This document shows, one piece after another, positions 1 to 64,000 of a stretch of DNA of 64,000 nt. This DNA is from Pseudomonas viciae (GTDB lineage Bacteria; Pseudomonadota; Gammaproteobacteria; Pseudomonadales; Pseudomonadaceae). Below the pieces are notes generated by a model. It had not been told where the DNA came from and searched no databases. It saw only the letters and a list, made by a program, of their open reading frames with translations. Both the position numbers and the translations under genes were made by a program. The stretch's first letter is position 1. Each line of letters starts with the position of its first letter. Location of the stretch: NCBI RefSeq assembly GCF_004786035.1, contig NZ_CP035088.1:1276001-1340000 (forward strand), written 5' to 3'.

Positions 1-1064
1 TGAGCTGGCTGGTGGGCCGCTTGCGGGCCTGGATGGTGGCGCGCGGTTGGGACGATCCGGCCACCCACGTGGTGTTCATGTTGCTGCTGCCGTTCGCGGC
101 CTATGTGCTGGCTGAACGCTTGGGGGCCTCGGGGATTCTCTCGGCGGTGGCGGCGGGGATGATGCAGAGCTGGCTCGACCTGCTGCCGCGCCAGACCGGC
201 ACGCGGCTGCTCAATCGCAGCGTCTGGTCGCTGCTGGAATTCGCCTTCAACGGCTTGATCTTCCTGCTGCTGGGCTTGCAATTGCCGGACATCATCAAGG
301 CGGTGACCAGCCACGAAGCCACCCTGTGGCCGACACTGATCTATCGTTGCCTGGACGTGGTGGCGATTTCTCTGGTGTTGCTGGTGCTGCGGTTTGTCTG
401 GGTGCAAAGCACCTGGCGGCTGTCCGGGCTGTTACGTCGCTGGCGTGGCGAGAGCGACCTGACCTTCGTGCCGACCGCGCGCTCCTGCTGGTTGCTGACC
501 TTCGGTGGGGTGCGCGGGGCGGTGACGCTGGCGGGCGTGCTGTCGGTGCCGATGTTGTTGGCGGCGGGTGAACCGTTTCCCGAGCGGGATTTGCTGATCT
601 TCATTGCCGCCGGGGTCATTCTGCTGTCATTGATCGCCGCCTGCATCGCCCTGCCATTGCTGCTGCGAGGTATCGAGAAAAGCCCCGATGACAAGCGCCG
701 CACCGAAGTGCGTGATGCCTGGCGTAAAACCGCTGAAGCGGCGATCCGCGCGTTGGAAGTGGAGGAGCCGAGCGAGGCCGCTAGCGCACCGGACGCGGCC
801 CAGGCGGCGTTGGCAACCGAGGTCAAGGCGCGGTTGATGTCTGAATATCGCCATCAGTTGGAGGTGTTCAACGACTCCGCCGAAGCCCAGGCGCTTGCGT
901 TCGAAATGGACCTGCTGGAACGCCGGCTGCGCTTGAAGGCCTATCGGGCGCAGCGGCTGGAGTTGTATCGCCTCAGCCGTCATCACCAGATTGGGGATGA
1001 CGTGCTGCGAGAGGTACTGGGGGAGTTGGATCTGGCGGAGGCGAATTTGGGGTTGGGTAAATAG
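1..1064 (+). CDS. Na+/H+ antiporter, CPA1 (NhaP-like) family, 3' part
   Basis: This is the C-terminal part of a monovalent cation/proton antiporter of the inner membrane; the reading frame is open to the left edge (first full codon at position 3), so the start lies outside the window. Several hydrophobic membrane segments are visible, with a GGVRGAV motif typical of the CPA1 exchanger core near the last membrane segments, followed by a hydrophilic tail of about 140 residues rich in Glu, Ala and Arg that should lie in the cytoplasm. The family exchanges Na+ or K+ for H+; the ion cannot be told from this fragment. The gene faces dapC and is separated from it by a REP pair. Confidence 0.8.
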   Translation, partial: SWLVGRLRAWMVARGWDDPATHVVFMLLLPFAAYVLAERLGASGILSAVAAGMMQSWLDLLPRQTGTRLLNRSVWSLLEFAFNGLIFLLLGLQLPDIIKAVTSHEATLWPTLIYRCLDVVAISLVLLVLRFVWVQSTWRLSGLLRRWRGESDLTFVPTARSCWLLTFGGVRGAVTLAGVLSVPMLLAAGEPFPERDLLIFIAAGVILLSLIAACIALPLLLRGIEKSPDDKRRTEVRDAWRKTAEAAIRALEVEEPSEAASAPDAAQAALATEVKARLMSEYRHQLEVFNDSAEAQALAFEMDLLERRLRLKAYRAQRLELYRLSRHHQIGDDVLREVLGELDLAEANLGLGK

Positions 1065-1084
1065 CAGCCATGGCGCAAAGCTAA

Positions 1085-1215
1085 TTGTGGCGAGGGGATT
1101 TATCCCCGTTGGACTGCGCAGCAGTCCCAAAGCAGTCGATTCAAGCTGTCTGACACAGCGCGTTGGTTGTTGGGGCCGCTTCGCAGCCCAGCGGGGATAA
1201 ATCCCCTCGCCACAA
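1085..1215. repeat. REP-like inverted repeat pair (TGTGGCGAGG type)
   Basis: Two arms of the kind TTGTGGCGAGGGGATT and its complement lie head to head, with short internal hairpins (GGACTGCGCAGCAGTCC and a GGGGCCGCTTCGCAGCCC-like arm). It fills the gap between two convergent genes and can fold into a long hairpin that may end transcription from both sides. Such elements are dispersed widely in P. fluorescens group genomes. Confidence 0.8.
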
Positions 1216-1232
1216 CAGCCCCGATACAGTCA

Positions 1233-2432
1233 TTAACCCCGACGCTGAATGAACGCGCGAATCCGCTCGGCCGCTTCCACACATTCAGCCAATGGCGCGA
1301 CCAAGGCCATGCGCACACGCCCGGCGCCTGGGTTGACGCCATCCACTTCTCGGGACAGGTACGAGCCCGGTACCACGGTCACGTGCTCCTGTTCGAACAG
1401 GTCCCGGCAGAACGCCGCATCATCGCCCGCCACATTCGGCCACAGGTAGAAGCTGCCATCAGGACGCTGTACATCCAGCACCGGGCTGAGGATCTCCAGT
1501 ACCGCGTCAAACTTCTCCCGGTACAGCGCGCGGTTGGCCCGTACATGCACTTCGTCGTTCCACGCGGCGATGCTCGCCAGTTGGGTCTGAACCGGCATCG
1601 CGCAGCCGTGGTAGGTGCGGTACAGCAGGAAACCCTTGAGGATGTCCGCGTCACCCGCGACGAAACCGGAGCGCAGGCCAGGCAGGTTGGAGCGTTTGGA
1701 CAGGCTGTGGAACACCACGCAGCGCTTGAAGTCCTGGCGGCCCAGTTCGACACAGGCGCTGAGCAGCCCTGGTGGCGGGGTCTGTTCGTCGAAGTACAGT
1801 TCGCTGTAGCACTCGTCCGCGGCGATGACGAAGTCGTGTTCGTCGGCCAGGGCGATGAGTTTCTTCAGTACATCCACCGGAATCAGCGCGCCGGTCGGGT
1901 TGCCAGGGGAGCACAGGAACAGGATCTGGCAGCGTTTCCAGATGTCCGGCGAGACCGCATCGAAATCCGGGTTGAAGCCGTTTTCGTCCAGGCACGGCAG
2001 GTAGTGTGGCTTGGCCCCGGCCAGGAACGCCGCGCCTTCATAGATCTGATAGAACGGGTTGGGGCTGACGACCAGGGCATCGTCGCCACGGTTGACCACG
2101 GTCTGGGTGAAGGCGAACAAGGCTTCACGGGTGCCGTTGACCGGCAGCACATGGCGCGCCGGGTCCAGCCAGCCGTTCGGTACGCTGAAGCGGCGCTCGC
2201 ACCAGCCGGTGATGGCTTCACGCAATTCCGGGATACCGAGGGTGGTCGGGTACACGGCCATTTTTTCCAGATTGCTGGCCAGGGCCTCGGCCACGAAACT
2301 TGGCGAGCGGTGCTTGGGCTCGCCGATGGACAGGGCGATCGGGCGCTTGTCCGGATTGGGCGTGACGCTGCCGAGCAAGGCGCGGAGCTTTTCGAACGGG
2401 TAGGGCTGTAACTGGTTCAGGGCGTTGTTCAT
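1233..2432 (-). CDS. dapC: Succinyldiaminopimelate transaminase
   Basis: A 399-residue class I/II aminotransferase that uses pyridoxal phosphate to make N-succinyl-LL-2,6-diaminopimelate, a step toward lysine and peptidoglycan diaminopimelate. The N-terminus (MNNALNQLQPYPFEKLRALL) and the SIGEP motif are those of Pseudomonas DapC. The lysine that binds the cofactor lies in the segment HSLSKRSNLPGLRSGF. The next gene upstream on the same strand is glnD, the arrangement also seen in other pseudomonads, which supports dapC rather than a general aminotransferase. A REP pair separates the two genes. Confidence 0.88.
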   Translation of the reverse strand: MNNALNQLQPYPFEKLRALLGSVTPNPDKRPIALSIGEPKHRSPSFVAEALASNLEKMAVYPTTLGIPELREAITGWCERRFSVPNGWLDPARHVLPVNGTREALFAFTQTVVNRGDDALVVSPNPFYQIYEGAAFLAGAKPHYLPCLDENGFNPDFDAVSPDIWKRCQILFLCSPGNPTGALIPVDVLKKLIALADEHDFVIAADECYSELYFDEQTPPPGLLSACVELGRQDFKRCVVFHSLSKRSNLPGLRSGFVAGDADILKGFLLYRTYHGCAMPVQTQLASIAAWNDEVHVRANRALYREKFDAVLEILSPVLDVQRPDGSFYLWPNVAGDDAAFCRDLFEQEHVTVVPGSYLSREVDGVNPGAGRVRMALVAPLAECVEAAERIRAFIQRRG

Positions 2433-2448
2433 CGGGGGCCTCGTTCAA

Positions 2449-2553
2449 TGTGGGAGTGGCGGTGCGGCGATCCGACTTGCTCGCGAAAGCAGTGGGTCAG
2501 TCAACATAATCATTCACTGACCCACCGCTTTCGCGAGCAAGCCCGCTCCCACA
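2449..2553. repeat. REP-like inverted repeat pair (GTGGGAG type)
   Basis: The arms begin TGTGGGAG and end CTCCCACA, with GCTCGCGAAAGC and GCTTTCGCGAGC inside and an inner GTGGGTCAG/CTGACCCAC pair, so the whole unit is one long imperfect hairpin. It lies between glnD and dapC. Confidence 0.8.
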
Positions 2554-2569
2554 GGGGGAAATTGTTCGT

Positions 2570-5272
2570 TCAGATATTGATACGCGTCAGGTTGGCATCA
2601 GGTTCCTGGTTGACGCTCAAGTGCCGCTCCATTTCCTCCTGCAAGCGGCTGCACAACTGCGGATCGGACAGCGGTTGGCCATGGGCGTCGGTGATGAAGA
2701 ACACGTCTTCCACACGCTCGCCGAGGGTGGCGATCTTGGCGTTTTGCAGCGACAGGTCGAACTCCAGGAATATATGCCCGACCCGCGCGAGCAGGCCTGG
2801 GCGGTCCGGGGCGCTGAGCTCCAGTACGGTGACCTGGCGCTGGGCGTCGTTGTGGATCGTCACCTGGGGGGCGAACGCGAAGTGCTTGAGCTGGCGCGGC
2901 ACCCGACGCTGGATGATGGTCGGGTAATCCGCCGGGTTGCGCAGGGCTTCGGTCAGGCCATCGCGAATCTGCTTGACCCGCGCCGGGTTGTCGCCAATCG
3001 AGTCGCCGTCGGTGTCGAGCACGATGTAGGTGTCGAGGGTGAACTGGCTGCTGGAGGTAATGACCCGGGCGTCGTGAATGTTGAGGTTGAGCTGGTCCAT
3101 CGCGGCCACGGTCACGGCGAAGAAGTCGTGCTGGTCGGGGGCGTAGATGAAGATCTGCGTGCCGCCCTCGAATTCGCGCTGGGTGGTTTCCTTGATCAAC
3201 ACCAGTGGCCCGCCATCAGCCGGTTGCTGCAGGATCGCGTCGCTGTGCCAGGCCACGTCGCCGGCGGTGTGGCGCAGGAAATAGTCATCGCCCAATTGCG
3301 ACCAGAGCTGTTCGACGTCGTCTGGATCGGTGCCGCCGCGCACCAGGATGTCCAGGGCGGCGCTTTGGGTCCGGCGGATCTGTTCTTCGCGGTCCACCGG
3401 GTTTTCCAGACCACGGCGCAAGGCCCGCTTGGTCTCGGTGTAGAGCTGGCGCAACAGGCTGGCGCGCCAGGAGTTCCACAGGCTCGGGTTGGTGGCGTTG
3501 ATGTCGGCCACGGTCAGCACGTAGAGGTAATCCAGGCGCGTCTCGTCGCCGACGATCTGGGCGAAGTCGTGGATCACCTGCGGGTCAGACAAGTCCTTGC
3601 GCTGGGCAGTGGTGGACATGACTAGGTGGTTCTGCACCAGCCAGACGATCAGCCGGCTGTCCCACACGGGCAGTTGATGGCGCTGGCAGAATGCCTCGGC
3701 ATCCACCGCGCCGATCTCGGAGTGATCGCCCTGGCGGCCCTTGCCGATGTCGTGGTACAGCCCGGCCATGTAGATCAGCTCTGGCTTGGGCAGCTTGCCC
3801 ATGAGCTTGCTGGCCAACGGGAATTTCTCCGACACCTGGGTGTATTGCAGCTTACGCAGGTGCTTGATCAGGTTCAGGGTGTGGGCATCGACCGTATAGA
3901 TGTGGAACAGGTCGTGTTGCATTTGCCCGACGATGAAACCGAACTCCGGCAGATAGCGCCCGAGGATCCCGTAGCGATTCATGCGCCGCAGGTTACGGTG
4001 CACGCCGATCCGGCATTTGAACAGCTCGATGAACAGGCTGGTGTTGCGGATGTCGTGGCGGAAATCCTCATCGATCAGATGACGGTTTTCCCGCAGCAGG
4101 CGGATGGTGTCGGCGCGCACACCCTTGATTTCCGGCTGCTGGGCCATCAACACGAAGATTTCGAGCATGGCGAACGGCGTGCGGCGGAACACATAGTCGT
4201 GACGCGCTTCGATGTAGCCGTCGTGCAGTTGAAAGCGTGAGTTGATCGGCTGCGGCGGTTCTTCGTCTTCGGGGGCGAGGATGACCTCCTCGAAGTGCTG
4301 GATGATCAGTTCGCTGAGCTGGGCGATGCTCATCACCACCCGGTAGTACTGCTGCATGAAGTTTTCGATGGACTGCTTGGCGTCCTGGCCCTCAAAACCC
4401 AGCAGGCCGGCGATGGAGCGCTGGTGATCGAACAGCAGGCGGTCCTCGGAGCGCCCAGCGAGCATGTGCAGGGCGTAGCGTACCTTCCACAGAAATTCCT
4501 GGGACGAGGCCAGCAGGGCGTTTTCGCTTTCCACCAGGAAACCTTCGCCGGCCAGGGCCCGCAGGTTCAGCGTGCCGTACTGGCGGCGGGCAACCCACAG
4601 GATTGTCTGGATGTCCCGCAACCCGCCCGGCGAGCCCTTGACGTTGGGTTCCAGGTTGTACTCGGTGTCGTTGTACTTGTGGTGGCGGGCCTTCTGCTCG
4701 GCGTGCTTGGCCAGGAAAAAGTCCTTGCTCGGCCACATGTGCTCTGTGCTGGTGACGTCGAGCATGCGCTGGCGCAGGTGTTCGGGGCCGGCGATGGTGC
4801 GGCTTTCCATCAGGTTGGTGATCACCGTCAGGTCGGCGCGGGCCTCATCGGCGCATTCCTGCACCGAGCGCACGCTCTGGCCGACCTCCAGGCCGATGTC
4901 CCACAGCAGCGTCAGGAAGCGCTCGATGGAATCGCGGAAGACCTCATGATCGGCACTGTCCAGCAGGATCAGCAGATCGATGTCCGAATAAGGGTGCAGT
5001 TCGCCGCGCCCATAGCCGCCCACCGCCACCAGGGCGATGTCGGCGTCTTCGCTCCAGTTGAACTGCTCCCAGGCCTTTTGCAGGATGTTATCGACGAACC
5101 AGGCGCGGTCCTCGATCAACCGACGGATATCCCGGCCGCTGCGAAAGCGCTGGTCAAGCACTTCGTGGGCCTGGCGGATCGCCTTCTTGAACGCCGAGAT
5201 GGGGCTTGCCTTCAGGGCCAGTTCAGCCTGGAACTGGCCGCGGTCGAAGAGTTCGGGATCCACCTGCGGCAT
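2570..5272 (-). CDS. glnD: Bifunctional uridylyltransferase/uridylyl-removing enzyme
   Basis: A 900-residue nitrogen sensor that uridylylates PII proteins when glutamine is low and removes the group when it is high. Domains in order: a nucleotidyltransferase with [15 protein letters not shown] at residues 85-99 (catalytic DID), an HD hydrolase with HDIGKG near residue 507, and two C-terminal ACT domains (roughly 705-790 and 820-900) that bind glutamine. Length and order match the family. It is transcribed away from map-side sequence toward dapC, with map 44 bases upstream on the same strand, so map and glnD may be cotranscribed. Confidence 0.95.
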
Positions 5273-5316
5273 TGAATGGCTTTCCTTTCTATCTATAGCT
5301 ATAGGCTGTGTTTAGG

Positions 5317-6099
5317 TCAGGCGGAAACGCGAGGGATGGTGTCATCGCTGCGCAGGGTGAAGATTTCGTAACCGGTCTCGGTCACCAGCAAGGTGTGCTC
5401 CCATTGGGCCGACAGCTTGCGGTCCTTGGTGATGGCAGTCCAGCCGTCGCCCAGGACCTTGGTGTCGGCGCGGCCCTGGTTGATCATCGGCTCGATGGTG
5501 AACGTCATGCCTGCTTGCAGCTCCATGCCGGTGCCGGCACGGCCGTAGTGCAGGATCTGCGGTTCTTCGTGGAACACCTTGCCGATACCGTGGCCGCAGA
5601 ACTCGCGCACCACCGAAAAGCCGTTCTTCTGCGCGTGCTTCTGGATCACTTCGCCGATGTCACCCAGGCGGCAGCCCGGTTTCACCAGCTCAATGGCCAT
5701 GTACATGCATTCCTGGGTGACTTTCGACAGGCGCTGGGCCCACTCCGGCACGTTGCCGACGTGGAACATGCGGCTGGTGTCGCCGTGGTAGCCGTCCTTG
5801 ATGACGGTGACGTCGATGTTCAGGGTGTCGCCATCCTTCAACGGCTTTTCGTTGGGGATGCCGTGGCAGACCACGTGGTTGATCGAGGTACAGATCGACT
5901 TCGGGAAGCCTTTATAGTTGAGTGGGGCAGGGATGGCCTTCTGCTCGTTGACGATATAGTCGTGGCAGATGCGGTCCAGCTCTTCGGTGGTCACGCCAGG
6001 CTTGACGTGGTCGGCGATCATCTCCAGCACATCGGCGGCGAGTTTGCCGGCGACACGCATTTTGGCGATGTCCTCGGGGGTCTTGAGGGTAACGGTCAT
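5317..6099 (-). CDS. map: Methionine aminopeptidase type I
   Basis: A 260-residue cytosolic metalloprotease that removes the initiator methionine from new proteins. The pita-bread-fold metal ligands are visible: the Asp of DVTVIKDGYHGD, the His of GHGIGKVFHEEP, the Glu of FTIEPM and the Glu in QWEHTLLVTETG. It is divergent from rpsB, the usual arrangement in gammaproteobacteria, and shares the 433-base region between them. Confidence 0.95.
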   Translation of the reverse strand: MTVTLKTPEDIAKMRVAGKLAADVLEMIADHVKPGVTTEELDRICHDYIVNEQKAIPAPLNYKGFPKSICTSINHVVCHGIPNEKPLKDGDTLNIDVTVIKDGYHGDTSRMFHVGNVPEWAQRLSKVTQECMYMAIELVKPGCRLGDIGEVIQKHAQKNGFSVVREFCGHGIGKVFHEEPQILHYGRAGTGMELQAGMTFTIEPMINQGRADTKVLGDGWTAITKDRKLSAQWEHTLLVTETGYEIFTLRSDDTIPRVSA

Positions 6100-6225
6100 A
6101 CAGGCTCTCTCTGCGCTCGACGGCGCTGTTCAAAGCGAAATAGGCGGCGGAGGATGCTCCGAACGGCCCTGAAAGAGGCGATTCTAACAGACGATCAGTA
6201 CAAAGAACCCTCCAGCCTGGAACTC

Positions 6226-6328
6226 TGTGGCGAGGGGCGCGAGTGGGAGCAAGGCTTGCTCGCGACCCAGGCGACTCGATTTCTGAAGGACCGCATCGGC
6301 TTCGTCGCGGGCAAGCCTTGCTCCTACA
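6226..6328. repeat. REP-like inverted repeat
   Basis: Arms GTGGGAGCAAGGCTTGCTCGCGA and a diverged complement ending TTGCTCCTAC lie in the map-rpsB gap, preceded by a TGTGGCGAGGGGC stub of the second REP type. The rest of this 433-base gap holds the rpsB promoter and leader. Confidence 0.65.
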
Positions 6329-6381
6329 ATCCATCCGCCGCAGAGGTTTTCAGAATCCATGTTCCGTTTTCGCCCTTGCTG

Positions 6382-6390
6382 TGGTATAAA
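6382..6390 (+). promoter_or_regulatory. Extended -10 promoter of rpsB-tsf
   Basis: TGTGGTATAAA contains an extended -10 (TGG then TATAAA). The same extended -10 is reported as conserved for rpsB in gammaproteobacteria. Transcription should start near 6397, giving a leader of about 136 bases. Confidence 0.7.
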
Positions 6391-6396
6391 ATGCGC

Positions 6397-6532
6397 CGCT
6401 TTCCGGGGATGACCCCGTAAGCTTAAATCCACACACGTGTCGACACGATGACCTGGGTGCCTCGGCTTATATAAGCCGCTGGTTGGTCATTGGGATACGT
6501 GGAGGCCAAACCCGACTTATCAAGGAACTATC
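6397..6532 (+). promoter_or_regulatory. rpsB leader, candidate S2 autoregulatory RNA
   Basis: The untranslated leader contains a perfect palindrome CGGCTTAT/ATAAGCCG at 6463-6478 and an ACACGTGT palindrome at 6433-6440, and ends in AAGGA before the rpsB start. A structured rpsB leader that binds ribosomal protein S2 to repress translation is known in E. coli and relatives. Position and structure fit; binding is inferred. Confidence 0.55.
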
Positions 6533-7270
6533 ATGTCCCAAGTCAACATGCGCGATATGCTGAAGGCCGGTGTGCACTTCGGTCACCAGACCCGTTACTG
6601 GAACCCGAAAATGGGTAAGTACATTTTCGGCGCGCGTAACAAGATCCACATCATCAACCTTGAAAAAACCCTGCCAATGTTCAACGAGGCACTGACCTTC
6701 GTAGAGCGCCTGGCCCAGGGCAAAAACAAGATTCTGTTCGTCGGCACCAAGCGTTCCGCTGGCAAGATCGTTGCTGAAGAAGCAGCACGTTGCGGTTCGC
6801 CGTACGTCGATCACCGCTGGTTGGGCGGCATGCTGACCAACTTCAAGACCATTCGCGCTTCCATCAAGCGTCTGCGTGACCTTGAAGTTCAGTCCGAAGA
6901 CGGTACTTTCGCCAAGCTGACCAAGAAAGAAGCGCTGATGCGCACTCGCGATCTTGAGAAGCTGGACCGCTCCCTGGGCGGTATCAAGGACATGGGCGGT
7001 CTGCCTGACGCACTGTTCGTGATCGACGTTGATCACGAGCGCATCGCGATCACCGAAGCCAACAAGCTGGGTATCCCGGTCATCGGCGTTGTCGATACCA
7101 ACAGCAGCCCGGAAGGCGTTGACTACATAATCCCAGGCAACGATGACGCCATTCGCGCCATCCAGCTGTACATGGGTTCGATGGCTGACGCTGTTATCCG
7201 TGGTCGCAACAATGTTAACGGCGGCACCGAAGTCTTCGCTGAAGAAGCTCCGGCAGCAGCCGCTGAGTAA
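6533..7270 (+). CDS. rpsB: 30S ribosomal protein S2
   Basis: A 245-residue small-subunit protein recognised from [20 protein letters not shown] at the N-terminus and the segments [15 protein letters not shown] and [20 protein letters not shown]. It is needed for mRNA binding and for the late assembly of the 30S subunit. AAGGA lies 9 bases before the ATG. It is the first gene of the rpsB-tsf unit, with a terminator-like hairpin before tsf. Confidence 0.97.
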
Positions 7271-7299
7271 TCGACGCCCCTGGCGTTGACTCAGTAAGC

Positions 7300-7324
7300 A
7301 AAAAGGGGGCTTGGCCCCCTTTTT
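7300..7324 (+). terminator. Intrinsic terminator or attenuator between rpsB and tsf
   Basis: The stem GGGGGC (7305-7310) pairs with GCCCCC (7314-7319), flanked by AAAAA and TTTTT. It probably lowers tsf relative to rpsB by partial termination. Confidence 0.8.
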
Positions 7325-7462
7325 GCCACCTCGAAAACCATTTGTCGGCAGCGCAGCTACAGCATTTGTAACGTGCAGCGGCTAACAAGGTTGGTTCGGG
7401 AAGAATTGAACGCCCGTTCGATCGGGTGGAATGGTTGAAAACCTATCCAAGAGGATTTTGAA

Positions 7463-8326
7463 ATGGCAGAGATTACTGCAGCGTTGGTCAAAGAACTGCG
7501 CGAGCGTACCGGCGAAGGCATGATGGACTGCAAGAAAGCCTTGACCAAGGCTGGCGGCGACATCGAGAAAGCCATTGATGACATGCGTGCTTCGGGCGCC
7601 ATCAAGGCTGCCAAGAAAGCCGGCAACATTGCCGCTGAAGGCGCGATCGGCATCAAGGATGACGGTAAAGCTGCCGTTATCATCGAAGTCAACTCGCAGA
7701 CCGACTTCCTGGCCCTGCAAGACGACTTCAAGGCATTCGTTGCTGCCAGCGTAGAAAAAGCATTCGCCGACAAACTGACCGACGCAGCTCCGCTGATCGC
7801 CGCTCAGGAATCGGCTCGTGAAGCCCTGGTTGCCAAAGTAGGCGAAAACGTCAACATCCGTCGTCTGGTTCGCGTCGAAGGTGATGTTGTTGGTTCTTAC
7901 CTGCACGGCAACAAGATCGGCGTGGTTGTAGCCCTCAAAGGCGGCAGCGTCGAGCTGGCTAAAGACATCGCGATGCACGTCGCTGCCAGCAACCCTGAGT
8001 TCCTGCTGCCGTCGGAAGTTTCCGCTGATGCTATCGAACGCGAGAAAGCCGTGTTCATGCAGCTCAACGAAGACAAGATCAAAGGCAAGCCAGCCGAAAT
8101 CGTTGAAAAAATGGTTGCCGGTCGTATCACCAAGTTCCTGGCTGAAGCCAGCCTGGTTGAGCAGGCGTTCGTCAAGAACCCTGAAATCAAGGTCGGTGAA
8201 CTGGCCAAGAAGGGCGGCGCTGAAATCGTTTCCTTTACCTACTTCAAAGTGGGCGAAGGCATCGAGAAGCCAGTAGACAACTTCGCTGAAGAAGTTGCTG
8301 CTCAGCTGGCTGCCAGCAAGCAATAA
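7463..8326 (+). CDS. tsf: Elongation factor Ts
   Basis: A 287-residue guanine nucleotide exchange factor that regenerates EF-Tu-GTP during translation. The N-terminal UBA-like domain ([20 protein letters not shown]) and the TDF motif in [10 protein letters not shown] that contacts EF-Tu are present. GAGG lies 8 to 11 bases before the ATG. The 192-base gap after rpsB holds only the hairpin at 7300-7324 and a leader. Confidence 0.97.
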
Positions 8327-8351
8327 GACAGTTTTTATAACTGTCGCCCTG

Positions 8352-8387
8352 AAGAGGCTGCCCGCTTAACGCGCGCAGCCTCTTTTT
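8352..8387 (+). terminator. Intrinsic terminator after tsf
   Basis: AAGAGGCTGC and GCAGCCTCTT form a strong stem followed by a run of T. It closes the rpsB-tsf unit before pyrH. Confidence 0.85.
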
Positions 8388-8538
8388 GGATGGGGATGCC
8401 GATTTTTATTGGTTTCCTTTCGGAACTGGCTTACAAAGCCGTGTTCCGATGGCGCTGTGTCAGCGTCAGCTAGAGTGAACGCAGGCTGTAAACAGCTTGC
8501 AAAGAATTTTCGAAAATACGCCGCAGGAGAGATTCGCA

Positions 8539-9282
8539 ATGGCTCAGCAGGGCAGTGGTTATCAGGCTCGCTATAAACGCATTCTACTCAAGCTTAGCGG
8601 CGAGGCCCTGATGGGCTCGGAAGAGTTCGGGATCGATCCGAAAGTGCTGGATCGCATGGCCCTGGAAGTCGGCCAGTTGGTCGGGATCGGCGTTCAGGTC
8701 GGCCTGGTCATCGGTGGCGGCAACCTGTTCCGCGGCGCAGCGCTGAGCGCGGCCGGCATGGATCGGGTCACGGGCGACCACATGGGCATGCTGGCCACTG
8801 TGATGAACGCCTTGGCTATGCGCGACGCGCTTGAGCGTGCCAATATCTCGGCCATCGTGATGTCGGCCATTTCCATGGTCGGCGTGACCGATCACTACGA
8901 CCGCCGCAAAGCCATGCGCCACCTCAACGCCAAGGAAGTGGTGATTTTTGCCGCCGGTACCGGTAATCCGTTCTTCACCACGGATTCGGCCGCCTGCCTG
9001 CGAGCGATCGAGATCGATGCCGATGTCGTGCTCAAGGCAACCAAGGTCGATGGTGTCTACACCGCTGATCCGTTCAAAGACCCGCATGCCGAGAAGTTCG
9101 ATCATCTGACCTACGATGAAGTGCTGGATCGCAAGCTGGGTGTAATGGATCTGACGGCTATCTGCCTGTGCCGCGACCACAAGATGCCGCTGCGTGTCTT
9201 TAACATGAACAAGCCTGGCGCCCTGCTGAATATCGTGCATGGCGGCGCCGAAGGAACACTGATCGAGGAAGTGCAACAATGA
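8539..9282 (+). CDS. pyrH: UMP kinase
   Basis: A 247-residue cytosolic enzyme of the amino acid kinase family that phosphorylates UMP to UDP; the bacterial form is hexameric and regulated by GTP and UTP. Motifs include [10 protein letters not shown], the glycine-rich [10 protein letters not shown] and [16 protein letters not shown] at 8539 follows AGGAG (8525-8529); an in-frame TTG at 8497 lacks such a site and is rejected. It overlaps frr by four bases (ATGA), so the two are translationally coupled. Confidence 0.96.
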
Positions 9283-9836
9283 TCAACGAAATCAAGAAAG
9301 ACGCTCAAGAGCGCATGCAGAAATCCCTGGAATCGCTGAGCCACGCGTTCGGCCAGATTCGTACTGGCAAGGCTCACCCGAGCATCCTGGGCAGTGTGAT
9401 GGTGCCCTACTACGGTGCCGATACCCCCCTGAGCGGTGTTGCCAACGTTACGGTGAAAGATTCGCGCACCCTGCAAGTCGTGGCGTTTGAGCGCAATATG
9501 CTCGCGGCAGTCGACAAGGCCATCCAGAGCGCCGGCCTGAACCTCAACCCGACCAATCTGGGTGAGTTGCTGCTGATCTCCATGCCCGCCCTGACCGAAG
9601 AAACCCGCAAGGGCTTCACCAAGCAGGCGCGTAGCGCGGCCGAAGACGCTCGAGTTGCTGTGCGCAACATTCGCCGCGATGCATTGGGTGAATTGAAGAA
9701 ACTGGTCAAGGACAAGGAAATCAGCGAAGACGAAGAGCGTCGTGCCGCTGCCGATATCCAAAAGCTGACCGACAAGGCTGAGGCTGACATCGACTCGGCC
9801 ACCAAGCAAAAAGAAGCGGACCTGATGGCCGTATAA
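9279..9836 (+). CDS. frr: Ribosome recycling factor
   Basis: A 185-residue factor that, with EF-G, splits the ribosome after termination. It has the tRNA-like two-domain pattern of the family: the long helical segment beginning [20 protein letters not shown] and the central [19 protein letters not shown] part. It overlaps the pyrH stop by four bases. Confidence 0.97.
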
Positions 9837-9852
9837 GGGTCAGGGCGTTTTC

Positions 9853-10608
9853 ATGGAAAAGACCAAGCAGGCCGTGCCGTTTGCGGTGCCGCGCCACGTG
9901 GCGATCATCATGGACGGCAATAATCGCTGGGCCAAGAAACGCTTTATGCCCGGGGTTGCCGGGCATAAGGCAGGGGTCGACGCGGTTCGTGCGGTAATCG
10001 AGGTGTGCGCCGAGGCAGGGGTCGAGGTGCTGACCCTGTTCGCGTTCTCCAGCGAGAACTGGCAGCGTCCGGCCGATGAAGTCAGTGCCTTGATGGACCT
10101 GTTCCTCAAGGCCTTGCGTCGTGAGGCCAAGCGTCTCAGCGAGAACCGTATCAGCCTGCGTATCATTGGCGATCGCTCGCGTTTTCATCCGGAGCTGCAA
10201 GCGGCGATGCGAGAAGCCGAGGCCGCGACCGCTGGCACCGACCGGTTTGTCCTGCAGATCGCCGCCAACTATGGCGGCCAGTGGGACATTGCCCAGGCGG
10301 CCCAGCGGCTGGCGCGGGAAGTCCAGGCCGGGCACCTGCAGCCTGAGGACATCACGCCTGAGTTGTTGCAAACCTGTCTGGCGACCGGCGACCTGCCGTT
10401 GCCGGACTTGTGCATCCGCACCGGTGGCGACCACCGCATCAGCAATTTCCTGCTCTGGCAGCTGGCTTACGCCGAGCTGTACTTCTCCGACCTGTTCTGG
10501 CCGGACTTCAAACACGAAGCCATGCGTATCGCACTGGCTGATTTCGCTTCCCGTCAACGTCGCTTCGGTAAAACGAGCGAGCAGATCGAAGCCGGAGCCC
10601 GGGTTTAA
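9853..10608 (+). CDS. uppS: Undecaprenyl diphosphate synthase
   Basis: A 251-residue cis-prenyltransferase that condenses eight isopentenyl diphosphates with farnesyl diphosphate to form the C55 carrier for peptidoglycan and O-antigen. The HVAIIMDGNNRWAKKR motif with the catalytic Asp is near residue 20, and the RTGGDHRISNFLLWQLAYAE signature is near residue 195. Its stop overlaps the cdsA start by one base. The isoprenoid genes dxr, ispD and ispF occur elsewhere in the window. Confidence 0.96.
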   Translation: MEKTKQAVPFAVPRHVAIIMDGNNRWAKKRFMPGVAGHKAGVDAVRAVIEVCAEAGVEVLTLFAFSSENWQRPADEVSALMDLFLKALRREAKRLSENRISLRIIGDRSRFHPELQAAMREAEAATAGTDRFVLQIAANYGGQWDIAQAAQRLAREVQAGHLQPEDITPELLQTCLATGDLPLPDLCIRTGGDHRISNFLLWQLAYAELYFSDLFWPDFKHEAMRIALADFASRQRRFGKTSEQIEAGARV

Positions 10609-11414
10609 TGCTCAAACAACGAATCATCACTGCCCTGATCCTGTTGCCCATCGCCTTGGGCGGGTTTTTCCTGCTCGAGGGGGCAAGTTTTGCCCTGTTC
10701 ATCGGGCTGGTGGTGACCCTGGGGGCGTGGGAGTGGGCGCGGTTGGCAGGCTTTCCTGAGCAGTCGGCGCGCGTGGCCTACGCCGCGGCCGTGGCGGCCA
10801 TGCTGTTCGTCATGTACCTGGTGCCGGGCATCGCGCCCTGGGTGCTGGGTGCTGCGGTGTTGTGGTGGGCAACGGCGACCTTCCTGGTCTTGACCTATCC
10901 GCGGACCTCTCATCATTGGGCCAATGCGGCGACCAAGCTGATGATCGGTCTTTTGATCCTGCTGCCGGCCTGGCAAGGGCTGATCTGGATCAAGCAGGGC
11001 GCGCTGGGTAACTGGCAGATCATGGCAGTGATGGTGCTGGTCTGGGGGGCCGACGTCGGGGCGTATTTCTCCGGCAAGGCCTTCGGCAAGCGCAAGCTGG
11101 CACCGAAGGTCAGTCCCGGCAAGAGCTGGGAAGGCGTCTACGGCGGCCTGGCCCTGAGTTTGGTGATCACGGCAGTGGTCGGCGTCATGCGGGAGTGGAC
11201 TGCCGGGCAACTGCTGGTTGGCCTGTTTGGCGCGGCCCTCATTGTATTCGTGTCGGTGGTGGGCGATCTGACCGAGAGCATGTTCAAGCGTCAGTCCGGG
11301 ATCAAGGACAGCAGTAATCTGTTGCCGGGTCATGGCGGTGTGCTCGATCGCATTGACAGTCTGACCGCCGCGATCCCGATCTTCGCCGTGCTGTTGTGGA
11401 TGGCGGCATCGTGA
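10608..11414 (+). CDS. cdsA: Phosphatidate cytidylyltransferase
   Basis: A 268-residue inner membrane enzyme that makes CDP-diacylglycerol from CTP and phosphatidate, the branch point of phospholipid synthesis. It is strongly hydrophobic, with about eight membrane segments. The family signature lies near the C-terminus ([20 protein letters not shown], then [11 protein letters not shown]). It overlaps dxr by four bases. Confidence 0.95.
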
Positions 11415-12601
11415 GTCGTCCTCAACAGATCACCGTCCTGGGGGCGACCGGTTCGATCGGCCTCAGTACGCTTGATGTCATCGGCCGGCATCCGGAGCGC
11501 TACCAGGTGTTCGCCCTTAGCGGCTTCACGCGCTTGAGTGAGCTGCTGGCGCTGTGCATACGCCACACGCCGCGCTTTGCCGTGGTGCCTGAGGCAGGTG
11601 TGGCGCGGGCGCTACAGGATGATCTGCGCGCGGCTGGCCTGCCTACACGCGTGCTGGTGGGGGAGGAGGGCCTGTGTCAGGTGGCCTCCGCTCCTGAAGT
11701 TGACGCAGTGATGGCGGCGATTGTCGGTGCGGCGGGCTTGCGTCCGACGCTGGCGGCGGTGGAGGCTGGCAAGAAGATCCTGTTGGCCAATAAAGAAGCG
11801 CTGGTGATGTCTGGCGCGCTGTTCATGCAGGCTGTGCGCAAAAGCGGCTCGGTACTGCTGCCCATCGACAGCGAGCACAATGCGATTTTTCAATGCATGC
11901 CGCAGGATTTTTCCCGTGGCTTGGGCGCGGTGGGTGTCCGGCGGATTTTGCTGACAGCCTCCGGTGGTCCGTTCCGGCAGACGCCGCTGGAAGAATTGGT
12001 GCATGTTTCACCTGAGCAGGCCTGTGCTCATCCGAACTGGTCCATGGGGCGCAAGATTTCCGTGGATTCGGCCAGCATGATGAACAAGGGGCTGGAGCTG
12101 ATCGAGGCCTGCTGGCTGTTCGACGCCAAACCGTCCCAGGTCGAGGTGGTGATTCACCCGCAGAGCGTGATTCACTCCCTGGTGGACTATATCGACGGTT
12201 CGGTGCTGGCCCAGTTGGGCAATCCGGACATGCGCACGCCGATCGCCAATGCCCTGGCCTGGCCTGCGCGGATCGATTCAGGTGTGGCGCCGCTGGACCT
12301 GTTCGCCATCGCTCGCCTGGATTTCCAGGCGCCCGATGAGCAGCGCTTCCCTTGCCTGCGTCTGGCACGACAGGCGGCCGAGGCGGGCAACAGCGCGCCG
12401 GCCATGCTTAACGCCGCCAATGAAGTGGCGGTGGCAGCGTTTCTCGAGGGACGTGTCCGTTACCCCGAGATCGCGAGTATCATCGAGGAAGTCTTGAACC
12501 TCGAGGCCGTGGTTTCGGTCGATGACCTCGACGCGGTATTCACGGCGGACGCCAGGGCTCGCGAGTTGGCGGGTCAATGGCTGAGGCGCCACGGGCGTTG
12601 A
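11411..12601 (+). CDS. dxr: 1-deoxy-D-xylulose 5-phosphate reductoisomerase
   Basis: A 396-residue NADPH-dependent enzyme, the first committed step of the MEP isoprenoid pathway. The N-terminal [14 protein letters not shown] motif binds NADPH, and [11 protein letters not shown] carries the metal ligands. The GTG at 11411 overlaps the cdsA stop (GTGA) and gives the family length; an in-frame start 15 bases upstream is possible but unneeded. Confidence 0.95.
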
Positions 12602-12653
12602 AGCTGCGAGACGTTAGTCAGGGCTACCCTGGACAGGATTGCGGAGAAAACAG

Positions 12654-14006
12654 ATGAGCGCGCTCTATATGATTGTCGGCACCCTGGTTGCATTGGGGGT
12701 GCTGGTCACATTTCACGAATTCGGTCATTTCTGGGTCGCGCGGCGCTGTGGCGTCAAGGTTCTGCGTTTTTCCGTGGGCTTTGGCATGCCGTTGCTGCGC
12801 TGGCACGACAAGAAAGGCACCGAGTTCGTCGTGGCGGCCATCCCGCTGGGCGGCTACGTGAAGATGCTCGACGAGCGCGAAGGTGAAGTACCGGCCGATC
12901 AGCTCGATCAATCGTTCAATCGCAAGACCGTTCGTCAGCGTATCGCCATCGTCGCGGCGGGGCCGATCGCCAATTTCCTGCTGGCCATGGTGTTTTTCTG
13001 GGCGCTGGCCATGCTGGGCAGCGAACAGGTGCGTCCGGTCATCGGCGCGGTCGAAGCCGGCAGCGTTGCCGCTCGGGCCGGGTTGGGTGCGGGAGAGGAA
13101 ATCGTCGCGATCGATGGCGAGCCGACTTCGGGCTGGGCGGCGGTCAATCTGCAGCTGGTACGTCGCCTGGGCGAGAGCGGCTCATTGCAATTGATGGTGC
13201 GTGAGCAGGGCTCGACAACGGATTCGCCCCGGGAGTTGATGCTCGATAACTGGCTCAAGGGTGCTGACGAGCCGGACCCGATTCGCTCCCTGGGCATCCG
13301 TCCATGGCGCCCGGCATTGCCGCCCATACTCGCTGAACTTGACCCGAAAGGCCCGGCCCAGGCCGCAGGTCTGAAGACGGGTGACCGGTTGCTGGCACTC
13401 GATGGCCAGCCGGTCAGCGACTGGCAGCAGGTGGTCGATTCGGTCCGCGTACGTCCTGACGCCAAGATTGTCCTGCGCGTTGAGCGCGATGGTGCGCCGA
13501 TCGACGTCCCGGTAGCCCTGGCGGCCCGTGGCGAGAGAAAGGCACCGACCGGTTATCTGGGGGCAGGCGTCAAGGCTGTCGACTGGCCTCCGGAGATGAT
13601 TCGAGAGGTCAGTTTCGGCCCGGTGGCAGCGATTGGCGAGGGTGCGCGACGTACTTGGACCATGAGTGTCCTGACCCTCGACTCGCTCAAGAAAATGTTG
13701 TTCGGCGAGCTCTCGGTAAAAAACTTGAGTGGACCGATAACCATTGCTAAAGTGGCGGGCGCTTCTGCCCAGTCGGGCGTTGCTGATTTCCTGAATTTCC
13801 TTGCTTATCTGAGCATTAGCCTGGGGGTTCTGAATTTGCTGCCCATTCCGGTACTGGATGGGGGGCATTTGTTGTTTTATCTGATCGAGTGGGCGCGTGG
13901 TCGTCCCTTGTCGGATCGGGTGCAAGGTTGGGGGATACAGATCGGTATCAGCTTGGTGGTCGGGGTCATGTTGCTTGCCCTGGTCAACGATTTGGGTCGT
14001 CTGTAA
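12654..14006 (+). CDS. rseP: Site-2 metalloprotease RseP/MucP
   Basis: A 450-residue inner membrane protease that cuts the anti-sigma factor (RseA, MucA in Pseudomonas) after the first cleavage, releasing the envelope stress sigma factor. It has HEFGH at residues 21-25 (zinc ligands), two PDZ domains in the middle and the second motif LLPIPVLDGGHLLFYLIEW near the C-terminus. ATG 12654 follows GGAGAAAA; a start 15 bases upstream is rejected. It lies directly before bamA, the usual order. Confidence 0.95.
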   Translation: MSALYMIVGTLVALGVLVTFHEFGHFWVARRCGVKVLRFSVGFGMPLLRWHDKKGTEFVVAAIPLGGYVKMLDEREGEVPADQLDQSFNRKTVRQRIAIVAAGPIANFLLAMVFFWALAMLGSEQVRPVIGAVEAGSVAARAGLGAGEEIVAIDGEPTSGWAAVNLQLVRRLGESGSLQLMVREQGSTTDSPRELMLDNWLKGADEPDPIRSLGIRPWRPALPPILAELDPKGPAQAAGLKTGDRLLALDGQPVSDWQQVVDSVRVRPDAKIVLRVERDGAPIDVPVALAARGERKAPTGYLGAGVKAVDWPPEMIREVSFGPVAAIGEGARRTWTMSVLTLDSLKKMLFGELSVKNLSGPITIAKVAGASAQSGVADFLNFLAYLSISLGVLNLLPIPVLDGGHLLFYLIEWARGRPLSDRVQGWGIQIGISLVVGVMLLALVNDLGRL

Positions 14007-14080
14007 CGCTTCGCTGAATTGCGAATCTGCCGCATTTTGCGGCAGTTTGTTTATTGCCAGTTGGAATAAGAAAGGACTTC

Positions 14081-16456
14081 ATGAAACGTCTGCTGCTAAC
14101 TGCGGTTCTCACCGTATTGATGATCGCCGAAGTTCACGCCGAGTCCTTCACTATCTCTGATATTCGCGTCAATGGCCTCCAGCGGGTCTCCGCGGGTAGC
14201 GTCTTTGGTGCCTTGCCGTTGAACGTCGGCGAGCAGGCGGATGATCGGCGCCTGGTGGAATCCACTCGTGCGCTGTTCAAAACCGGTTTCTTTCAAGATA
14301 TCCAACTGGGCCGTGACGGCAATGTCCTGGTCATCACGGTAGTGGAGCGCCCGTCGGTCGCCAGTATCGAGATCGAAGGCAACAAGGCGATCTCCACTGA
14401 AGACCTGATGAAAGGCCTCAAGCAATCCGGCCTGGCCGAAGGCGAGATCTTCCAGCGCGCCACCCTCGAAGGTGTGCGTAACGAGCTGCAGCGCCAATAC
14501 GTCGCCCAGGGTCGCTACTCGGCCACCGTCGACACCGAAGTGGTGCCGCAGCCGCGCAACCGTGTCGGCCTCAAGGTCAACATCAACGAAGGCACCGTGG
14601 CGGCCATCCAGCACATCAACGTGGTGGGTAACACGGTTTTCCCTGATGAAGACCTGATCGACCTCTTCGAACTCAAGACCACCAACTGGCTGTCGTTCTT
14701 CAAGAACGATGACAAGTACGCCCGTGAAAAACTCTCCGGTGACCTGGAGCGCCTGCGTTCCTACTACCTGGACCGTGGCTACATCAACATGGACATCGCT
14801 TCGACCCAGGTGTCCATCACCCCGGACAAGAAGCACGTCTACATCACCGTCAACGTCAACGAAGGCGAGAAGTACACCGTTCGTGACGTCAAGCTCAGCG
14901 GTGACCTGAAAGTACCTGAAGACCAGGTCAAGTCGCTGTTGCTGGTGCAGAAGGGCCAGGTGTTCTCGCGCAAGCTGATGACCACCACGTCCGAACTGAT
15001 CACCCGTCGCCTGGGTAACGAGGGCTACACCTTCGCCAACGTCAACGGCGTGCCGCAGCCGCACGATGAAGACCATACCGTCGACATCACTTTCGCCGTC
15101 GACCCGGGCAAGCGTGCCTACGTCAACCGCATCAACTTCCGTGGCAACACCAAGTCCGAGGACGAAGTGCTGCGCCGTGAAATGCGCCAGATGGAAGGGG
15201 GCTGGGCGTCGACCTACCTGATCGACCAGTCCAAGACCCGTCTGGAGCGGCTGGGCTTCTTCAAGGAAGTCAACGTCGAGACCCCGGCCGTACCGGGCGT
15301 CGATGACCAGGTGGATGTGAACTACAGCGTCGAAGAGCAGGCCTCCGGCTCGATCACCGCCAGTGTCGGTTTCGCCCAGAGCGCCGGTCTGATCCTCGGT
15401 GGCTCCATTACCCAGAACAACTTCCTGGGTACCGGTAACAAGGTCAGCATCGGCTTGACCCGTAGCGAATACCAGACCCGCTACAACTTCGGTTACGTGG
15501 ACCCCTACTGGACCGCCGACGGTGTGAGCCTGGGCTATAACGCCTTCTATCGCACCACCGACTATGACGAGCTCGACTCCGACATCTCCAGCTATGCCGT
15601 GGACAGCCTGGGTGCAGGCGTCAACGTGGGTTATCCAATCAGCGAGACTTCGCGTCTGACCTTCGGTCTCACCGCCCAGCAGGACGAGATCAGCACCGGT
15701 CGTTATACCGTTGACGAGATTTTCGACTTCGTTGACAAGGAAGGCGACAAGTACCTGAACTTCAAGGCTTCGGCCGGTTGGTCCGAGTCGACTCTGAACA
15801 AGGGTGTGCTGGCAACTCGTGGCCACTCCCAGAGCCTGGTGCTCGAGACCACCACTCCTGGCAGCGACCTGTCGTTCTTCAAGCTCGACTACCGAGGCCA
15901 GCTGTTCCAGCCGCTGTCTGACAACTACACCATGCGCCTGCACACTGAACTGGGTTATGGCGACGGTTACGGTTCGACCGATGGCCTGCCGTTCTACGAG
16001 AACTACTATGCCGGTGGTTTCAACTCGGTTCGTGGCTTCAAGGACAGTACCCTGGGCCCACGCAGCACTCCGAGTTCGGGCAACAACCCGGGTACTATTC
16101 GTGATCCGGACCAGGATCCGCTTCCATTCGGTGGCAACGTGCTCATCCAGGGCGGCGCCGAAATCCTGTTCCCGATGCCGTTCGTCAAGGATCAGCGTTC
16201 CCTGCGTACCTCGGTATTCTGGGACGTGGGTAACGTCTTCGACTCCTCGTGCAGTGACACCACCAACGCCAACGGTACTAGCTCCAATACCAAGTGCAAC
16301 GACATCAGCCTGAGCAACATGGCCAGTTCCGTGGGCGTGGGTGTGACCTGGGTCACCGCGCTGGGGCCTTTGAGCTTTGCGTTGGCGATGCCGATCAAGA
16401 AACCGGATGACGCTGAAACTCAAGTGTTCCAATTCTCCCTCGGCCAGACGTTCTAA
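14081..16456 (+). CDS. bamA: Outer membrane protein assembly factor BamA
   Basis: A 791-residue outer membrane protein, the core of the BAM machine that inserts beta-barrels. A signal peptide ends at VHA. Five POTRA domains (roughly residues 20-420) precede a beta-barrel that ends in a terminal Phe (FSLGQTF). ATG 14081 after AAAGGA gives a proper signal peptide; an in-frame start 27 bases upstream would bury it. The downstream skp encodes the periplasmic chaperone that delivers client proteins. Confidence 0.96.
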   Translation: MKRLLLTAVLTVLMIAEVHAESFTISDIRVNGLQRVSAGSVFGALPLNVGEQADDRRLVESTRALFKTGFFQDIQLGRDGNVLVITVVERPSVASIEIEGNKAISTEDLMKGLKQSGLAEGEIFQRATLEGVRNELQRQYVAQGRYSATVDTEVVPQPRNRVGLKVNINEGTVAAIQHINVVGNTVFPDEDLIDLFELKTTNWLSFFKNDDKYAREKLSGDLERLRSYYLDRGYINMDIASTQVSITPDKKHVYITVNVNEGEKYTVRDVKLSGDLKVPEDQVKSLLLVQKGQVFSRKLMTTTSELITRRLGNEGYTFANVNGVPQPHDEDHTVDITFAVDPGKRAYVNRINFRGNTKSEDEVLRREMRQMEGGWASTYLIDQSKTRLERLGFFKEVNVETPAVPGVDDQVDVNYSVEEQASGSITASVGFAQSAGLILGGSITQNNFLGTGNKVSIGLTRSEYQTRYNFGYVDPYWTADGVSLGYNAFYRTTDYDELDSDISSYAVDSLGAGVNVGYPISETSRLTFGLTAQQDEISTGRYTVDEIFDFVDKEGDKYLNFKASAGWSESTLNKGVLATRGHSQSLVLETTTPGSDLSFFKLDYRGQLFQPLSDNYTMRLHTELGYGDGYGSTDGLPFYENYYAGGFNSVRGFKDSTLGPRSTPSSGNNPGTIRDPDQDPLPFGGNVLIQGGAEILFPMPFVKDQRSLRTSVFWDVGNVFDSSCSDTTNANGTSSNTKCNDISLSNMASSVGVGVTWVTALGPLSFALAMPIKKPDDAETQVFQFSLGQTF

Positions 16457-16501
16457 GCGTCTGACCCAAGATAACGACAATGGATTTTGTAGGAGTACAT
16501 C

Positions 16502-17005
16502 GTGCGTAAGTTGACTCAATTGGTTCTCCTGGCGACCGTACTGGTCGCAGGTCCGGCTTTTGCCGACATGAAGATCGCCGTGCTGAACTATCAGATGGCC
16601 TTGCTGGAATCCGATGCGGCGAAGAAATACGCCGTGGATGCCGAGAAAAAATTCGGTCCGCAACTGACCAAGCTCAAGGGCCTGGAAAGCAGCGCCAAGG
16701 GTATTCAGGATCGTCTGGTAGCCGGTGGCGACAAGATGGCCCAAGGCGAGCGCGAGCGTCTGGAGCTTGAGTTCAAGCAAAAGGCCCGTGATTTCCAGTT
16801 CCAATCCAAGGAGCTGAACGAAGCCAAAGCCGTTGCCGACCGTGAAATGCTCAAGCAGCTCAAGCCGAAACTCGACAGTGCTGTGGAAGAAGTCATCAAG
16901 AAAGGTGGTTTTGACCTGGTGTTCGAGCGTGGCGCAGTGATTGATGTCAAGCCTCAGTACGACATCACGCGTCAGGTTATCGAGCGCATGAATCAGCTGA
17001 AGTAA
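16502..17005 (+). CDS. skp: Periplasmic chaperone Skp (OmpH family)
   Basis: A 167-residue protein with a signal peptide ending in GPAFA, followed by a helical, Lys- and Glu-rich body that forms the jellyfish-like trimer holding unfolded outer membrane proteins. It starts with GTG after AGGAG. It sits between bamA and lpxD as in most gammaproteobacteria. Confidence 0.92.
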   Translation: MRKLTQLVLLATVLVAGPAFADMKIAVLNYQMALLESDAAKKYAVDAEKKFGPQLTKLKGLESSAKGIQDRLVAGGDKMAQGERERLELEFKQKARDFQFQSKELNEAKAVADREMLKQLKPKLDSAVEEVIKKGGFDLVFERGAVIDVKPQYDITRQVIERMNQLK

Positions 17006-17008
17006 TCC

Positions 17009-18064
17009 ATGACAGCGACTATCAAGCTCGGCCAGTTGGCCGAGTTCCTCGGCGCCACCCTGCGTGGCGACCCGCAGAGGCCAATTACTGGGCTAGCCAC
17101 TTTGCAAGAGGCTGGCCCAGCTCAGTTGAGCTTTCTGGCAAATCCTCAATACCGCAAGTACCTGGCCGACAGCCGGGCTGGTGCGCTGTTGCTCAAGGCT
17201 GCTGATGCCGAAGGATTTGCCGGCGATGCGCTGATCGTGCCCGATCCGTACCTGGCGTATGCGCGGATTTCCCATCTGTTTGATCCCAAGCCCAAATCGA
17301 CCCCTGGTATCCATGCCAGCGCGGTCATTGCGGCGGATGCCGTGGTTGACCCAACGGCCAGCATCGGTCCTTTTGTGGTCATCGAAAGCGCGGCCCGGAT
17401 CGGCGCCGGTGTCACGCTGGGCGCCCATTGCTTCATCGGCGCGCGCAGCGAGATCGGTGACGGTGGTTGGCTGGCTCCGCGGGTCACCCTGTACCACGAC
17501 GTGCGCATCGGCAAGCGGGTGGTGATTCAGTCTGGCGCGGTGCTGGGCGGTGAAGGGTTCGGTTTCGCCAACGAGAAAGGCATTTGGCAAAAGATCGCCC
17601 AGATCGGCGGCGTCACCGTTGGCGATGACGTGGAAATCGGCGTCAACACGGCGATCGACCGTGGTGCACTGGCCGATACGATCATTGGCAATGGCGTCAA
17701 GCTCGACAACCAGATCCAGATCGCCCACAACGTCCAGGTCGGTGACCACACCGCCATGGCCGCCTGCGTGGGTATTTCCGGCAGCACCAAAATCGGCAAG
17801 CACTGCATGCTTGCCGGTGGCGTTGGGTTGGTCGGCCATATCGATATCTGTGACAACGTATTCCTGACCGGGATGACCATGGTGACCCACTCGATTACCG
17901 AGCCGGGTGCCTATTCTTCCGGTACAGCGATGCAGCCGGCGGCCGAATGGCGCAAGAGTGCGGCCCGTATCCGTCAGCTCGATGACATCGCGCGACGTCT
18001 GCGACAGGTGGAAAAGCGTGTAGGGGACGTGACCCCTGACGGTATTGCTTCATCAGATGGCTGA
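17009..18064 (+). CDS. lpxD: UDP-3-O-(3-hydroxyacyl)glucosamine N-acyltransferase
   Basis: A 351-residue left-handed beta-helix acyltransferase, the third step of lipid A synthesis. Hexapeptide repeats fill residues 100-320 (for example [19 protein letters not shown]), and the catalytic His lies in [15 protein letters not shown]. An N-terminal uridine-binding domain and a C-terminal helix complete the fold. It starts four bases after the skp stop. Confidence 0.95.
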
Positions 18065-18169
18065 TACCATTTCCATATCAAGTGTGCACAGCCGTTAGGG
18101 CTCCTTGATTTGCTAGCGGAGTGCGCGTCACTCGTGCGCTCCCAATCTTTACATAGGCTTCCTCCCGAA

Positions 18170-18610
18170 ATGATGGACATCAACGAGATTCGCGAATACC
18201 TGCCTCACCGTTACCCGTTCCTGCTGGTGGATCGGGTTGTGGAACTGGACGTTGAAGGCAAGCGAATTCGCGCCTACAAGAATGTCAGCATCAACGAGCC
18301 GTTCTTCAATGGTCACTTCCCCGCGCATCCAATCATGCCGGGCGTGTTGATCATCGAAGCAATGGCTCAGGCTGCCGGGATCCTTGGTTTCAAAATGCTC
18401 GACGTAAAGCCTGCCGACGGCACGCTGTATTACTTCGTCGGCTCCGACAAGCTGCGTTTCCGCCAGCCGGTCACCCCGGGCGATCAATTGATCCTCGAGG
18501 CCAAGTTCATCAGTTGCAAGCGCCAGATCTGGAAGTTCGAATGCCAGGCTTCGGTCGACGGCAAGCCGGTCTGCTCCGCTGAAATCATCTGTGCGGAACG
18601 CAAGCTATGA
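18170..18610 (+). CDS. fabZ: 3-hydroxyacyl-ACP dehydratase
   Basis: A 146-residue hot-dog-fold enzyme that dehydrates 3-hydroxyacyl-ACP in fatty acid synthesis and competes with LpxA for substrate. The active site His49 lies in [14 protein letters not shown] and Glu63 in IIEAMAQ. The start at 18170 ([16 protein letters not shown]) matches the Pseudomonas protein; the open frame extends upstream without support. It overlaps lpxA by four bases. Confidence 0.95.
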
Positions 18611-19383
18611 GTTTGATTGACCCTCGCGCAATCATCGATCCGACGGCCGTCCTGGCCGCCGATGTCGAGGTCGGCCCGTGGTCGATCATCGGCGCAGGTG
18701 TGGAAATCGGCGAGGGTACGGTGATCGGCCCCCACGTAATTCTCAAGGGACCGACCCGGATTGGCCGTCACAATCGCATCTACCAGTTTTCTTCGGTAGG
18801 CGAGGACACGCCCGATCTCAAGTACAAAGGTGAAGAAACTCGCCTGGTCATTGGCGATCACAACGTGATCCGCGAAGGCGTGACGATTCACCGTGGTACC
18901 GTTCAAGATCGCTGCGAAACGACCCTGGGCGACCACAACCTGATCATGGCTTATGCCCATATCGGTCATGACAGCGTTATCGGCAACCATTGCATCCTGG
19001 TCAACAACACCGCGCTGGCCGGCCATGTGCACGTGGATGACTGGGCGATCCTGTCGGGCTTCACCCTGGTGCATCAGTATTGCCATATCGGCGCCCATAG
19101 CTTCTCGGGCATGGGCACCGCCATTGGCAAGGATGTCCCGGCCTATGTCACCGTGTTCGGCAACCCGGCTGAAGCCCGCAGCATGAACTTCGAAGGCATG
19201 CGCCGTCGTGGCTTCAGCGAAGAGGCCATTACTGCGTTGCGACGCGCCTACAAGGTTGTGTATCGCCAGGGCCTGACGGTCGAACAGGCGCTCGCCGAGT
19301 TGGCCGAGGCTTCGGCGCAGTTCCCGGAAGTCGCAATTTTCCGCGACTCCATCCAGTCTTCGACCCGCGGCATCACTCGTTAA
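18607..19383 (+). CDS. lpxA: UDP-N-acetylglucosamine O-acyltransferase
   Basis: A 258-residue left-handed beta-helix enzyme that starts lipid A synthesis by acylating UDP-GlcNAc. Hexapeptide repeats run from residue 1 to about 190; the catalytic His lies in [17 protein letters not shown]; a helical C-terminal domain follows. It overlaps fabZ by four bases and ends two bases before lpxB. Confidence 0.96.
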
Positions 19384-19385
19384 TC

Positions 19386-20516
19386 ATGGCTAACTTGCGT
19401 ATCGCACTGGTAGCGGGAGAGGCTTCCGGTGACATTCTGGGTGCCGGTCTGATGCGGGCGCTCAAGGCGCAGCATCCTGCCGTCGAGTTCATCGGTGTCG
19501 GCGGGCCGTTGATGCAAGCCGAGGGGCTGACGTCCTATTTTCCGATGGAGCGTCTGTCGGTGATGGGGTTGGTGGAAGTGCTCGGTCGCCTGCGCGAGTT
19601 GCTGGCCCGGCGCAAGAAGCTGATCCGGACCCTGATCGATGAAAAACCGGATGTGTTCATCGGTATCGATGCACCGGATTTCACCCTCAATATCGAACTC
19701 AAATTGCGCCAGGCCGGTATCAAGACCGTGCATTACGTCAGCCCGTCGGTCTGGGCCTGGCGGCAGAAGCGGGTGCTGAAGATTCGCGAAGGCTGCGACC
19801 TGATGCTGACGCTGCTGCCGTTCGAAGCCCGGTTCTACGAAGAGAAGGGCGTGCCGGTGCGGTTTGTCGGGCATACCCTGGCCGATACGATTCCCCTGGA
19901 GGCTGATCGCGAAGCAGCGCGCCAGGCGTTGGGCCTGCCCGAAGGGCCACTGGTGGCCTTGATGCCTGGCAGCCGTGGTGGCGAAGTGAGTCGCCTGGGT
20001 GGCTTGTTTTTCGACGCCGCGCAGCGCCTGCGGTCGATTCGTCCCGGCGTGCGTTTTGTTCTGCCATGTGCCAGTGCGCAGCGTCGGGCCCAGCTTGAAG
20101 AGCTTTTGATCGGTCGCGATTTGCCGATTACGCTGCTTGACGGTCGCTCCCATGAAGCCCTGGCCGCGTGTGACGCCGTGTTGATCGCGTCCGGCACGGC
20201 TACCCTTGAGGCATTGTTGTTCAAGCGCCCGATGGTGGTCGCCTATCGCCTGGCGCCGCTGACGTTCTGGATTCTCAAGCGTATGGTCAAGAGCCCTTAC
20301 ATCTCCTTGCCGAACCTGTTGGCCCAGCGCTTGCTGGTGCCTGAGTTGTTGCAGGACGAGGCCACCGCCGATGCATTGGCCAATACGCTTGCGCCGTTGA
20401 TTGACGGCGGCCAGGAACAGACCCGGGGCTTTGACGAAATCCACCGCACCTTGCGCCGCGATGCCTCCAACCAGGCTGCGGACGCAGTGCTGACTCTGAT
20501 CGGCGCAAAACAATGA
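19386..20516 (+). CDS. lpxB: Lipid A disaccharide synthase
   Basis: A 376-residue family GT19 glycosyltransferase that joins UDP-diacylglucosamine and lipid X at the inner membrane surface. The N-terminal [17 protein letters not shown] and the central [15 protein letters not shown] motif are characteristic. It overlaps rnhB by four bases. Confidence 0.96.
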
Positions 20517-21154
20517 GTAACGTGAAGCTACAGATGGGCCTGGACTTCAATCTGGTCGCCGAAGTCGAAGAACTGGTGGCCGGTGTCGATGAGGTGGGTC
20601 GCGGCCCGTTGTGCGGCGCGGTGGTGACCGCGGCGGTGATTCTCGATCCGAAGCGGCCGATCCTGGGGCTCAACGATTCCAAGAAGCTCACCGAGGCCCG
20701 GCGCGAAAAGCTCTACGACGAAATCTGCGAGAAGGCCCTGAGTTGGTGCATTGCCCGGGCCGAAGTCGAAGAAATCGACGAACTGAATATTCTGCACGCC
20801 ACCATGCTCGCCATGCAGCGTGCCGTGGAGGGGCTGCACATCACGCCGAAACTGGCGATGATCGATGGCAATCGCTGTCCGAAACTGTCGATGCGCGCCG
20901 AAGCGGTCATCCAGGGCGACGGCAAGGTGCCGGCCATCGCGGCGGCCTCGATCCTGGCGAAGGTCAGTCGTGACCGGGAAATGGCCGCCTTCGAATTGAT
21001 TTACCCAGGCTATGGCATCGGCGGTCACAAAGGCTACCCGACCCCCGTTCATCTGGAAGCCCTGGCGCGCCTTGGGCCAACACCGATCCACCGGCGCTCG
21101 TTCGCACCGGTGCGGTTGGCTTATGAGGCGCGTGAGGGGTTGATCGAGAGCTAG
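20513..21154 (+). CDS. rnhB: Ribonuclease HII
   Basis: A 213-residue nuclease that cuts RNA in RNA-DNA hybrids and starts removal of single ribonucleotides. The DEVGRG motif is at residues 26-31; further acidic ligands are in MIDGN and in the DRE segment of AKVSRDREM. It is the last gene of the lpx run before a terminator-like hairpin and dnaE. Confidence 0.95.
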
Positions 21155-21177
21155 CTCTCATGGCTGATGTTTTACCC

Positions 21178-21209
21178 AAGGCCCGGTACAATCCGGGCCT
21201 TGTTGTTTT
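21178..21209 (+). terminator. Intrinsic terminator between rnhB and dnaE
   Basis: AAGGCCCGG (21178-21186) pairs perfectly with CCGGGCCTT (21193-21201) around the loop TACAAT, followed by a T-rich tract. Confidence 0.75.
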
Positions 21210-21231
21210 CATGACTTAACGCAGGATCACT

Positions 21232-24753
<3,522 letters not shown>

Positions 24754-24902
24754 CGGCCAGGGGCCACTCTTGAAACCGGAACGCCCCTGATCTCGACCCG
24801 AATTTTTAATCTCGACCTGAACGCGCCTCTCCCTTAAGGTAGGCGCGAATAGACAACCGGCCGGCCCAAGCTCTCTTGGACGTCGACCCAAGACGGACGC
24901 CT

Positions 24903-25850
24903 ATGAACCCGAATTTTCTAGATTTCGAACAGCCGATCGCCGACCTGCAAGCCAAGATCGAAGAGTTGCGCTTGGTCGGTAATGACAATTCGCTGAATAT
25001 CGGCGATGAAATCTCTCGTCTGCAGGACAAAAGCCGGACGCTGACCGAAGACATCTTCGGCAAGCTGACCAGCTGGCAGATCGCCCGCCTGGCGCGTCAC
25101 CCGCGTCGTCCCTACACCCTGGACTACATCGAGCACATCTTTACCGAGTTCGATGAGTTGCACGGTGACCGCCACTTCTCCGACGACGCTGCCATCGTAG
25201 GCGGCGTTGCTCGCCTGGATGACCAGCCGGTGATGGTTATCGGCCATCAGAAAGGCCGCGAAGTGCGCGAGAAGGTGCGTCGCAACTTCGGCATGCCGCG
25301 CCCTGAAGGCTACCGCAAGGCCTGCCGTCTGATGGAAATGGCCGAGCGCTTCAAGATGCCGATCCTGACCTTCATCGACACGCCGGGCGCCTACCCGGGC
25401 ATCGACGCCGAAGAGCGCAACCAGAGCGAAGCGATTGCCTGGAACCTGCGCGTCATGGCGCGCCTGAAAACCCCAATCATCGCCACCGTGATCGGTGAGG
25501 GTGGTTCCGGCGGTGCGCTGGCCATCGGCGTGTGCGATCAATTGAACATGCTGCAATATTCCACTTATGCGGTGATCTCGCCGGAAGGTTGTGCCTCGAT
25601 CCTGTGGAAAACCGCCGAGAAGGCGCCGGATGCCGCTGAAGCCATGGGCATCACTGCCGAGCGCCTCAAAGGCCTGGGCATTGTCGATAAAGTGATCAGC
25701 GAGCCAGTGGGCGGCGCCCACCGCGACCCGGCTGCCGCTGCGGCGATGATTCGCGCCGAGCTGACATCGCAACTGTCGATGCTGAAGAAATTCGACAACG
25801 ATGCGCTGCTGGCTCGTCGCTATGAGCGGTTGATGAGTTACGGTCTCTGA
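24903..25850 (+). CDS. accA: Acetyl-CoA carboxylase carboxyltransferase alpha subunit
   Basis: A 315-residue subunit that, with AccD, moves the carboxyl group from biotin to acetyl-CoA to form malonyl-CoA. It is a crotonase-fold protein with [20 protein letters not shown] and the oxyanion-hole glycines in [16 protein letters not shown] 24903 ([12 protein letters not shown]) is the family start; an upstream in-frame codon is rejected. Confidence 0.96.
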
Positions 25851-25883
25851 TCTGACCAAGCTTCCAGCAGTTGTGGGGGCCAG

Positions 25884-25973
25884 TGTGGGAGCGGGCTTGC
25901 TCGCGAAAGCGGTTTAACATTCAACCCATGTGTTGACTGATTCACCGCCTTCGCGAGCAAGCCCGCTCCCACA
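25884..25973. repeat. REP-like inverted repeat pair (GTGGGAG type)
   Basis: TGTGGGAGCGGGCTTGCTCG and its complement face each other across 44 bases between accA and tilS. Confidence 0.85.
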
Positions 25974-25999
25974 TTTGATTTGTGCCAAGGCTGATACCC

Positions 26000-27325
26000 A
26001 TGAACACAAGCATCGACCTGCCCACCCGGCTCATCACGCAGCTATCCCCCTGGCGCAACGCCGCCACCTGGCGCATCGCCTTCTCCGGCGGCCTCGATTC
26101 CACCGTCCTGTTGCACCTGCTCGCGTCCCTCGCAAAAAACCAACCCCTGCCGCCTCTGAGCGCTATCCACGTCCATCATGGCCTGCAGGCTGTGGCCGAT
26201 GCATGGCCGGACCATTGTCGCTCGGTCTGCAAGGCCCTTGGGGTGCCGCTTGAGGTGGTGAGCGTGCAAGTCCAGCCCGGCGCCAGCGTCGAGCGCGCCG
26301 CCCGGGAGGCGCGTTATGGCGCTTTCGTGGCGGTGCTCCAGGGCAATGAAGTGCTGCTCACTGGCCAGCACCGCGACGATCAGGCTGAAACCCTGTTGTT
26401 TCGTTTGTTGCGTGGGGCAGGGGTGAGGGGTTTGTCGGCGATGCCCAGGCAGCGTCCTCTGGGGGCGGGGTACTTGCTGCGCCCCTTGCTCGATGTGTCC
26501 CGGGTGGAGCTGGAAGCCTATGCGAGGCAACAGGGCTTGAGTTGGATCGAGGACCCTTCCAACGACGATCACCGGTACGCGCGCAATTTCCTGCGCCAGC
26601 GAGCTTTCCCGGTATTGACCGAGCAGTGGCCCCAGGCTGCGCAGGCCCTGGCGCGCAGCGCGGCGCACATGGGTGAAGCCCAGGGCTTGCTGGATGACCT
26701 GGCGCGGATCGATCTGGCTGGCGCCACGACCCCAGGTGCGTTTGACTGGCTTGGCTTGCCATCCCTGGAACTGGCGCCGTTGCAGGTCTTGGCGCCGGCC
26801 CGCCAGCGCAATGCATTGAGCCATTGGCTCAGCTCGCTGACGATGTTGCCTGACAGCGACCACTGGTGCGGCTGGGACGCGCTGCGGGAGGCGAGGGGCG
26901 ATGCGCGACCGATCTGGCGACTGGCCGGTGGTGAGCTGCACCGGGCTGGCGGACGGATCTGGTGGTTATCCGACCACTGGTTGCGACCGGTCGCAGGCCC
27001 CGTCGAATGGCCGCTGGCGGATGAGCCCTTGAGCCTGCCGGACAATGGCCGGGTGATGCTCGGCGGCAGGATCCCGGCGGGGCCACTTTGTGTGCGCTAT
27101 CGTCAGGGTGGCGAAGTAATGGAACTACCCGGTCGCGGTCACCGTGATCTCAAGCGTTTGCTCAACGAAAACGCCGTGCCGGCCTTTGTGCGCGGCCGAT
27201 TGCCGCTGCTGTATCGAGGCGAGCAATTGCTGGCGGTGGCCAACCTGGCAGGCCTGGACGCTGGGGTTGATGGCAGTTGGCAATTGAACTGGCAGCCAGG
27301 AAGCCAAGATCGGGGTTTGAGCTGA
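26000..27325 (+). CDS. tilS: tRNA(Ile)-lysidine synthase
   Basis: A 441-residue ATP-dependent ligase that changes the C34 wobble base of a tRNA-Ile to lysidine so that it reads AUA. The PP-loop SGGLDS is at residues 29-34, with GQHRDDQAETLLFRLLRGAG further on, and the C-terminal domain has the usual RVMLGGRIPAGP region. ATG 26000 is preferred over an in-frame ATG 18 bases upstream because MNTSIDLPTRL reads like a normal start; neither has a strong ribosome site. Confidence 0.92.
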   Translation: MNTSIDLPTRLITQLSPWRNAATWRIAFSGGLDSTVLLHLLASLAKNQPLPPLSAIHVHHGLQAVADAWPDHCRSVCKALGVPLEVVSVQVQPGASVERAAREARYGAFVAVLQGNEVLLTGQHRDDQAETLLFRLLRGAGVRGLSAMPRQRPLGAGYLLRPLLDVSRVELEAYARQQGLSWIEDPSNDDHRYARNFLRQRAFPVLTEQWPQAAQALARSAAHMGEAQGLLDDLARIDLAGATTPGAFDWLGLPSLELAPLQVLAPARQRNALSHWLSSLTMLPDSDHWCGWDALREARGDARPIWRLAGGELHRAGGRIWWLSDHWLRPVAGPVEWPLADEPLSLPDNGRVMLGGRIPAGPLCVRYRQGGEVMELPGRGHRDLKRLLNENAVPAFVRGRLPLLYRGEQLLAVANLAGLDAGVDGSWQLNWQPGSQDRGLS

Positions 27326-27345
27326 AAGGGGCTTTCCGGTAGACT
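27317..27345 (+). promoter_or_regulatory. Candidate sigma-70 promoter for pyrG
   Basis: TTGAGC and TAGACT are separated by exactly 17 bases. The site overlaps the end of tilS and gives a leader of about 250 bases, with no other gene in the gap. Confidence 0.5.
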
Positions 27346-27578
27346 ACGCTCCCTTCTTGATACAACTTCTGTGGATTCGCCTGAATTGCAGGAGTTGCCG
27401 ATTACCAAGCAGTCTTTGCTGGGCGATTCCAAAAAATGTGTAGCGAGCAACGTACCGGTGATCTCACTTCCGGTCTGTCCCAACGCGGCGGTTTTTTTGA
27501 AAGGTGCACTGTGATTAATGCAGGTGATCGGGGGCTTCGGCCTTCCTTCGCTTTCCCCGGCGGCTCGGACCGCTTTAA

Positions 27579-31526
<3,948 letters not shown>

Positions 31527-31608
31527 GCAGTAAATGGTAAAAAGACAGCGGATAGTGTCGGAAAAGTCGCAATAGCGGCGGTTTTGCCTCTAATCTGATG
31601 CCTTATCA

Positions 31609-31640
31609 AGCACAAGCCTGGTTTTTCCAGGCTTCGTGCT
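31609..31640 (+). other. Strong hairpin between eno and ftsB
   Basis: AGCACAAGCCTGG and CCAGGCTTCGTGCT pair over 13 base pairs with one bulged C around a TTTTT loop. No T tract follows, so it is more likely an mRNA structure or Rho-related site than an intrinsic terminator. Confidence 0.55.
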
Positions 31641-31697
31641 ATCAGACGCTTCAAAGTTTGGCATGGCTGTCTTTTTTCACTGGATACCTGAGATTCG

Positions 31698-31976
31698 ATG
31701 CGCAGTCCCAATTGGTTGTTTCTTGTCTTGCTCCTGTTGCTGGCTGGCCTGCAGTACCGCCTGTGGGTGGGTAATGGCAGTCTGGCGCAAGTGGCCGACC
31801 TGACTCAGCAAATAGCCGATCAGCACGCGGAAAACGAAGCGTTGCTGGAGCGTAATCGGGTGATGGACGCCGAGGTCAGTGAGTTGAAAAAGGGCATGGA
31901 GACCGTTGAAGAGCGGGCTCGCCATGAACTGGGCATGGTGAAAGAGGGCGAAACCCTCTACCAGCTGGCCCAATGA
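31698..31976 (+). CDS. ftsB: Cell division protein FtsB
   Basis: A 92-residue bitopic inner membrane protein of the divisome that forms a complex with FtsL and FtsQ. A membrane segment (WLFLVLLLLLAGLQYRLWV) near the N-terminus is followed by a coiled coil (about 30-75) and the conserved tail HELGMVKEGETLYQL. It overlaps ispD by four bases, and eno lies upstream, the usual context. Confidence 0.94.
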   Translation: MRSPNWLFLVLLLLLAGLQYRLWVGNGSLAQVADLTQQIADQHAENEALLERNRVMDAEVSELKKGMETVEERARHELGMVKEGETLYQLAQ

Positions 31977-32680
31977 GTATCCGTTTGCCGGCCTTTTGGG
32001 CCGTGATTCCTGCCGCGGGCGTTGGTGCCCGTATGGCCGCCGACCGTCCCAAGCAATATTTGCAACTGGGTGGGCGCACCATTCTTGAACACAGCCTTGG
32101 CTGTTTCCTCGATCATCCGACCGTCAAAGGCGTGGTGGTCAGCGTTGCACACGATGATCCTTATTGGCCGACCCTGGCCTGCGCCAGCGACACTCGCATC
32201 CAGCGCGTGGACGGTGGCGAACAGCGTTCGGCTTCAGTGCTCAATGCCTTGCTGCATCTGCACGAGCAGGGCGCCGATGATCACGATTGGGTACTGGTGC
32301 ACGACGCCGCGCGACCCAACCTGGCCCGGGACGATCTGGACACACTGCTCAGCGAGTTGGCGACCGATCCGGTCGGCGGCCTGCTGGCCGTCCCGGCGCG
32401 GGACACCCTCAAGCGTGCCGACAAGCAGGGTCGCGTGTTGGAAACCGTCGATCGCAGCGTGATCTGGCAAGCCTATACACCGCAGATGTTCCGCCTCGGC
32501 GCCTTGCACCGGGCCCTGGCCGACAGCCTGGTGGCCGAAGCGCTGATTACCGACGAAGCCTCCGCCATGGAATGGGCCGGGCAGGCGCCGCGGTTGATCG
32601 AAGGGCGGGCTGATAACATCAAGGTCACTCGGCCGGAAGACCTGGAGTGGTTGCGCCAGCGCTGGGCGAATCGTCGCTAA
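31973..32680 (+). CDS. ispD: 2-C-methyl-D-erythritol 4-phosphate cytidylyltransferase
   Basis: A 235-residue enzyme of the MEP isoprenoid pathway that makes CDP-methylerythritol. The N-terminal nucleotide-binding motif PAAGVGARMAADRPKQY and VHDAARPNL are diagnostic. It overlaps ftsB. Unlike many genomes, ispF is not adjacent but lies about 3.2 kb downstream after a LysR gene and the frmA-fghA pair. Confidence 0.95.
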   Translation: MSIRLPAFWAVIPAAGVGARMAADRPKQYLQLGGRTILEHSLGCFLDHPTVKGVVVSVAHDDPYWPTLACASDTRIQRVDGGEQRSASVLNALLHLHEQGADDHDWVLVHDAARPNLARDDLDTLLSELATDPVGGLLAVPARDTLKRADKQGRVLETVDRSVIWQAYTPQMFRLGALHRALADSLVAEALITDEASAMEWAGQAPRLIEGRADNIKVTRPEDLEWLRQRWANRR

Positions 32681-32713
32681 TTAATCGCGTATCTGTGCGA
32701 ATACCGCGTCGCG

Positions 32714-32812
32714 GCCTTCGCGAGCAAGCCCGCTCCCACAGTGGCCCTGCATCTGGCCACATATTTGTGATCAACATAGATCTACTGTGGGAGCGGGTTT
32801 GCTCGCGAAGGC
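32714..32812. repeat. REP-like inverted repeat pair, reversed arm order
   Basis: The first arm reads GCCTTCGCGAGCAAGCCCGC and the second is its complement, so the GTGGGAG ends point inward, opposite to the pairs at 2449 and 25884. It separates ispD from the convergent LysR gene. Confidence 0.8.
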
Positions 32813-32852
32813 GATCATTCCGGCGCCGAATAAACCACGGACAGAAAACGAC

Positions 32853-33749
32853 CTAACCCCGATACTCCGGCCGCTGCGCCAACCCCTCTTTCAAATAGTC
32901 CACCAACTTGCGCACCTTCGGCGACAGATGCCGCTGCTGCGGATACAGCGCCCACACCGCCGTATTCGGCGGTTGATGAGCCTCCAGCAGCGATATCAAC
33001 GCACCACTGTGCAAATGCTCCAGCACGTAATAATCCGGCAACTGACATAACCCGACGCCTTGCAGGGCCGCGTCGAGTACCGCTTGCCCACTGTTGCAGC
33101 GCCAGTTTCCTTGCACGCGCTGGGAAAATTCCCGCCCGTTCTGCTCCAGTTGCCAGATATCGGAACTGCCGATCAGGCAGTTGTGGCGGCTCAATTCCGA
33201 CAAACTATGGGGCCGACCGTAGCGTTCCAGATAGGACGGTGAGGCGCACAGGTACATGCGCCGCGGTGCGAGGCGGGTGGCGACCAGGCGTGAGTCCTGC
33301 AAGCGGCCCAGGCGTATGGCCAGGTCCAACCCTTCATGAACCAGGTCCAGTGGGCGGTTGCTCAGTTCAATGTCCACCCGCAACTGTGGATAAAGCCCCA
33401 TGAACCGCGTCACCAGCGGCACGATGAAGCGCTCACCATAGGCCACGGCACAGGTCATGCGCAGCATGCCCTTGGGTTCGCTGGTGAGATCGCCTACCGC
33501 CCGCAGCGCTTCCTCGCGTCCATCCTGCAGGCGCTGGCAATGCTGCAAAAAGGTTTGGCCGGCTTCGGTCAGGGTGACCCGGCGGGTGCTGCGATAGAGC
33601 AATCGCGTCTGTAGACGCTCTTCCAGTCGTACGATTTGTCGACTGATATGAGAGGACGAAACCCCGAGCCGTTCGGCAGCCGCGGTGAATTGGCTGCATT
33701 CGGCCACCGCGACGAACTCGTCGATCCCTTCCCAGCGGTTGTCGGACAT
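32853..33749 (-). CDS. LysR family transcriptional regulator
   Basis: A 298-residue regulator with an N-terminal winged helix-turn-helix (FVAVAECSQFTAAAERLGVS, then SSHISRQIVRLEERL) and a C-terminal periplasmic-binding-like effector domain. It is divergent from frmA across 107 bases, which suggests that it may control the formaldehyde genes, but that is inference from position. The effector cannot be told from sequence. Confidence 0.85.
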   Translation of the reverse strand: MSDNRWEGIDEFVAVAECSQFTAAAERLGVSSSHISRQIVRLEERLQTRLLYRSTRRVTLTEAGQTFLQHCQRLQDGREEALRAVGDLTSEPKGMLRMTCAVAYGERFIVPLVTRFMGLYPQLRVDIELSNRPLDLVHEGLDLAIRLGRLQDSRLVATRLAPRRMYLCASPSYLERYGRPHSLSELSRHNCLIGSSDIWQLEQNGREFSQRVQGNWRCNSGQAVLDAALQGVGLCQLPDYYVLEHLHSGALISLLEAHQPPNTAVWALYPQQRHLSPKVRKLVDYLKEGLAQRPEYRG

Positions 33750-33775
33750 AGGCGATTATCCCTGTACAGCAATAA

Positions 33776-34969
<1,194 letters not shown>

Positions 34970-34977
34970 GGTCGGTC

Positions 34978-35823
34978 ATGAGCCTTGAAAATATCTCCTG
35001 CCAGAAAAGCTTCGGCGGCTGGCACAAGCGTTACCGGCACCGTTCCGAAGTGCTCGGTTGCGACATGGTGTTTGCCGTGTACCTGCCGCCGCAAGCCGAG
35101 CAGGGCGGCAAGTTGCCGGTGCTGTACTGGTTGTCCGGGTTGACTTGTACCGACGAAAATTTCATGCAGAAAGCCGGTGCCCAGCGCATGGCCGCCGAGT
35201 TGGGGCTGATTATTGTCGCCCCGGACACCAGCCCCCGTGGTGCCGACGTGCCGGGCGATCCGGACGGTGCCTGGGACTTCGGCCTGGGTGCAGGGTTTTA
35301 TCTGAATGCCACGCAGGATCCATGGGCGCGGCACTATCGGATGCATGACTATGTGGTGCAGGAATTGCCGGCGCTCGTCGAGGCGCATTTCCCTGCCTCG
35401 GATAAACGCGGCATCAGTGGCCACTCCATGGGCGGTCATGGCGCGTTGGTCTGCGCCTTGCGCAACCCGGGACGTTATCGTTCGGTGTCGGCCTTTTCGC
35501 CAATCAACAATCCGATGGATTGCCCGTGGGGCCAGAAAGCCTTCTCCCGTTACCTGGGAGAAGACCGTTCGAAATGGCGGGAATGGGATGCCTGCGCACT
35601 GATTGCCGAGGCTGATGAGCAGTTGCCGCTGCTGGTGGACCAGGGCGATCGCGATGATTTCCTGGCCAACCAGCTCAAGCCTGAAGCCCTGCAGCAGGCA
35701 GCCAAGGCTGCCGGCCATCCGCTGGAATTGCGCCTGCAACCCGGCTATGACCACAGCTACTTCTTCATCGCCAGCTTCATTGGCGACCACTTGCAACATC
35801 ATGCACGCGCTCTAAACGCCTAA
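34978..35823 (+). CDS. fghA: S-formylglutathione hydrolase
   Basis: A 281-residue alpha/beta hydrolase that splits S-formylglutathione to formate and glutathione, completing detoxification begun by FrmA. The nucleophile is Ser150 in GHSMGGHGA; the Asp in VDQGDRDDF and the His in GYDHSYFF complete the triad. A Cys-containing LTCTDENF segment is also typical. Confidence 0.95.
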
Positions 35824-35834
35824 TGCAGGTAGAA

Positions 35835-35863
35835 TCACGCCCTGACAAAAATCGGGGCGTTTT
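35835..35863 (+). terminator. Terminator-like hairpin directly before ispF
   Basis: CGCCCTGA pairs with TCGGGGCG (one G-U pair) around CAAAAA, followed by seven T that run straight into the ispF ATG. It ends the frmA-fghA transcript, fully or in part. Confidence 0.7.
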
Positions 35864-35866
35864 TTT

Positions 35867-36340
35867 ATGCGTATTGGCCACGGCTACGATGTTCACCGTT
35901 TCGCTGAAGGCGACTTCATTACTCTGGGCGGCGTGCGTATCGCACACGGCTTCGGGCTGCTTGCGCATTCTGACGGTGACGTTCTGCTGCACGCCTTGAG
36001 CGATGCATTGCTCGGCGCGGCCGCCCTGGGTGATATCGGCAAACACTTCCCCGACACCGACCCGCAATTCAAGGGCGCCGACAGCCGCGTGCTGCTGCGT
36101 CATGTGGTTTCGCTGATCCACGCCAAGGGCTGGAAAGTCGGCAATGTCGATAACACCATTGTTGCCCAGGCGCCGAAAATGGCGCCGCACATCGAAGCGA
36201 TGCGCCAGTTGATAGCCGAGGATCTTCAAGTTGAGTTGGACCAAGTGAACGTGAAAGCCACCACCACCGAGAAGCTGGGTTTCGTCGGTCGCGAAGAAGG
36301 CATTGCCGTCCACTCCGTCGCCTTGTTGCTGCGCCCATGA
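35867..36340 (+). CDS. ispF: 2-C-methyl-D-erythritol 2,4-cyclodiphosphate synthase
   Basis: A 157-residue homotrimeric enzyme of the MEP pathway. Zinc ligands Asp8, His10 and His42 are in GYDVH and DVLLHAL. The ATG directly follows the T tract of a terminator-like hairpin, so there is no clear ribosome site; the protein start is nevertheless the family one. It overlaps truD by four bases, a common pairing. Confidence 0.94.
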
Positions 36341-37382
36341 CTGAATTGGAACTACTGGGCCCGCGTGCCTACGGTGAACCGCTGGGCAGTGCGGTACTCA
36401 AGGCTACCGCTGAAGATTTTCAGGTCGATGAAGTGCTCGATATTCCGTTGACCGGCGATGGCGAGCATTTGTGGATCTGGGTTGAAAAACGCGGCTTGAA
36501 CACCGAAGAGGCGGCTCGGCGAATTGCCAAGGCTGCTGGCGTGCCGTTGCGCACCGTCAGCTACGCCGGCCTCAAGGACCGACAGGCCCTGACCCGCCAA
36601 TGGTTCAGCGTCCAGTTGCCCGGCAAGGCCGATCCGGATTTGTCGGCGGCAGAGAACGAAACACTGAAGATCCTCAAGACCGGTCGGCATAAACGCAAAC
36701 TGCAACGCGGCGCGCACTCGGCCAATGGCTTCACCCTGCGCCTGACCCAGTTCAAGGGCGACACCGCGGCTATCGATGCGCGGTTGCAACAGATTGCGCG
36801 CCAGGGCATCCCCAACTATTTCGGCGCCCAACGGTTTGGGCACGACGGTGGCAACGTCGTTGATGCCCGTGCCTGGGCGGCGCGCAAGGCCTTGCCGGAA
36901 CAGCGCAATGTGCGTTCACGGCTGTTGTCCACGGCCCGCAGCTTTCTGTTCAACCGGGTGCTGGCGGCACGAGTGGCCGACGGTACCTGGCAACAAGCGC
37001 AGGTGGGTGACTTGCTGGCCTTCACCGACAGCCGCAGTTTTTTTCCGGCCGGCGAAGCTGAATGCAGCGATCCACGGCTGGCCATTCTCGATCTGCACCC
37101 GACCGGGCCGCAGTGGGGCGAAGGGCCTTCGCCTGCCGCCGGCGCGACCTTTGCGCTGGAACAGGCCATCGCCGAGGGCGAAGCCGATTTGCGCGACTGG
37201 TTGATAAACGCGGGAATGAGTCACGAACGTCGCATCCTGCGACTGCCCATTGGCGGGCTGTCGTGGCATTATCCCTCGCCTGACATTCTGCAACTGGAAT
37301 TCGTCCTGCCGGCCGGATGTTTCGCCACTGTCTTGGTGCGCGAACTCGTCGATCTGGTGCCGGTGGGGCAGACGGACAGCCC

Positions 37383-37395
<13 letters not shown>
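36337..37395 (+). CDS. truD: tRNA pseudouridine(13) synthase
   Basis: A 352-residue enzyme that makes pseudouridine 13 in tRNA-Glu. The catalytic Asp81 lies in [16 protein letters not shown], and the [15 protein letters not shown] segment is the second family motif. It overlaps both ispF (4 bases) and surE (13 bases), part of the compact ispF-truD-surE-pcm unit. Confidence 0.95.
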
Positions 37396-38809
<1,414 letters not shown>

Positions 38810-39035
38810 GCATTTATAAACAAGCGCTGAATTCCGTGGCATTGGCTGTGTCTTACAGCGGCGCTGATTCGTTAAATGCAGGTTTGTTAAACGGCGTTCA
38901 ACGGCGTCGAGCAAACGTGTGCGGTGCCCCTTCACGCTTCATTAATAGAAGCGCGGTCGCGGCCAGCTATTGTTGTATGACTTCTGCCTGGACAGGCAGT
39001 TTCCAATTTTTCAGCCACCACAAAGGGAGCGGCGG

Positions 39036-39884
39036 GTGAGTCTCACAGTCATTGCGCAGCGTATGGGTATCACGAGCTTTCAGCGCCTGGTGACTGGCCT
39101 TGTCTTGAGTACCTTGCTGGTCGGTTGTTCCAGTACACCGTCGGGTAATGTCCGGGTGGTCGATCGCAATAACAATGCGGCGCCGCAACGTCCTACAGTA
39201 ACGACCGGTCAGTATGTAGTCCGTCGCGGCGATACGTTGTTTTCCATCGCTTTTCGCTACGGCTGGGACTACAAGGCCCTCGCGGCGCGCAACAACATTC
39301 CTGCGCCCTACACGATTCATCCGGGTCAGACGATTCGCTTTGATGGTCGCAGCGGTTCAACGCCGACTGCGGTTGTCACGCAGTCGGGCTCGTCGGCTTC
39401 GTCGTCGAGTAAAACCACGGTCATTCGCCGGCCGGCGGGGGCTGCAACGTCGACAGTACCGTCCGTCGCGAGCAAACCGACCCCCGCTCCGATGCCTCCA
39501 GCGGGCCCCGCCCCGACAGGCTGGGGATGGCCTTCTAGTGGCGTTCTTATTGGAAAATTCTCTTCAAACGGTAGTTTGAATAAAGGAATTGATATCGCCG
39601 GGGATTTGGGACAGCCTGTTTTGGCCGCGTCTGATGGCACGGTTGTGTACGCCGGGAGTGGTTTGAGGGGCTACGGCGAACTCGTGATCATCAAACACAG
39701 CGATACCTACGTCAGTGCCTACGGTCACAACCGCAGGCTGTTGGTTCGGGAGGGGCAGCAGGTCAAGGTCGGACAGACAATTGCCGAAATGGGATCAACG
39801 GGAACAGACCGGGTGAAACTGCATTTTGAGATTCGCCGACAGGGTAAGCCAGTAGATCCGCTGCAATTCCTGCCACGTCGTTGA
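39036..39884 (+). CDS. nlpD: Peptidoglycan-binding lipoprotein NlpD
   Basis: A 282-residue outer membrane lipoprotein. A signal peptide ends in the lipobox LLVG-C31, a LysM domain follows (YVVRRGDTLFSIAFRYGW), then a Pro/Ser-rich linker and a C-terminal LytM (peptidase M23) domain. The LytM metal ligands are degenerate (NKGIDIAG and VKLHFEIR), as in amidase activators, so it probably activates cell-separation amidases rather than cutting itself. GTG 39036 after AAAGGGAG is preferred. The main rpoS promoter lies inside nlpD in other pseudomonads. Confidence 0.92.
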   Translation: MSLTVIAQRMGITSFQRLVTGLVLSTLLVGCSSTPSGNVRVVDRNNNAAPQRPTVTTGQYVVRRGDTLFSIAFRYGWDYKALAARNNIPAPYTIHPGQTIRFDGRSGSTPTAVVTQSGSSASSSSKTTVIRRPAGAATSTVPSVASKPTPAPMPPAGPAPTGWGWPSSGVLIGKFSSNGSLNKGIDIAGDLGQPVLAASDGTVVYAGSGLRGYGELVIIKHSDTYVSAYGHNRRLLVREGQQVKVGQTIAEMGSTGTDRVKLHFEIRRQGKPVDPLQFLPRR

Positions 39885-39894
39885 TTTGATTGTC

Positions 39895-39925
39895 AGCCTG
39901 TTCCGTCACGTAGAGGGAACAGGCT
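39895..39925 (+). other. Hairpin in the rpoS leader
   Basis: AGCCTGTTCC and GGAACAGGCT form a perfect 10-base-pair stem around an 11-base loop in the nlpD-rpoS gap. No T tract follows, so it is not a classical terminator; it would sit in the long rpoS mRNA leader. Confidence 0.6.
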
Positions 39926-39990
39926 CCAGCGTTGCCAAGGATAAAGGCGTCGCTTGAGCTTGAGGTCGAACTCACCAAAGGACTATAACA

Positions 39991-40998
39991 ATGGCTCTCA
40001 GTAAAGAAGTGCCGGAGTTTGACATCGACGATGAGGTTCTCCTTATGGAGACCGGCATCGCTATGGATTCGATGTCGAATGATGAAGGGGCGACTCCACC
40101 TTCCGTTCGTGCCAAATCCAAACACTCCGCTTCACTTAAACAACATAAGTACATCGATTACACCCGGGCGCTCGACGCCACTCAGCTGTACCTTAACGAA
40201 ATCGGTTTCTCGCCGTTGCTCTCCCCCGAGGAAGAGGTTCATTTTGCGCGTCTGTCGCAAAGTGGCGACCCGGCCGGTCGAAAACGCATGATTGAAAGTA
40301 ACCTGCGCCTGGTGGTGAAAATCGCCCGACGCTACGTCAATCGTGGGCTTTCGCTGCTGGATCTGATCGAAGAGGGCAACCTGGGCTTGATTCGCGCGGT
40401 CGAGAAGTTCGACCCTGAGCGAGGCTTCCGATTCTCGACCTATGCCACTTGGTGGATCCGCCAGACCATCGAACGGGCGATCATGAATCAGACCCGGACC
40501 ATCCGGTTGCCGATTCATGTGGTCAAGGAGCTGAACGTCTATCTGCGGGCCGCCCGTGAGTTGACCCAAAAACTCGACCATGAACCCTCACCCGAAGAAA
40601 TCGCCAACCTGCTGGAAAAACCGGTAGGTGAGGTCAAGCGAATGCTTGGGCTCAACGAACGGGTTTCTTCAGTAGACGTCTCGCTGGGGCCGGACTCGGA
40701 CAAAACCCTGCTGGACACCCTGACCGATGATCGACCCACGGACCCATGCGAGCTGCTCCAGGACGATGATTTGTCCCAGAGTATCGACCAGTGGCTTTCG
40801 GAACTTACGGACAAGCAACGGGAAGTGGTCATTCGCCGCTTCGGCTTGCGCGGTCATGAAAGCAGCACCCTTGAAGATGTAGGCCTGGAGATTGGTTTGA
40901 CCCGTGAGCGGGTGAGACAGATCCAGGTTGAAGGTCTCAAGCGTCTCCGGGAGATCCTGGAGAAAAATGGCCTGTCGAGCGAGTCGCTGTTCCAGTAA
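39991..40998 (+). CDS. rpoS: RNA polymerase sigma factor RpoS
   Basis: A 335-residue sigma-70-family factor for stationary phase and general stress. Region 1.2 ([20 protein letters not shown]), region 2 ([37 protein letters not shown]), region 3 and the region 4 helix-turn-helix ([20 protein letters not shown]) are all intact. In this group its output is linked to Gac/Rsm control, and rsmZ lies just downstream. Confidence 0.97.
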
Positions 40999-41017
40999 CT
41001 CGAACGCAGGCGCAGCA

Positions 41018-41046
41018 GAAAAGGCCCCGACTGGTTCGGGGCTTTT
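41018..41046 (+). terminator. Intrinsic terminator after rpoS
   Basis: GCCCCGA pairs with TCGGGGC around a short loop, followed by TTTTT. Confidence 0.85.
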
Positions 41047-41097
41047 TCGTTTCTGCGGTGACTGTTTTCCAGTCCGGCTCTATTTGTAGTTTCAGCT

Positions 41098-41115
41098 TGT
41101 AAGCCTTTGCCTAGT
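41098..41115 (+). promoter_or_regulatory. Candidate GacA-dependent upstream element of rsmZ
   Basis: A TGTAAG half-site lies about 190 bases before the predicted rsmZ start, the distance expected for the GacA element (consensus TGTAAG-N6-CTTACA). The right half (CCTAGT) is poor, so the assignment is tentative. Confidence 0.45.
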
Positions 41116-41252
41116 GTTGCGTAAGCGATCGGTTTTCCAACGAAGGGATGGACGGCTATTAAAGTTGTCCTGTTTTTGTAGTGCATTGATTAATAAAGAA
41201 TTTTTCTTTGATGAACGTAGCGTGACAGGGTAAGGCAACGCTGGCAGGCGAA

Positions 41253-41280
41253 TTGCGCTCGTTCGGGAAGATATTAATAT
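41253..41280 (+). promoter_or_regulatory. rsmZ promoter
   Basis: TTGCGC and TAATAT are 16 bases apart, eight bases before the predicted RNA start. Confidence 0.6.
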
Positions 41281-41288
41281 CAGTCCTG

Positions 41289-41421
41289 TGTCGACGGACA
41301 GACACACCTGTCATGGACGATGGGGAGGAAGGACATCGCAGGACGCGATTCATCAGGACGATGAAAAGGACCAAAGGGATTAGGGAAAAAATGTGGGCGG
41401 GTCAAACCGCCCCTTTTTTTT
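41289..41421 (+). ncRNA. rsmZ: Small regulatory RNA RsmZ
   Basis: An RNA of about 130 bases beginning TGTCGACGGACAG and ending in a GGGCGG/CCGCCC terminator with eight T (41395-41421). It carries many GGA motifs (ACGGAC, ATGGAC, GAGGAAGGAC, CAGGAC twice, AAGGAC, AGGGA) that bind and sequester RsmA/CsrA-type proteins. The position between rpoS and fdxA is the known rsmZ site in Pseudomonas. It is expected to be induced by GacS/GacA at high cell density, relieving RsmA repression of secondary metabolism and exoproducts. Confidence 0.92.
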
Positions 41422-41449
41422 GCCTGCGATTTCTTGAGCCTGGAAAAGC

Positions 41450-41473
41450 AAAAAGGCCCGCAAGGGGCCTTTT
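41450..41473 (-). terminator. Intrinsic terminator of fdxA
   Basis: Read on the minus strand, AAAAGGCCC pairs with GGGCCTTTT around CTTGC and ends in a T run. Confidence 0.8.
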
Positions 41474-41491
41474 CGAGGAACGCCGAGAGGA

Positions 41492-41815
41492 TCAGCGTTC
41501 GAGGTCGGCGATCTTGCCTTCCTTGCCATCCCACTCTTCGGCGTCCGGCAGCGCGTCTTTCTTCTCGGTGATGTTCGGCCAGATGTCCGCCAATTCGGCG
41601 TTCAGCTCGATGAAGTTCTCCATGCCGGCTGGCACTTCGTCTTCCGAGAAAATGGCGTTCGCCGGGCATTCCGGTTCACACAGGGCGCAGTCGATGCACT
41701 CGTCCGGGTGAATGACCAGGAAGTTCGGGCCTTCGTAGAAGCAGTCCACCGGACAGACTTCTACGCAATCGGTGTACTTGCACTTGATGCAGTTGTCGGT
41801 GACGACGAAGGTCAT
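41492..41815 (-). CDS. fdxA: 7Fe ferredoxin FdxA
   Basis: A 107-residue electron carrier with one [3Fe-4S] and one [4Fe-4S] cluster of the Azotobacter FdI type. The two cysteine sets are [17 protein letters not shown] and [12 protein letters not shown]. The ATG at 41815 gives the family start [20 protein letters not shown]; the frame is open upstream. It converges on rsmZ and follows mutS on the same strand. Confidence 0.94.
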
Positions 41816-41956
41816 TTCTAATTCTCTCCTCAGGCGGCGGCAGCGGAGCCCCTTCACGGTGGGGTCGCCAGGTTCGGGAGGATAGTCTGCGAACCAGGCT
41901 AATAGCCCGCAGCATCCCAAACCGCGCGAGATTCTAACAGCTTGAAAGCTTGTGCG

Positions 41957-44536
41957 TTAGATCCGTGTCTTCAATGTATAGAGTAAATCCAGTGCCCGAC
42001 GTGGGGTCAGGTCGTCCAGATCAAGTTTGGCCAGTTCATCGAGCACCGGATGGGGCAGGCTGGCGAACAGGTCGCTTTGCTGCGGTGCAGCCGGTTTGCC
42101 TTTGGTTGGGCGCGGCGCTTCGTGGGGCAGGCTGGTGGTTTCCAGGCGGCTCAAGTGCTCGCGGGCCCGGCTGATCACTTCGCTGGGGACACCGGCCAGT
42201 TGCGCGACCGCCAGGCCATAGCTCTGGCTGGCCGGGCCGGGCAGCACATGGTGCAGGAACACGATGCGTTCGTTGTGCTCAGTGGCGTTGAGATGCACGT
42301 TGGCCACCAGCGGCTGGCTTTCCGGCAGCACGGTCAGTTCGAAATAATGGGTGGCGAACAGCGTGTAGGCACGCAGGTGCGCCAGCCGTTCGGCCGCCGC
42401 CCAGGCCAGGGACAGGCCGTCGAAGGTGCTGGTGCCGCGCCCGACTTCGTCCATCAACACCAGGCTGCGTTCGGTGGCGTTGTGCAGGATGTTCGCGGTT
42501 TCGCTCATTTCCACCATGAAGGTCGAACGCCCGCCGGCCAAGTCATCGCTGGAGCCGATCCGGGTGAAGATCCGGTCCACCAGGGACAATTCGCAGCTCG
42601 CCGCCGGCACGAAACTGCCGATGTGGGCCAGCAGCACGATCAATGCGGTCTGGCGCATGTAGGTGGATTTACCGCCCATGTTCGGACCGGTGATCACCAG
42701 CATGCGGGTGTTGTCGTCCAGGCTCAGGTCGTTGGCCACGAACGGCGTGGTCAGTACCTGCTCGACCACCGGGTGACGACCCTGGCTGATGCGCATGCAC
42801 GGCTCGCTGACAAAGCGCGGGCAGTTGAGGTCCAGGTTCAGCGCCCGCTCGGCCAGGTTGCTCAGCACGTCCAGTTCCGCCAGGGCGCCGGCGGTGTCCT
42901 GCAATGGCGGCAGTTGGCTGATCAGGTCTTCGAGCAGCGCTTCATAGAGCATCTTTTCCCGGGCCAGGGCGCGGCTCTTGGCCGACAGCGCCTTGTCTTC
43001 GAACGCCTTGAGCTCCGGGGTGATGAAACGCTCGGCGCCCTTGAGGGTCTGGCGACGAACGTAGTCGGCCGGGGCCTGTTCGGCCTGCTTGCTCGGCAAC
43101 TCGATGAAATAGCCGTGGATGCGGTTGTAGCCGACCTTGAGGTTGGCCAGGCCGGTGCGGGCTTTTTCCCGGGCTTCGAGGTCGATCAGGAACTGACCGG
43201 CGTTTTCGCTCAGCGATTGCAACTCGTCGAGTTCGGCGTCGTAGCCGGTTTTCAGCACGCCGCCGTCGCGGATCACCGCCGGCGGGTTATCGATAATGGC
43301 TTTTTCCAGCAGCGCGGCCAGTTCCGGGTAAGTGCTGGTGGTGCGCGCCAGTTGCTGCAGGTGTGGCGCTTCGAGGTCGGTCATCGCCACCTGAAGCTCG
43401 GGCAGGGCGCCGAGGGCATCGCGCAGGCGCGCCAGGTCGCGGGGACGGGCGTTGCGCAGGCCGATACGGGCCAGGATCCGCTCGATGTCACCGATTTCCT
43501 TGAGCTGTGGTTGCAGTTGCTCGAAGCGATAACGGTCCAGCAGGCAGGTGATGGAAGTCTGGCGCGCCAGCAGCACCGTCAGGTCACGCAGCGGACGGTT
43601 CAGCCAGCGGGTGAGCAGGCGGCTGCCCATGGCGGTCTGGCAGCGGTCGACCACCGATTGCAGGGTATTGTCGCGGCCGCCGGCCAGGTTGGTGTCCAGC
43701 TCCAGGTTGCGGCGGCTCGCGCCGTCCAGCACCACCGTGTCATCCAGGCGCTCGTGACGCAGGCTGCGCAAGTGGGGCAGGGCGGTGCGCTGGGTTTCCT
43801 TGGCGTAGGCCAAGAGGCAGCCGGCGGCACCGATGGCCAGGGTCAGGTTTTCGCAGCCGAAGCCCTTGAGGTCTTGGGTGGAAAACTGCTGGCAGAGACT
43901 TTTCAGCGCCGAGTCGCGCTCAAAATCCCACGGCGCCCGACGTCGCACGCCACGGCGTTTTTCTGCCGGCAGGTCTTTGGGCCAGTCATCCGGGATCAAC
44001 AGTTCCACCGGATTGACCCGCTCCAGCTCTGCCAGCAGGTTTTCCCAGCCCTTGATTTCCAGCACCGAGAAGTTGCCGCTGGTGATGTCCAGCACGGCCA
44101 GGCCGAACAGGCGCTCATCGCCCAAGACTGCGGCGATCAGGTTGTCCCGGCGTTCATCCAGCAGGGCTTCATCACTGACCGTGCCCGGCGTAATGATCCG
44201 TACGACTTGGCGTTCCACTGGCCCTTTACTGGTGGCCGGGTCGCCGACTTGCTCGCAAATCACTACGGACTCACCGAGCTTGACCAGCTTCGCCAGGTAA
44301 CCTTCCGCCGCGTGGTAAGGAATCCCACACATCGGAATCGCCATGCCCGCCGATTGCCCACGCGCCGTCAGGGTAATGTCCAACAACTTGGCGGCCTTCT
44401 TCGCATCCTCGTAGAAGATCTCGTAGAAGTCGCCCATGCGGTAGAACATCAGCTGATCGGGGTGCTGGTTCTTCAGGCGCCAGTATTGCTGCATCATCGG
44501 CGTATGGGAGGACAGGTCGTTCACGGCTGTATTCAT
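41957..44536 (-). CDS. mutS: DNA mismatch repair protein MutS
   Basis: An 859-residue mismatch recognition ATPase. The N-terminal MGDFYEIF contains the Phe-X-Glu that inserts at mismatches; connector, lever and clamp domains follow; the C-terminal ATPase has Walker [12 protein letters not shown] and Walker [17 protein letters not shown] 44536 ([19 protein letters not shown]) resembles the E. coli start; an in-frame ATG 48 bases upstream is possible. The region beyond its 5' end is the known site of tailocin and prophage clusters in this group. Confidence 0.96.
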
Positions 44537-44747
44537 GGGTGTCAGGGAAGCTCGTTGAAAGGTGTGGGGCAAAAGGAGGGGCATTGGCCCGGCTTTTCCG
44601 CGATGGGCGCAAGGTTAACATGGGCGGTCGAGGGGGACCCAGGGATGAGTGTCTTCGATTGTTTTTGATCAGACTGGATTTCTGGCCCCAGGTCTTTTCC
44701 TTTCGGCATGTGGTGAACAATCTTTTACGAGGCATGAGCCAGGCAAC

Positions 44748-44775
44748 AAAAAAGCCCGACACGTGGTCGGGCTTT
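44748..44775 (-). terminator. Intrinsic terminator after the zeta toxin unit
   Basis: AAAGCCCGAC and GTCGGGCTTT pair around ACGTG; on the minus strand six T follow. It ends the transcript of the two genes to its right. The rest of the 254-base gap before mutS shows nothing else. Confidence 0.8.
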
Positions 44776-44790
44776 CCTTAAATCTTGATG

Positions 44791-44958
44791 TCAGGCTCGT
44801 TTAGCCTCGGCCTGCATCATCACCAAGTTCTGCTGCTTGGTAGCCTCTGTCAAAACCTCGCCATAAACACGCTTCTTTTGGTCCGACTTTGCATTACGGA
44901 TAAAATCGGCAAAGGTGCTTTTGGCTCCTTTGGACAAGCCTAGCTTGATCGAAATCAT
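44791..44958 (-). CDS. Small protein of 55 residues coupled to the zeta-toxin gene
   Basis: A 55-codon gene beginning MISIKLGLSKGAKSTFADFI and ending MMQAEAKRA. Its ATG overlaps the zeta-toxin stop (ATGA), with GGAGGG just before it, so it should be translated by coupling. The product is basic and helical, rich in Lys and Ala, with no cysteines or signal peptide. I do not recognise its family. Position suggests an antidote, chaperone or modulator of the toxin, but in classical epsilon-zeta pairs the antitoxin comes first. A terminator follows at once. Confidence 0.7.
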   Translation of the reverse strand: MISIKLGLSKGAKSTFADFIRNAKSDQKKRVYGEVLTEATKQQNLVMMQAEAKRA

Positions 44959-45713
44959 AGGTGCCCTCCTGATGATGGCTCGAGCGTGGCTTCTAGGTCG
45001 GCCCGCGTGTGTTGCTCAGGGATATGGTAGTCAATTTTATCGACACCAGCTTTGTAAAGTCGTCCCGAATTATCGATATGCTTGAGCAATAGATCCACAT
45101 GGACGTCACCTCGATACTCTAGCTTAAGGGCGTTCACTACGTCACGTGCGGCGAAGTATTGCTTGATGAAATGTTCTTTGCGGATCCTCCTACCCTCGGC
45201 CGCCTCGCGAGCGTTGACGAATTCCCAAGCAAGCACAGGCGATTGATATACATACAAAATCTGTACGAATCGCCCTTTTTTCAAGGAGCGGTCTACGTTC
45301 CGTCTTGCTACGTCTATGTTAGAAAACGTTCCATCAAGGATGAAGGACTGCTGTTGATCCAACGCAAAATCCAACATTTTATCGACCAGAATCGATACAC
45401 CGCCCTGAAAAAGCCAGGAATTTGCCCCCGCGTAAGTAGGAAATTCGCTTCGCAGTTCATCAGCGTCTATGCGTAGGATGGCGGTATCTGTAAATAGATT
45501 CACCAAAGCTATTGATGCCTCGGTTTTACCCGCGCCTGGAGAGCCCGCCATGAAAACTGATACCGGCGCCTCTTCTGGCGGATAAAGCACCTTATCTGTG
45601 AGTCGCTTTGCGATTGCTTTTTTATTGGATCTAGCGAAGCGCAATGCGTCTTCACAAACGGCTTGGTCTGCTGAGGTCATTACCTGGTTGCGTGTATCGG
45701 CGTCCTCCGTCAT
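44955..45713 (-). CDS. Zeta-toxin-like P-loop kinase
   Basis: A 252-residue protein with Walker A GSPGAGKT at residues 57-64 and the motif RIDADELRSEFPTYAG at 81-96, where zeta toxins have the catalytic Asp and substrate-binding residues. Known zeta toxins phosphorylate UDP-N-acetylglucosamine and block wall synthesis; related proteins phosphorylate other small molecules. A further DGTFSNIDVARRNVDRSLKKG segment matches the lid region. ATG 45713 follows AAGGAG at 8 bases. No upstream antitoxin is seen; a small gene overlaps its end. Its codon use looks less GC-rich than the core genes, suggesting transfer. Confidence 0.8.
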   Translation of the reverse strand: MTEDADTRNQVMTSADQAVCEDALRFARSNKKAIAKRLTDKVLYPPEEAPVSVFMAGSPGAGKTEASIALVNLFTDTAILRIDADELRSEFPTYAGANSWLFQGGVSILVDKMLDFALDQQQSFILDGTFSNIDVARRNVDRSLKKGRFVQILYVYQSPVLAWEFVNAREAAEGRRIRKEHFIKQYFAARDVVNALKLEYRGDVHVDLLLKHIDNSGRLYKAGVDKIDYHIPEQHTRADLEATLEPSSGGHL

Positions 45714-45810
45714 CAATCCAACTCCTTTTCGACGATACCTATTGTTTGAACCGAGCTATGCCAGACCACGTTATGCCTAGTGCTGCCCATTTATGGAAGT
45801 CGGTAAAGCC

Positions 45811-45904
45811 GTAGCGAGGGGGCTTACTTCCGCTTGAGTGCGAAGCGCTCATAAAAAAGGGCTGCTGCGCAGCCCCGCGAGAGCAAGCTTTCTCGCCACA
45901 GGTT
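45811..45904. repeat. REP-like element (TGTGGCGAG type) with terminator-like hairpin
   Basis: The left part carries GAGTGCGAAGCGCTC, like the copy at 46794. The right part, on the minus strand, reads TGTGGCGAGAAAGCTTGC and then a GGGCTGC/GCAGCCC hairpin (45859-45875) followed by six T. The hairpin can end minus-strand transcription from the small gene at 46003. Nothing else was seen in the 45714-46002 gap. Confidence 0.65.
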
Positions 45905-46002
45905 CATCGTTTTGCTCAAGTGAACAGTATGGCTACACACATGGTCGTTTTTTGTTTCTGTTTAAGTCGGGCCTGTTTTACCTCGGCCCACATCATGAAT
46001 GC

Positions 46003-46359
46003 CTACCTCGGCTCAACTACATCCAACGCCCGATTCGCCAGCAACTGCCCCAGCTCAATCATCTGCTGGACCCCTAGCGCGATATGCCGTCGCGAGCCCT
46101 CCATATCGAACGCCAGATCACTGACCATGGCGTTGGCCGAGGCCAGGGTTTCGCTGAGGTTGGCGAGTAGGCATTCGGCGTCGATGTTAGGGGCGATGAC
46201 GAAAAGGGTGTCGGGTGTGTAGCCAGTTTCTTTGTCGGCTTTGGGTTTGAGGTAATAGTCCAGGGCACGAGTGGCCGCGTCGTCGAGTTTCTTGGCGTTG
46301 GCCGATTGGCTGCGGGATGTATGGTCTTTTTCAGGGGGATTCGGAGTTGGTTTGGTCAT
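46003..46359 (-). CDS. Pseudomonas protein of unknown function (DUF6124/DUF3077-like)
   Basis: A 118-residue acidic protein. The N-terminal third is hydrophilic and looks disordered (MTKPTPNPPEKDHTSRSQSA); the rest is predicted helical, with DTLFVIAPNIDAECLLANLS and SDLAFDMEGSRRHIALGVQQ. It resembles short proteins found almost only in Pseudomonas, often in several copies per genome; the family number is from memory. No signal peptide or membrane segment. AAGGA (46370-46374 on the minus strand) precedes the ATG and is overlapped by a strong inverted repeat, so translation is probably controlled by leader structure. Confidence 0.7.
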   Translation of the reverse strand: MTKPTPNPPEKDHTSRSQSANAKKLDDAATRALDYYLKPKADKETGYTPDTLFVIAPNIDAECLLANLSETLASANAMVSDLAFDMEGSRRHIALGVQQMIELGQLLANRALDVVEPR

Positions 46360-46611
46360 AGTCTTGGATCCTTAAGTTGGAGCCACTACCAATCCGCTAC
46401 TAAACGAGATGGGCGGCAGCTGTACGCAGGTTAGTAGACCGGGGATCCAAGAAACCGGCGCGCCCGAGGGCGCCCTGCGCACAGCTACCATTGAGCGTAG
46501 GTAAGAAATACCTGGCTGAATAGAGCAATGTTCGTCTTGGAATGCCGGGCTACTAAACCCGATCACTGATGGGCAGTGACAGGATCAAAAGTACCGATGG
46601 GATCCAAGGTG
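46360..46611 (-). promoter_or_regulatory. Structured leader, candidate cis-regulatory RNA
   Basis: Read on the minus strand the leader contains a 14-pair helix (46475-46488 with 46416-46429, two G-U pairs), hairpins at 46563-46579, 46546-46561, 46500-46512 and 46460-46473, and a 10-base sequence at 46443-46452 that is the exact complement of 46362-46371, where the ribosome site lies. A 7-base competitor for the same anti-ribosome-site sequence lies at 46535-46541. Three loops (46550-46557, 46431-46437, 46397-46404) carry UUUAGUAG, CUACUAA and UUUAGUAG and can pair with each other. This pattern suggests switching between open and closed forms. Confidence 0.6.
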
Positions 46612-46793
46612 GACAAGCCGGCGGATTCTGGCGTAGTTGTAGGCAGAGGCGCAAGGCGACGTAGCCTCGTGTCGCACATTTGAAGGATGCTGGGTTGGGC
46701 CGTTTCCCACGAGGTTGTAGGGGGAATTTCCCAAGTGTCGGAAGACATGACGCTTGGTCGCAACACCGTTCATTTGAGCGTTGGATTGAGTCC
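46612..46793. other. Non-coding stretch upstream of the structured leader
   Basis: No gene is supported. An inverted repeat CCTCGTG (46665-46671) and CACGAGG (46708-46714) may extend the leader structure. Short frames here have no ribosome site or recognisable product. The promoter for 46359 probably lies in this stretch but cannot be placed. Confidence 0.4.
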
Positions 46794-46834
46794 GTGGCGA
46801 GGGAGCTTGCTCCCGCTTGAGCGCGAAGCGCTCA
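46794..46834. repeat. REP-like element with GAGCGCGAAGCGCTC hairpin
   Basis: GTGGCGAGGGAGCTTGCTCC is followed by the palindrome GAGCGCGAAGCGCTC. It is a second copy of the left part of the element at 45811. Confidence 0.65.
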
Positions 46835-46903
46835 CACAAGTTGGCCGCCCTACGTAGCCAGCGAGAGTGCTGAGGACAGCGTGCATCGGCGTTGAATGTG
46901 CCG

Positions 46904-47008
46904 CCGTCTTCGCGAGCAAGCCCGCTCCCACAGTTTTACCGAGGTGTTCACAGACATCGCATGCACCCCAAATCCCCTGTGGGAGCGAGCTTGCTCGCGA
47001 TAGCGGTG
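46904..47008. repeat. REP-like inverted repeat pair, reversed arm order
   Basis: TTCGCGAGCAAGCCCGCTCC and TGTGGGAGCGAGCTTGCTCG face each other with the GTGGGAG ends inward, between the leader region and the tailocin repressor. Confidence 0.8.
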
Positions 47009-47062
47009 GTTCAGCTTGCGTTGATGTAGGAGGGAAGCAGTTCGTCGTCGATATGCACGCTT

Positions 47063-47076
47063 ATGCAAAACAGCAT
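47063..47076. promoter_or_regulatory. Repressor operator upstream of the tailocin repressor gene
   Basis: ATGC-AAAACA-GCAT is a perfect ATGC-N6-GCAT palindrome 28 bases before the repressor ATG. A near copy with GCAA as right half lies at 47113-47126. It probably allows autoregulation. Confidence 0.55.
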
Positions 47077-47103
47077 TTGTCTTCTGCAAAAAGAACAAGC
47101 ATC

Positions 47104-47847
47104 ATGCGCGTTATGCAAAAACGCAACGTTTCTACCGTATTAAGAGCATTGCTCGATCAGCACGGGATCTCCCCTACGGAGCTTCACCGTCGTACCGGCG
47201 TGCCTCAGTCCACCCTCTCCCGGATCCTCAGCGGCAAGATCGTCGATCCTTCGGATAAACACATCTCGAAGATCGCCGAATACTTCGCGGTGAGCACCGA
47301 CCAGTTGCGCGGGCGCGCGGACGTTGTGCCTATTGGCAGCGCCCGCCGCGACGAGCCGCATTCCGAACTCAAGGACATAAGCCTGTGGGATGACGATACC
47401 CCCGTCGAGGAAGACGAGGTGTCGGTCCCTTTTCTGCGTGAGGTTGAATTGGCTGCTGGATCAGGAAGATTCGTCATCGAGGAAAGCGAGCGTTCTAGCC
47501 TGCGCTTCGGCAAGCGTAGCCTGCGCCATAACGGCGTGCAGTTCGACCAGGCAAAATGTGTGACGGTGCGCGGCAACAGCATGTTGCCAGTGCTGCGCGA
47601 CGGGGCCACGGTCGGGGTGAACGCGGGCAAGTGCGGGATCGGCGACATCGTCGACGGCGACCTCTATGCCATCAACCACAACGGCCAACTGCGGGTGAAG
47701 CAGCTTTACCGCCTGCCCACTGGCATCCGCCTGCGCAGTTTCAATCGCGACGAGCATCCGGATGAGGACTACACCTTCCAGGAAATGCAGGATGAGCAAA
47801 TCGTCATCCTCGGCCACGTCTTCTGGTGGGGCATGTACGCCCGCTAA
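47104..47847 (+). CDS. LexA-like phage repressor (PrtR/CI type), S24 peptidase
   Basis: A 247-residue regulator with an N-terminal Cro/CI helix-turn-helix (GISPTELHRRTGVPQSTLSR) and a C-terminal self-cleaving domain: cleavage site Ala118-Gly119 in ELAAGSGR, nucleophile Ser159 in GNSMLP and Lys199 in LRVKQLY. Like P. aeruginosa PrtR, it should be cut when RecA is activated by DNA damage, releasing the tailocin genes. The start is uncertain: ATG 47104 and 47113 are both weakly served, and ATG 47053 would place an operator inside the gene. No activator gene like prtN is seen. Confidence 0.85.
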   Translation: MRVMQKRNVSTVLRALLDQHGISPTELHRRTGVPQSTLSRILSGKIVDPSDKHISKIAEYFAVSTDQLRGRADVVPIGSARRDEPHSELKDISLWDDDTPVEEDEVSVPFLREVELAAGSGRFVIEESERSSLRFGKRSLRHNGVQFDQAKCVTVRGNSMLPVLRDGATVGVNAGKCGIGDIVDGDLYAINHNGQLRVKQLYRLPTGIRLRSFNRDEHPDEDYTFQEMQDEQIVILGHVFWWGMYAR

Positions 47848-47865
47848 CCCCTCCGCTGTCAGATA

Positions 47866-47891
47866 AAACCCGCCGCCGTGCGGGTTTTTTT
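47866..47891 (+). terminator. Intrinsic terminator after the repressor gene
   Basis: AAAACCCGC and GCGGGTTTT pair around CGCCGT, followed by a T run. Confidence 0.85.
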
Positions 47892-47934
47892 TCGCCTCTG
47901 AAAATCCTCTGCCCCCTGTGTTCACTGGCTGTCG

Positions 47935-48002
47935 ATGCGTCAGTGCATCCGTTATGCATAAATTAATGCATTTACGCATTGACTGTATATGCATTGATGC
48001 AT
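47935..48002. promoter_or_regulatory. Three repressor operators
   Basis: Perfect ATGC-N6-GCAT palindromes lie at 47935-47948, 47966-47979 and 47989-48002. The second abuts and touches the -35 element and the third fills the spacer of the promoter at 47979-48007, so binding would block RNA polymerase. An extra ATGCAT lies at 47954-47959. Confidence 0.65.
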
Positions 48003-48007
48003 ATTCT
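47979..48007 (+). promoter_or_regulatory. Main tailocin promoter
   Basis: TTGACT and TATTCT are separated by 17 bases; transcription should start near 48014. The untranslated leader that follows starts with a GCCGCT/AGCGGC hairpin and runs about 290 bases to the first clear gene. Confidence 0.7.
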
Positions 48008-48207
48008 GTGTCCAAGCCGCTCGACAAAGCGGCTGGCAACAAAGCTCTTTAGTTCCACCAACAGGCAGCGATGAACCGGCCTTAACGGTTCAGAGGGTTG
48101 GCAACTGACCCGGGTGTGCAGCGTAAAGCACCAGAAACAGTTATCTGGCGGGCAGGGACCGCGGCCGGAGGAACAATTTGAATGGATCCGTACCGCGCCA
48201 GTCGCGC

Positions 48208-48263
48208 CGAAAGATCAAGCGCATTACTGAAAAGCCTGGGCAACCGGGCTTTTTGGAATGCCT
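48208..48263 (+). repeat. 56-bp direct repeat, copy 1, with terminator-like hairpin
   Basis: The last 41 bases are identical to 48780-48820. Each copy contains AAAGCCTGG, a GCAA loop and CCGGGCTTT followed by TT (here 48231-48254), a terminator-like hairpin. A strong ribosome site (GGAGGA at 48167-48172) and an ATG at 48182 lie just upstream and open a frame that runs through the hairpin. Confidence 0.8.
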
Positions 48264-48307
48264 CTGTATCAACGCCCCAAAAACCATTACCTGAAGGAAG
48301 TAGATCA

Positions 48308-48736
48308 ATGAAAAAACTATTCAGTGTTCTGATCGCAGCCGTCCTGGCGGCCCAGGTCGCCCATGCGCTGGCTGAAACGTCCCCTGTCGGTTCGTGGCAA
48401 TTTGCGTCCTACCATGTTCCGGGCGGTAGTTTTTATGCCAACCAGACGATCTGTTTCAAAGCGGACAATACCTGGTATTCGAGCTCGCAGGCTGGCTGGA
48501 AGGGCGCATGGTTCCAGAACGGGGACGATCTCCAATGGAATGGGAGTGTGCCAATGCCAGGCGCAGGGAGTGCCAATAATCTCGCCACCATTGCCATGGG
48601 TAAATTGGTGGTTGCTGGCTCAATGTCGGGTAACTACGCGGAATGGTCGGCACCCAGCGCGCTGCCGCTGTCGTGGGACAGGCACTACACCTACACCATG
48701 ACTTACAAAGGCGCGACCTGCGCTGCTCCAAAGTGA
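48308..48736 (+). CDS. Secreted protein of unknown function
   Basis: A 142-residue protein with a clear signal peptide (MKKLFSVLIAAVLAAQVAHA, cut near ALA) and a mature part rich in aromatic and small polar residues with two cysteines (TICFKADNTW and GATCAAPK) that could form a disulfide. The mature part looks like a small beta-rich domain. ATG 48308 follows AAGGAAG; the frame is open back to an ATG at 48182 with its own ribosome site, which would bury the signal peptide. It is the first gene after the tailocin promoter and is flanked by 56-bp direct repeats. I do not recognise the family. Confidence 0.7.
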   Translation: MKKLFSVLIAAVLAAQVAHALAETSPVGSWQFASYHVPGGSFYANQTICFKADNTWYSSSQAGWKGAWFQNGDDLQWNGSVPMPGAGSANNLATIAMGKLVVAGSMSGNYAEWSAPSALPLSWDRHYTYTMTYKGATCAAPK

Positions 48737-48764
48737 CGCCAACCCAGTTCCATTAAAGGCACGT

Positions 48765-48820
48765 CGAAAGATCAGACGTATTACTGAAAAGCCTGGGCAA
48801 CCGGGCTTTTTGGAATGCCT
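48765..48820 (+). repeat. 56-bp direct repeat, copy 2, with terminator-like hairpin
   Basis: Second copy of the repeat at 48208-48263; hairpin at 48788-48811. It lies just before the Com-like gene. Confidence 0.8.
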
Positions 48821-48864
48821 GTGCCATGAGGCACTTCAAACCGCCGCCAATGGGAGGGCTTTCA

Positions 48865-49023
48865 ATGCTGAAGGATTTCAGATGCGGTAGCTGCAAAAGG
48901 CTTCTGGCCCGCATGGGCGAGAACACCGAACTCCAGATCAAATGTTCCCGATGTGGAACGTTGAATCATGTGAAGGCCCTTGAGCCTCGAGTGATCGCCA
49001 GAGAGCGAGATGAGCGCTGTTGA
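48865..49023 (+). CDS. Com-like zinc-finger protein
   Basis: A 52-residue protein with two CXXC pairs (Cys7, Cys10, Cys27, Cys30: CGSCKRLL and CSRCGTLN), like the Com family of phage Mu, where Com unfolds the mRNA of the DNA-modification gene mom to allow its translation. ATG 48865 follows GGGAGG; the frame is open 39 bases upstream. Mom is not seen here, so its target in the tailocin region is unknown. Confidence 0.75.
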   Translation: MLKDFRCGSCKRLLARMGENTELQIKCSRCGTLNHVKALEPRVIARERDERC

Positions 49024-49061
49024 TCAACCGCGCGATCAATCAATAACTCAAGAGGTGAATC

Positions 49062-49643
49062 ATGAGTCGTTTCAAGAAATACGTTGCCCCGCTGTTGCTA
49101 TCCATTGCGCTGCTCGGTGTTGGGAGCAACGCGAGCGCCGCCAACCTTCTGGTCAACGGTAGCTTCGAACAGCCAGGCTGCAGTGGCAGTTGCATCCTCG
49201 ATACCCCGGCGAAAGCCAATTTCATCACCGGTTGGACGACGTTTCTGTCCGGCGCCGAGTACTTCAATATGCCCGCTTCGATCGGGGGTTCCGTGGCTGC
49301 GGATGGCGTTGTGATTATCGACCTGGCCAATTATGTCTACGGCAACGGCGGTGGTATCCAGCAGAACTTCGCCACCGCAGTCGGCGCCAAGTATCGATTG
49401 ACCTTCAGCGCGGGTAATTCGCGCTACGCCAGCCGCTCCGGCGACGGCACCATCCAGGTCAAGGTGGCGGGGCAAAGTGTCACCTTCAACACGCCGTCGG
49501 CCAAAGGTACCGCCGTGGAGTGGAGCACCGTCACGTATGACTTCACGGCCACTTCGACCCAAACGACTTTGGCGTTCTCCAATGAGCAGAACCCTTACGC
49601 CCACTTCGCCTTCATCGACAACGTCAGCGTTGAGCCACTGTAA
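49062..49643 (+). CDS. Secreted beta-sandwich protein (DUF642/carbohydrate-binding-like)
   Basis: A 193-residue protein with a signal peptide ending in SNASA and a mature domain starting NLLVNGSFEQPGC, a pattern common in secreted galactose-binding-like sandwich domains (DUF642 and relatives). The two cysteines in GCSGSC may bond. A conserved-looking C-terminal end FAFIDNVSVEPL fits the fold. AAGAGGTG precedes the ATG. It sits between the Com-like gene and the holin; a role in the tailocin is not evident, so it may be cargo released at lysis. Confidence 0.65.
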   Translation: MSRFKKYVAPLLLSIALLGVGSNASAANLLVNGSFEQPGCSGSCILDTPAKANFITGWTTFLSGAEYFNMPASIGGSVAADGVVIIDLANYVYGNGGGIQQNFATAVGAKYRLTFSAGNSRYASRSGDGTIQVKVAGQSVTFNTPSAKGTAVEWSTVTYDFTATSTQTTLAFSNEQNPYAHFAFIDNVSVEPL

Positions 49644-49711
49644 ACCAACGATTGTCCTGCGAAGCCCCGTCGACTCCAAGCATTCATCCATCACCCCCCA
49701 GGAGGCGTGAC

Positions 49712-50062
49712 ATGACAAACGAGCAACAAGCGTTGCTGGACATGCCGATCTGGCTGGTCATCGTGCTCGCCCTGGTGGGTGGGGTGTCCGGCGAGATGTG
49801 GCGTGCTGACAAGGAGGGCGCCCGTGGCTGGTCGCTGCTGCGTCGCCTGGCCCTGCGCTCCGGTGCCTGCGTGGTCTGCGGGGTTTCGGCAACCATGTTG
49901 TTGTATGCCCTCGGCATGTCGATCTGGAGTGCTTGCGCCCTGGGTTGCCTGACCGCCATGGCCGGTGCCGATGTGGCTATCGGTCTTTACGAGCGCTGGG
50001 TCGCCAAGCGGATTGGCGTTTGCGAAGTGCCACCGCGGGACGTTCCTCCCGACCAGCCATGA
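49712..50062 (+). CDS. Holin
   Basis: A 116-residue membrane protein with three hydrophobic segments (MPIWLVIVLALVGGVSGEMW; ACVVCGVSATMLLYALGM; ACALGCLTAMAGADVAIGLY). It matches the phage holin type found at the start of Pseudomonas tailocin clusters. Holins make lesions in the inner membrane that release endolysin and burst the cell. ATG 49712 follows AGGAGG. No endolysin or spanin gene is in the window; they probably lie beyond the right edge. Confidence 0.8.
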   Translation: MTNEQQALLDMPIWLVIVLALVGGVSGEMWRADKEGARGWSLLRRLALRSGACVVCGVSATMLLYALGMSIWSACALGCLTAMAGADVAIGLYERWVAKRIGVCEVPPRDVPPDQP

Positions 50063-50098
50063 ATCGACATCGTTGATCCATACACAAGGAGGCGATCA

Positions 50099-50611
50099 AT
50101 GCCCGTCCTTATCGAAAAACCGTCGCAGCTGTTCGCCGCCATTGCCCAGACGCTGCGCGCCACTTACCCCACTTTGAAAATCGGCAGCCCTCAGGATTTC
50201 GATGGCACCGACGACCAGCCCTGGGTGCTGATTGCCATTGAACGTGATGCATCAGGCAACCGCGCCAACGACGGGCGTATCGCCCATGTCCTGACGGTTT
50301 CCCTGCAAGTGGTCATGGCCGTTGCGGGATGGGAGGCGTGCGATCTGGCCGGTGAGCTGAAACACCTGGTCGTGGATAACCGCTGGGGGCTGTCGGGTGA
50401 TCAATGCGATCTGCCCACGGAGATCGATGGTATCGCATCCGCGTTCACCCACGAAGCTCGGGCGTACACCGCCTGGACCCTTTCATTTATCCAAACACTC
50501 TATCTCGGCCCGATGCTGCTGGAGGACCCGCTGGGCATCCCGAAATTTGCCCGTACCTGGGAAGTCTCGAACATCGACGACCCGGATCAATACACCACAC
50601 TCGAGGCCTGA
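50099..50611 (+). CDS. Tail module protein of unknown function
   Basis: A 170-residue protein, strong ribosome site (AAGGAGG), directly before the gpV gene. It has no signal peptide or membrane segment. Length, composition and place fit tail completion or terminator-type proteins that cap the tube, and no other gene in the P2-like module fills that role. This is inference from position; the family was not recognised with certainty. Confidence 0.55.
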   Translation: MPVLIEKPSQLFAAIAQTLRATYPTLKIGSPQDFDGTDDQPWVLIAIERDASGNRANDGRIAHVLTVSLQVVMAVAGWEACDLAGELKHLVVDNRWGLSGDQCDLPTEIDGIASAFTHEARAYTAWTLSFIQTLYLGPMLLEDPLGIPKFARTWEVSNIDDPDQYTTLEA

Positions 50612-50614
50612 CCC

Positions 50615-51226
50615 ATGTTCGATGCGCTGTTACGGATGCATCTGGGGCCGATCATCGAGCGTCTGGCCGAGATGGAAACCGAGCTGGAAGACTTGCATCG
50701 ACGTGCGGAGAGCTTCTGTCGCATCGGCGTCTGCCAGGAAGTCGATGCGGCCAGCAACACCTGCAAGGTCAGTCATGGCGGGCTGCTCACCCCGGCGATC
50801 CGTTTTTTCAACCCGAGCGCCGGCGCCCAGAGCGAGTCGCGGATTCCCTCCGTCGGTGAGCAGTGCCTGTTGTTGAACCATGGCGGCGGAGAGGGCGGTG
50901 GGCAGTCGGTGGCGTTGTTCGGCCTCAACGGTGGACAGTTCCCGCCCGTTTCGACCCAGGCCTCGCTGACCCGTCGCCGGTATCAGGACGGCACGGAAAA
51001 CGGCTACGACCACGCCAGCCATGTCCTGCACTGGCAAAACGGTCCGGCGGCATTCACCGGTTCCCGTGAATCCCTTGAGTTGAGCATTGGCCCGTCGAGA
51101 TTGGCGATGACGCCCGAGGCCATTGAATTGCAGGTCGGCGCCGTCGGCATTCGGCTCGACGCCTCCGGTGTGCACCTGAGCGGCCCGGTGGTGGATCACC
51201 AGGGACGCGTCATCAGTACCGCATAA
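50615..51226 (+). CDS. Baseplate spike protein gpV
   Basis: A 203-residue protein of the P2 gpV family. The N-terminal helical part (LLRMHLGPIIERLAEMETEL) precedes an OB-like domain (IGVCQEVDAASNTCKVSHGG) and a C-terminal beta-helical tip with repeats (LELSIGPSRLAMTPEAIELQ). As a trimer it forms the central puncturing spike at the end of the tube. Confidence 0.85.
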   Translation: MFDALLRMHLGPIIERLAEMETELEDLHRRAESFCRIGVCQEVDAASNTCKVSHGGLLTPAIRFFNPSAGAQSESRIPSVGEQCLLLNHGGGEGGGQSVALFGLNGGQFPPVSTQASLTRRRYQDGTENGYDHASHVLHWQNGPAAFTGSRESLELSIGPSRLAMTPEAIELQVGAVGIRLDASGVHLSGPVVDHQGRVISTA

Positions 51227-51237
51227 GAGATTTCCCC

Positions 51238-51570
51238 ATGATTGGAATCGATCGAAATTCCGGCGCCACGGTCGACGACTGGCTGCAATTTGTCCAGCGC
51301 GCCACTCGGGCGTTGACCACGCCGTTGGGCACTCGCCAGAAGCGCCCTTTGTATGGCTGCGCACTCACGCAATTGCTTGGGCAGAACCTCGGCGATGACT
51401 TGCTGATTCTCGCCCAGAGCCATGCGGCCCAAGCGTTCTACAACCAGGAAAACGGCATCGCTGATTTCGAGCCGCAGGTCATTGTCGCCAGCCGACACGG
51501 CGCCGGCTTGTTGTTGCGCTTCGCCGGCACCTGGAAAAACCGCAAGCAGACTTTCGAGGTGGTGACATGA
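51238..51570 (+). CDS. Baseplate protein gpW (gp25-like)
   Basis: A 110-residue protein of the gp25/gpW family (MIGIDRNSGATVDDW, then LTTPLGTRQKRPLYGC), which nucleates sheath polymerisation in the baseplate. It overlaps the gpJ gene by four bases. Confidence 0.88.
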   Translation: MIGIDRNSGATVDDWLQFVQRATRALTTPLGTRQKRPLYGCALTQLLGQNLGDDLLILAQSHAAQAFYNQENGIADFEPQVIVASRHGAGLLLRFAGTWKNRKQTFEVVT

Positions 51571-52562
51571 GCATGTTAATACCCGGCCAGAACCAGTTGG
51601 CCGAACCGGCCATCGTCACCGTCGAAGCGTTCGAGGATCTGCTCGCCGAATTCAAGACCTTCGTGGTCGAGTACGTCGGCGCACGCTCTCCCGAGAGCGC
51701 GGCCAAGCTGGTGGACAGCCTGGAAAACGAAAGCGAATTGCTGACCCTGGCCCTTGAGGCGTTCTGTGTCCGGCTGCAAACCCACGAACGCAAATACAAC
51801 GCTCGCATCAAGCAGATGCTGGCGTGGTGGGCCACCGGCACCAACCTCGATGCCCGTCTCGCGGACATGGGCCTTGAGCGTCAACTGCTCGACCCGGGCG
51901 ATCCGGCGGCTTTCCCGCCCATCCTACCGGTCTACGAGAGCGATGATGACGCCCGCTTGCGCTACTACCTGGCGCCGCATGCCCCGGCGGCTGGCTCGCG
52001 CATGCAGTATCGGCGGGAGATCTTCACCCTGGGCGAACGGCCTGCCGTGAAGGTGGAAAACGCGGCAGCGGGCGTGGTGACGGTCACCTATACCTTCGAC
52101 CCGGATGGATACGCGGCGCAGATCAAGGACGGCAACGGACGCCGCACCGCGCCGGGCGAAGTCACGGTCACGGTGCTGTCCCGAGAGGGCAATGGCACAC
52201 CGTCCGAGGCGCTGCTTGACGGCGTTCGCGAGCATTTCGCCCGGCCGGATGTGCGACCGGAAACCGACCTGGTCATCGTTCAGGCCGCGCAAATCAAACC
52301 CTACAAAATCCGTGTCGTGGCGAAGATCAATGCCGGTCCGGATTCGGGTTTGACCCAAGTTGCCGCAGAGCAGCAATTACAGGCGTACGCCGAGGCCTGT
52401 CACCGCCTGGAAGGTCGGGTGGACCCGAGCTGGATCGACTACACGTTGCACAGCGCGGGCGCAGTTCAACTGCAGATTCTCGAACCGCTGGCGCCGATTG
52501 TGACGACGGCTTTCCAAGCCCCGTACTGCACGGGTGTCGAGGTCGAGGTGGATACGTTATGA
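51567..52562 (+). CDS. Baseplate wedge protein gpJ
   Basis: A 331-residue protein of the baseplate J family. It opens with helices, followed by ADMGLERQLLDPGDPAAFPP and the domain beginning ESDDDARLRYYLAPHAPAAG, and ends in a beta-rich part. It forms the wedges of the contractile baseplate with gpI and gpW. It overlaps its neighbours on both sides by four bases. Confidence 0.88.
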   Translation: MSMLIPGQNQLAEPAIVTVEAFEDLLAEFKTFVVEYVGARSPESAAKLVDSLENESELLTLALEAFCVRLQTHERKYNARIKQMLAWWATGTNLDARLADMGLERQLLDPGDPAAFPPILPVYESDDDARLRYYLAPHAPAAGSRMQYRREIFTLGERPAVKVENAAAGVVTVTYTFDPDGYAAQIKDGNGRRTAPGEVTVTVLSREGNGTPSEALLDGVREHFARPDVRPETDLVIVQAAQIKPYKIRVVAKINAGPDSGLTQVAAEQQLQAYAEACHRLEGRVDPSWIDYTLHSAGAVQLQILEPLAPIVTTAFQAPYCTGVEVEVDTL

Positions 52563-53203
52563 GTGACGACACACTTCGCCAAAGCCTGCTGCCGGCCAAC
52601 AGTTCGGCGCTGGAAAGGGCGCTTGATCTGGGTTTTGGTCGGTTGCTCGATCGCATTGACCCGCCGTTTCCCGAGTTGATGAACGCGAGCCAGACCCCGT
52701 CCGCCTTCTTGCCATATCTGGCGGCGGACCGCGGCGTCAGCGAGTGGGATGCGGGAGCCAGCGATCTGGAAAAACGTCTGACGGTTTCACTGTCCTGGCA
52801 GATCCAGCGTCAGGCCGGCACTCGCCAGGCTTTGAACCACGCTGTCGAGTCTCTGGGATTCACGCCCCACGTCACCTCCTGGTATGAACAGCAACCCCAT
52901 GCCCATCCCTACACCTTTGATGTGCAAGCCATCATCGGCCAAGGTTGGGCCAGTGGTGATCACAATCGCCTGATAAAGCGAATCAATGCAGCCAAGAGCG
53001 AGCGCGATCAAGCCACCATCACCCTCGTGCATCAAACGCGCGGTGGCTTGGCAGCGGCGGCAGTTTTGCACGGGCCGCTGATCGACGGTGAGCTGTTTTT
53101 GTGCGGGGCACTGCCGGTACTTGAACTCGGTACGCGGCTTATTGGCATTGGGATTTCCCAGCGCTACACCATTAACGATTACGACCTCAAGGCGCAGCCA
53201 TGA
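52559..53203 (+). CDS. Baseplate wedge protein gpI
   Basis: A 214-residue P2 gpI-like protein; SLLPANSSALERALDLGFGR and FLPYLAADRGVSEWD are typical of the family. It links the wedge to the tail fibre. It overlaps gpJ and the fibre gene by four bases each. Confidence 0.85.
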   Translation: MSDDTLRQSLLPANSSALERALDLGFGRLLDRIDPPFPELMNASQTPSAFLPYLAADRGVSEWDAGASDLEKRLTVSLSWQIQRQAGTRQALNHAVESLGFTPHVTSWYEQQPHAHPYTFDVQAIIGQGWASGDHNRLIKRINAAKSERDQATITLVHQTRGGLAAAAVLHGPLIDGELFLCGALPVLELGTRLIGIGISQRYTINDYDLKAQP

Positions 53204-53730
53204 CAGAAGACATTACGCGCTTGGTTCGCTTCACTTCCGCCGGCCTGGCAGAAGTGTTGCAGGCAAAGAACCAAGGCTTGAAAGGTGAGATCACTCACAT
53301 CGGTGCTGGCACCGCTCGCTACGATCCCAATGGATCGGAAACGGCGCTTCGCGATGAGCGGCAGCGTGTGGCGATCGTGGATTACGAAGACCTCGATCCA
53401 GGGCAACTGAGAATGGCTGCCCTGTTCGACGGGCCTGATGAATACGAGATCGGTGAATTCGGTTTTTATCTCTCCACCGGCACGCTGCTAGCGGTGTACT
53501 CAGTGGCTGGAAAGTTGCTGACTTACAAAGCCGCTGCAGCGCGCGTGTTGCAAAAGTTCACGCTGGATATCTCACCGCTGCCAGCGCAAAGCGTCACGGT
53601 GGTGGTTGGGTCTGACGATTTGAACATCCTGTTGAGCGAGGAAATCGCCACCCTGGCGACTGCCAATATCGACAATATGGCGCGACATGTCGGCCTGATG
53701 TTTCGGGTGATGACGCTTGAAGCCAAATAA
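53200..53730 (+). CDS. Tail fibre N-terminal (baseplate-attaching) protein
   Basis: A 176-residue protein matching the N-terminal attachment domain of contractile-tail fibres (tail-collar/DUF3751 type): LVRFTSAGLAEVLQAKNQGL and ITHIGAGTARYDPNGSETAL. In R-pyocins this domain leads a fibre of about 700 residues; here the gene ends after the attachment domain and the next gene supplies a separate putative tip. The last 40 residues may form a trimeric stalk. Confidence 0.75.
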   Translation: MTEDITRLVRFTSAGLAEVLQAKNQGLKGEITHIGAGTARYDPNGSETALRDERQRVAIVDYEDLDPGQLRMAALFDGPDEYEIGEFGFYLSTGTLLAVYSVAGKLLTYKAAAARVLQKFTLDISPLPAQSVTVVVGSDDLNILLSEEIATLATANIDNMARHVGLMFRVMTLEAK

Positions 53731-53755
53731 ATCAATAGCACAAGGAACTTGAAAC

Positions 53756-54376
53756 GTGAGTCTGGAAACCACTATCGCGTCGCTGGTGACAGCGGCTAAT
53801 AACTTGACCACAGTGGTCAATGGAAAGATCGGCAGTATCAATACGACCATGGCCACGGCGTTGACCCAGTTCAATGAGTGGCGAAGCCTGAAGGATGTGG
53901 AAGGGGATCCGAACGCTCTTGGCACAATCCGCCGCAACGTACTGCAAGGACATGTTTACGGGACTGGCGGCGTCTATGGCGCCACGGCACAGGGTGATTT
54001 TGTCTCCACCAACCTGGGCGCCAGCGCAAACGTGTACATGCATTTCAAAGTGCCTCTTAACATCAATGTCAATTCGGAGATGTTCTGGTTCAACATAAAG
54101 GGGTACAGCTACGGCACGGCAAAGATAATCGACGAGACGTTGGTGGGGTATTGCTATCAGCCTACGCGGGTCCTGCAAAATGTCTCGACCTTCGGGAATA
54201 TGACCCCCACTGTCTATGTCGATGCAAACGGCAATATTGTCATGCGGATTCTGGTTCCCAATATTTACTACACCACCGTGCGCATCGACACGATGCGGGT
54301 GGGCAATGGTCGATTGTTCAATCTGGGCGACTTGAGCACCAAATTGTCCTTGGCCGAAACCGTTGTCTTCAGTTAA
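53756..54376 (+). CDS. Putative fibre tip or receptor-binding protein
   Basis: A 206-residue protein starting with GTG after AGGAAC. The N-terminal 45 residues have a heptad pattern suggesting a trimeric coiled coil (IASLVTAANNLTTVVNGKIG); the rest is rich in aromatic and beta-forming residues (FWFNIKGYSYGTAKIIDETL). Base composition looks lower in GC than the flanking baseplate genes, as expected for a host-range determinant exchanged between strains. The function is inferred from position and pattern. Confidence 0.65.
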   Translation: MSLETTIASLVTAANNLTTVVNGKIGSINTTMATALTQFNEWRSLKDVEGDPNALGTIRRNVLQGHVYGTGGVYGATAQGDFVSTNLGASANVYMHFKVPLNINVNSEMFWFNIKGYSYGTAKIIDETLVGYCYQPTRVLQNVSTFGNMTPTVYVDANGNIVMRILVPNIYYTTVRIDTMRVGNGRLFNLGDLSTKLSLAETVVFS

Positions 54377-54385
54377 GGAACGAAC

Positions 54386-54643
54386 ATGTCTGATATATCC
54401 AACGCTGATACGCTTGAAATTCCACTCGCCGTACCGTCGCGTGAAATCGAATGGGCTGCCATTCGCAACCGTCGCAACCAGCTTCTGCGGGACACGGATT
54501 TCACTCAACTGCCGGACTACCCAGCGACAGACGCACAGCGCGCTGAGGTTAAGGCCTACCGCCAAGCCCTGCGGGATATCCCCGAGCAGATCGAGGATCC
54601 ATCGAACCTGGTCTGGCCCGTGCTACCGACCTTCGTCAAGTAA
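54386..54643 (+). CDS. Tail fibre assembly chaperone
   Basis: An 85-residue protein with the RNRRNQLLRDTDFTQLPDYP motif of phage tail assembly chaperones that help fibres fold or attach. It directly follows the fibre genes, and tandem terminators follow it. Confidence 0.78.
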   Translation: MSDISNADTLEIPLAVPSREIEWAAIRNRRNQLLRDTDFTQLPDYPATDAQRAEVKAYRQALRDIPEQIEDPSNLVWPVLPTFVK

Positions 54644-54647
54644 CCCC

Positions 54648-54699
54648 AACCGCGACAGCGGTTTTTTTTCGCCCGCAATAAGCCCCGTGATGGGGCTTT
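54648..54699 (+). terminator. Two tandem intrinsic terminators inside the tail operon
   Basis: AACCGC/GCGGTT around GACA with eight T (54648-54669), then AAGCCCC/GGGGCTT with a T run (54680-54699). They separate fibre and baseplate genes from sheath and tube genes. Confidence 0.8.
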
Positions 54700-54728
54700 T
54701 GTGTTTTTCGCGTCTGGAGAACCCGTAG

Positions 54729-54956
54729 ATGCCCATTCGTAAGCAATACACCGTGCTGTTGCCATTCCCTACCGGCGGCGGCCACTGGTCGAGCACCGGC
54801 CAGGAACTCGAACTGCTGGATGTCGAGGCCAATGCCTTGCGCAGTGCCGGTCGCCTGGAGCTGACCAGCGTCCTGGCGGTACACAAACAGGCTGTCGACA
54901 TGCAAGCCACCCCAACTCAACCGGCCAAAAAGGCCGCTGCCAAGAAGGCTGAATAA
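54729..54956 (+). CDS. Small protein of unknown function before the sheath gene
   Basis: A 75-residue protein beginning MPIRKQYTVLLPFPTGGGHW and ending in a Lys/Ala-rich tail (PAKKAAAKKAE). It ends two bases before the sheath gene. Similar small genes lie before the sheath gene in many contractile tail clusters, but I cannot name its role. Confidence 0.65.
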   Translation: MPIRKQYTVLLPFPTGGGHWSSTGQELELLDVEANALRSAGRLELTSVLAVHKQAVDMQATPTQPAKKAAAKKAE

Positions 54957-54958
54957 CC

Positions 54959-56125
54959 ATGGCTGAGGTTTTGAACTTCGAGCATAACGGCATTACCGTC
55001 AATGCCACTGAATCTCCCGAGGCCATGGGTGGTCTGGGTGATAACGTCATCGGGCTGGTCGGCACCGCGCCGAATGCCAACCTGCTGATTCCGAAAAACA
55101 CCCCGTTCCGCATCAACAGCTTCACCACCCAGGCCCAGCTGGACCCGACCGGTGCCGAGGCGGGGACGCTGTTCCAGGCGGTCTACCAGATCCTCAAAGT
55201 GGTCAAGGTGCCGGTCTACGTGGTTATCGTCGAGGAAGGCGCGACACTGGCCGACACGCAGAACAATGTGATCGGCGGCATCGAGGCGCAGACCGGTCGC
55301 AAGCTCGGCCTGGCGGCGTTGAGTGGAGTCGCGGAAGACCTGACCATCATCGGCGCACCGGGCTTCACCGGCACCAAGGCGGTGGCCAGTGAGTTCGCCT
55401 CGTTCGGCAAGCGTATCAAGGCGCGTGTGGTGCTCGACGGCAAGGACGCCTCGGTCGCTGATCAAGTGAGCTACAGCCAGGAACTGGGCGGCGCCGACCT
55501 CGGTTTTGACCGTTGCCTGGTGGTGCACAACATGCCGGCGGTGTACTCCAAAGCAGCGAAGAAAAACGTCTTCCTGGCGCCTTCCAGTCTGGCCATCGCC
55601 GCGCTGGCCAAGGTCAAGCAATGGGAGAGCCCGGGCAACCAGGTGACCTACGCCGAAGATGTCTCGCGCACCGTCGAATACAACATCCTCGACACGTCCA
55701 CCGAAGGCGATCTGCTCAACCGCTACGGCGTCAGCTACTACGCCCGAACCATCCTCGGCGGCTTCTCGCTGCTGGGCAACCGCTCCATCACCGGCAAGTT
55801 CATCAGCTACGTCGGCCTGGAAGATGCCATCAGCCGCAAGCTGGTGAAAGCCGGCCAGAAGGCCATGGCCAAGAACCTGACCAAGTCGTTCATGGACCAG
55901 GAGGTCAAGCGCATCAACGACTGGCTGCAAACCCTGGTCGCCGACGAAACCATCCCCGGTGGCAGCGTGTACCTGCACCCGGAATTGAACAGCGTCGAGA
56001 AGTACAAGAACGGCACCTGGTACGTGGTCATCGACTACGGCCGCTATGCGCCGAACGAACACATGATTTATCAACTCAATGCCCGCGATGAAATCATCGA
56101 GCAGTTCCTGGAGGACGTTCTCTAA
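54959..56125 (+). CDS. Contractile tail sheath protein, P2 FI-like
   Basis: A 388-residue sheath subunit. Segments IGLVGTAPNANLLIPKNTPF, VYVVIVEEGATLADTQNNVI and the C-terminal FLEDVL end fit phage FI-type sheaths. Its contraction drives the tube through the target cell envelope. It overlaps the tube gene by one base. Confidence 0.9.
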   Translation: MAEVLNFEHNGITVNATESPEAMGGLGDNVIGLVGTAPNANLLIPKNTPFRINSFTTQAQLDPTGAEAGTLFQAVYQILKVVKVPVYVVIVEEGATLADTQNNVIGGIEAQTGRKLGLAALSGVAEDLTIIGAPGFTGTKAVASEFASFGKRIKARVVLDGKDASVADQVSYSQELGGADLGFDRCLVVHNMPAVYSKAAKKNVFLAPSSLAIAALAKVKQWESPGNQVTYAEDVSRTVEYNILDTSTEGDLLNRYGVSYYARTILGGFSLLGNRSITGKFISYVGLEDAISRKLVKAGQKAMAKNLTKSFMDQEVKRINDWLQTLVADETIPGGSVYLHPELNSVEKYKNGTWYVVIDYGRYAPNEHMIYQLNARDEIIEQFLEDVL

Positions 56126-56631
56126 TGTTTACCAACCGCGTAAGACAGGCCATCGCGGCCACCCTGCAAGGCCTGCCGTTGTCGGCGACGGTGGAAGATT
56201 TCACCCCGCCGAAGATCGAATTCGAGATGGAAGAGATGCGTGGCGGCCGTTTCATTGGCGAGGAAATGGCCAAGGGCGGCAAGGTGCTGACGGCCAAGCT
56301 GACGCTGCAAGGTCTCGGCCCGGAAATCATGCTGGCACTGGGCGTGAGCGTGGGCGACGACATTCTGCTGAACGTGCGTGAAGCCGGCCAGGATCAGGAT
56401 GGCAACACTTGGTTCACCTACCACACGGTCGGCGGCAAGTTGAAATCCCTCGAGGAAACCCCGCTGAAAATGACCGAGAAGCCCAAGACCAACCTTGAGC
56501 TGTCCTGCCGCACCTACAACCGCCTGGAAAACGGCGTTCCGGTGATCGACATCGATGTGCGCACCCAGAAGTTCGTGCTCAACGGTGTCGACATCCTCGG
56601 TGATGCGCGTCGTGCGGTGTTGTTGCCTTAA
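56125..56631 (+). CDS. Tail tube protein, P2 FII-like
   Basis: A 168-residue tube subunit (the family has VEDFTPPKIEFEMEEMRGGR and GGKVLTAKLTLQGLGPEIM); hexamers stack to form the inner tube. It follows the sheath gene, and a REP pair follows it. Confidence 0.9.
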   Translation: MFTNRVRQAIAATLQGLPLSATVEDFTPPKIEFEMEEMRGGRFIGEEMAKGGKVLTAKLTLQGLGPEIMLALGVSVGDDILLNVREAGQDQDGNTWFTYHTVGGKLKSLEETPLKMTEKPKTNLELSCRTYNRLENGVPVIDIDVRTQKFVLNGVDILGDARRAVLLP

Positions 56632-56662
56632 ACCAAGGCCTGCCAGCTGAACGCAGACCTCC

Positions 56663-56752
56663 TGTGGGAGCGGGCTTGCTCGCGAAGAGGCCATCAGCTT
56701 CAACATCGAAGTTGCCTGACCCACCGCTTTCGCGAGCAAGCCCGCTCCCACA
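56663..56752. repeat. REP-like inverted repeat pair inside the tail operon
   Basis: TGTGGGAGCGGGCTTGCTCG and complement, between the tube gene and the E-like gene. As a hairpin in the mRNA it could hold back decay and help keep sheath and tube levels high. Confidence 0.85.
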
Positions 56753-56791
56753 AGGGGCTCGCCCTCCATGATCCACCAAGGAATTCACTTC

Positions 56792-57358
56792 ATGTCCTGG
56801 ACGCCTCCTGTTCACGTCCTGCTGTCGCCGATCACCGCTGACGACGAGTCGCAGATCGAGCAGCTCCCACTCAAACCCTTGTTCTACGCCGCGCAGAAAG
56901 ACGCCCTGGCCCGTGCCGGCGATGATGAAGACGAGCAGTTTTTCGAACTGGCCAAACTGGCCACCGGCCTGTCGACCAAGGAGCTGGATCAGCTCAAACG
57001 CCCGGACTACGTCAGCATTGCCCAGTACGTGCACGACATGTCCACGCGCCCGGCGTCGTACTTTTTGGATGACCCACAGGCCGACCCCGACCAGGTGCAA
57101 CTGCTGCAACCGCTGAGCGTGGCGGGTCGCAGCCTGACGTCGCTGACATTGGAAATGCCGGTGCTGCGCGCGACCAAGGCGATGAAGAAACTGAAGACGG
57201 CCAAGGAACGCGCCGAGTTCATCACCGCCCATTGCACCGGCCTGATGATTCCCGATCTCGGCCTGCTGAGCGTGCCCGACTGGACGCAACTTCAGGTGCG
57301 CATCGACGATTTTTTAAACAAACCGGCGGACTACTTTCGGAGCGCGACATCGAAGTAA
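56792..57358 (+). CDS. Tail assembly chaperone gpE-like
   Basis: A 188-residue P2 gpE-type protein (RPDYVSIAQYVHDMSTRPASY). ATG 56792 follows AAGGA. Near the 3' end the zero-frame codons TTT TTA AAC form the slippery heptamer T-TTA-AAC (57313-57319). A -1 shift would give a 229-residue product with a 53-residue extension. E and E+E' act as chaperones for tape measure and tube assembly. Confidence 0.82.
   Translation: MSWTPPVHVLLSPITADDESQIEQLPLKPLFYAAQKDALARAGDDEDEQFFELAKLATGLSTKELDQLKRPDYVSIAQYVHDMSTRPASYFLDDPQADPDQVQLLQPLSVAGRSLTSLTLEMPVLRATKAMKKLKTAKERAEFITAHCTGLMIPDLGLLSVPDWTQLQVRIDDFLNKPADYFRSATSK
57313..57319 (+). promoter_or_regulatory. Programmed -1 frameshift site
   Basis: UUUAAAC lies in the correct phase (X XXY YYZ) in the gpE-like gene. 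The -1 frame is open downstream to 57480. In tailed phages the same slip yields the longer assembly chaperone. Confidence 0.75.
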
Positions 57359-57480
57359 TCCTCGATGTGGTGCCGCTCATTTACCCGGTAAGTGAGGCGG
57401 AAATTCTGGAGTGGGACGCCGGCAAGGCCTTGCGCCGTTACGACATCGCGATCACTCGCCTTGGCGTGAAACAGGAGTAG
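57319..57480 (+). CDS. gpE' extension read in the -1 frame
   Basis: The 53-residue extension QTGGLLSERDIEVILDVVPL and on to LGVKQE is reached only by frameshift from the E-like gene; no good start codon and ribosome site of its own are seen. It ends six bases before the tape measure gene, as in P2-like tails. Confidence 0.72.
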   Translation, partial: QTGGLLSERDIEVILDVVPLIYPVSEAEILEWDAGKALRRYDIAITRLGVKQE

Positions 57481-57486
57481 AGCGGG

Positions 57487-59541
57487 ATGGCGGACGATAG
57501 ATATTCGCTCAAATACGCAGCCTTCAATGAGAGTGGGCTGGCGTTCGGTAATACCAGCCTCACGAGTGGTGTGTCAGCACAAGGCTCGGGCACGTCCGCC
57601 AGGGATCAGCTGTCTGGCCTCAACTTGGCGCTGGAAAACGTCGGGCTCAAGCTCGGTCTGCTGACCACCGCTATTGAGTCGTTGACCGTGAAACTTTCGG
57701 CACAACGAGCAGTAGGAACCGCTGCCAAGGCTGAGTCGGCCAATGAGCCAAAGGGTAAATCAGGTGGTATCGAACCGCCGGAGCTGCTTAAACCGGCGAT
57801 AGCGATGGACTCGGCCATGGCCGATTTGAAGCAGGCGGGTCAATTTTCACCTCGTCAAATCGCAGAGATGGCGGAGCCCACTCAGCGCATCGCCAGCGCT
57901 CCGCTGGTGGCGGCCGGGGGGACCAAAGCGGTTGATCTGGTGAGAATCGAAAGCTTGGCAGCCAGTGCTGGCATCGGTCGCGATCTCCCCAATGCATCGG
58001 ACCGACAGTTCGAACTGTTGCGCTTTGCCAGTGATGTTGGCGTCACTGCATCGGCGTTCAGAAAACCGGCCATGGAAGTCGCCGAGATGATGGTCGGCTG
58101 GCGCACCTCCATGAAGCTCAGCGGCGCTCAAGCCTTTGACCTGGCGGATGCCATCAACCAGTTGAGCAAGATCCCCGGTGGAGCGAAACCGGGAGACATA
58201 GGCGCCGTCTTGCAGCGTGACGGTGCGGCTGCGACGACGGCGGGCCTGGCTCCTGCGCAAGCGGCAGCGTTGACGGCGGCATTGCTCAATACCGGCACGC
58301 AACAGGCTGAAGCCGGCGTGGCGCTTGATAACTTCACGACTGCCCTGGGCAAGGGGGATCAGGCCTCTGCCACCGAGCAAGCGGCCTGGAAGCAACTGGG
58401 CCTGGAACCGAACGCGGTGGCGAGCGGCTTGCGTGACAAGGACACGACGTCTGGCACGGTGATGACGGTGCTCGCGGCCTTGAACGCGCAGCCGGCCGAA
58501 AAACGCTCGGCCCTTGCCGCCACGCTATTTAGCAATGGCGATGGAGCGGTGCTGCGCATGGCGCAGAAACTGGCCGATGTGAATGAAGCCTTCGGACAAG
58601 TGAAAGACCCGGCCCAATACGCCACGTCGCAGTTGGGTGATAAGGGCTCGGTCAGGCAGGACGCGTTGGCGCTGTCGAATACCCAGCAAGGCCAGTGGAA
58701 TGTCTTGGGTGCACGTGCTGATCGTCTATCGGTGGCCACGGGCAATGCCTTGGCGCCTGTGGCGGATAGCTCGCTTCAGGCGTTGGGTTCGCTGGCCGAT
58801 GGCATGAGTGAATTGGCTGAGTCCTCACCTAAAGCCACCGCTGCAATTGTGCTGGTTGCCGCAGCGATCAAACCGCTGGTGAGTGCGTTGCTCAAGGCGG
58901 TCACGGATGAGCTGAGCAACCAAGCGGCCAAACGAGTGTTGGGGACAGCGAGCGTTGCGACAGTTGAAGCAGGGGCGAGCTCCAGCGGTGTCTTGCGCGG
59001 CATGAGTGCTTCGTTGCGCTCGTTTACCCGCTTTATACCTGGAGCATTCGCACTGAGTGCCGCCCCCGAGGTGGTCGAAGGCGCGATGAACGGCGATGCC
59101 CGGATGATCGGCGCTGGCCTCGGAACCGCTGGCGGCGGCTGGGCAGGGGCGTCGGCAGGCGCTACCGCCGGAGCCACTGTCGGTACTTTTTTCGGTCCCC
59201 TCGGCACCGCCATTGGCGGAGCACTTGGCGCGGTCGTTGGCGGGCTGGCCGGCAGCTGGATCGGTGGAGAGTCGGGCTCCTGGCTGGGTGACCAACTCGC
59301 CACGCCCGCCGACAAGCTCCCCCCTCCGGACCAGGCCGCCAAAGCGCTGACCAATGCCCAGACCTCCACGGCACAGAACACCATGACCGCAAACATCTAC
59401 ATCAACGGTCAGGACCAGGCCAGCGCCAGTCAATTGGCCAACCTGGTGGTGCAGCAGCTCTCGGGCCAATTCGGCTTAACGACCATGCCCAACACACTCG
59501 CCATGCGCAGTGATGCGGCCCTGACCGACGGAGGTACGTGA
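57487..59541 (+). CDS. Tail tape measure protein
   Basis: A 684-residue protein that sets tail length and occupies the tube lumen. It is largely helical, with an Ala/Gly-rich hydrophobic segment (GGGWAGASAGATAGATVGTF onward) near residues 540-590, as in other tape measures. It follows the E/E' genes. Its length would predict a tail similar in size to short R-type pyocins. Confidence 0.88.
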   Translation: MADDRYSLKYAAFNESGLAFGNTSLTSGVSAQGSGTSARDQLSGLNLALENVGLKLGLLTTAIESLTVKLSAQRAVGTAAKAESANEPKGKSGGIEPPELLKPAIAMDSAMADLKQAGQFSPRQIAEMAEPTQRIASAPLVAAGGTKAVDLVRIESLAASAGIGRDLPNASDRQFELLRFASDVGVTASAFRKPAMEVAEMMVGWRTSMKLSGAQAFDLADAINQLSKIPGGAKPGDIGAVLQRDGAAATTAGLAPAQAAALTAALLNTGTQQAEAGVALDNFTTALGKGDQASATEQAAWKQLGLEPNAVASGLRDKDTTSGTVMTVLAALNAQPAEKRSALAATLFSNGDGAVLRMAQKLADVNEAFGQVKDPAQYATSQLGDKGSVRQDALALSNTQQGQWNVLGARADRLSVATGNALAPVADSSLQALGSLADGMSELAESSPKATAAIVLVAAAIKPLVSALLKAVTDELSNQAAKRVLGTASVATVEAGASSSGVLRGMSASLRSFTRFIPGAFALSAAPEVVEGAMNGDARMIGAGLGTAGGGWAGASAGATAGATVGTFFGPLGTAIGGALGAVVGGLAGSWIGGESGSWLGDQLATPADKLPPPDQAAKALTNAQTSTAQNTMTANIYINGQDQASASQLANLVVQQLSGQFGLTTMPNTLAMRSDAALTDGGT

Positions 59542-59924
59542 TGCGTCAACAAATGGCACTGGGCAGCTTCATTTTCGGCCTGTCCAGAAACTTCGCCTAT
59601 CACTCCCTGGTACGCACCTCGGACGGTGGCTGGAAGAGCATCGACATCCTCACCAGCAAACCTAAGTCCAGCCAGGTCGGCCAAGGCCTGCAAGGGCTGA
59701 CGATCACGGGCAAGTCGATGTACGCGACTGCCATGGATCGTCTCGATGAATTGCGTGCATTGCAGGCGCAACGCGTTCCTGTCCCGTTGGTTGACGGCAT
59801 CGGCCGCAACTGGGGGTTGTGGCAGATCAACAAGGTGTCGGAAACCCAGACGGAGATCATTGATGACGGCACCGCGATGGTGGTCGGCTGGGTGATTGAA
59901 TTAACGGAGTTCGCCAATGCGTAG
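59541..59924 (+). CDS. Tail protein gpU
   Basis: A 127-residue P2 gpU-like protein (ALGSFIFGLSRNFAYHSLVR, GRNWGLWQINKVSETQTEII). ATG 59541 overlaps the tape measure stop (TGATG). It overlaps gpX by eight bases. gpU is thought to act in the tail tip or hub. Confidence 0.85.
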   Translation: MRQQMALGSFIFGLSRNFAYHSLVRTSDGGWKSIDILTSKPKSSQVGQGLQGLTITGKSMYATAMDRLDELRALQAQRVPVPLVDGIGRNWGLWQINKVSETQTEIIDDGTAMVVGWVIELTEFANA

Positions 59925-60129
59925 GGTTCGAAGCATCGCCGGTGATTCGGTGAATCTGTTGCTGTACCGCGAGCTGGAGCGTTGTGACGATGCCGCCGAA
60001 GAGGCGCTCTGGCTGCTCAATCCGGGGCTGGCCGAGTGGGGCCCGGTATTGCCGGCAGGGGTGTGGGTGATCCTGCCGGAAGTGGATCTCAAACCTGTCG
60101 CACCCACACCGGTTTCGGCCTGGGATTAA
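59917..60129 (+). CDS. Tail protein gpX
   Basis: A 70-residue LysM-like protein of the P2 gpX family (SIAGDSVNLLLYRELERCDD, PAGVWVILPEVDL), placed between gpU and gpD as in P2. Confidence 0.85.
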   Translation: MRRVRSIAGDSVNLLLYRELERCDDAAEEALWLLNPGLAEWGPVLPAGVWVILPEVDLKPVAPTPVSAWD

Positions 60130-60138
60130 GGAGGCAAC

Positions 60139-61155
60139 ATGTCACTGGGTTTCACACCTGCGGTGGAAATTTACGGTGCGAACGCTGCACTGCTCAACGA
60201 GCGCTTGCTCAAGTGGACGCACGTCGATGCGGCGGGGATCGAGTCCGATCAACTGACGCTGACGATCAGTCTGGACGGGCTTGAAGGGTTGCCCAGCCTG
60301 GGCGGAAAAATCGGTCTGCGGGTTGGTTACCTGGAGTCGGGGCTGGTGGATAAAGGCGAGTTCGTCATTACCCGACGCACGCCGATCCTGTTTCCCTTGC
60401 AGCTTGTCCTGGTGGCCATGGCGGCGCCGTTCAGTGCGGCGGACCAGACCGGGTTCAAACAACGCCGATCCGCCAGCCACGGCCCGACGACCCTGGGTGC
60501 GCTGTTTCGGCAATTGACCTCCAGGCACGGTTTTTCTCCTCGGGTAGCGCCGGACCTGTCGCTGATAAAAATCGAGCACATCGACCAGTCCAACGAGACC
60601 GACATGGGGTTCCTGACGCGCCTGGCCCACCGTTACGACGCCGTCGCCAAGCCGGTCAACGAGTTGTATGTGCTGGCTCGGCGTGGTCAGGCGAAGTCGT
60701 TGTCGGGCAAGGTGCTGCCAGAGATAAAGCTGTCGGTGACCAGCAATAATCGCCCGGGGGATAACGCCTTTATCTCGGCCAAGCTGGAGGAAACCGCCCG
60801 GGCGAAATACCAGGGCTGCAAGACCAGTTGGTGGGATGCGGCGGGCGGCAAAGTGCGCGTCGAGGAGAGCGGTCTCGCGCCGTTCAAGACCCTGCGCCAA
60901 CGTTTCCAGAGCGCAGACGACGCCCGCGCCGCCGGTGAAGGCGAGGTACGGCGGATGATGCGCGAGGCCCTCAAGGTGAAGATCGGCTGCCCAGGCAACC
61001 CGGGCTTGTCCGCTGAAGGCATCGTGCTGCTGGACCCCTCCTGGCCGGACTTCATGCGCGGTCGCTGGTCGATCGACAAAGTCACCGCCAGCGGCGACCG
61101 GGAAAAAAGCTACCGCTGCGAGATTGACGCGACCTGCCTGGATGCCAGGGCCTGA
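60139..61155 (+). CDS. Baseplate hub protein gpD
   Basis: A 338-residue late control D family protein that forms the hub between tube and spike. SLGFTPAVEIYGANAALLNE, HIDQSNETDMGFLTRLAHRY and the C-terminal half typical of the family are present. It is the last gene of the P2-like module, where R-pyocin clusters would usually have lysis genes; here a REP and a second tail module follow. Confidence 0.88.
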   Translation: MSLGFTPAVEIYGANAALLNERLLKWTHVDAAGIESDQLTLTISLDGLEGLPSLGGKIGLRVGYLESGLVDKGEFVITRRTPILFPLQLVLVAMAAPFSAADQTGFKQRRSASHGPTTLGALFRQLTSRHGFSPRVAPDLSLIKIEHIDQSNETDMGFLTRLAHRYDAVAKPVNELYVLARRGQAKSLSGKVLPEIKLSVTSNNRPGDNAFISAKLEETARAKYQGCKTSWWDAAGGKVRVEESGLAPFKTLRQRFQSADDARAAGEGEVRRMMREALKVKIGCPGNPGLSAEGIVLLDPSWPDFMRGRWSIDKVTASGDREKSYRCEIDATCLDARA

Positions 61156-61182
61156 CGCCACTCCCTCAAACACCGCGAACTC

Positions 61183-61272
61183 TGTGGGAGCGAGCTTGCT
61201 CGCGATAGCGGTGTGTCAGTCGACTTCAATTTCGAATGTCAGACCGTTATCGCGAGCAAGCTCGCTCCCACA
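61183..61272. repeat. REP-like inverted repeat pair at the junction of two tail modules
   Basis: TGTGGGAGCGAGCTTGCTCG and its complement lie exactly between the last P2-like gene and the first Mu-like gene. Confidence 0.85.
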
Positions 61273-61314
61273 GTTTTCCGACTGCCTGCGCCTTTCATAT
61301 CACTGGAGCCCTCC

Positions 61315-61881
61315 ATGAAGATCACGCCGATCCTCACGCAGCTGCGTGAGCAATGCCCTGCGCTCGCCAATCGCGTGGCCGCGGGCACTGACCTCGCCAC
61401 CTTGCAAACCCCCTGCGCCTACGTAGTGCCGATCAACGATCTGGCCAGTGCAAACGCTGCGCAAAACGCCACCCGGCAAGCGATCCGGGACCGCTTCGAA
61501 GTGACCCTGATACTCGACTCCACCGACGCGACAACAGCGCTGGATCAGTTGCACGACCTGCGGGCCGAGCTGTGGCGGGCGCTGGTGGGGTTTAAACCCG
61601 GTGGCGATTACACCGGCATCGAATACGACGGTGGAGAGCTGGTTTCCATCAACAGCAGCCGTGTGTTGTACCGGCTGCGCTTTTTCGCCGAGTACCAGCT
61701 GGGCCGCAACCTGGCGAGCCAGCCTGCCGAAAGCTGGCACGAACGTGAGCTGGACGGCTTGTCGTCCTTTACCGGGGCCACCGTGCGGGTCGATGCCATC
61801 GACCCGGCGGACCCCAACCTGAAACGTCCCGGCCCCGATGGGCGCGTGGAACTGACCTTCTCTGGAGACGTAACCCCATGA
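61315..61881 (+). CDS. Tail terminator protein, Mu gp37-like
   Basis: A 188-residue protein; the position directly before DUF2635 and sheath genes matches Mu gp37, which caps the finished tail. Segments: ITPILTQLREQCPALANRVA and DRFEVTLILDSTDATTALDQ. ATG 61315 is preferred; the frame is open back into the REP. It overlaps the next gene by four bases. Confidence 0.75.
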   Translation: MKITPILTQLREQCPALANRVAAGTDLATLQTPCAYVVPINDLASANAAQNATRQAIRDRFEVTLILDSTDATTALDQLHDLRAELWRALVGFKPGGDYTGIEYDGGELVSINSSRVLYRLRFFAEYQLGRNLASQPAESWHERELDGLSSFTGATVRVDAIDPADPNLKRPGPDGRVELTFSGDVTP

Positions 61882-62060
61882 GCAAACGCATCACCGTGCT
61901 GCCGGCCCCGGGCCGTGCCGTACCGGACCCGGAAGCGGGCGATCTGTTGCCCCTCGAAGGCCGTGAAGTGCCGGACAACGCCTGGTGGCGTCGCCGTCTG
62001 GCCGATGGCGATATCACCACCAAAACCGTGAAAGCGGCAAAACCACAGGGAGCCAAATAA
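61878..62060 (+). CDS. DUF2635 family protein, Mu gp38-like
   Basis: A 60-residue protein (ITVLPAPGRAVPDPEAGDLL, EVPDNAWWRRRLADGDI) characteristic of the small conserved gene before the Mu-type sheath. Its stop shares one base with the sheath ATG (TAATG). The function is not known. Confidence 0.85.
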   Translation: MSKRITVLPAPGRAVPDPEAGDLLPLEGREVPDNAWWRRRLADGDITTKTVKAAKPQGAK

Positions 62061-63556
62061 TGGCGATCGGATTCAGCAACATTCCCGCGGACATTCGTGT
62101 TCCGCTGTTCTACGCCGAAATGGACAACTCGGCCGCCAATAGCGCGTCGTCGGCCATGCGCCGGTTGATCGTCGCCCAGGTCAACGACAACGTCGCCCCG
62201 GCCGAAGTCGGCAAACTGGTGCTGGTGTCCAGCGTCGCGCTGGCCAAGAGCATCGGCGGGCAGGGCTCGATGCTCGCCTCGATGTATGAAACCTGGCGCA
62301 AGACTGACCCGCTGGGTGAGATCTGGTGCCTGCCGCTGCACAACACCGCAGGGGCCATCGCACAAGGCGTGCTGACCCTCACCGGCGCCGCCACTCAAAG
62401 CGGTGTGCTCAACCTGTACGTGGGCGGCGTGCGCGTTCAGGCGGCCATCGTCAATGGTGCGACGGCCGCTCAAGCCGCCACCGCGCTGGCCTTGAAAATC
62501 AACGCCGCCGCCGACCTGCCGGTGACCGCGGTGGCCGCCGAAGGCGTGGTGACCCTCAGCGCCAAGTGGACCGGCGACAGTGGTAACGACATCGGCCTGC
62601 AATTCAATCGCCTGGGCAAGAGCAACGGCGAAGACACCCCGGCAGGCCTGACCACGGCTGTCACCGCCATGACCGGTGGCGCCGGTGTGCCGGACCAGAC
62701 CGCCGCCGTCGCGGCCCTGGGCGACGAACCGTTCGAGTTCATCGCCATGCCATGGTCTGATCTGGCGAGCCTCAACACCTGGCAAGCAGTCATGGACGAC
62801 AGCACCGGTCGCTGGTCCTGGGCCAAGCAGTTGTTCGGCCATGTCTACAGCGCCAAGCGCGGTAGCATCGGCACCCTGGTGGCGGCCGGTCAGGCGCGTA
62901 ACGACCAGCACATGACCATCCAGGCCCTGGAGTTGGGCGTACCGCAACCGTTCTGGGTCCAGGCCGCCGCACTGGCCGCCCGCACTGCGGTGTTCATCTC
63001 CGCCGACGCCAGCCGTCCGACCCAGAGCGGCAGCCTGCCGGGCCTGGATCCGGCCCCGGCCAGCGAACGTTTCACCCTGACCGAGCGTCAGTCGCTGCTC
63101 AACTACGGCATCGCCACGGCTTATTACGAAGGCGGTTATGTACGTATCCAGCGTTCCATCACCACCTATCAGAAAAACGCCTTTGGCCAGGCTGACAACT
63201 CCTACCTGGACAGCGAAACCATGCACCAGTCGGCGTTCATCGTGCGGCGTCTGCAAAGCGTGATCACCAGCAAGTACGGTCGCCACAAACTGGCCTCCGA
63301 CGGCACCCGTTTTGGCGCCGGCCAACCCATCGTGACGCCGAGCACCATTCGCGGTGAGCTGATCGCCCAGTACGCCAAGCTCGAACTGGAAGGCCACGTG
63401 GAAAATGCCGAGCTGTTTGCCGAGCACTTGATCGTCGAGCGCGATAGCCAGGACCCGAGCCGGGTCAACGTGCTGTTCCCGCCGGATTACATCAACGGCC
63501 TGCGGGTGTTCGCGCTGCTCAATCAATTCCGCCTGCAATACGACGATGCCGCCTGA
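62060..63556 (+). CDS. Contractile tail sheath protein, Mu gpL-like
   Basis: A 498-residue sheath subunit, larger than and unlike the first sheath. MAIGFSNIPADIRVPLFYAE at the start and NVLFPPDYINGLRVFALLNQ at the end are Mu-type. ATG 62060 is the family start; the open frame extends 75 bases upstream over DUF2635. This sheath belongs to a second tail built by the downstream genes. Confidence 0.9.
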   Translation: MAIGFSNIPADIRVPLFYAEMDNSAANSASSAMRRLIVAQVNDNVAPAEVGKLVLVSSVALAKSIGGQGSMLASMYETWRKTDPLGEIWCLPLHNTAGAIAQGVLTLTGAATQSGVLNLYVGGVRVQAAIVNGATAAQAATALALKINAAADLPVTAVAAEGVVTLSAKWTGDSGNDIGLQFNRLGKSNGEDTPAGLTTAVTAMTGGAGVPDQTAAVAALGDEPFEFIAMPWSDLASLNTWQAVMDDSTGRWSWAKQLFGHVYSAKRGSIGTLVAAGQARNDQHMTIQALELGVPQPFWVQAAALAARTAVFISADASRPTQSGSLPGLDPAPASERFTLTERQSLLNYGIATAYYEGGYVRIQRSITTYQKNAFGQADNSYLDSETMHQSAFIVRRLQSVITSKYGRHKLASDGTRFGAGQPIVTPSTIRGELIAQYAKLELEGHVENAELFAEHLIVERDSQDPSRVNVLFPPDYINGLRVFALLNQFRLQYDDAA

Positions 63557-63580
63557 AGGTTGCGTCAATCGTATGAACTC

Positions 63581-63606
63581 AGCCCACCTCGCGTGGGCTT
63601 TTTATT
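63581..63606 (+). terminator. Terminator-like hairpin between second sheath and tube genes
   Basis: AGCCCAC pairs with GTGGGCT around CTCGC, followed by TTTT. It probably lets only part of the transcripts continue, setting the ratio of sheath to downstream products. Confidence 0.7.
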
Positions 63607-63621
63607 GAAGGGAGAAACACC

Positions 63622-63969
63622 ATGGGTCAACTGATTGCGGGCACCTGCTACGTCAAAGTGGACGGCGCTCAACTGACCATTAATGGCGGCTGCGAAGCGC
63701 CACTGATGTTCACCAAACGCGAAACCGTCGTACCAGGTTTCTACAAGGAAACCGACATCGCCCCGTCCTTCAAGGTGACGGCGCTGCACACCGCTGACTT
63801 CCCGCTCAAGCAACTGGTGGCCGGCACCGACATGACCGTCACCTGCGAATTCAACAACGGCAAAGTCTACGTGCTGGCCGGCGCCTATCTGGTGGAAGAG
63901 CCGGTTTCCAAAGGTGACGACGCCGCCATCGAACTGAAGTTCGAAGGCATCAAGGGGACCTGGCAATGA
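63622..63969 (+). CDS. Tail tube protein, Mu gpM-like
   Basis: A 115-residue tube subunit (AGTCYVKVDGAQLTINGGCE, PSFKVTALHTADFPLKQLVA). GGGAGAAACACC precedes the ATG. Position after a Mu-type sheath matches gpM. It overlaps the next gene by four bases. Confidence 0.85.
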   Translation: MGQLIAGTCYVKVDGAQLTINGGCEAPLMFTKRETVVPGFYKETDIAPSFKVTALHTADFPLKQLVAGTDMTVTCEFNNGKVYVLAGAYLVEEPVSKGDDAAIELKFEGIKGTWQ

Positions 63970-64000
63970 GCGATGTTGTGACACTGCGCGTGGCCATCGA
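63966..64000 (+). CDS. Start of the next tail gene, probably the Mu gp41-like assembly chaperone
   Basis: Only 11 codons (MSDVVTLRVAI) are present before the window ends. The place after the tube gene is that of the Mu tail assembly chaperone gene, which in Mu is followed by the tape measure; the call rests on order alone. Confidence 0.5.
   Translation, partial: MSDVVTLRVAI

Follow-up and report, generated by a model that had tools for sequence, protein, structure and literature searches.

In Pseudomonas viciae, the gene for a DUF6124 protein stands behind a chromosomal leader of the type found in the immI region of phage P1, and we propose that a C4 antisense RNA within this leader represses translation of the gene through loops that are keyed to this individual copy (probability about 0.8). 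(Our window is a stretch of 64,000 nucleotides from contig NZ_CP035088.1, and all positions refer to it.) The sequences directly establish the C4 structure, as a predicted fold, along with the gene order, the perfect complementarity, the copy-specific matching of loops and targets, and a three-way compensatory change. The C4 RNA family is known; a self-keyed, genus-wide family of such units appears to be new.

A C4-type leader in front of the DUF6124 gene

The Rfam family for C4 antisense RNA matches the leader over the whole length of its model, and the elements of the window follow one another in the order a1, b1, C4, a2, b2, gene, which is the order of P1 immI (Table 1). (We checked the elements letter by letter on the minus strand, and the a and b names follow P1.) In the annotated record of phage P1, the order is a1, b1, c4, a2, b2, icd, ant; a1 and a2 share one seven-letter sequence, and b2 ends ten bases before icd. 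The upstream part of our leader matched the Rfam family c4-a1b1 (RF03163, 46593-46542, minus strand) at 41.7 bits, which is below the cut-off of 46.7, and complementary a1 and b1 elements are present. The isrK model (RF01394) also aligns to the a1b1 part of the window, at 25 bits against a cut-off of 50.

Table 1. Features of the DUF6124 locus, in window positions
Feature	Positions	Strand	Remarks
CI/PrtR-type repressor	46867-47847	+	HTH and S24 peptidase; divergent from the C4-DUF6124 unit
Possible promoter	46588-46616	-	TTGTCC (46616-46611), 17 nt, TACTTT (46593-46588); proposed by eye
First hairpin of upstream target	46562-46580	-	GTCACTG-loop-CAGTGAT; within the RF03163 match
Second hairpin of upstream target	46546-46561	-	CGGG-TTTAGTAG-CCCG; a1 in loop (46557-46550), pairs with a' of C4
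b1	46535-46541	-	TCCAAGA; complementary to b'
C4 antisense RNA	46409-46495	-	RF01695, 83.2 bits (cut-off 45), model positions 1-87 of 87
C4 stems	P1 46489-46474/46430-46415; P2 46473-46460; P3 46459-46455/46442-46438	-	
b'	46443-46452	-	TCTTGGATCC; P3 loop; exact complement of the ribosome-site region
a'	46431-46437	-	CTACTAA; unpaired between P3 and P1
a2	46397-46404	-	TTTAGTAG; pairs with a'
b2	46362-46371	-	GGATCCAAGA; over the ribosome-binding site
DUF6124 protein (PF19619)	46003-46359	-	118 aa; 110.2 bits (cut-off 27); gene behind the leader
Zeta_toxin homologue (PF06414)	44955-45716	-	136.8 bits; next gene downstream of DUF6124, same strand

A preliminary description of this leader had taken its alternative pairings for a translational switch and knew of no described pattern that would fit them. 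However, RF01695 is an existing family that covers the leader, and because of this match we rejected the idea of an undescribed riboswitch or thermosensor. Neither a riboswitch nor a thermometer family was found in the window at the Rfam gathering threshold, or in 46300-46700 up to E = 1. What stands of the switch is that the pairings at the ribosome site are real, show compensatory changes, and point to translational control; nothing indicates a switch that senses a ligand or heat, and we regard the whole as an antisense-RNA leader of the P1 immI type. The individual elements had been described correctly. The 14-pair helix (46488-46475, GTAGCTGTGCGCAG, with 46429-46416, two G-U pairs included) extends to 16 pairs (46489-46474 with 46430-46415, minus strand). 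The ten-base element opposite the ribosome site is b', its seven-base competitor is b1, and the three loops with UAGUAG or CUACUAA are a1, a' and a2. A further repeat, placed near 46600, was right in part: GGATCCAAG is found there on the plus strand, but the minus strand reads CTTGGATCC (46608-46600), which is a second copy of the ten-base element itself. This second copy may lie between the promoter boxes and outside the transcript.

In the predicted structure (the minimum-free-energy fold of the window copy and a consensus of 22 sequences), C4 has three stems, with a' and b' single-stranded. Among the 22 C4 copies of this genome, 15 of the 26 consensus pairs show at least one compensatory double change. 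A 301-base stretch folds with z = -3.35 (0 of 100 shuffles were as good), and the C4 part alone with z = -5.9 (0 of 200). When the rest of the leader was shuffled base by base, a ten-base complement to the ribosome-site window arose by chance in 12 of 5000 cases. Boxes similar to the possible promoter of the window stand just 5' of the a1 hairpin in many of the genome's 22 copies (judged by eye from an alignment). A consensus promoter scan gave no match for the window leader, and automatic scoring of the best boxes chose other positions in most of the 22 copies, which disagree with one another.

We propose that a single transcript, made from one promoter, would carry a1b1, C4, a2b2 and the gene. 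C4 would fold into its three stems and would probably be excised by RNase P; this cutting is reported for P1 and P7 and is suggested by read coverage in A. baumannii, and the GGU at 46489 fits the RNase P site as described in the same article (PMC5320573). In cis and in trans, a' would then pair with a2, and b' with b2 over the ribosome site. By analogy with P1 and P7, where c4 pairing is described as repressing (PMC12197685), this would keep DUF6124 untranslated. The upstream a1b1 segment would compete for the same C4 loops and could relieve or delay repression; we infer this role by analogy. (For a Xylella genome, PMC12189769 tabulates isrK directly upstream of C4.)

Every one of these pairings is also available within one transcript, so that a purely cis-acting switch, similar to a riboswitch or thermometer, might operate instead: C4 would stay in the mRNA, and a1b1 and a2b2 would exchange on a signal. 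Two alternative structures of one mRNA, the IsrK leader, are reported to have been shown by mutation (PMC4825925). We nevertheless consider a cis switch unlikely, as the stable module of three C4 stems, which starts with GGU, has the form of an excised RNA and no Rfam riboswitch or thermometer family matches the leader. Furthermore, an antisense RNA is what the C4 of P1 and P7 is described as being, and in A. baumannii the C4-like RNAs are apparently cut out (PMC5320573).

Matching of C4 loops to their own leaders

The antisense reading can be compared across the genome, which contains 22 matches to C4, each scoring above the cut-off, and 20 to DUF6124. A C4 precedes 17 of the 20 DUF6124 genes, if one fragment of an interrupted gene is counted. 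From the RNA side, 17 of the 22 C4 copies precede DUF6124, one precedes DUF3077, and two stand before ORFs of 90 or 94 residues that match no Pfam family; no gene was found behind L019 and L022. For the three DUF6124 genes that lack a C4 (L028, L031 and L041), we sought C4 partners in trans and found none that was convincing. In L028 and L031, two hairpins resembling a1b1 still stand directly 5' of the gene (by eye), which would fit a loss of C4 with retention of its target. One DUF6124 gene behind an intact C4 leader (L004/L042) is interrupted by an insert, and an intact copy (L007) lies nearby. Similarity between copies starts about 160-215 bases 5' of C4 in 14 of the 22, and in 16 of the 22 it runs roughly as far as the gene's end; in the rest, mainly the C4 core aligns. 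The largest flanking ORFs differ from copy to copy (by eye), so we view these as scattered single-gene units.

We paired the loops of each C4, without gaps, with each leader from the 20 copies that have a start codon (L019 and L022, with no gene found, were left out). As a control we permuted the leaders, which allows for the mutual likeness of loops that hide a Shine-Dalgarno sequence. The mean for b' with b2 of its own leader was -16.6 kcal/mol, versus -9.16 for permuted leaders (sd 0.60), and for a' with a2 it was -11.6 versus -8.1 (sd 0.42); none of 100,000 permutations reached either value. When both loops were scored jointly, the own leader was the best predicted target for all 20 C4s, and the own C4 was the best predicted regulator for 19 of the 20 leaders (the exception was L016). 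Taken singly, the loops ranked their own partner first (counting ties as first) in 16 of 20 cases for b'/b2 and in 15 of 20 for a'/a2, each way. All 20 b' loops are distinct, and there are 12 different a' loops among the 20. Since loop and target sequences are particular to each of about 20 copies, we expect every gene to be controlled mainly by the C4 of its own leader. The joint margins were below 2 kcal/mol for L004, L006, L015 and L016, so some cross-talk is possible.

The upstream region gave a similar comparison: own pairing averaged -12.0 versus -9.9 for a' (0 of 100,000 permutations) and -14.5 versus -11.9 for b' (1 of 100,000). The own partner was ranked first, in the two directions, in 10 and 5 of 20 cases for a' and in 6 and 2 of 20 for b'. 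Pairing with a2b2 was stronger than with a1b1 in 13 of the 20 copies. A duplex test that allowed bulges was noisy because it included the GC-rich P3 stem (the own partner came first in 5 of 20 rows and 10 of 20 columns), and the ungapped loop pairing replaced it; its mean nevertheless beat 100,000 permutations.

In loci from other genomes (the Pseudomonas loci being the top-scoring C4 of 30 genomes, which is a non-random draw), b' paired with its own leader at -16.8, versus -10.9 when permuted (sd 0.40; 0 of 200,000 permutations). This comparison used 32 distinct loops from the 43 usable of 47 loci, after 11 loci with repeated loops were removed; L071, L105, L113 and L118 were left out because contig ends kept C4 from its expected position. 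With b' only, the own partner came first in 19 of 32 as regulator and in 17 of 32 as target, and L065 and L069 paired poorly in the ungapped test. In named Pseudomonas genomes, C4 starts 132-202 bases 5' of DUF6124 at all 80 of the loci sampled, which are the best 80 of 513 and lean to close relatives. A set of 37 distinct loops (obtained by leaving out L189, whose loop was not extracted, and four loci without a start codon at the match, and by reducing repeats from 75 to 37) had a joint score of -26.5, versus -17.5 when permuted (sd 0.52; the lowest of 50,000 permutations was -19.8). Here, 28 of the 37 ranked their own partner first as regulator, and 23 of the 37 did so as target.

These results bear on the idea that C4 RNAs act mainly in trans, by targeting phages that enter the cell or by forming a network that acts on other genes, and that the adjoining gene is incidental. 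Action in trans has been suggested for the C4-like RNAs of A. baumannii, and the C4 of P1 is described as serving superinfection immunity (PMC5320573); some of our C4 copies have no gene behind them, and some joint margins between copies are small. However, the adjacent leader was the best joint match in every one of the 20 cases (compared among the leaders of the 20 copies), and the loop changes together with the adjacent targets, which makes a mainly trans role quite improbable.

Co-change at the mutS-prtR locus and distribution of the family

The locus of the window, between mutS and the prtR-type repressor, borders on a prophage region. One phage record, EU982300, is similar: in it, a DUF6124 relative adjoins prtR and has a C4 in front (L122). 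We compared 37 sequences of this locus, namely 34 fetched loci adjoining mutS or prtR, the window, L074 and L075. (L145, L146 and L151, which have only a weak prtR match, were left out.) In 22 of the 37, a' is CGACTAA and both targets have UUAGUCG; in the other 15, a' is CTACTAA and both targets have UUAGUAG. In all 37 sequences, a1 and a2 both follow the change in a'. One base of the antisense loop has thus altered in step with a single base in each of the two targets. As many of the orthologues are close relatives, the co-change may represent a single event or a few rather than 37. Compensatory changes, which the preliminary description had proposed to look for, are seen in the C4 pairs as well as in the a1, a' and a2 loops.

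DUF6124 residues 1-118 are matched in 31 of the 34 fetched orthologues, including L227 and L238, which look frameshifted since the length of their matched stretch is not divisible by three. The position of the locus at the edge of a prophage region and the broken copies (the interrupted gene of L004, the C4 copies with no gene found behind them, and the two orthologues that look frameshifted) would fit a decayed remnant of prophage immunity without a present function, but this is hardly credible given those 31 matches, the compensatory change at three sites, the own-loop matching in 20 loci, and the C4 before each of the best 80 DUF6124 genes.

C4 was found in 110 of 119 Pseudomonas genomes (in 109 above the cut-off), with up to at least 33 matches per genome. 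DUF6124 was found in 95 of the 119, with up to 43 per genome, and DUF3077 in 93. The counts of C4 and DUF6124 are correlated (Spearman 0.95 across 34 single-contig genomes, where the top C4 counts are at least 33 and kinship is not corrected for). In a sample of the class, 12 of 229 genomes have C4, with one to four copies outside the own genome; DUF6124 was found in none of these 229 genomes other than our own, and so in no other genus. The organism names among 120 listed of 794 DUF6124 homologues are also Pseudomonas. This agrees with the preliminary description, which had called the protein Pseudomonas-only: among the genomes sampled, PF19619 occurs in no other genus. In viral contigs, C4 lies upstream in 50 of 54 DUF6124 loci (about 0.6 kb away in L239 and L240), and in the remaining four the gene starts within 73 bases of a contig end. 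The plasmid records searched contained no DUF6124 relative.

When we examined the 29 best-scoring C4 loci of other Pseudomonas genomes, DUF3077 stood behind C4 in 10, DUF6124 in 6 (and weakly in one more) and neither in 13, so C4 is not tied to DUF6124 alone. None of the 17 C4 loci in the class sample has DUF6124 or DUF3077 behind it. (Some proteins behind C4 were scanned by their first 100-125 residues only.) In a recurring arrangement (L044, L056, L063, L067 and L070), C4 is followed by an ORF of 52-53 residues, then by one of 94 residues, which in L044, where it was scanned, has no Pfam family, and then by a DUF3077 match. Bro-N domains are common in phage antirepressors. Some C4 loci stand before Bro-N, SymE-type or Rha proteins (Rha is a phage regulator according to its Pfam description), and the Rha and Bro-N cases would fit a phage origin. 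In L115, from the class sample, C4 lies directly before a SymE-type protein (PF08845, 48.8 bits), which places a phage-type antisense RNA before a relative of a type I toxin.

The DUF6124 protein itself is predicted to be a helical hairpin: an AlphaFold2 model (mean pLDDT 77.5, pTM 0.49) has helices at residues 16-37, 61-85 and 89-114, with a ten-residue mean pLDDT of at least 90 for residues 61-110. A fold search with this model gave no PDB match at E <= 0.001 among 243, and comparison of the protein with PADLOC and PHROGs gave no match at E up to 0.1. Kinship with DUF3077 was considered, and the similarity is weak (hhalign probability 38%, E = 3.3e-4). The Zeta toxin homologue was rejected as a fixed partner of DUF6124 because it is missing in L074 and partly missing in L075.

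Comparison with known C4-type systems

The leader resembles the C4 of P1 and P7 (immI; RF01695 and RF03163) in its RNA fold, gene order, bipartite loops, and the location of b over the ribosome site. Unlike in P1 immI, DUF6124 takes the place of icd-ant, and the next gene on the strand encodes the Zeta_toxin homologue. (In P1, the first gene behind C4 encodes Icd, which PMC8198154 describes as an inhibitor of cell division.) Also, P. viciae has scattered single-gene units with 22 C4 copies, and each gene-bearing copy has its own b' loop.

As with the Group 1 sRNAs of A. baumannii, there are many C4-like RNAs per genome (21 in that species), and those RNAs are apparently cut from longer transcripts (PMC5320573). 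In the available text of that article, only the a' loop is said to vary, whereas in P. viciae b' varies most (20 of 20 are distinct, versus 12 of 20 for a'); and that text names no target for the Group 1 sRNAs, whereas the target here is the adjacent leader.

A second relative is the IsrK-orf45-anrP leader of prophage Gifsy-1, which is described in PMC4825925 as a silent leader that is opened in trans by an upstream segment, with a processed RNA downstream of that segment. The a1b1 part of our leader is like this segment, with an isrK model score that falls short of the cut-off. IsrK of Gifsy-1 is described as ending at a terminator (PMC4825925); in contrast, we found none between a1b1 and C4 in the window, and with a terminator-like signal there in 5 of 51 loci, we rejected a terminator as a general feature. 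The terms "C4 antisense" and "C4 RNA" are absent from the main text of PMC4825925. The same article describes the CI RNA of phage P4, which is likewise a processed RNA with complementary sites (seqA and seqC) upstream and downstream in its own transcript; it is described as acting on transcription termination, and we liken it to C4 by description only.

C4 had already been predicted in Pseudomonadales, as cited in PMC5320573. We found neither the word DUF6124 nor any description of C4 before DUF6124 in the literature searched (mostly titles and the starts of abstracts, with subscription papers and supplements outside the search); the word DUF3077 appears in one paper. Our reading gives a mechanism and a testable target for a large and little-studied gene family in Pseudomonas, comprising DUF6124 and part of DUF3077. 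A bolder idea, to which we give somewhat less than even odds, is that Pseudomonas converted an RNA of phage immunity into a large number of dispersed, private RNA locks. There would be up to tens of promoter-C4-gene units per genome, with loops that co-diverged with their own targets and little cross-talk, and the antisense-locked small proteins would possibly be toxin-like or phage-sensing. In any case, a genome with about twenty naturally diverged, self-matched antisense pairs lends itself to studies of the evolution of RNA-RNA specificity, and the pairs might also supply orthogonal riboregulators.

We also noted three other features of the window. An RsmZ-type sRNA (RF00166, 126 bits) lies at 41287-41420 and a t44 RNA (RF00127, 70.4 bits) at 6412-6511, both on the plus strand. 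At 46913-46997, there is an inverted repeat, with weak matches to miRNA models on both strands, which we take to be of the Pseudomonas REP type.
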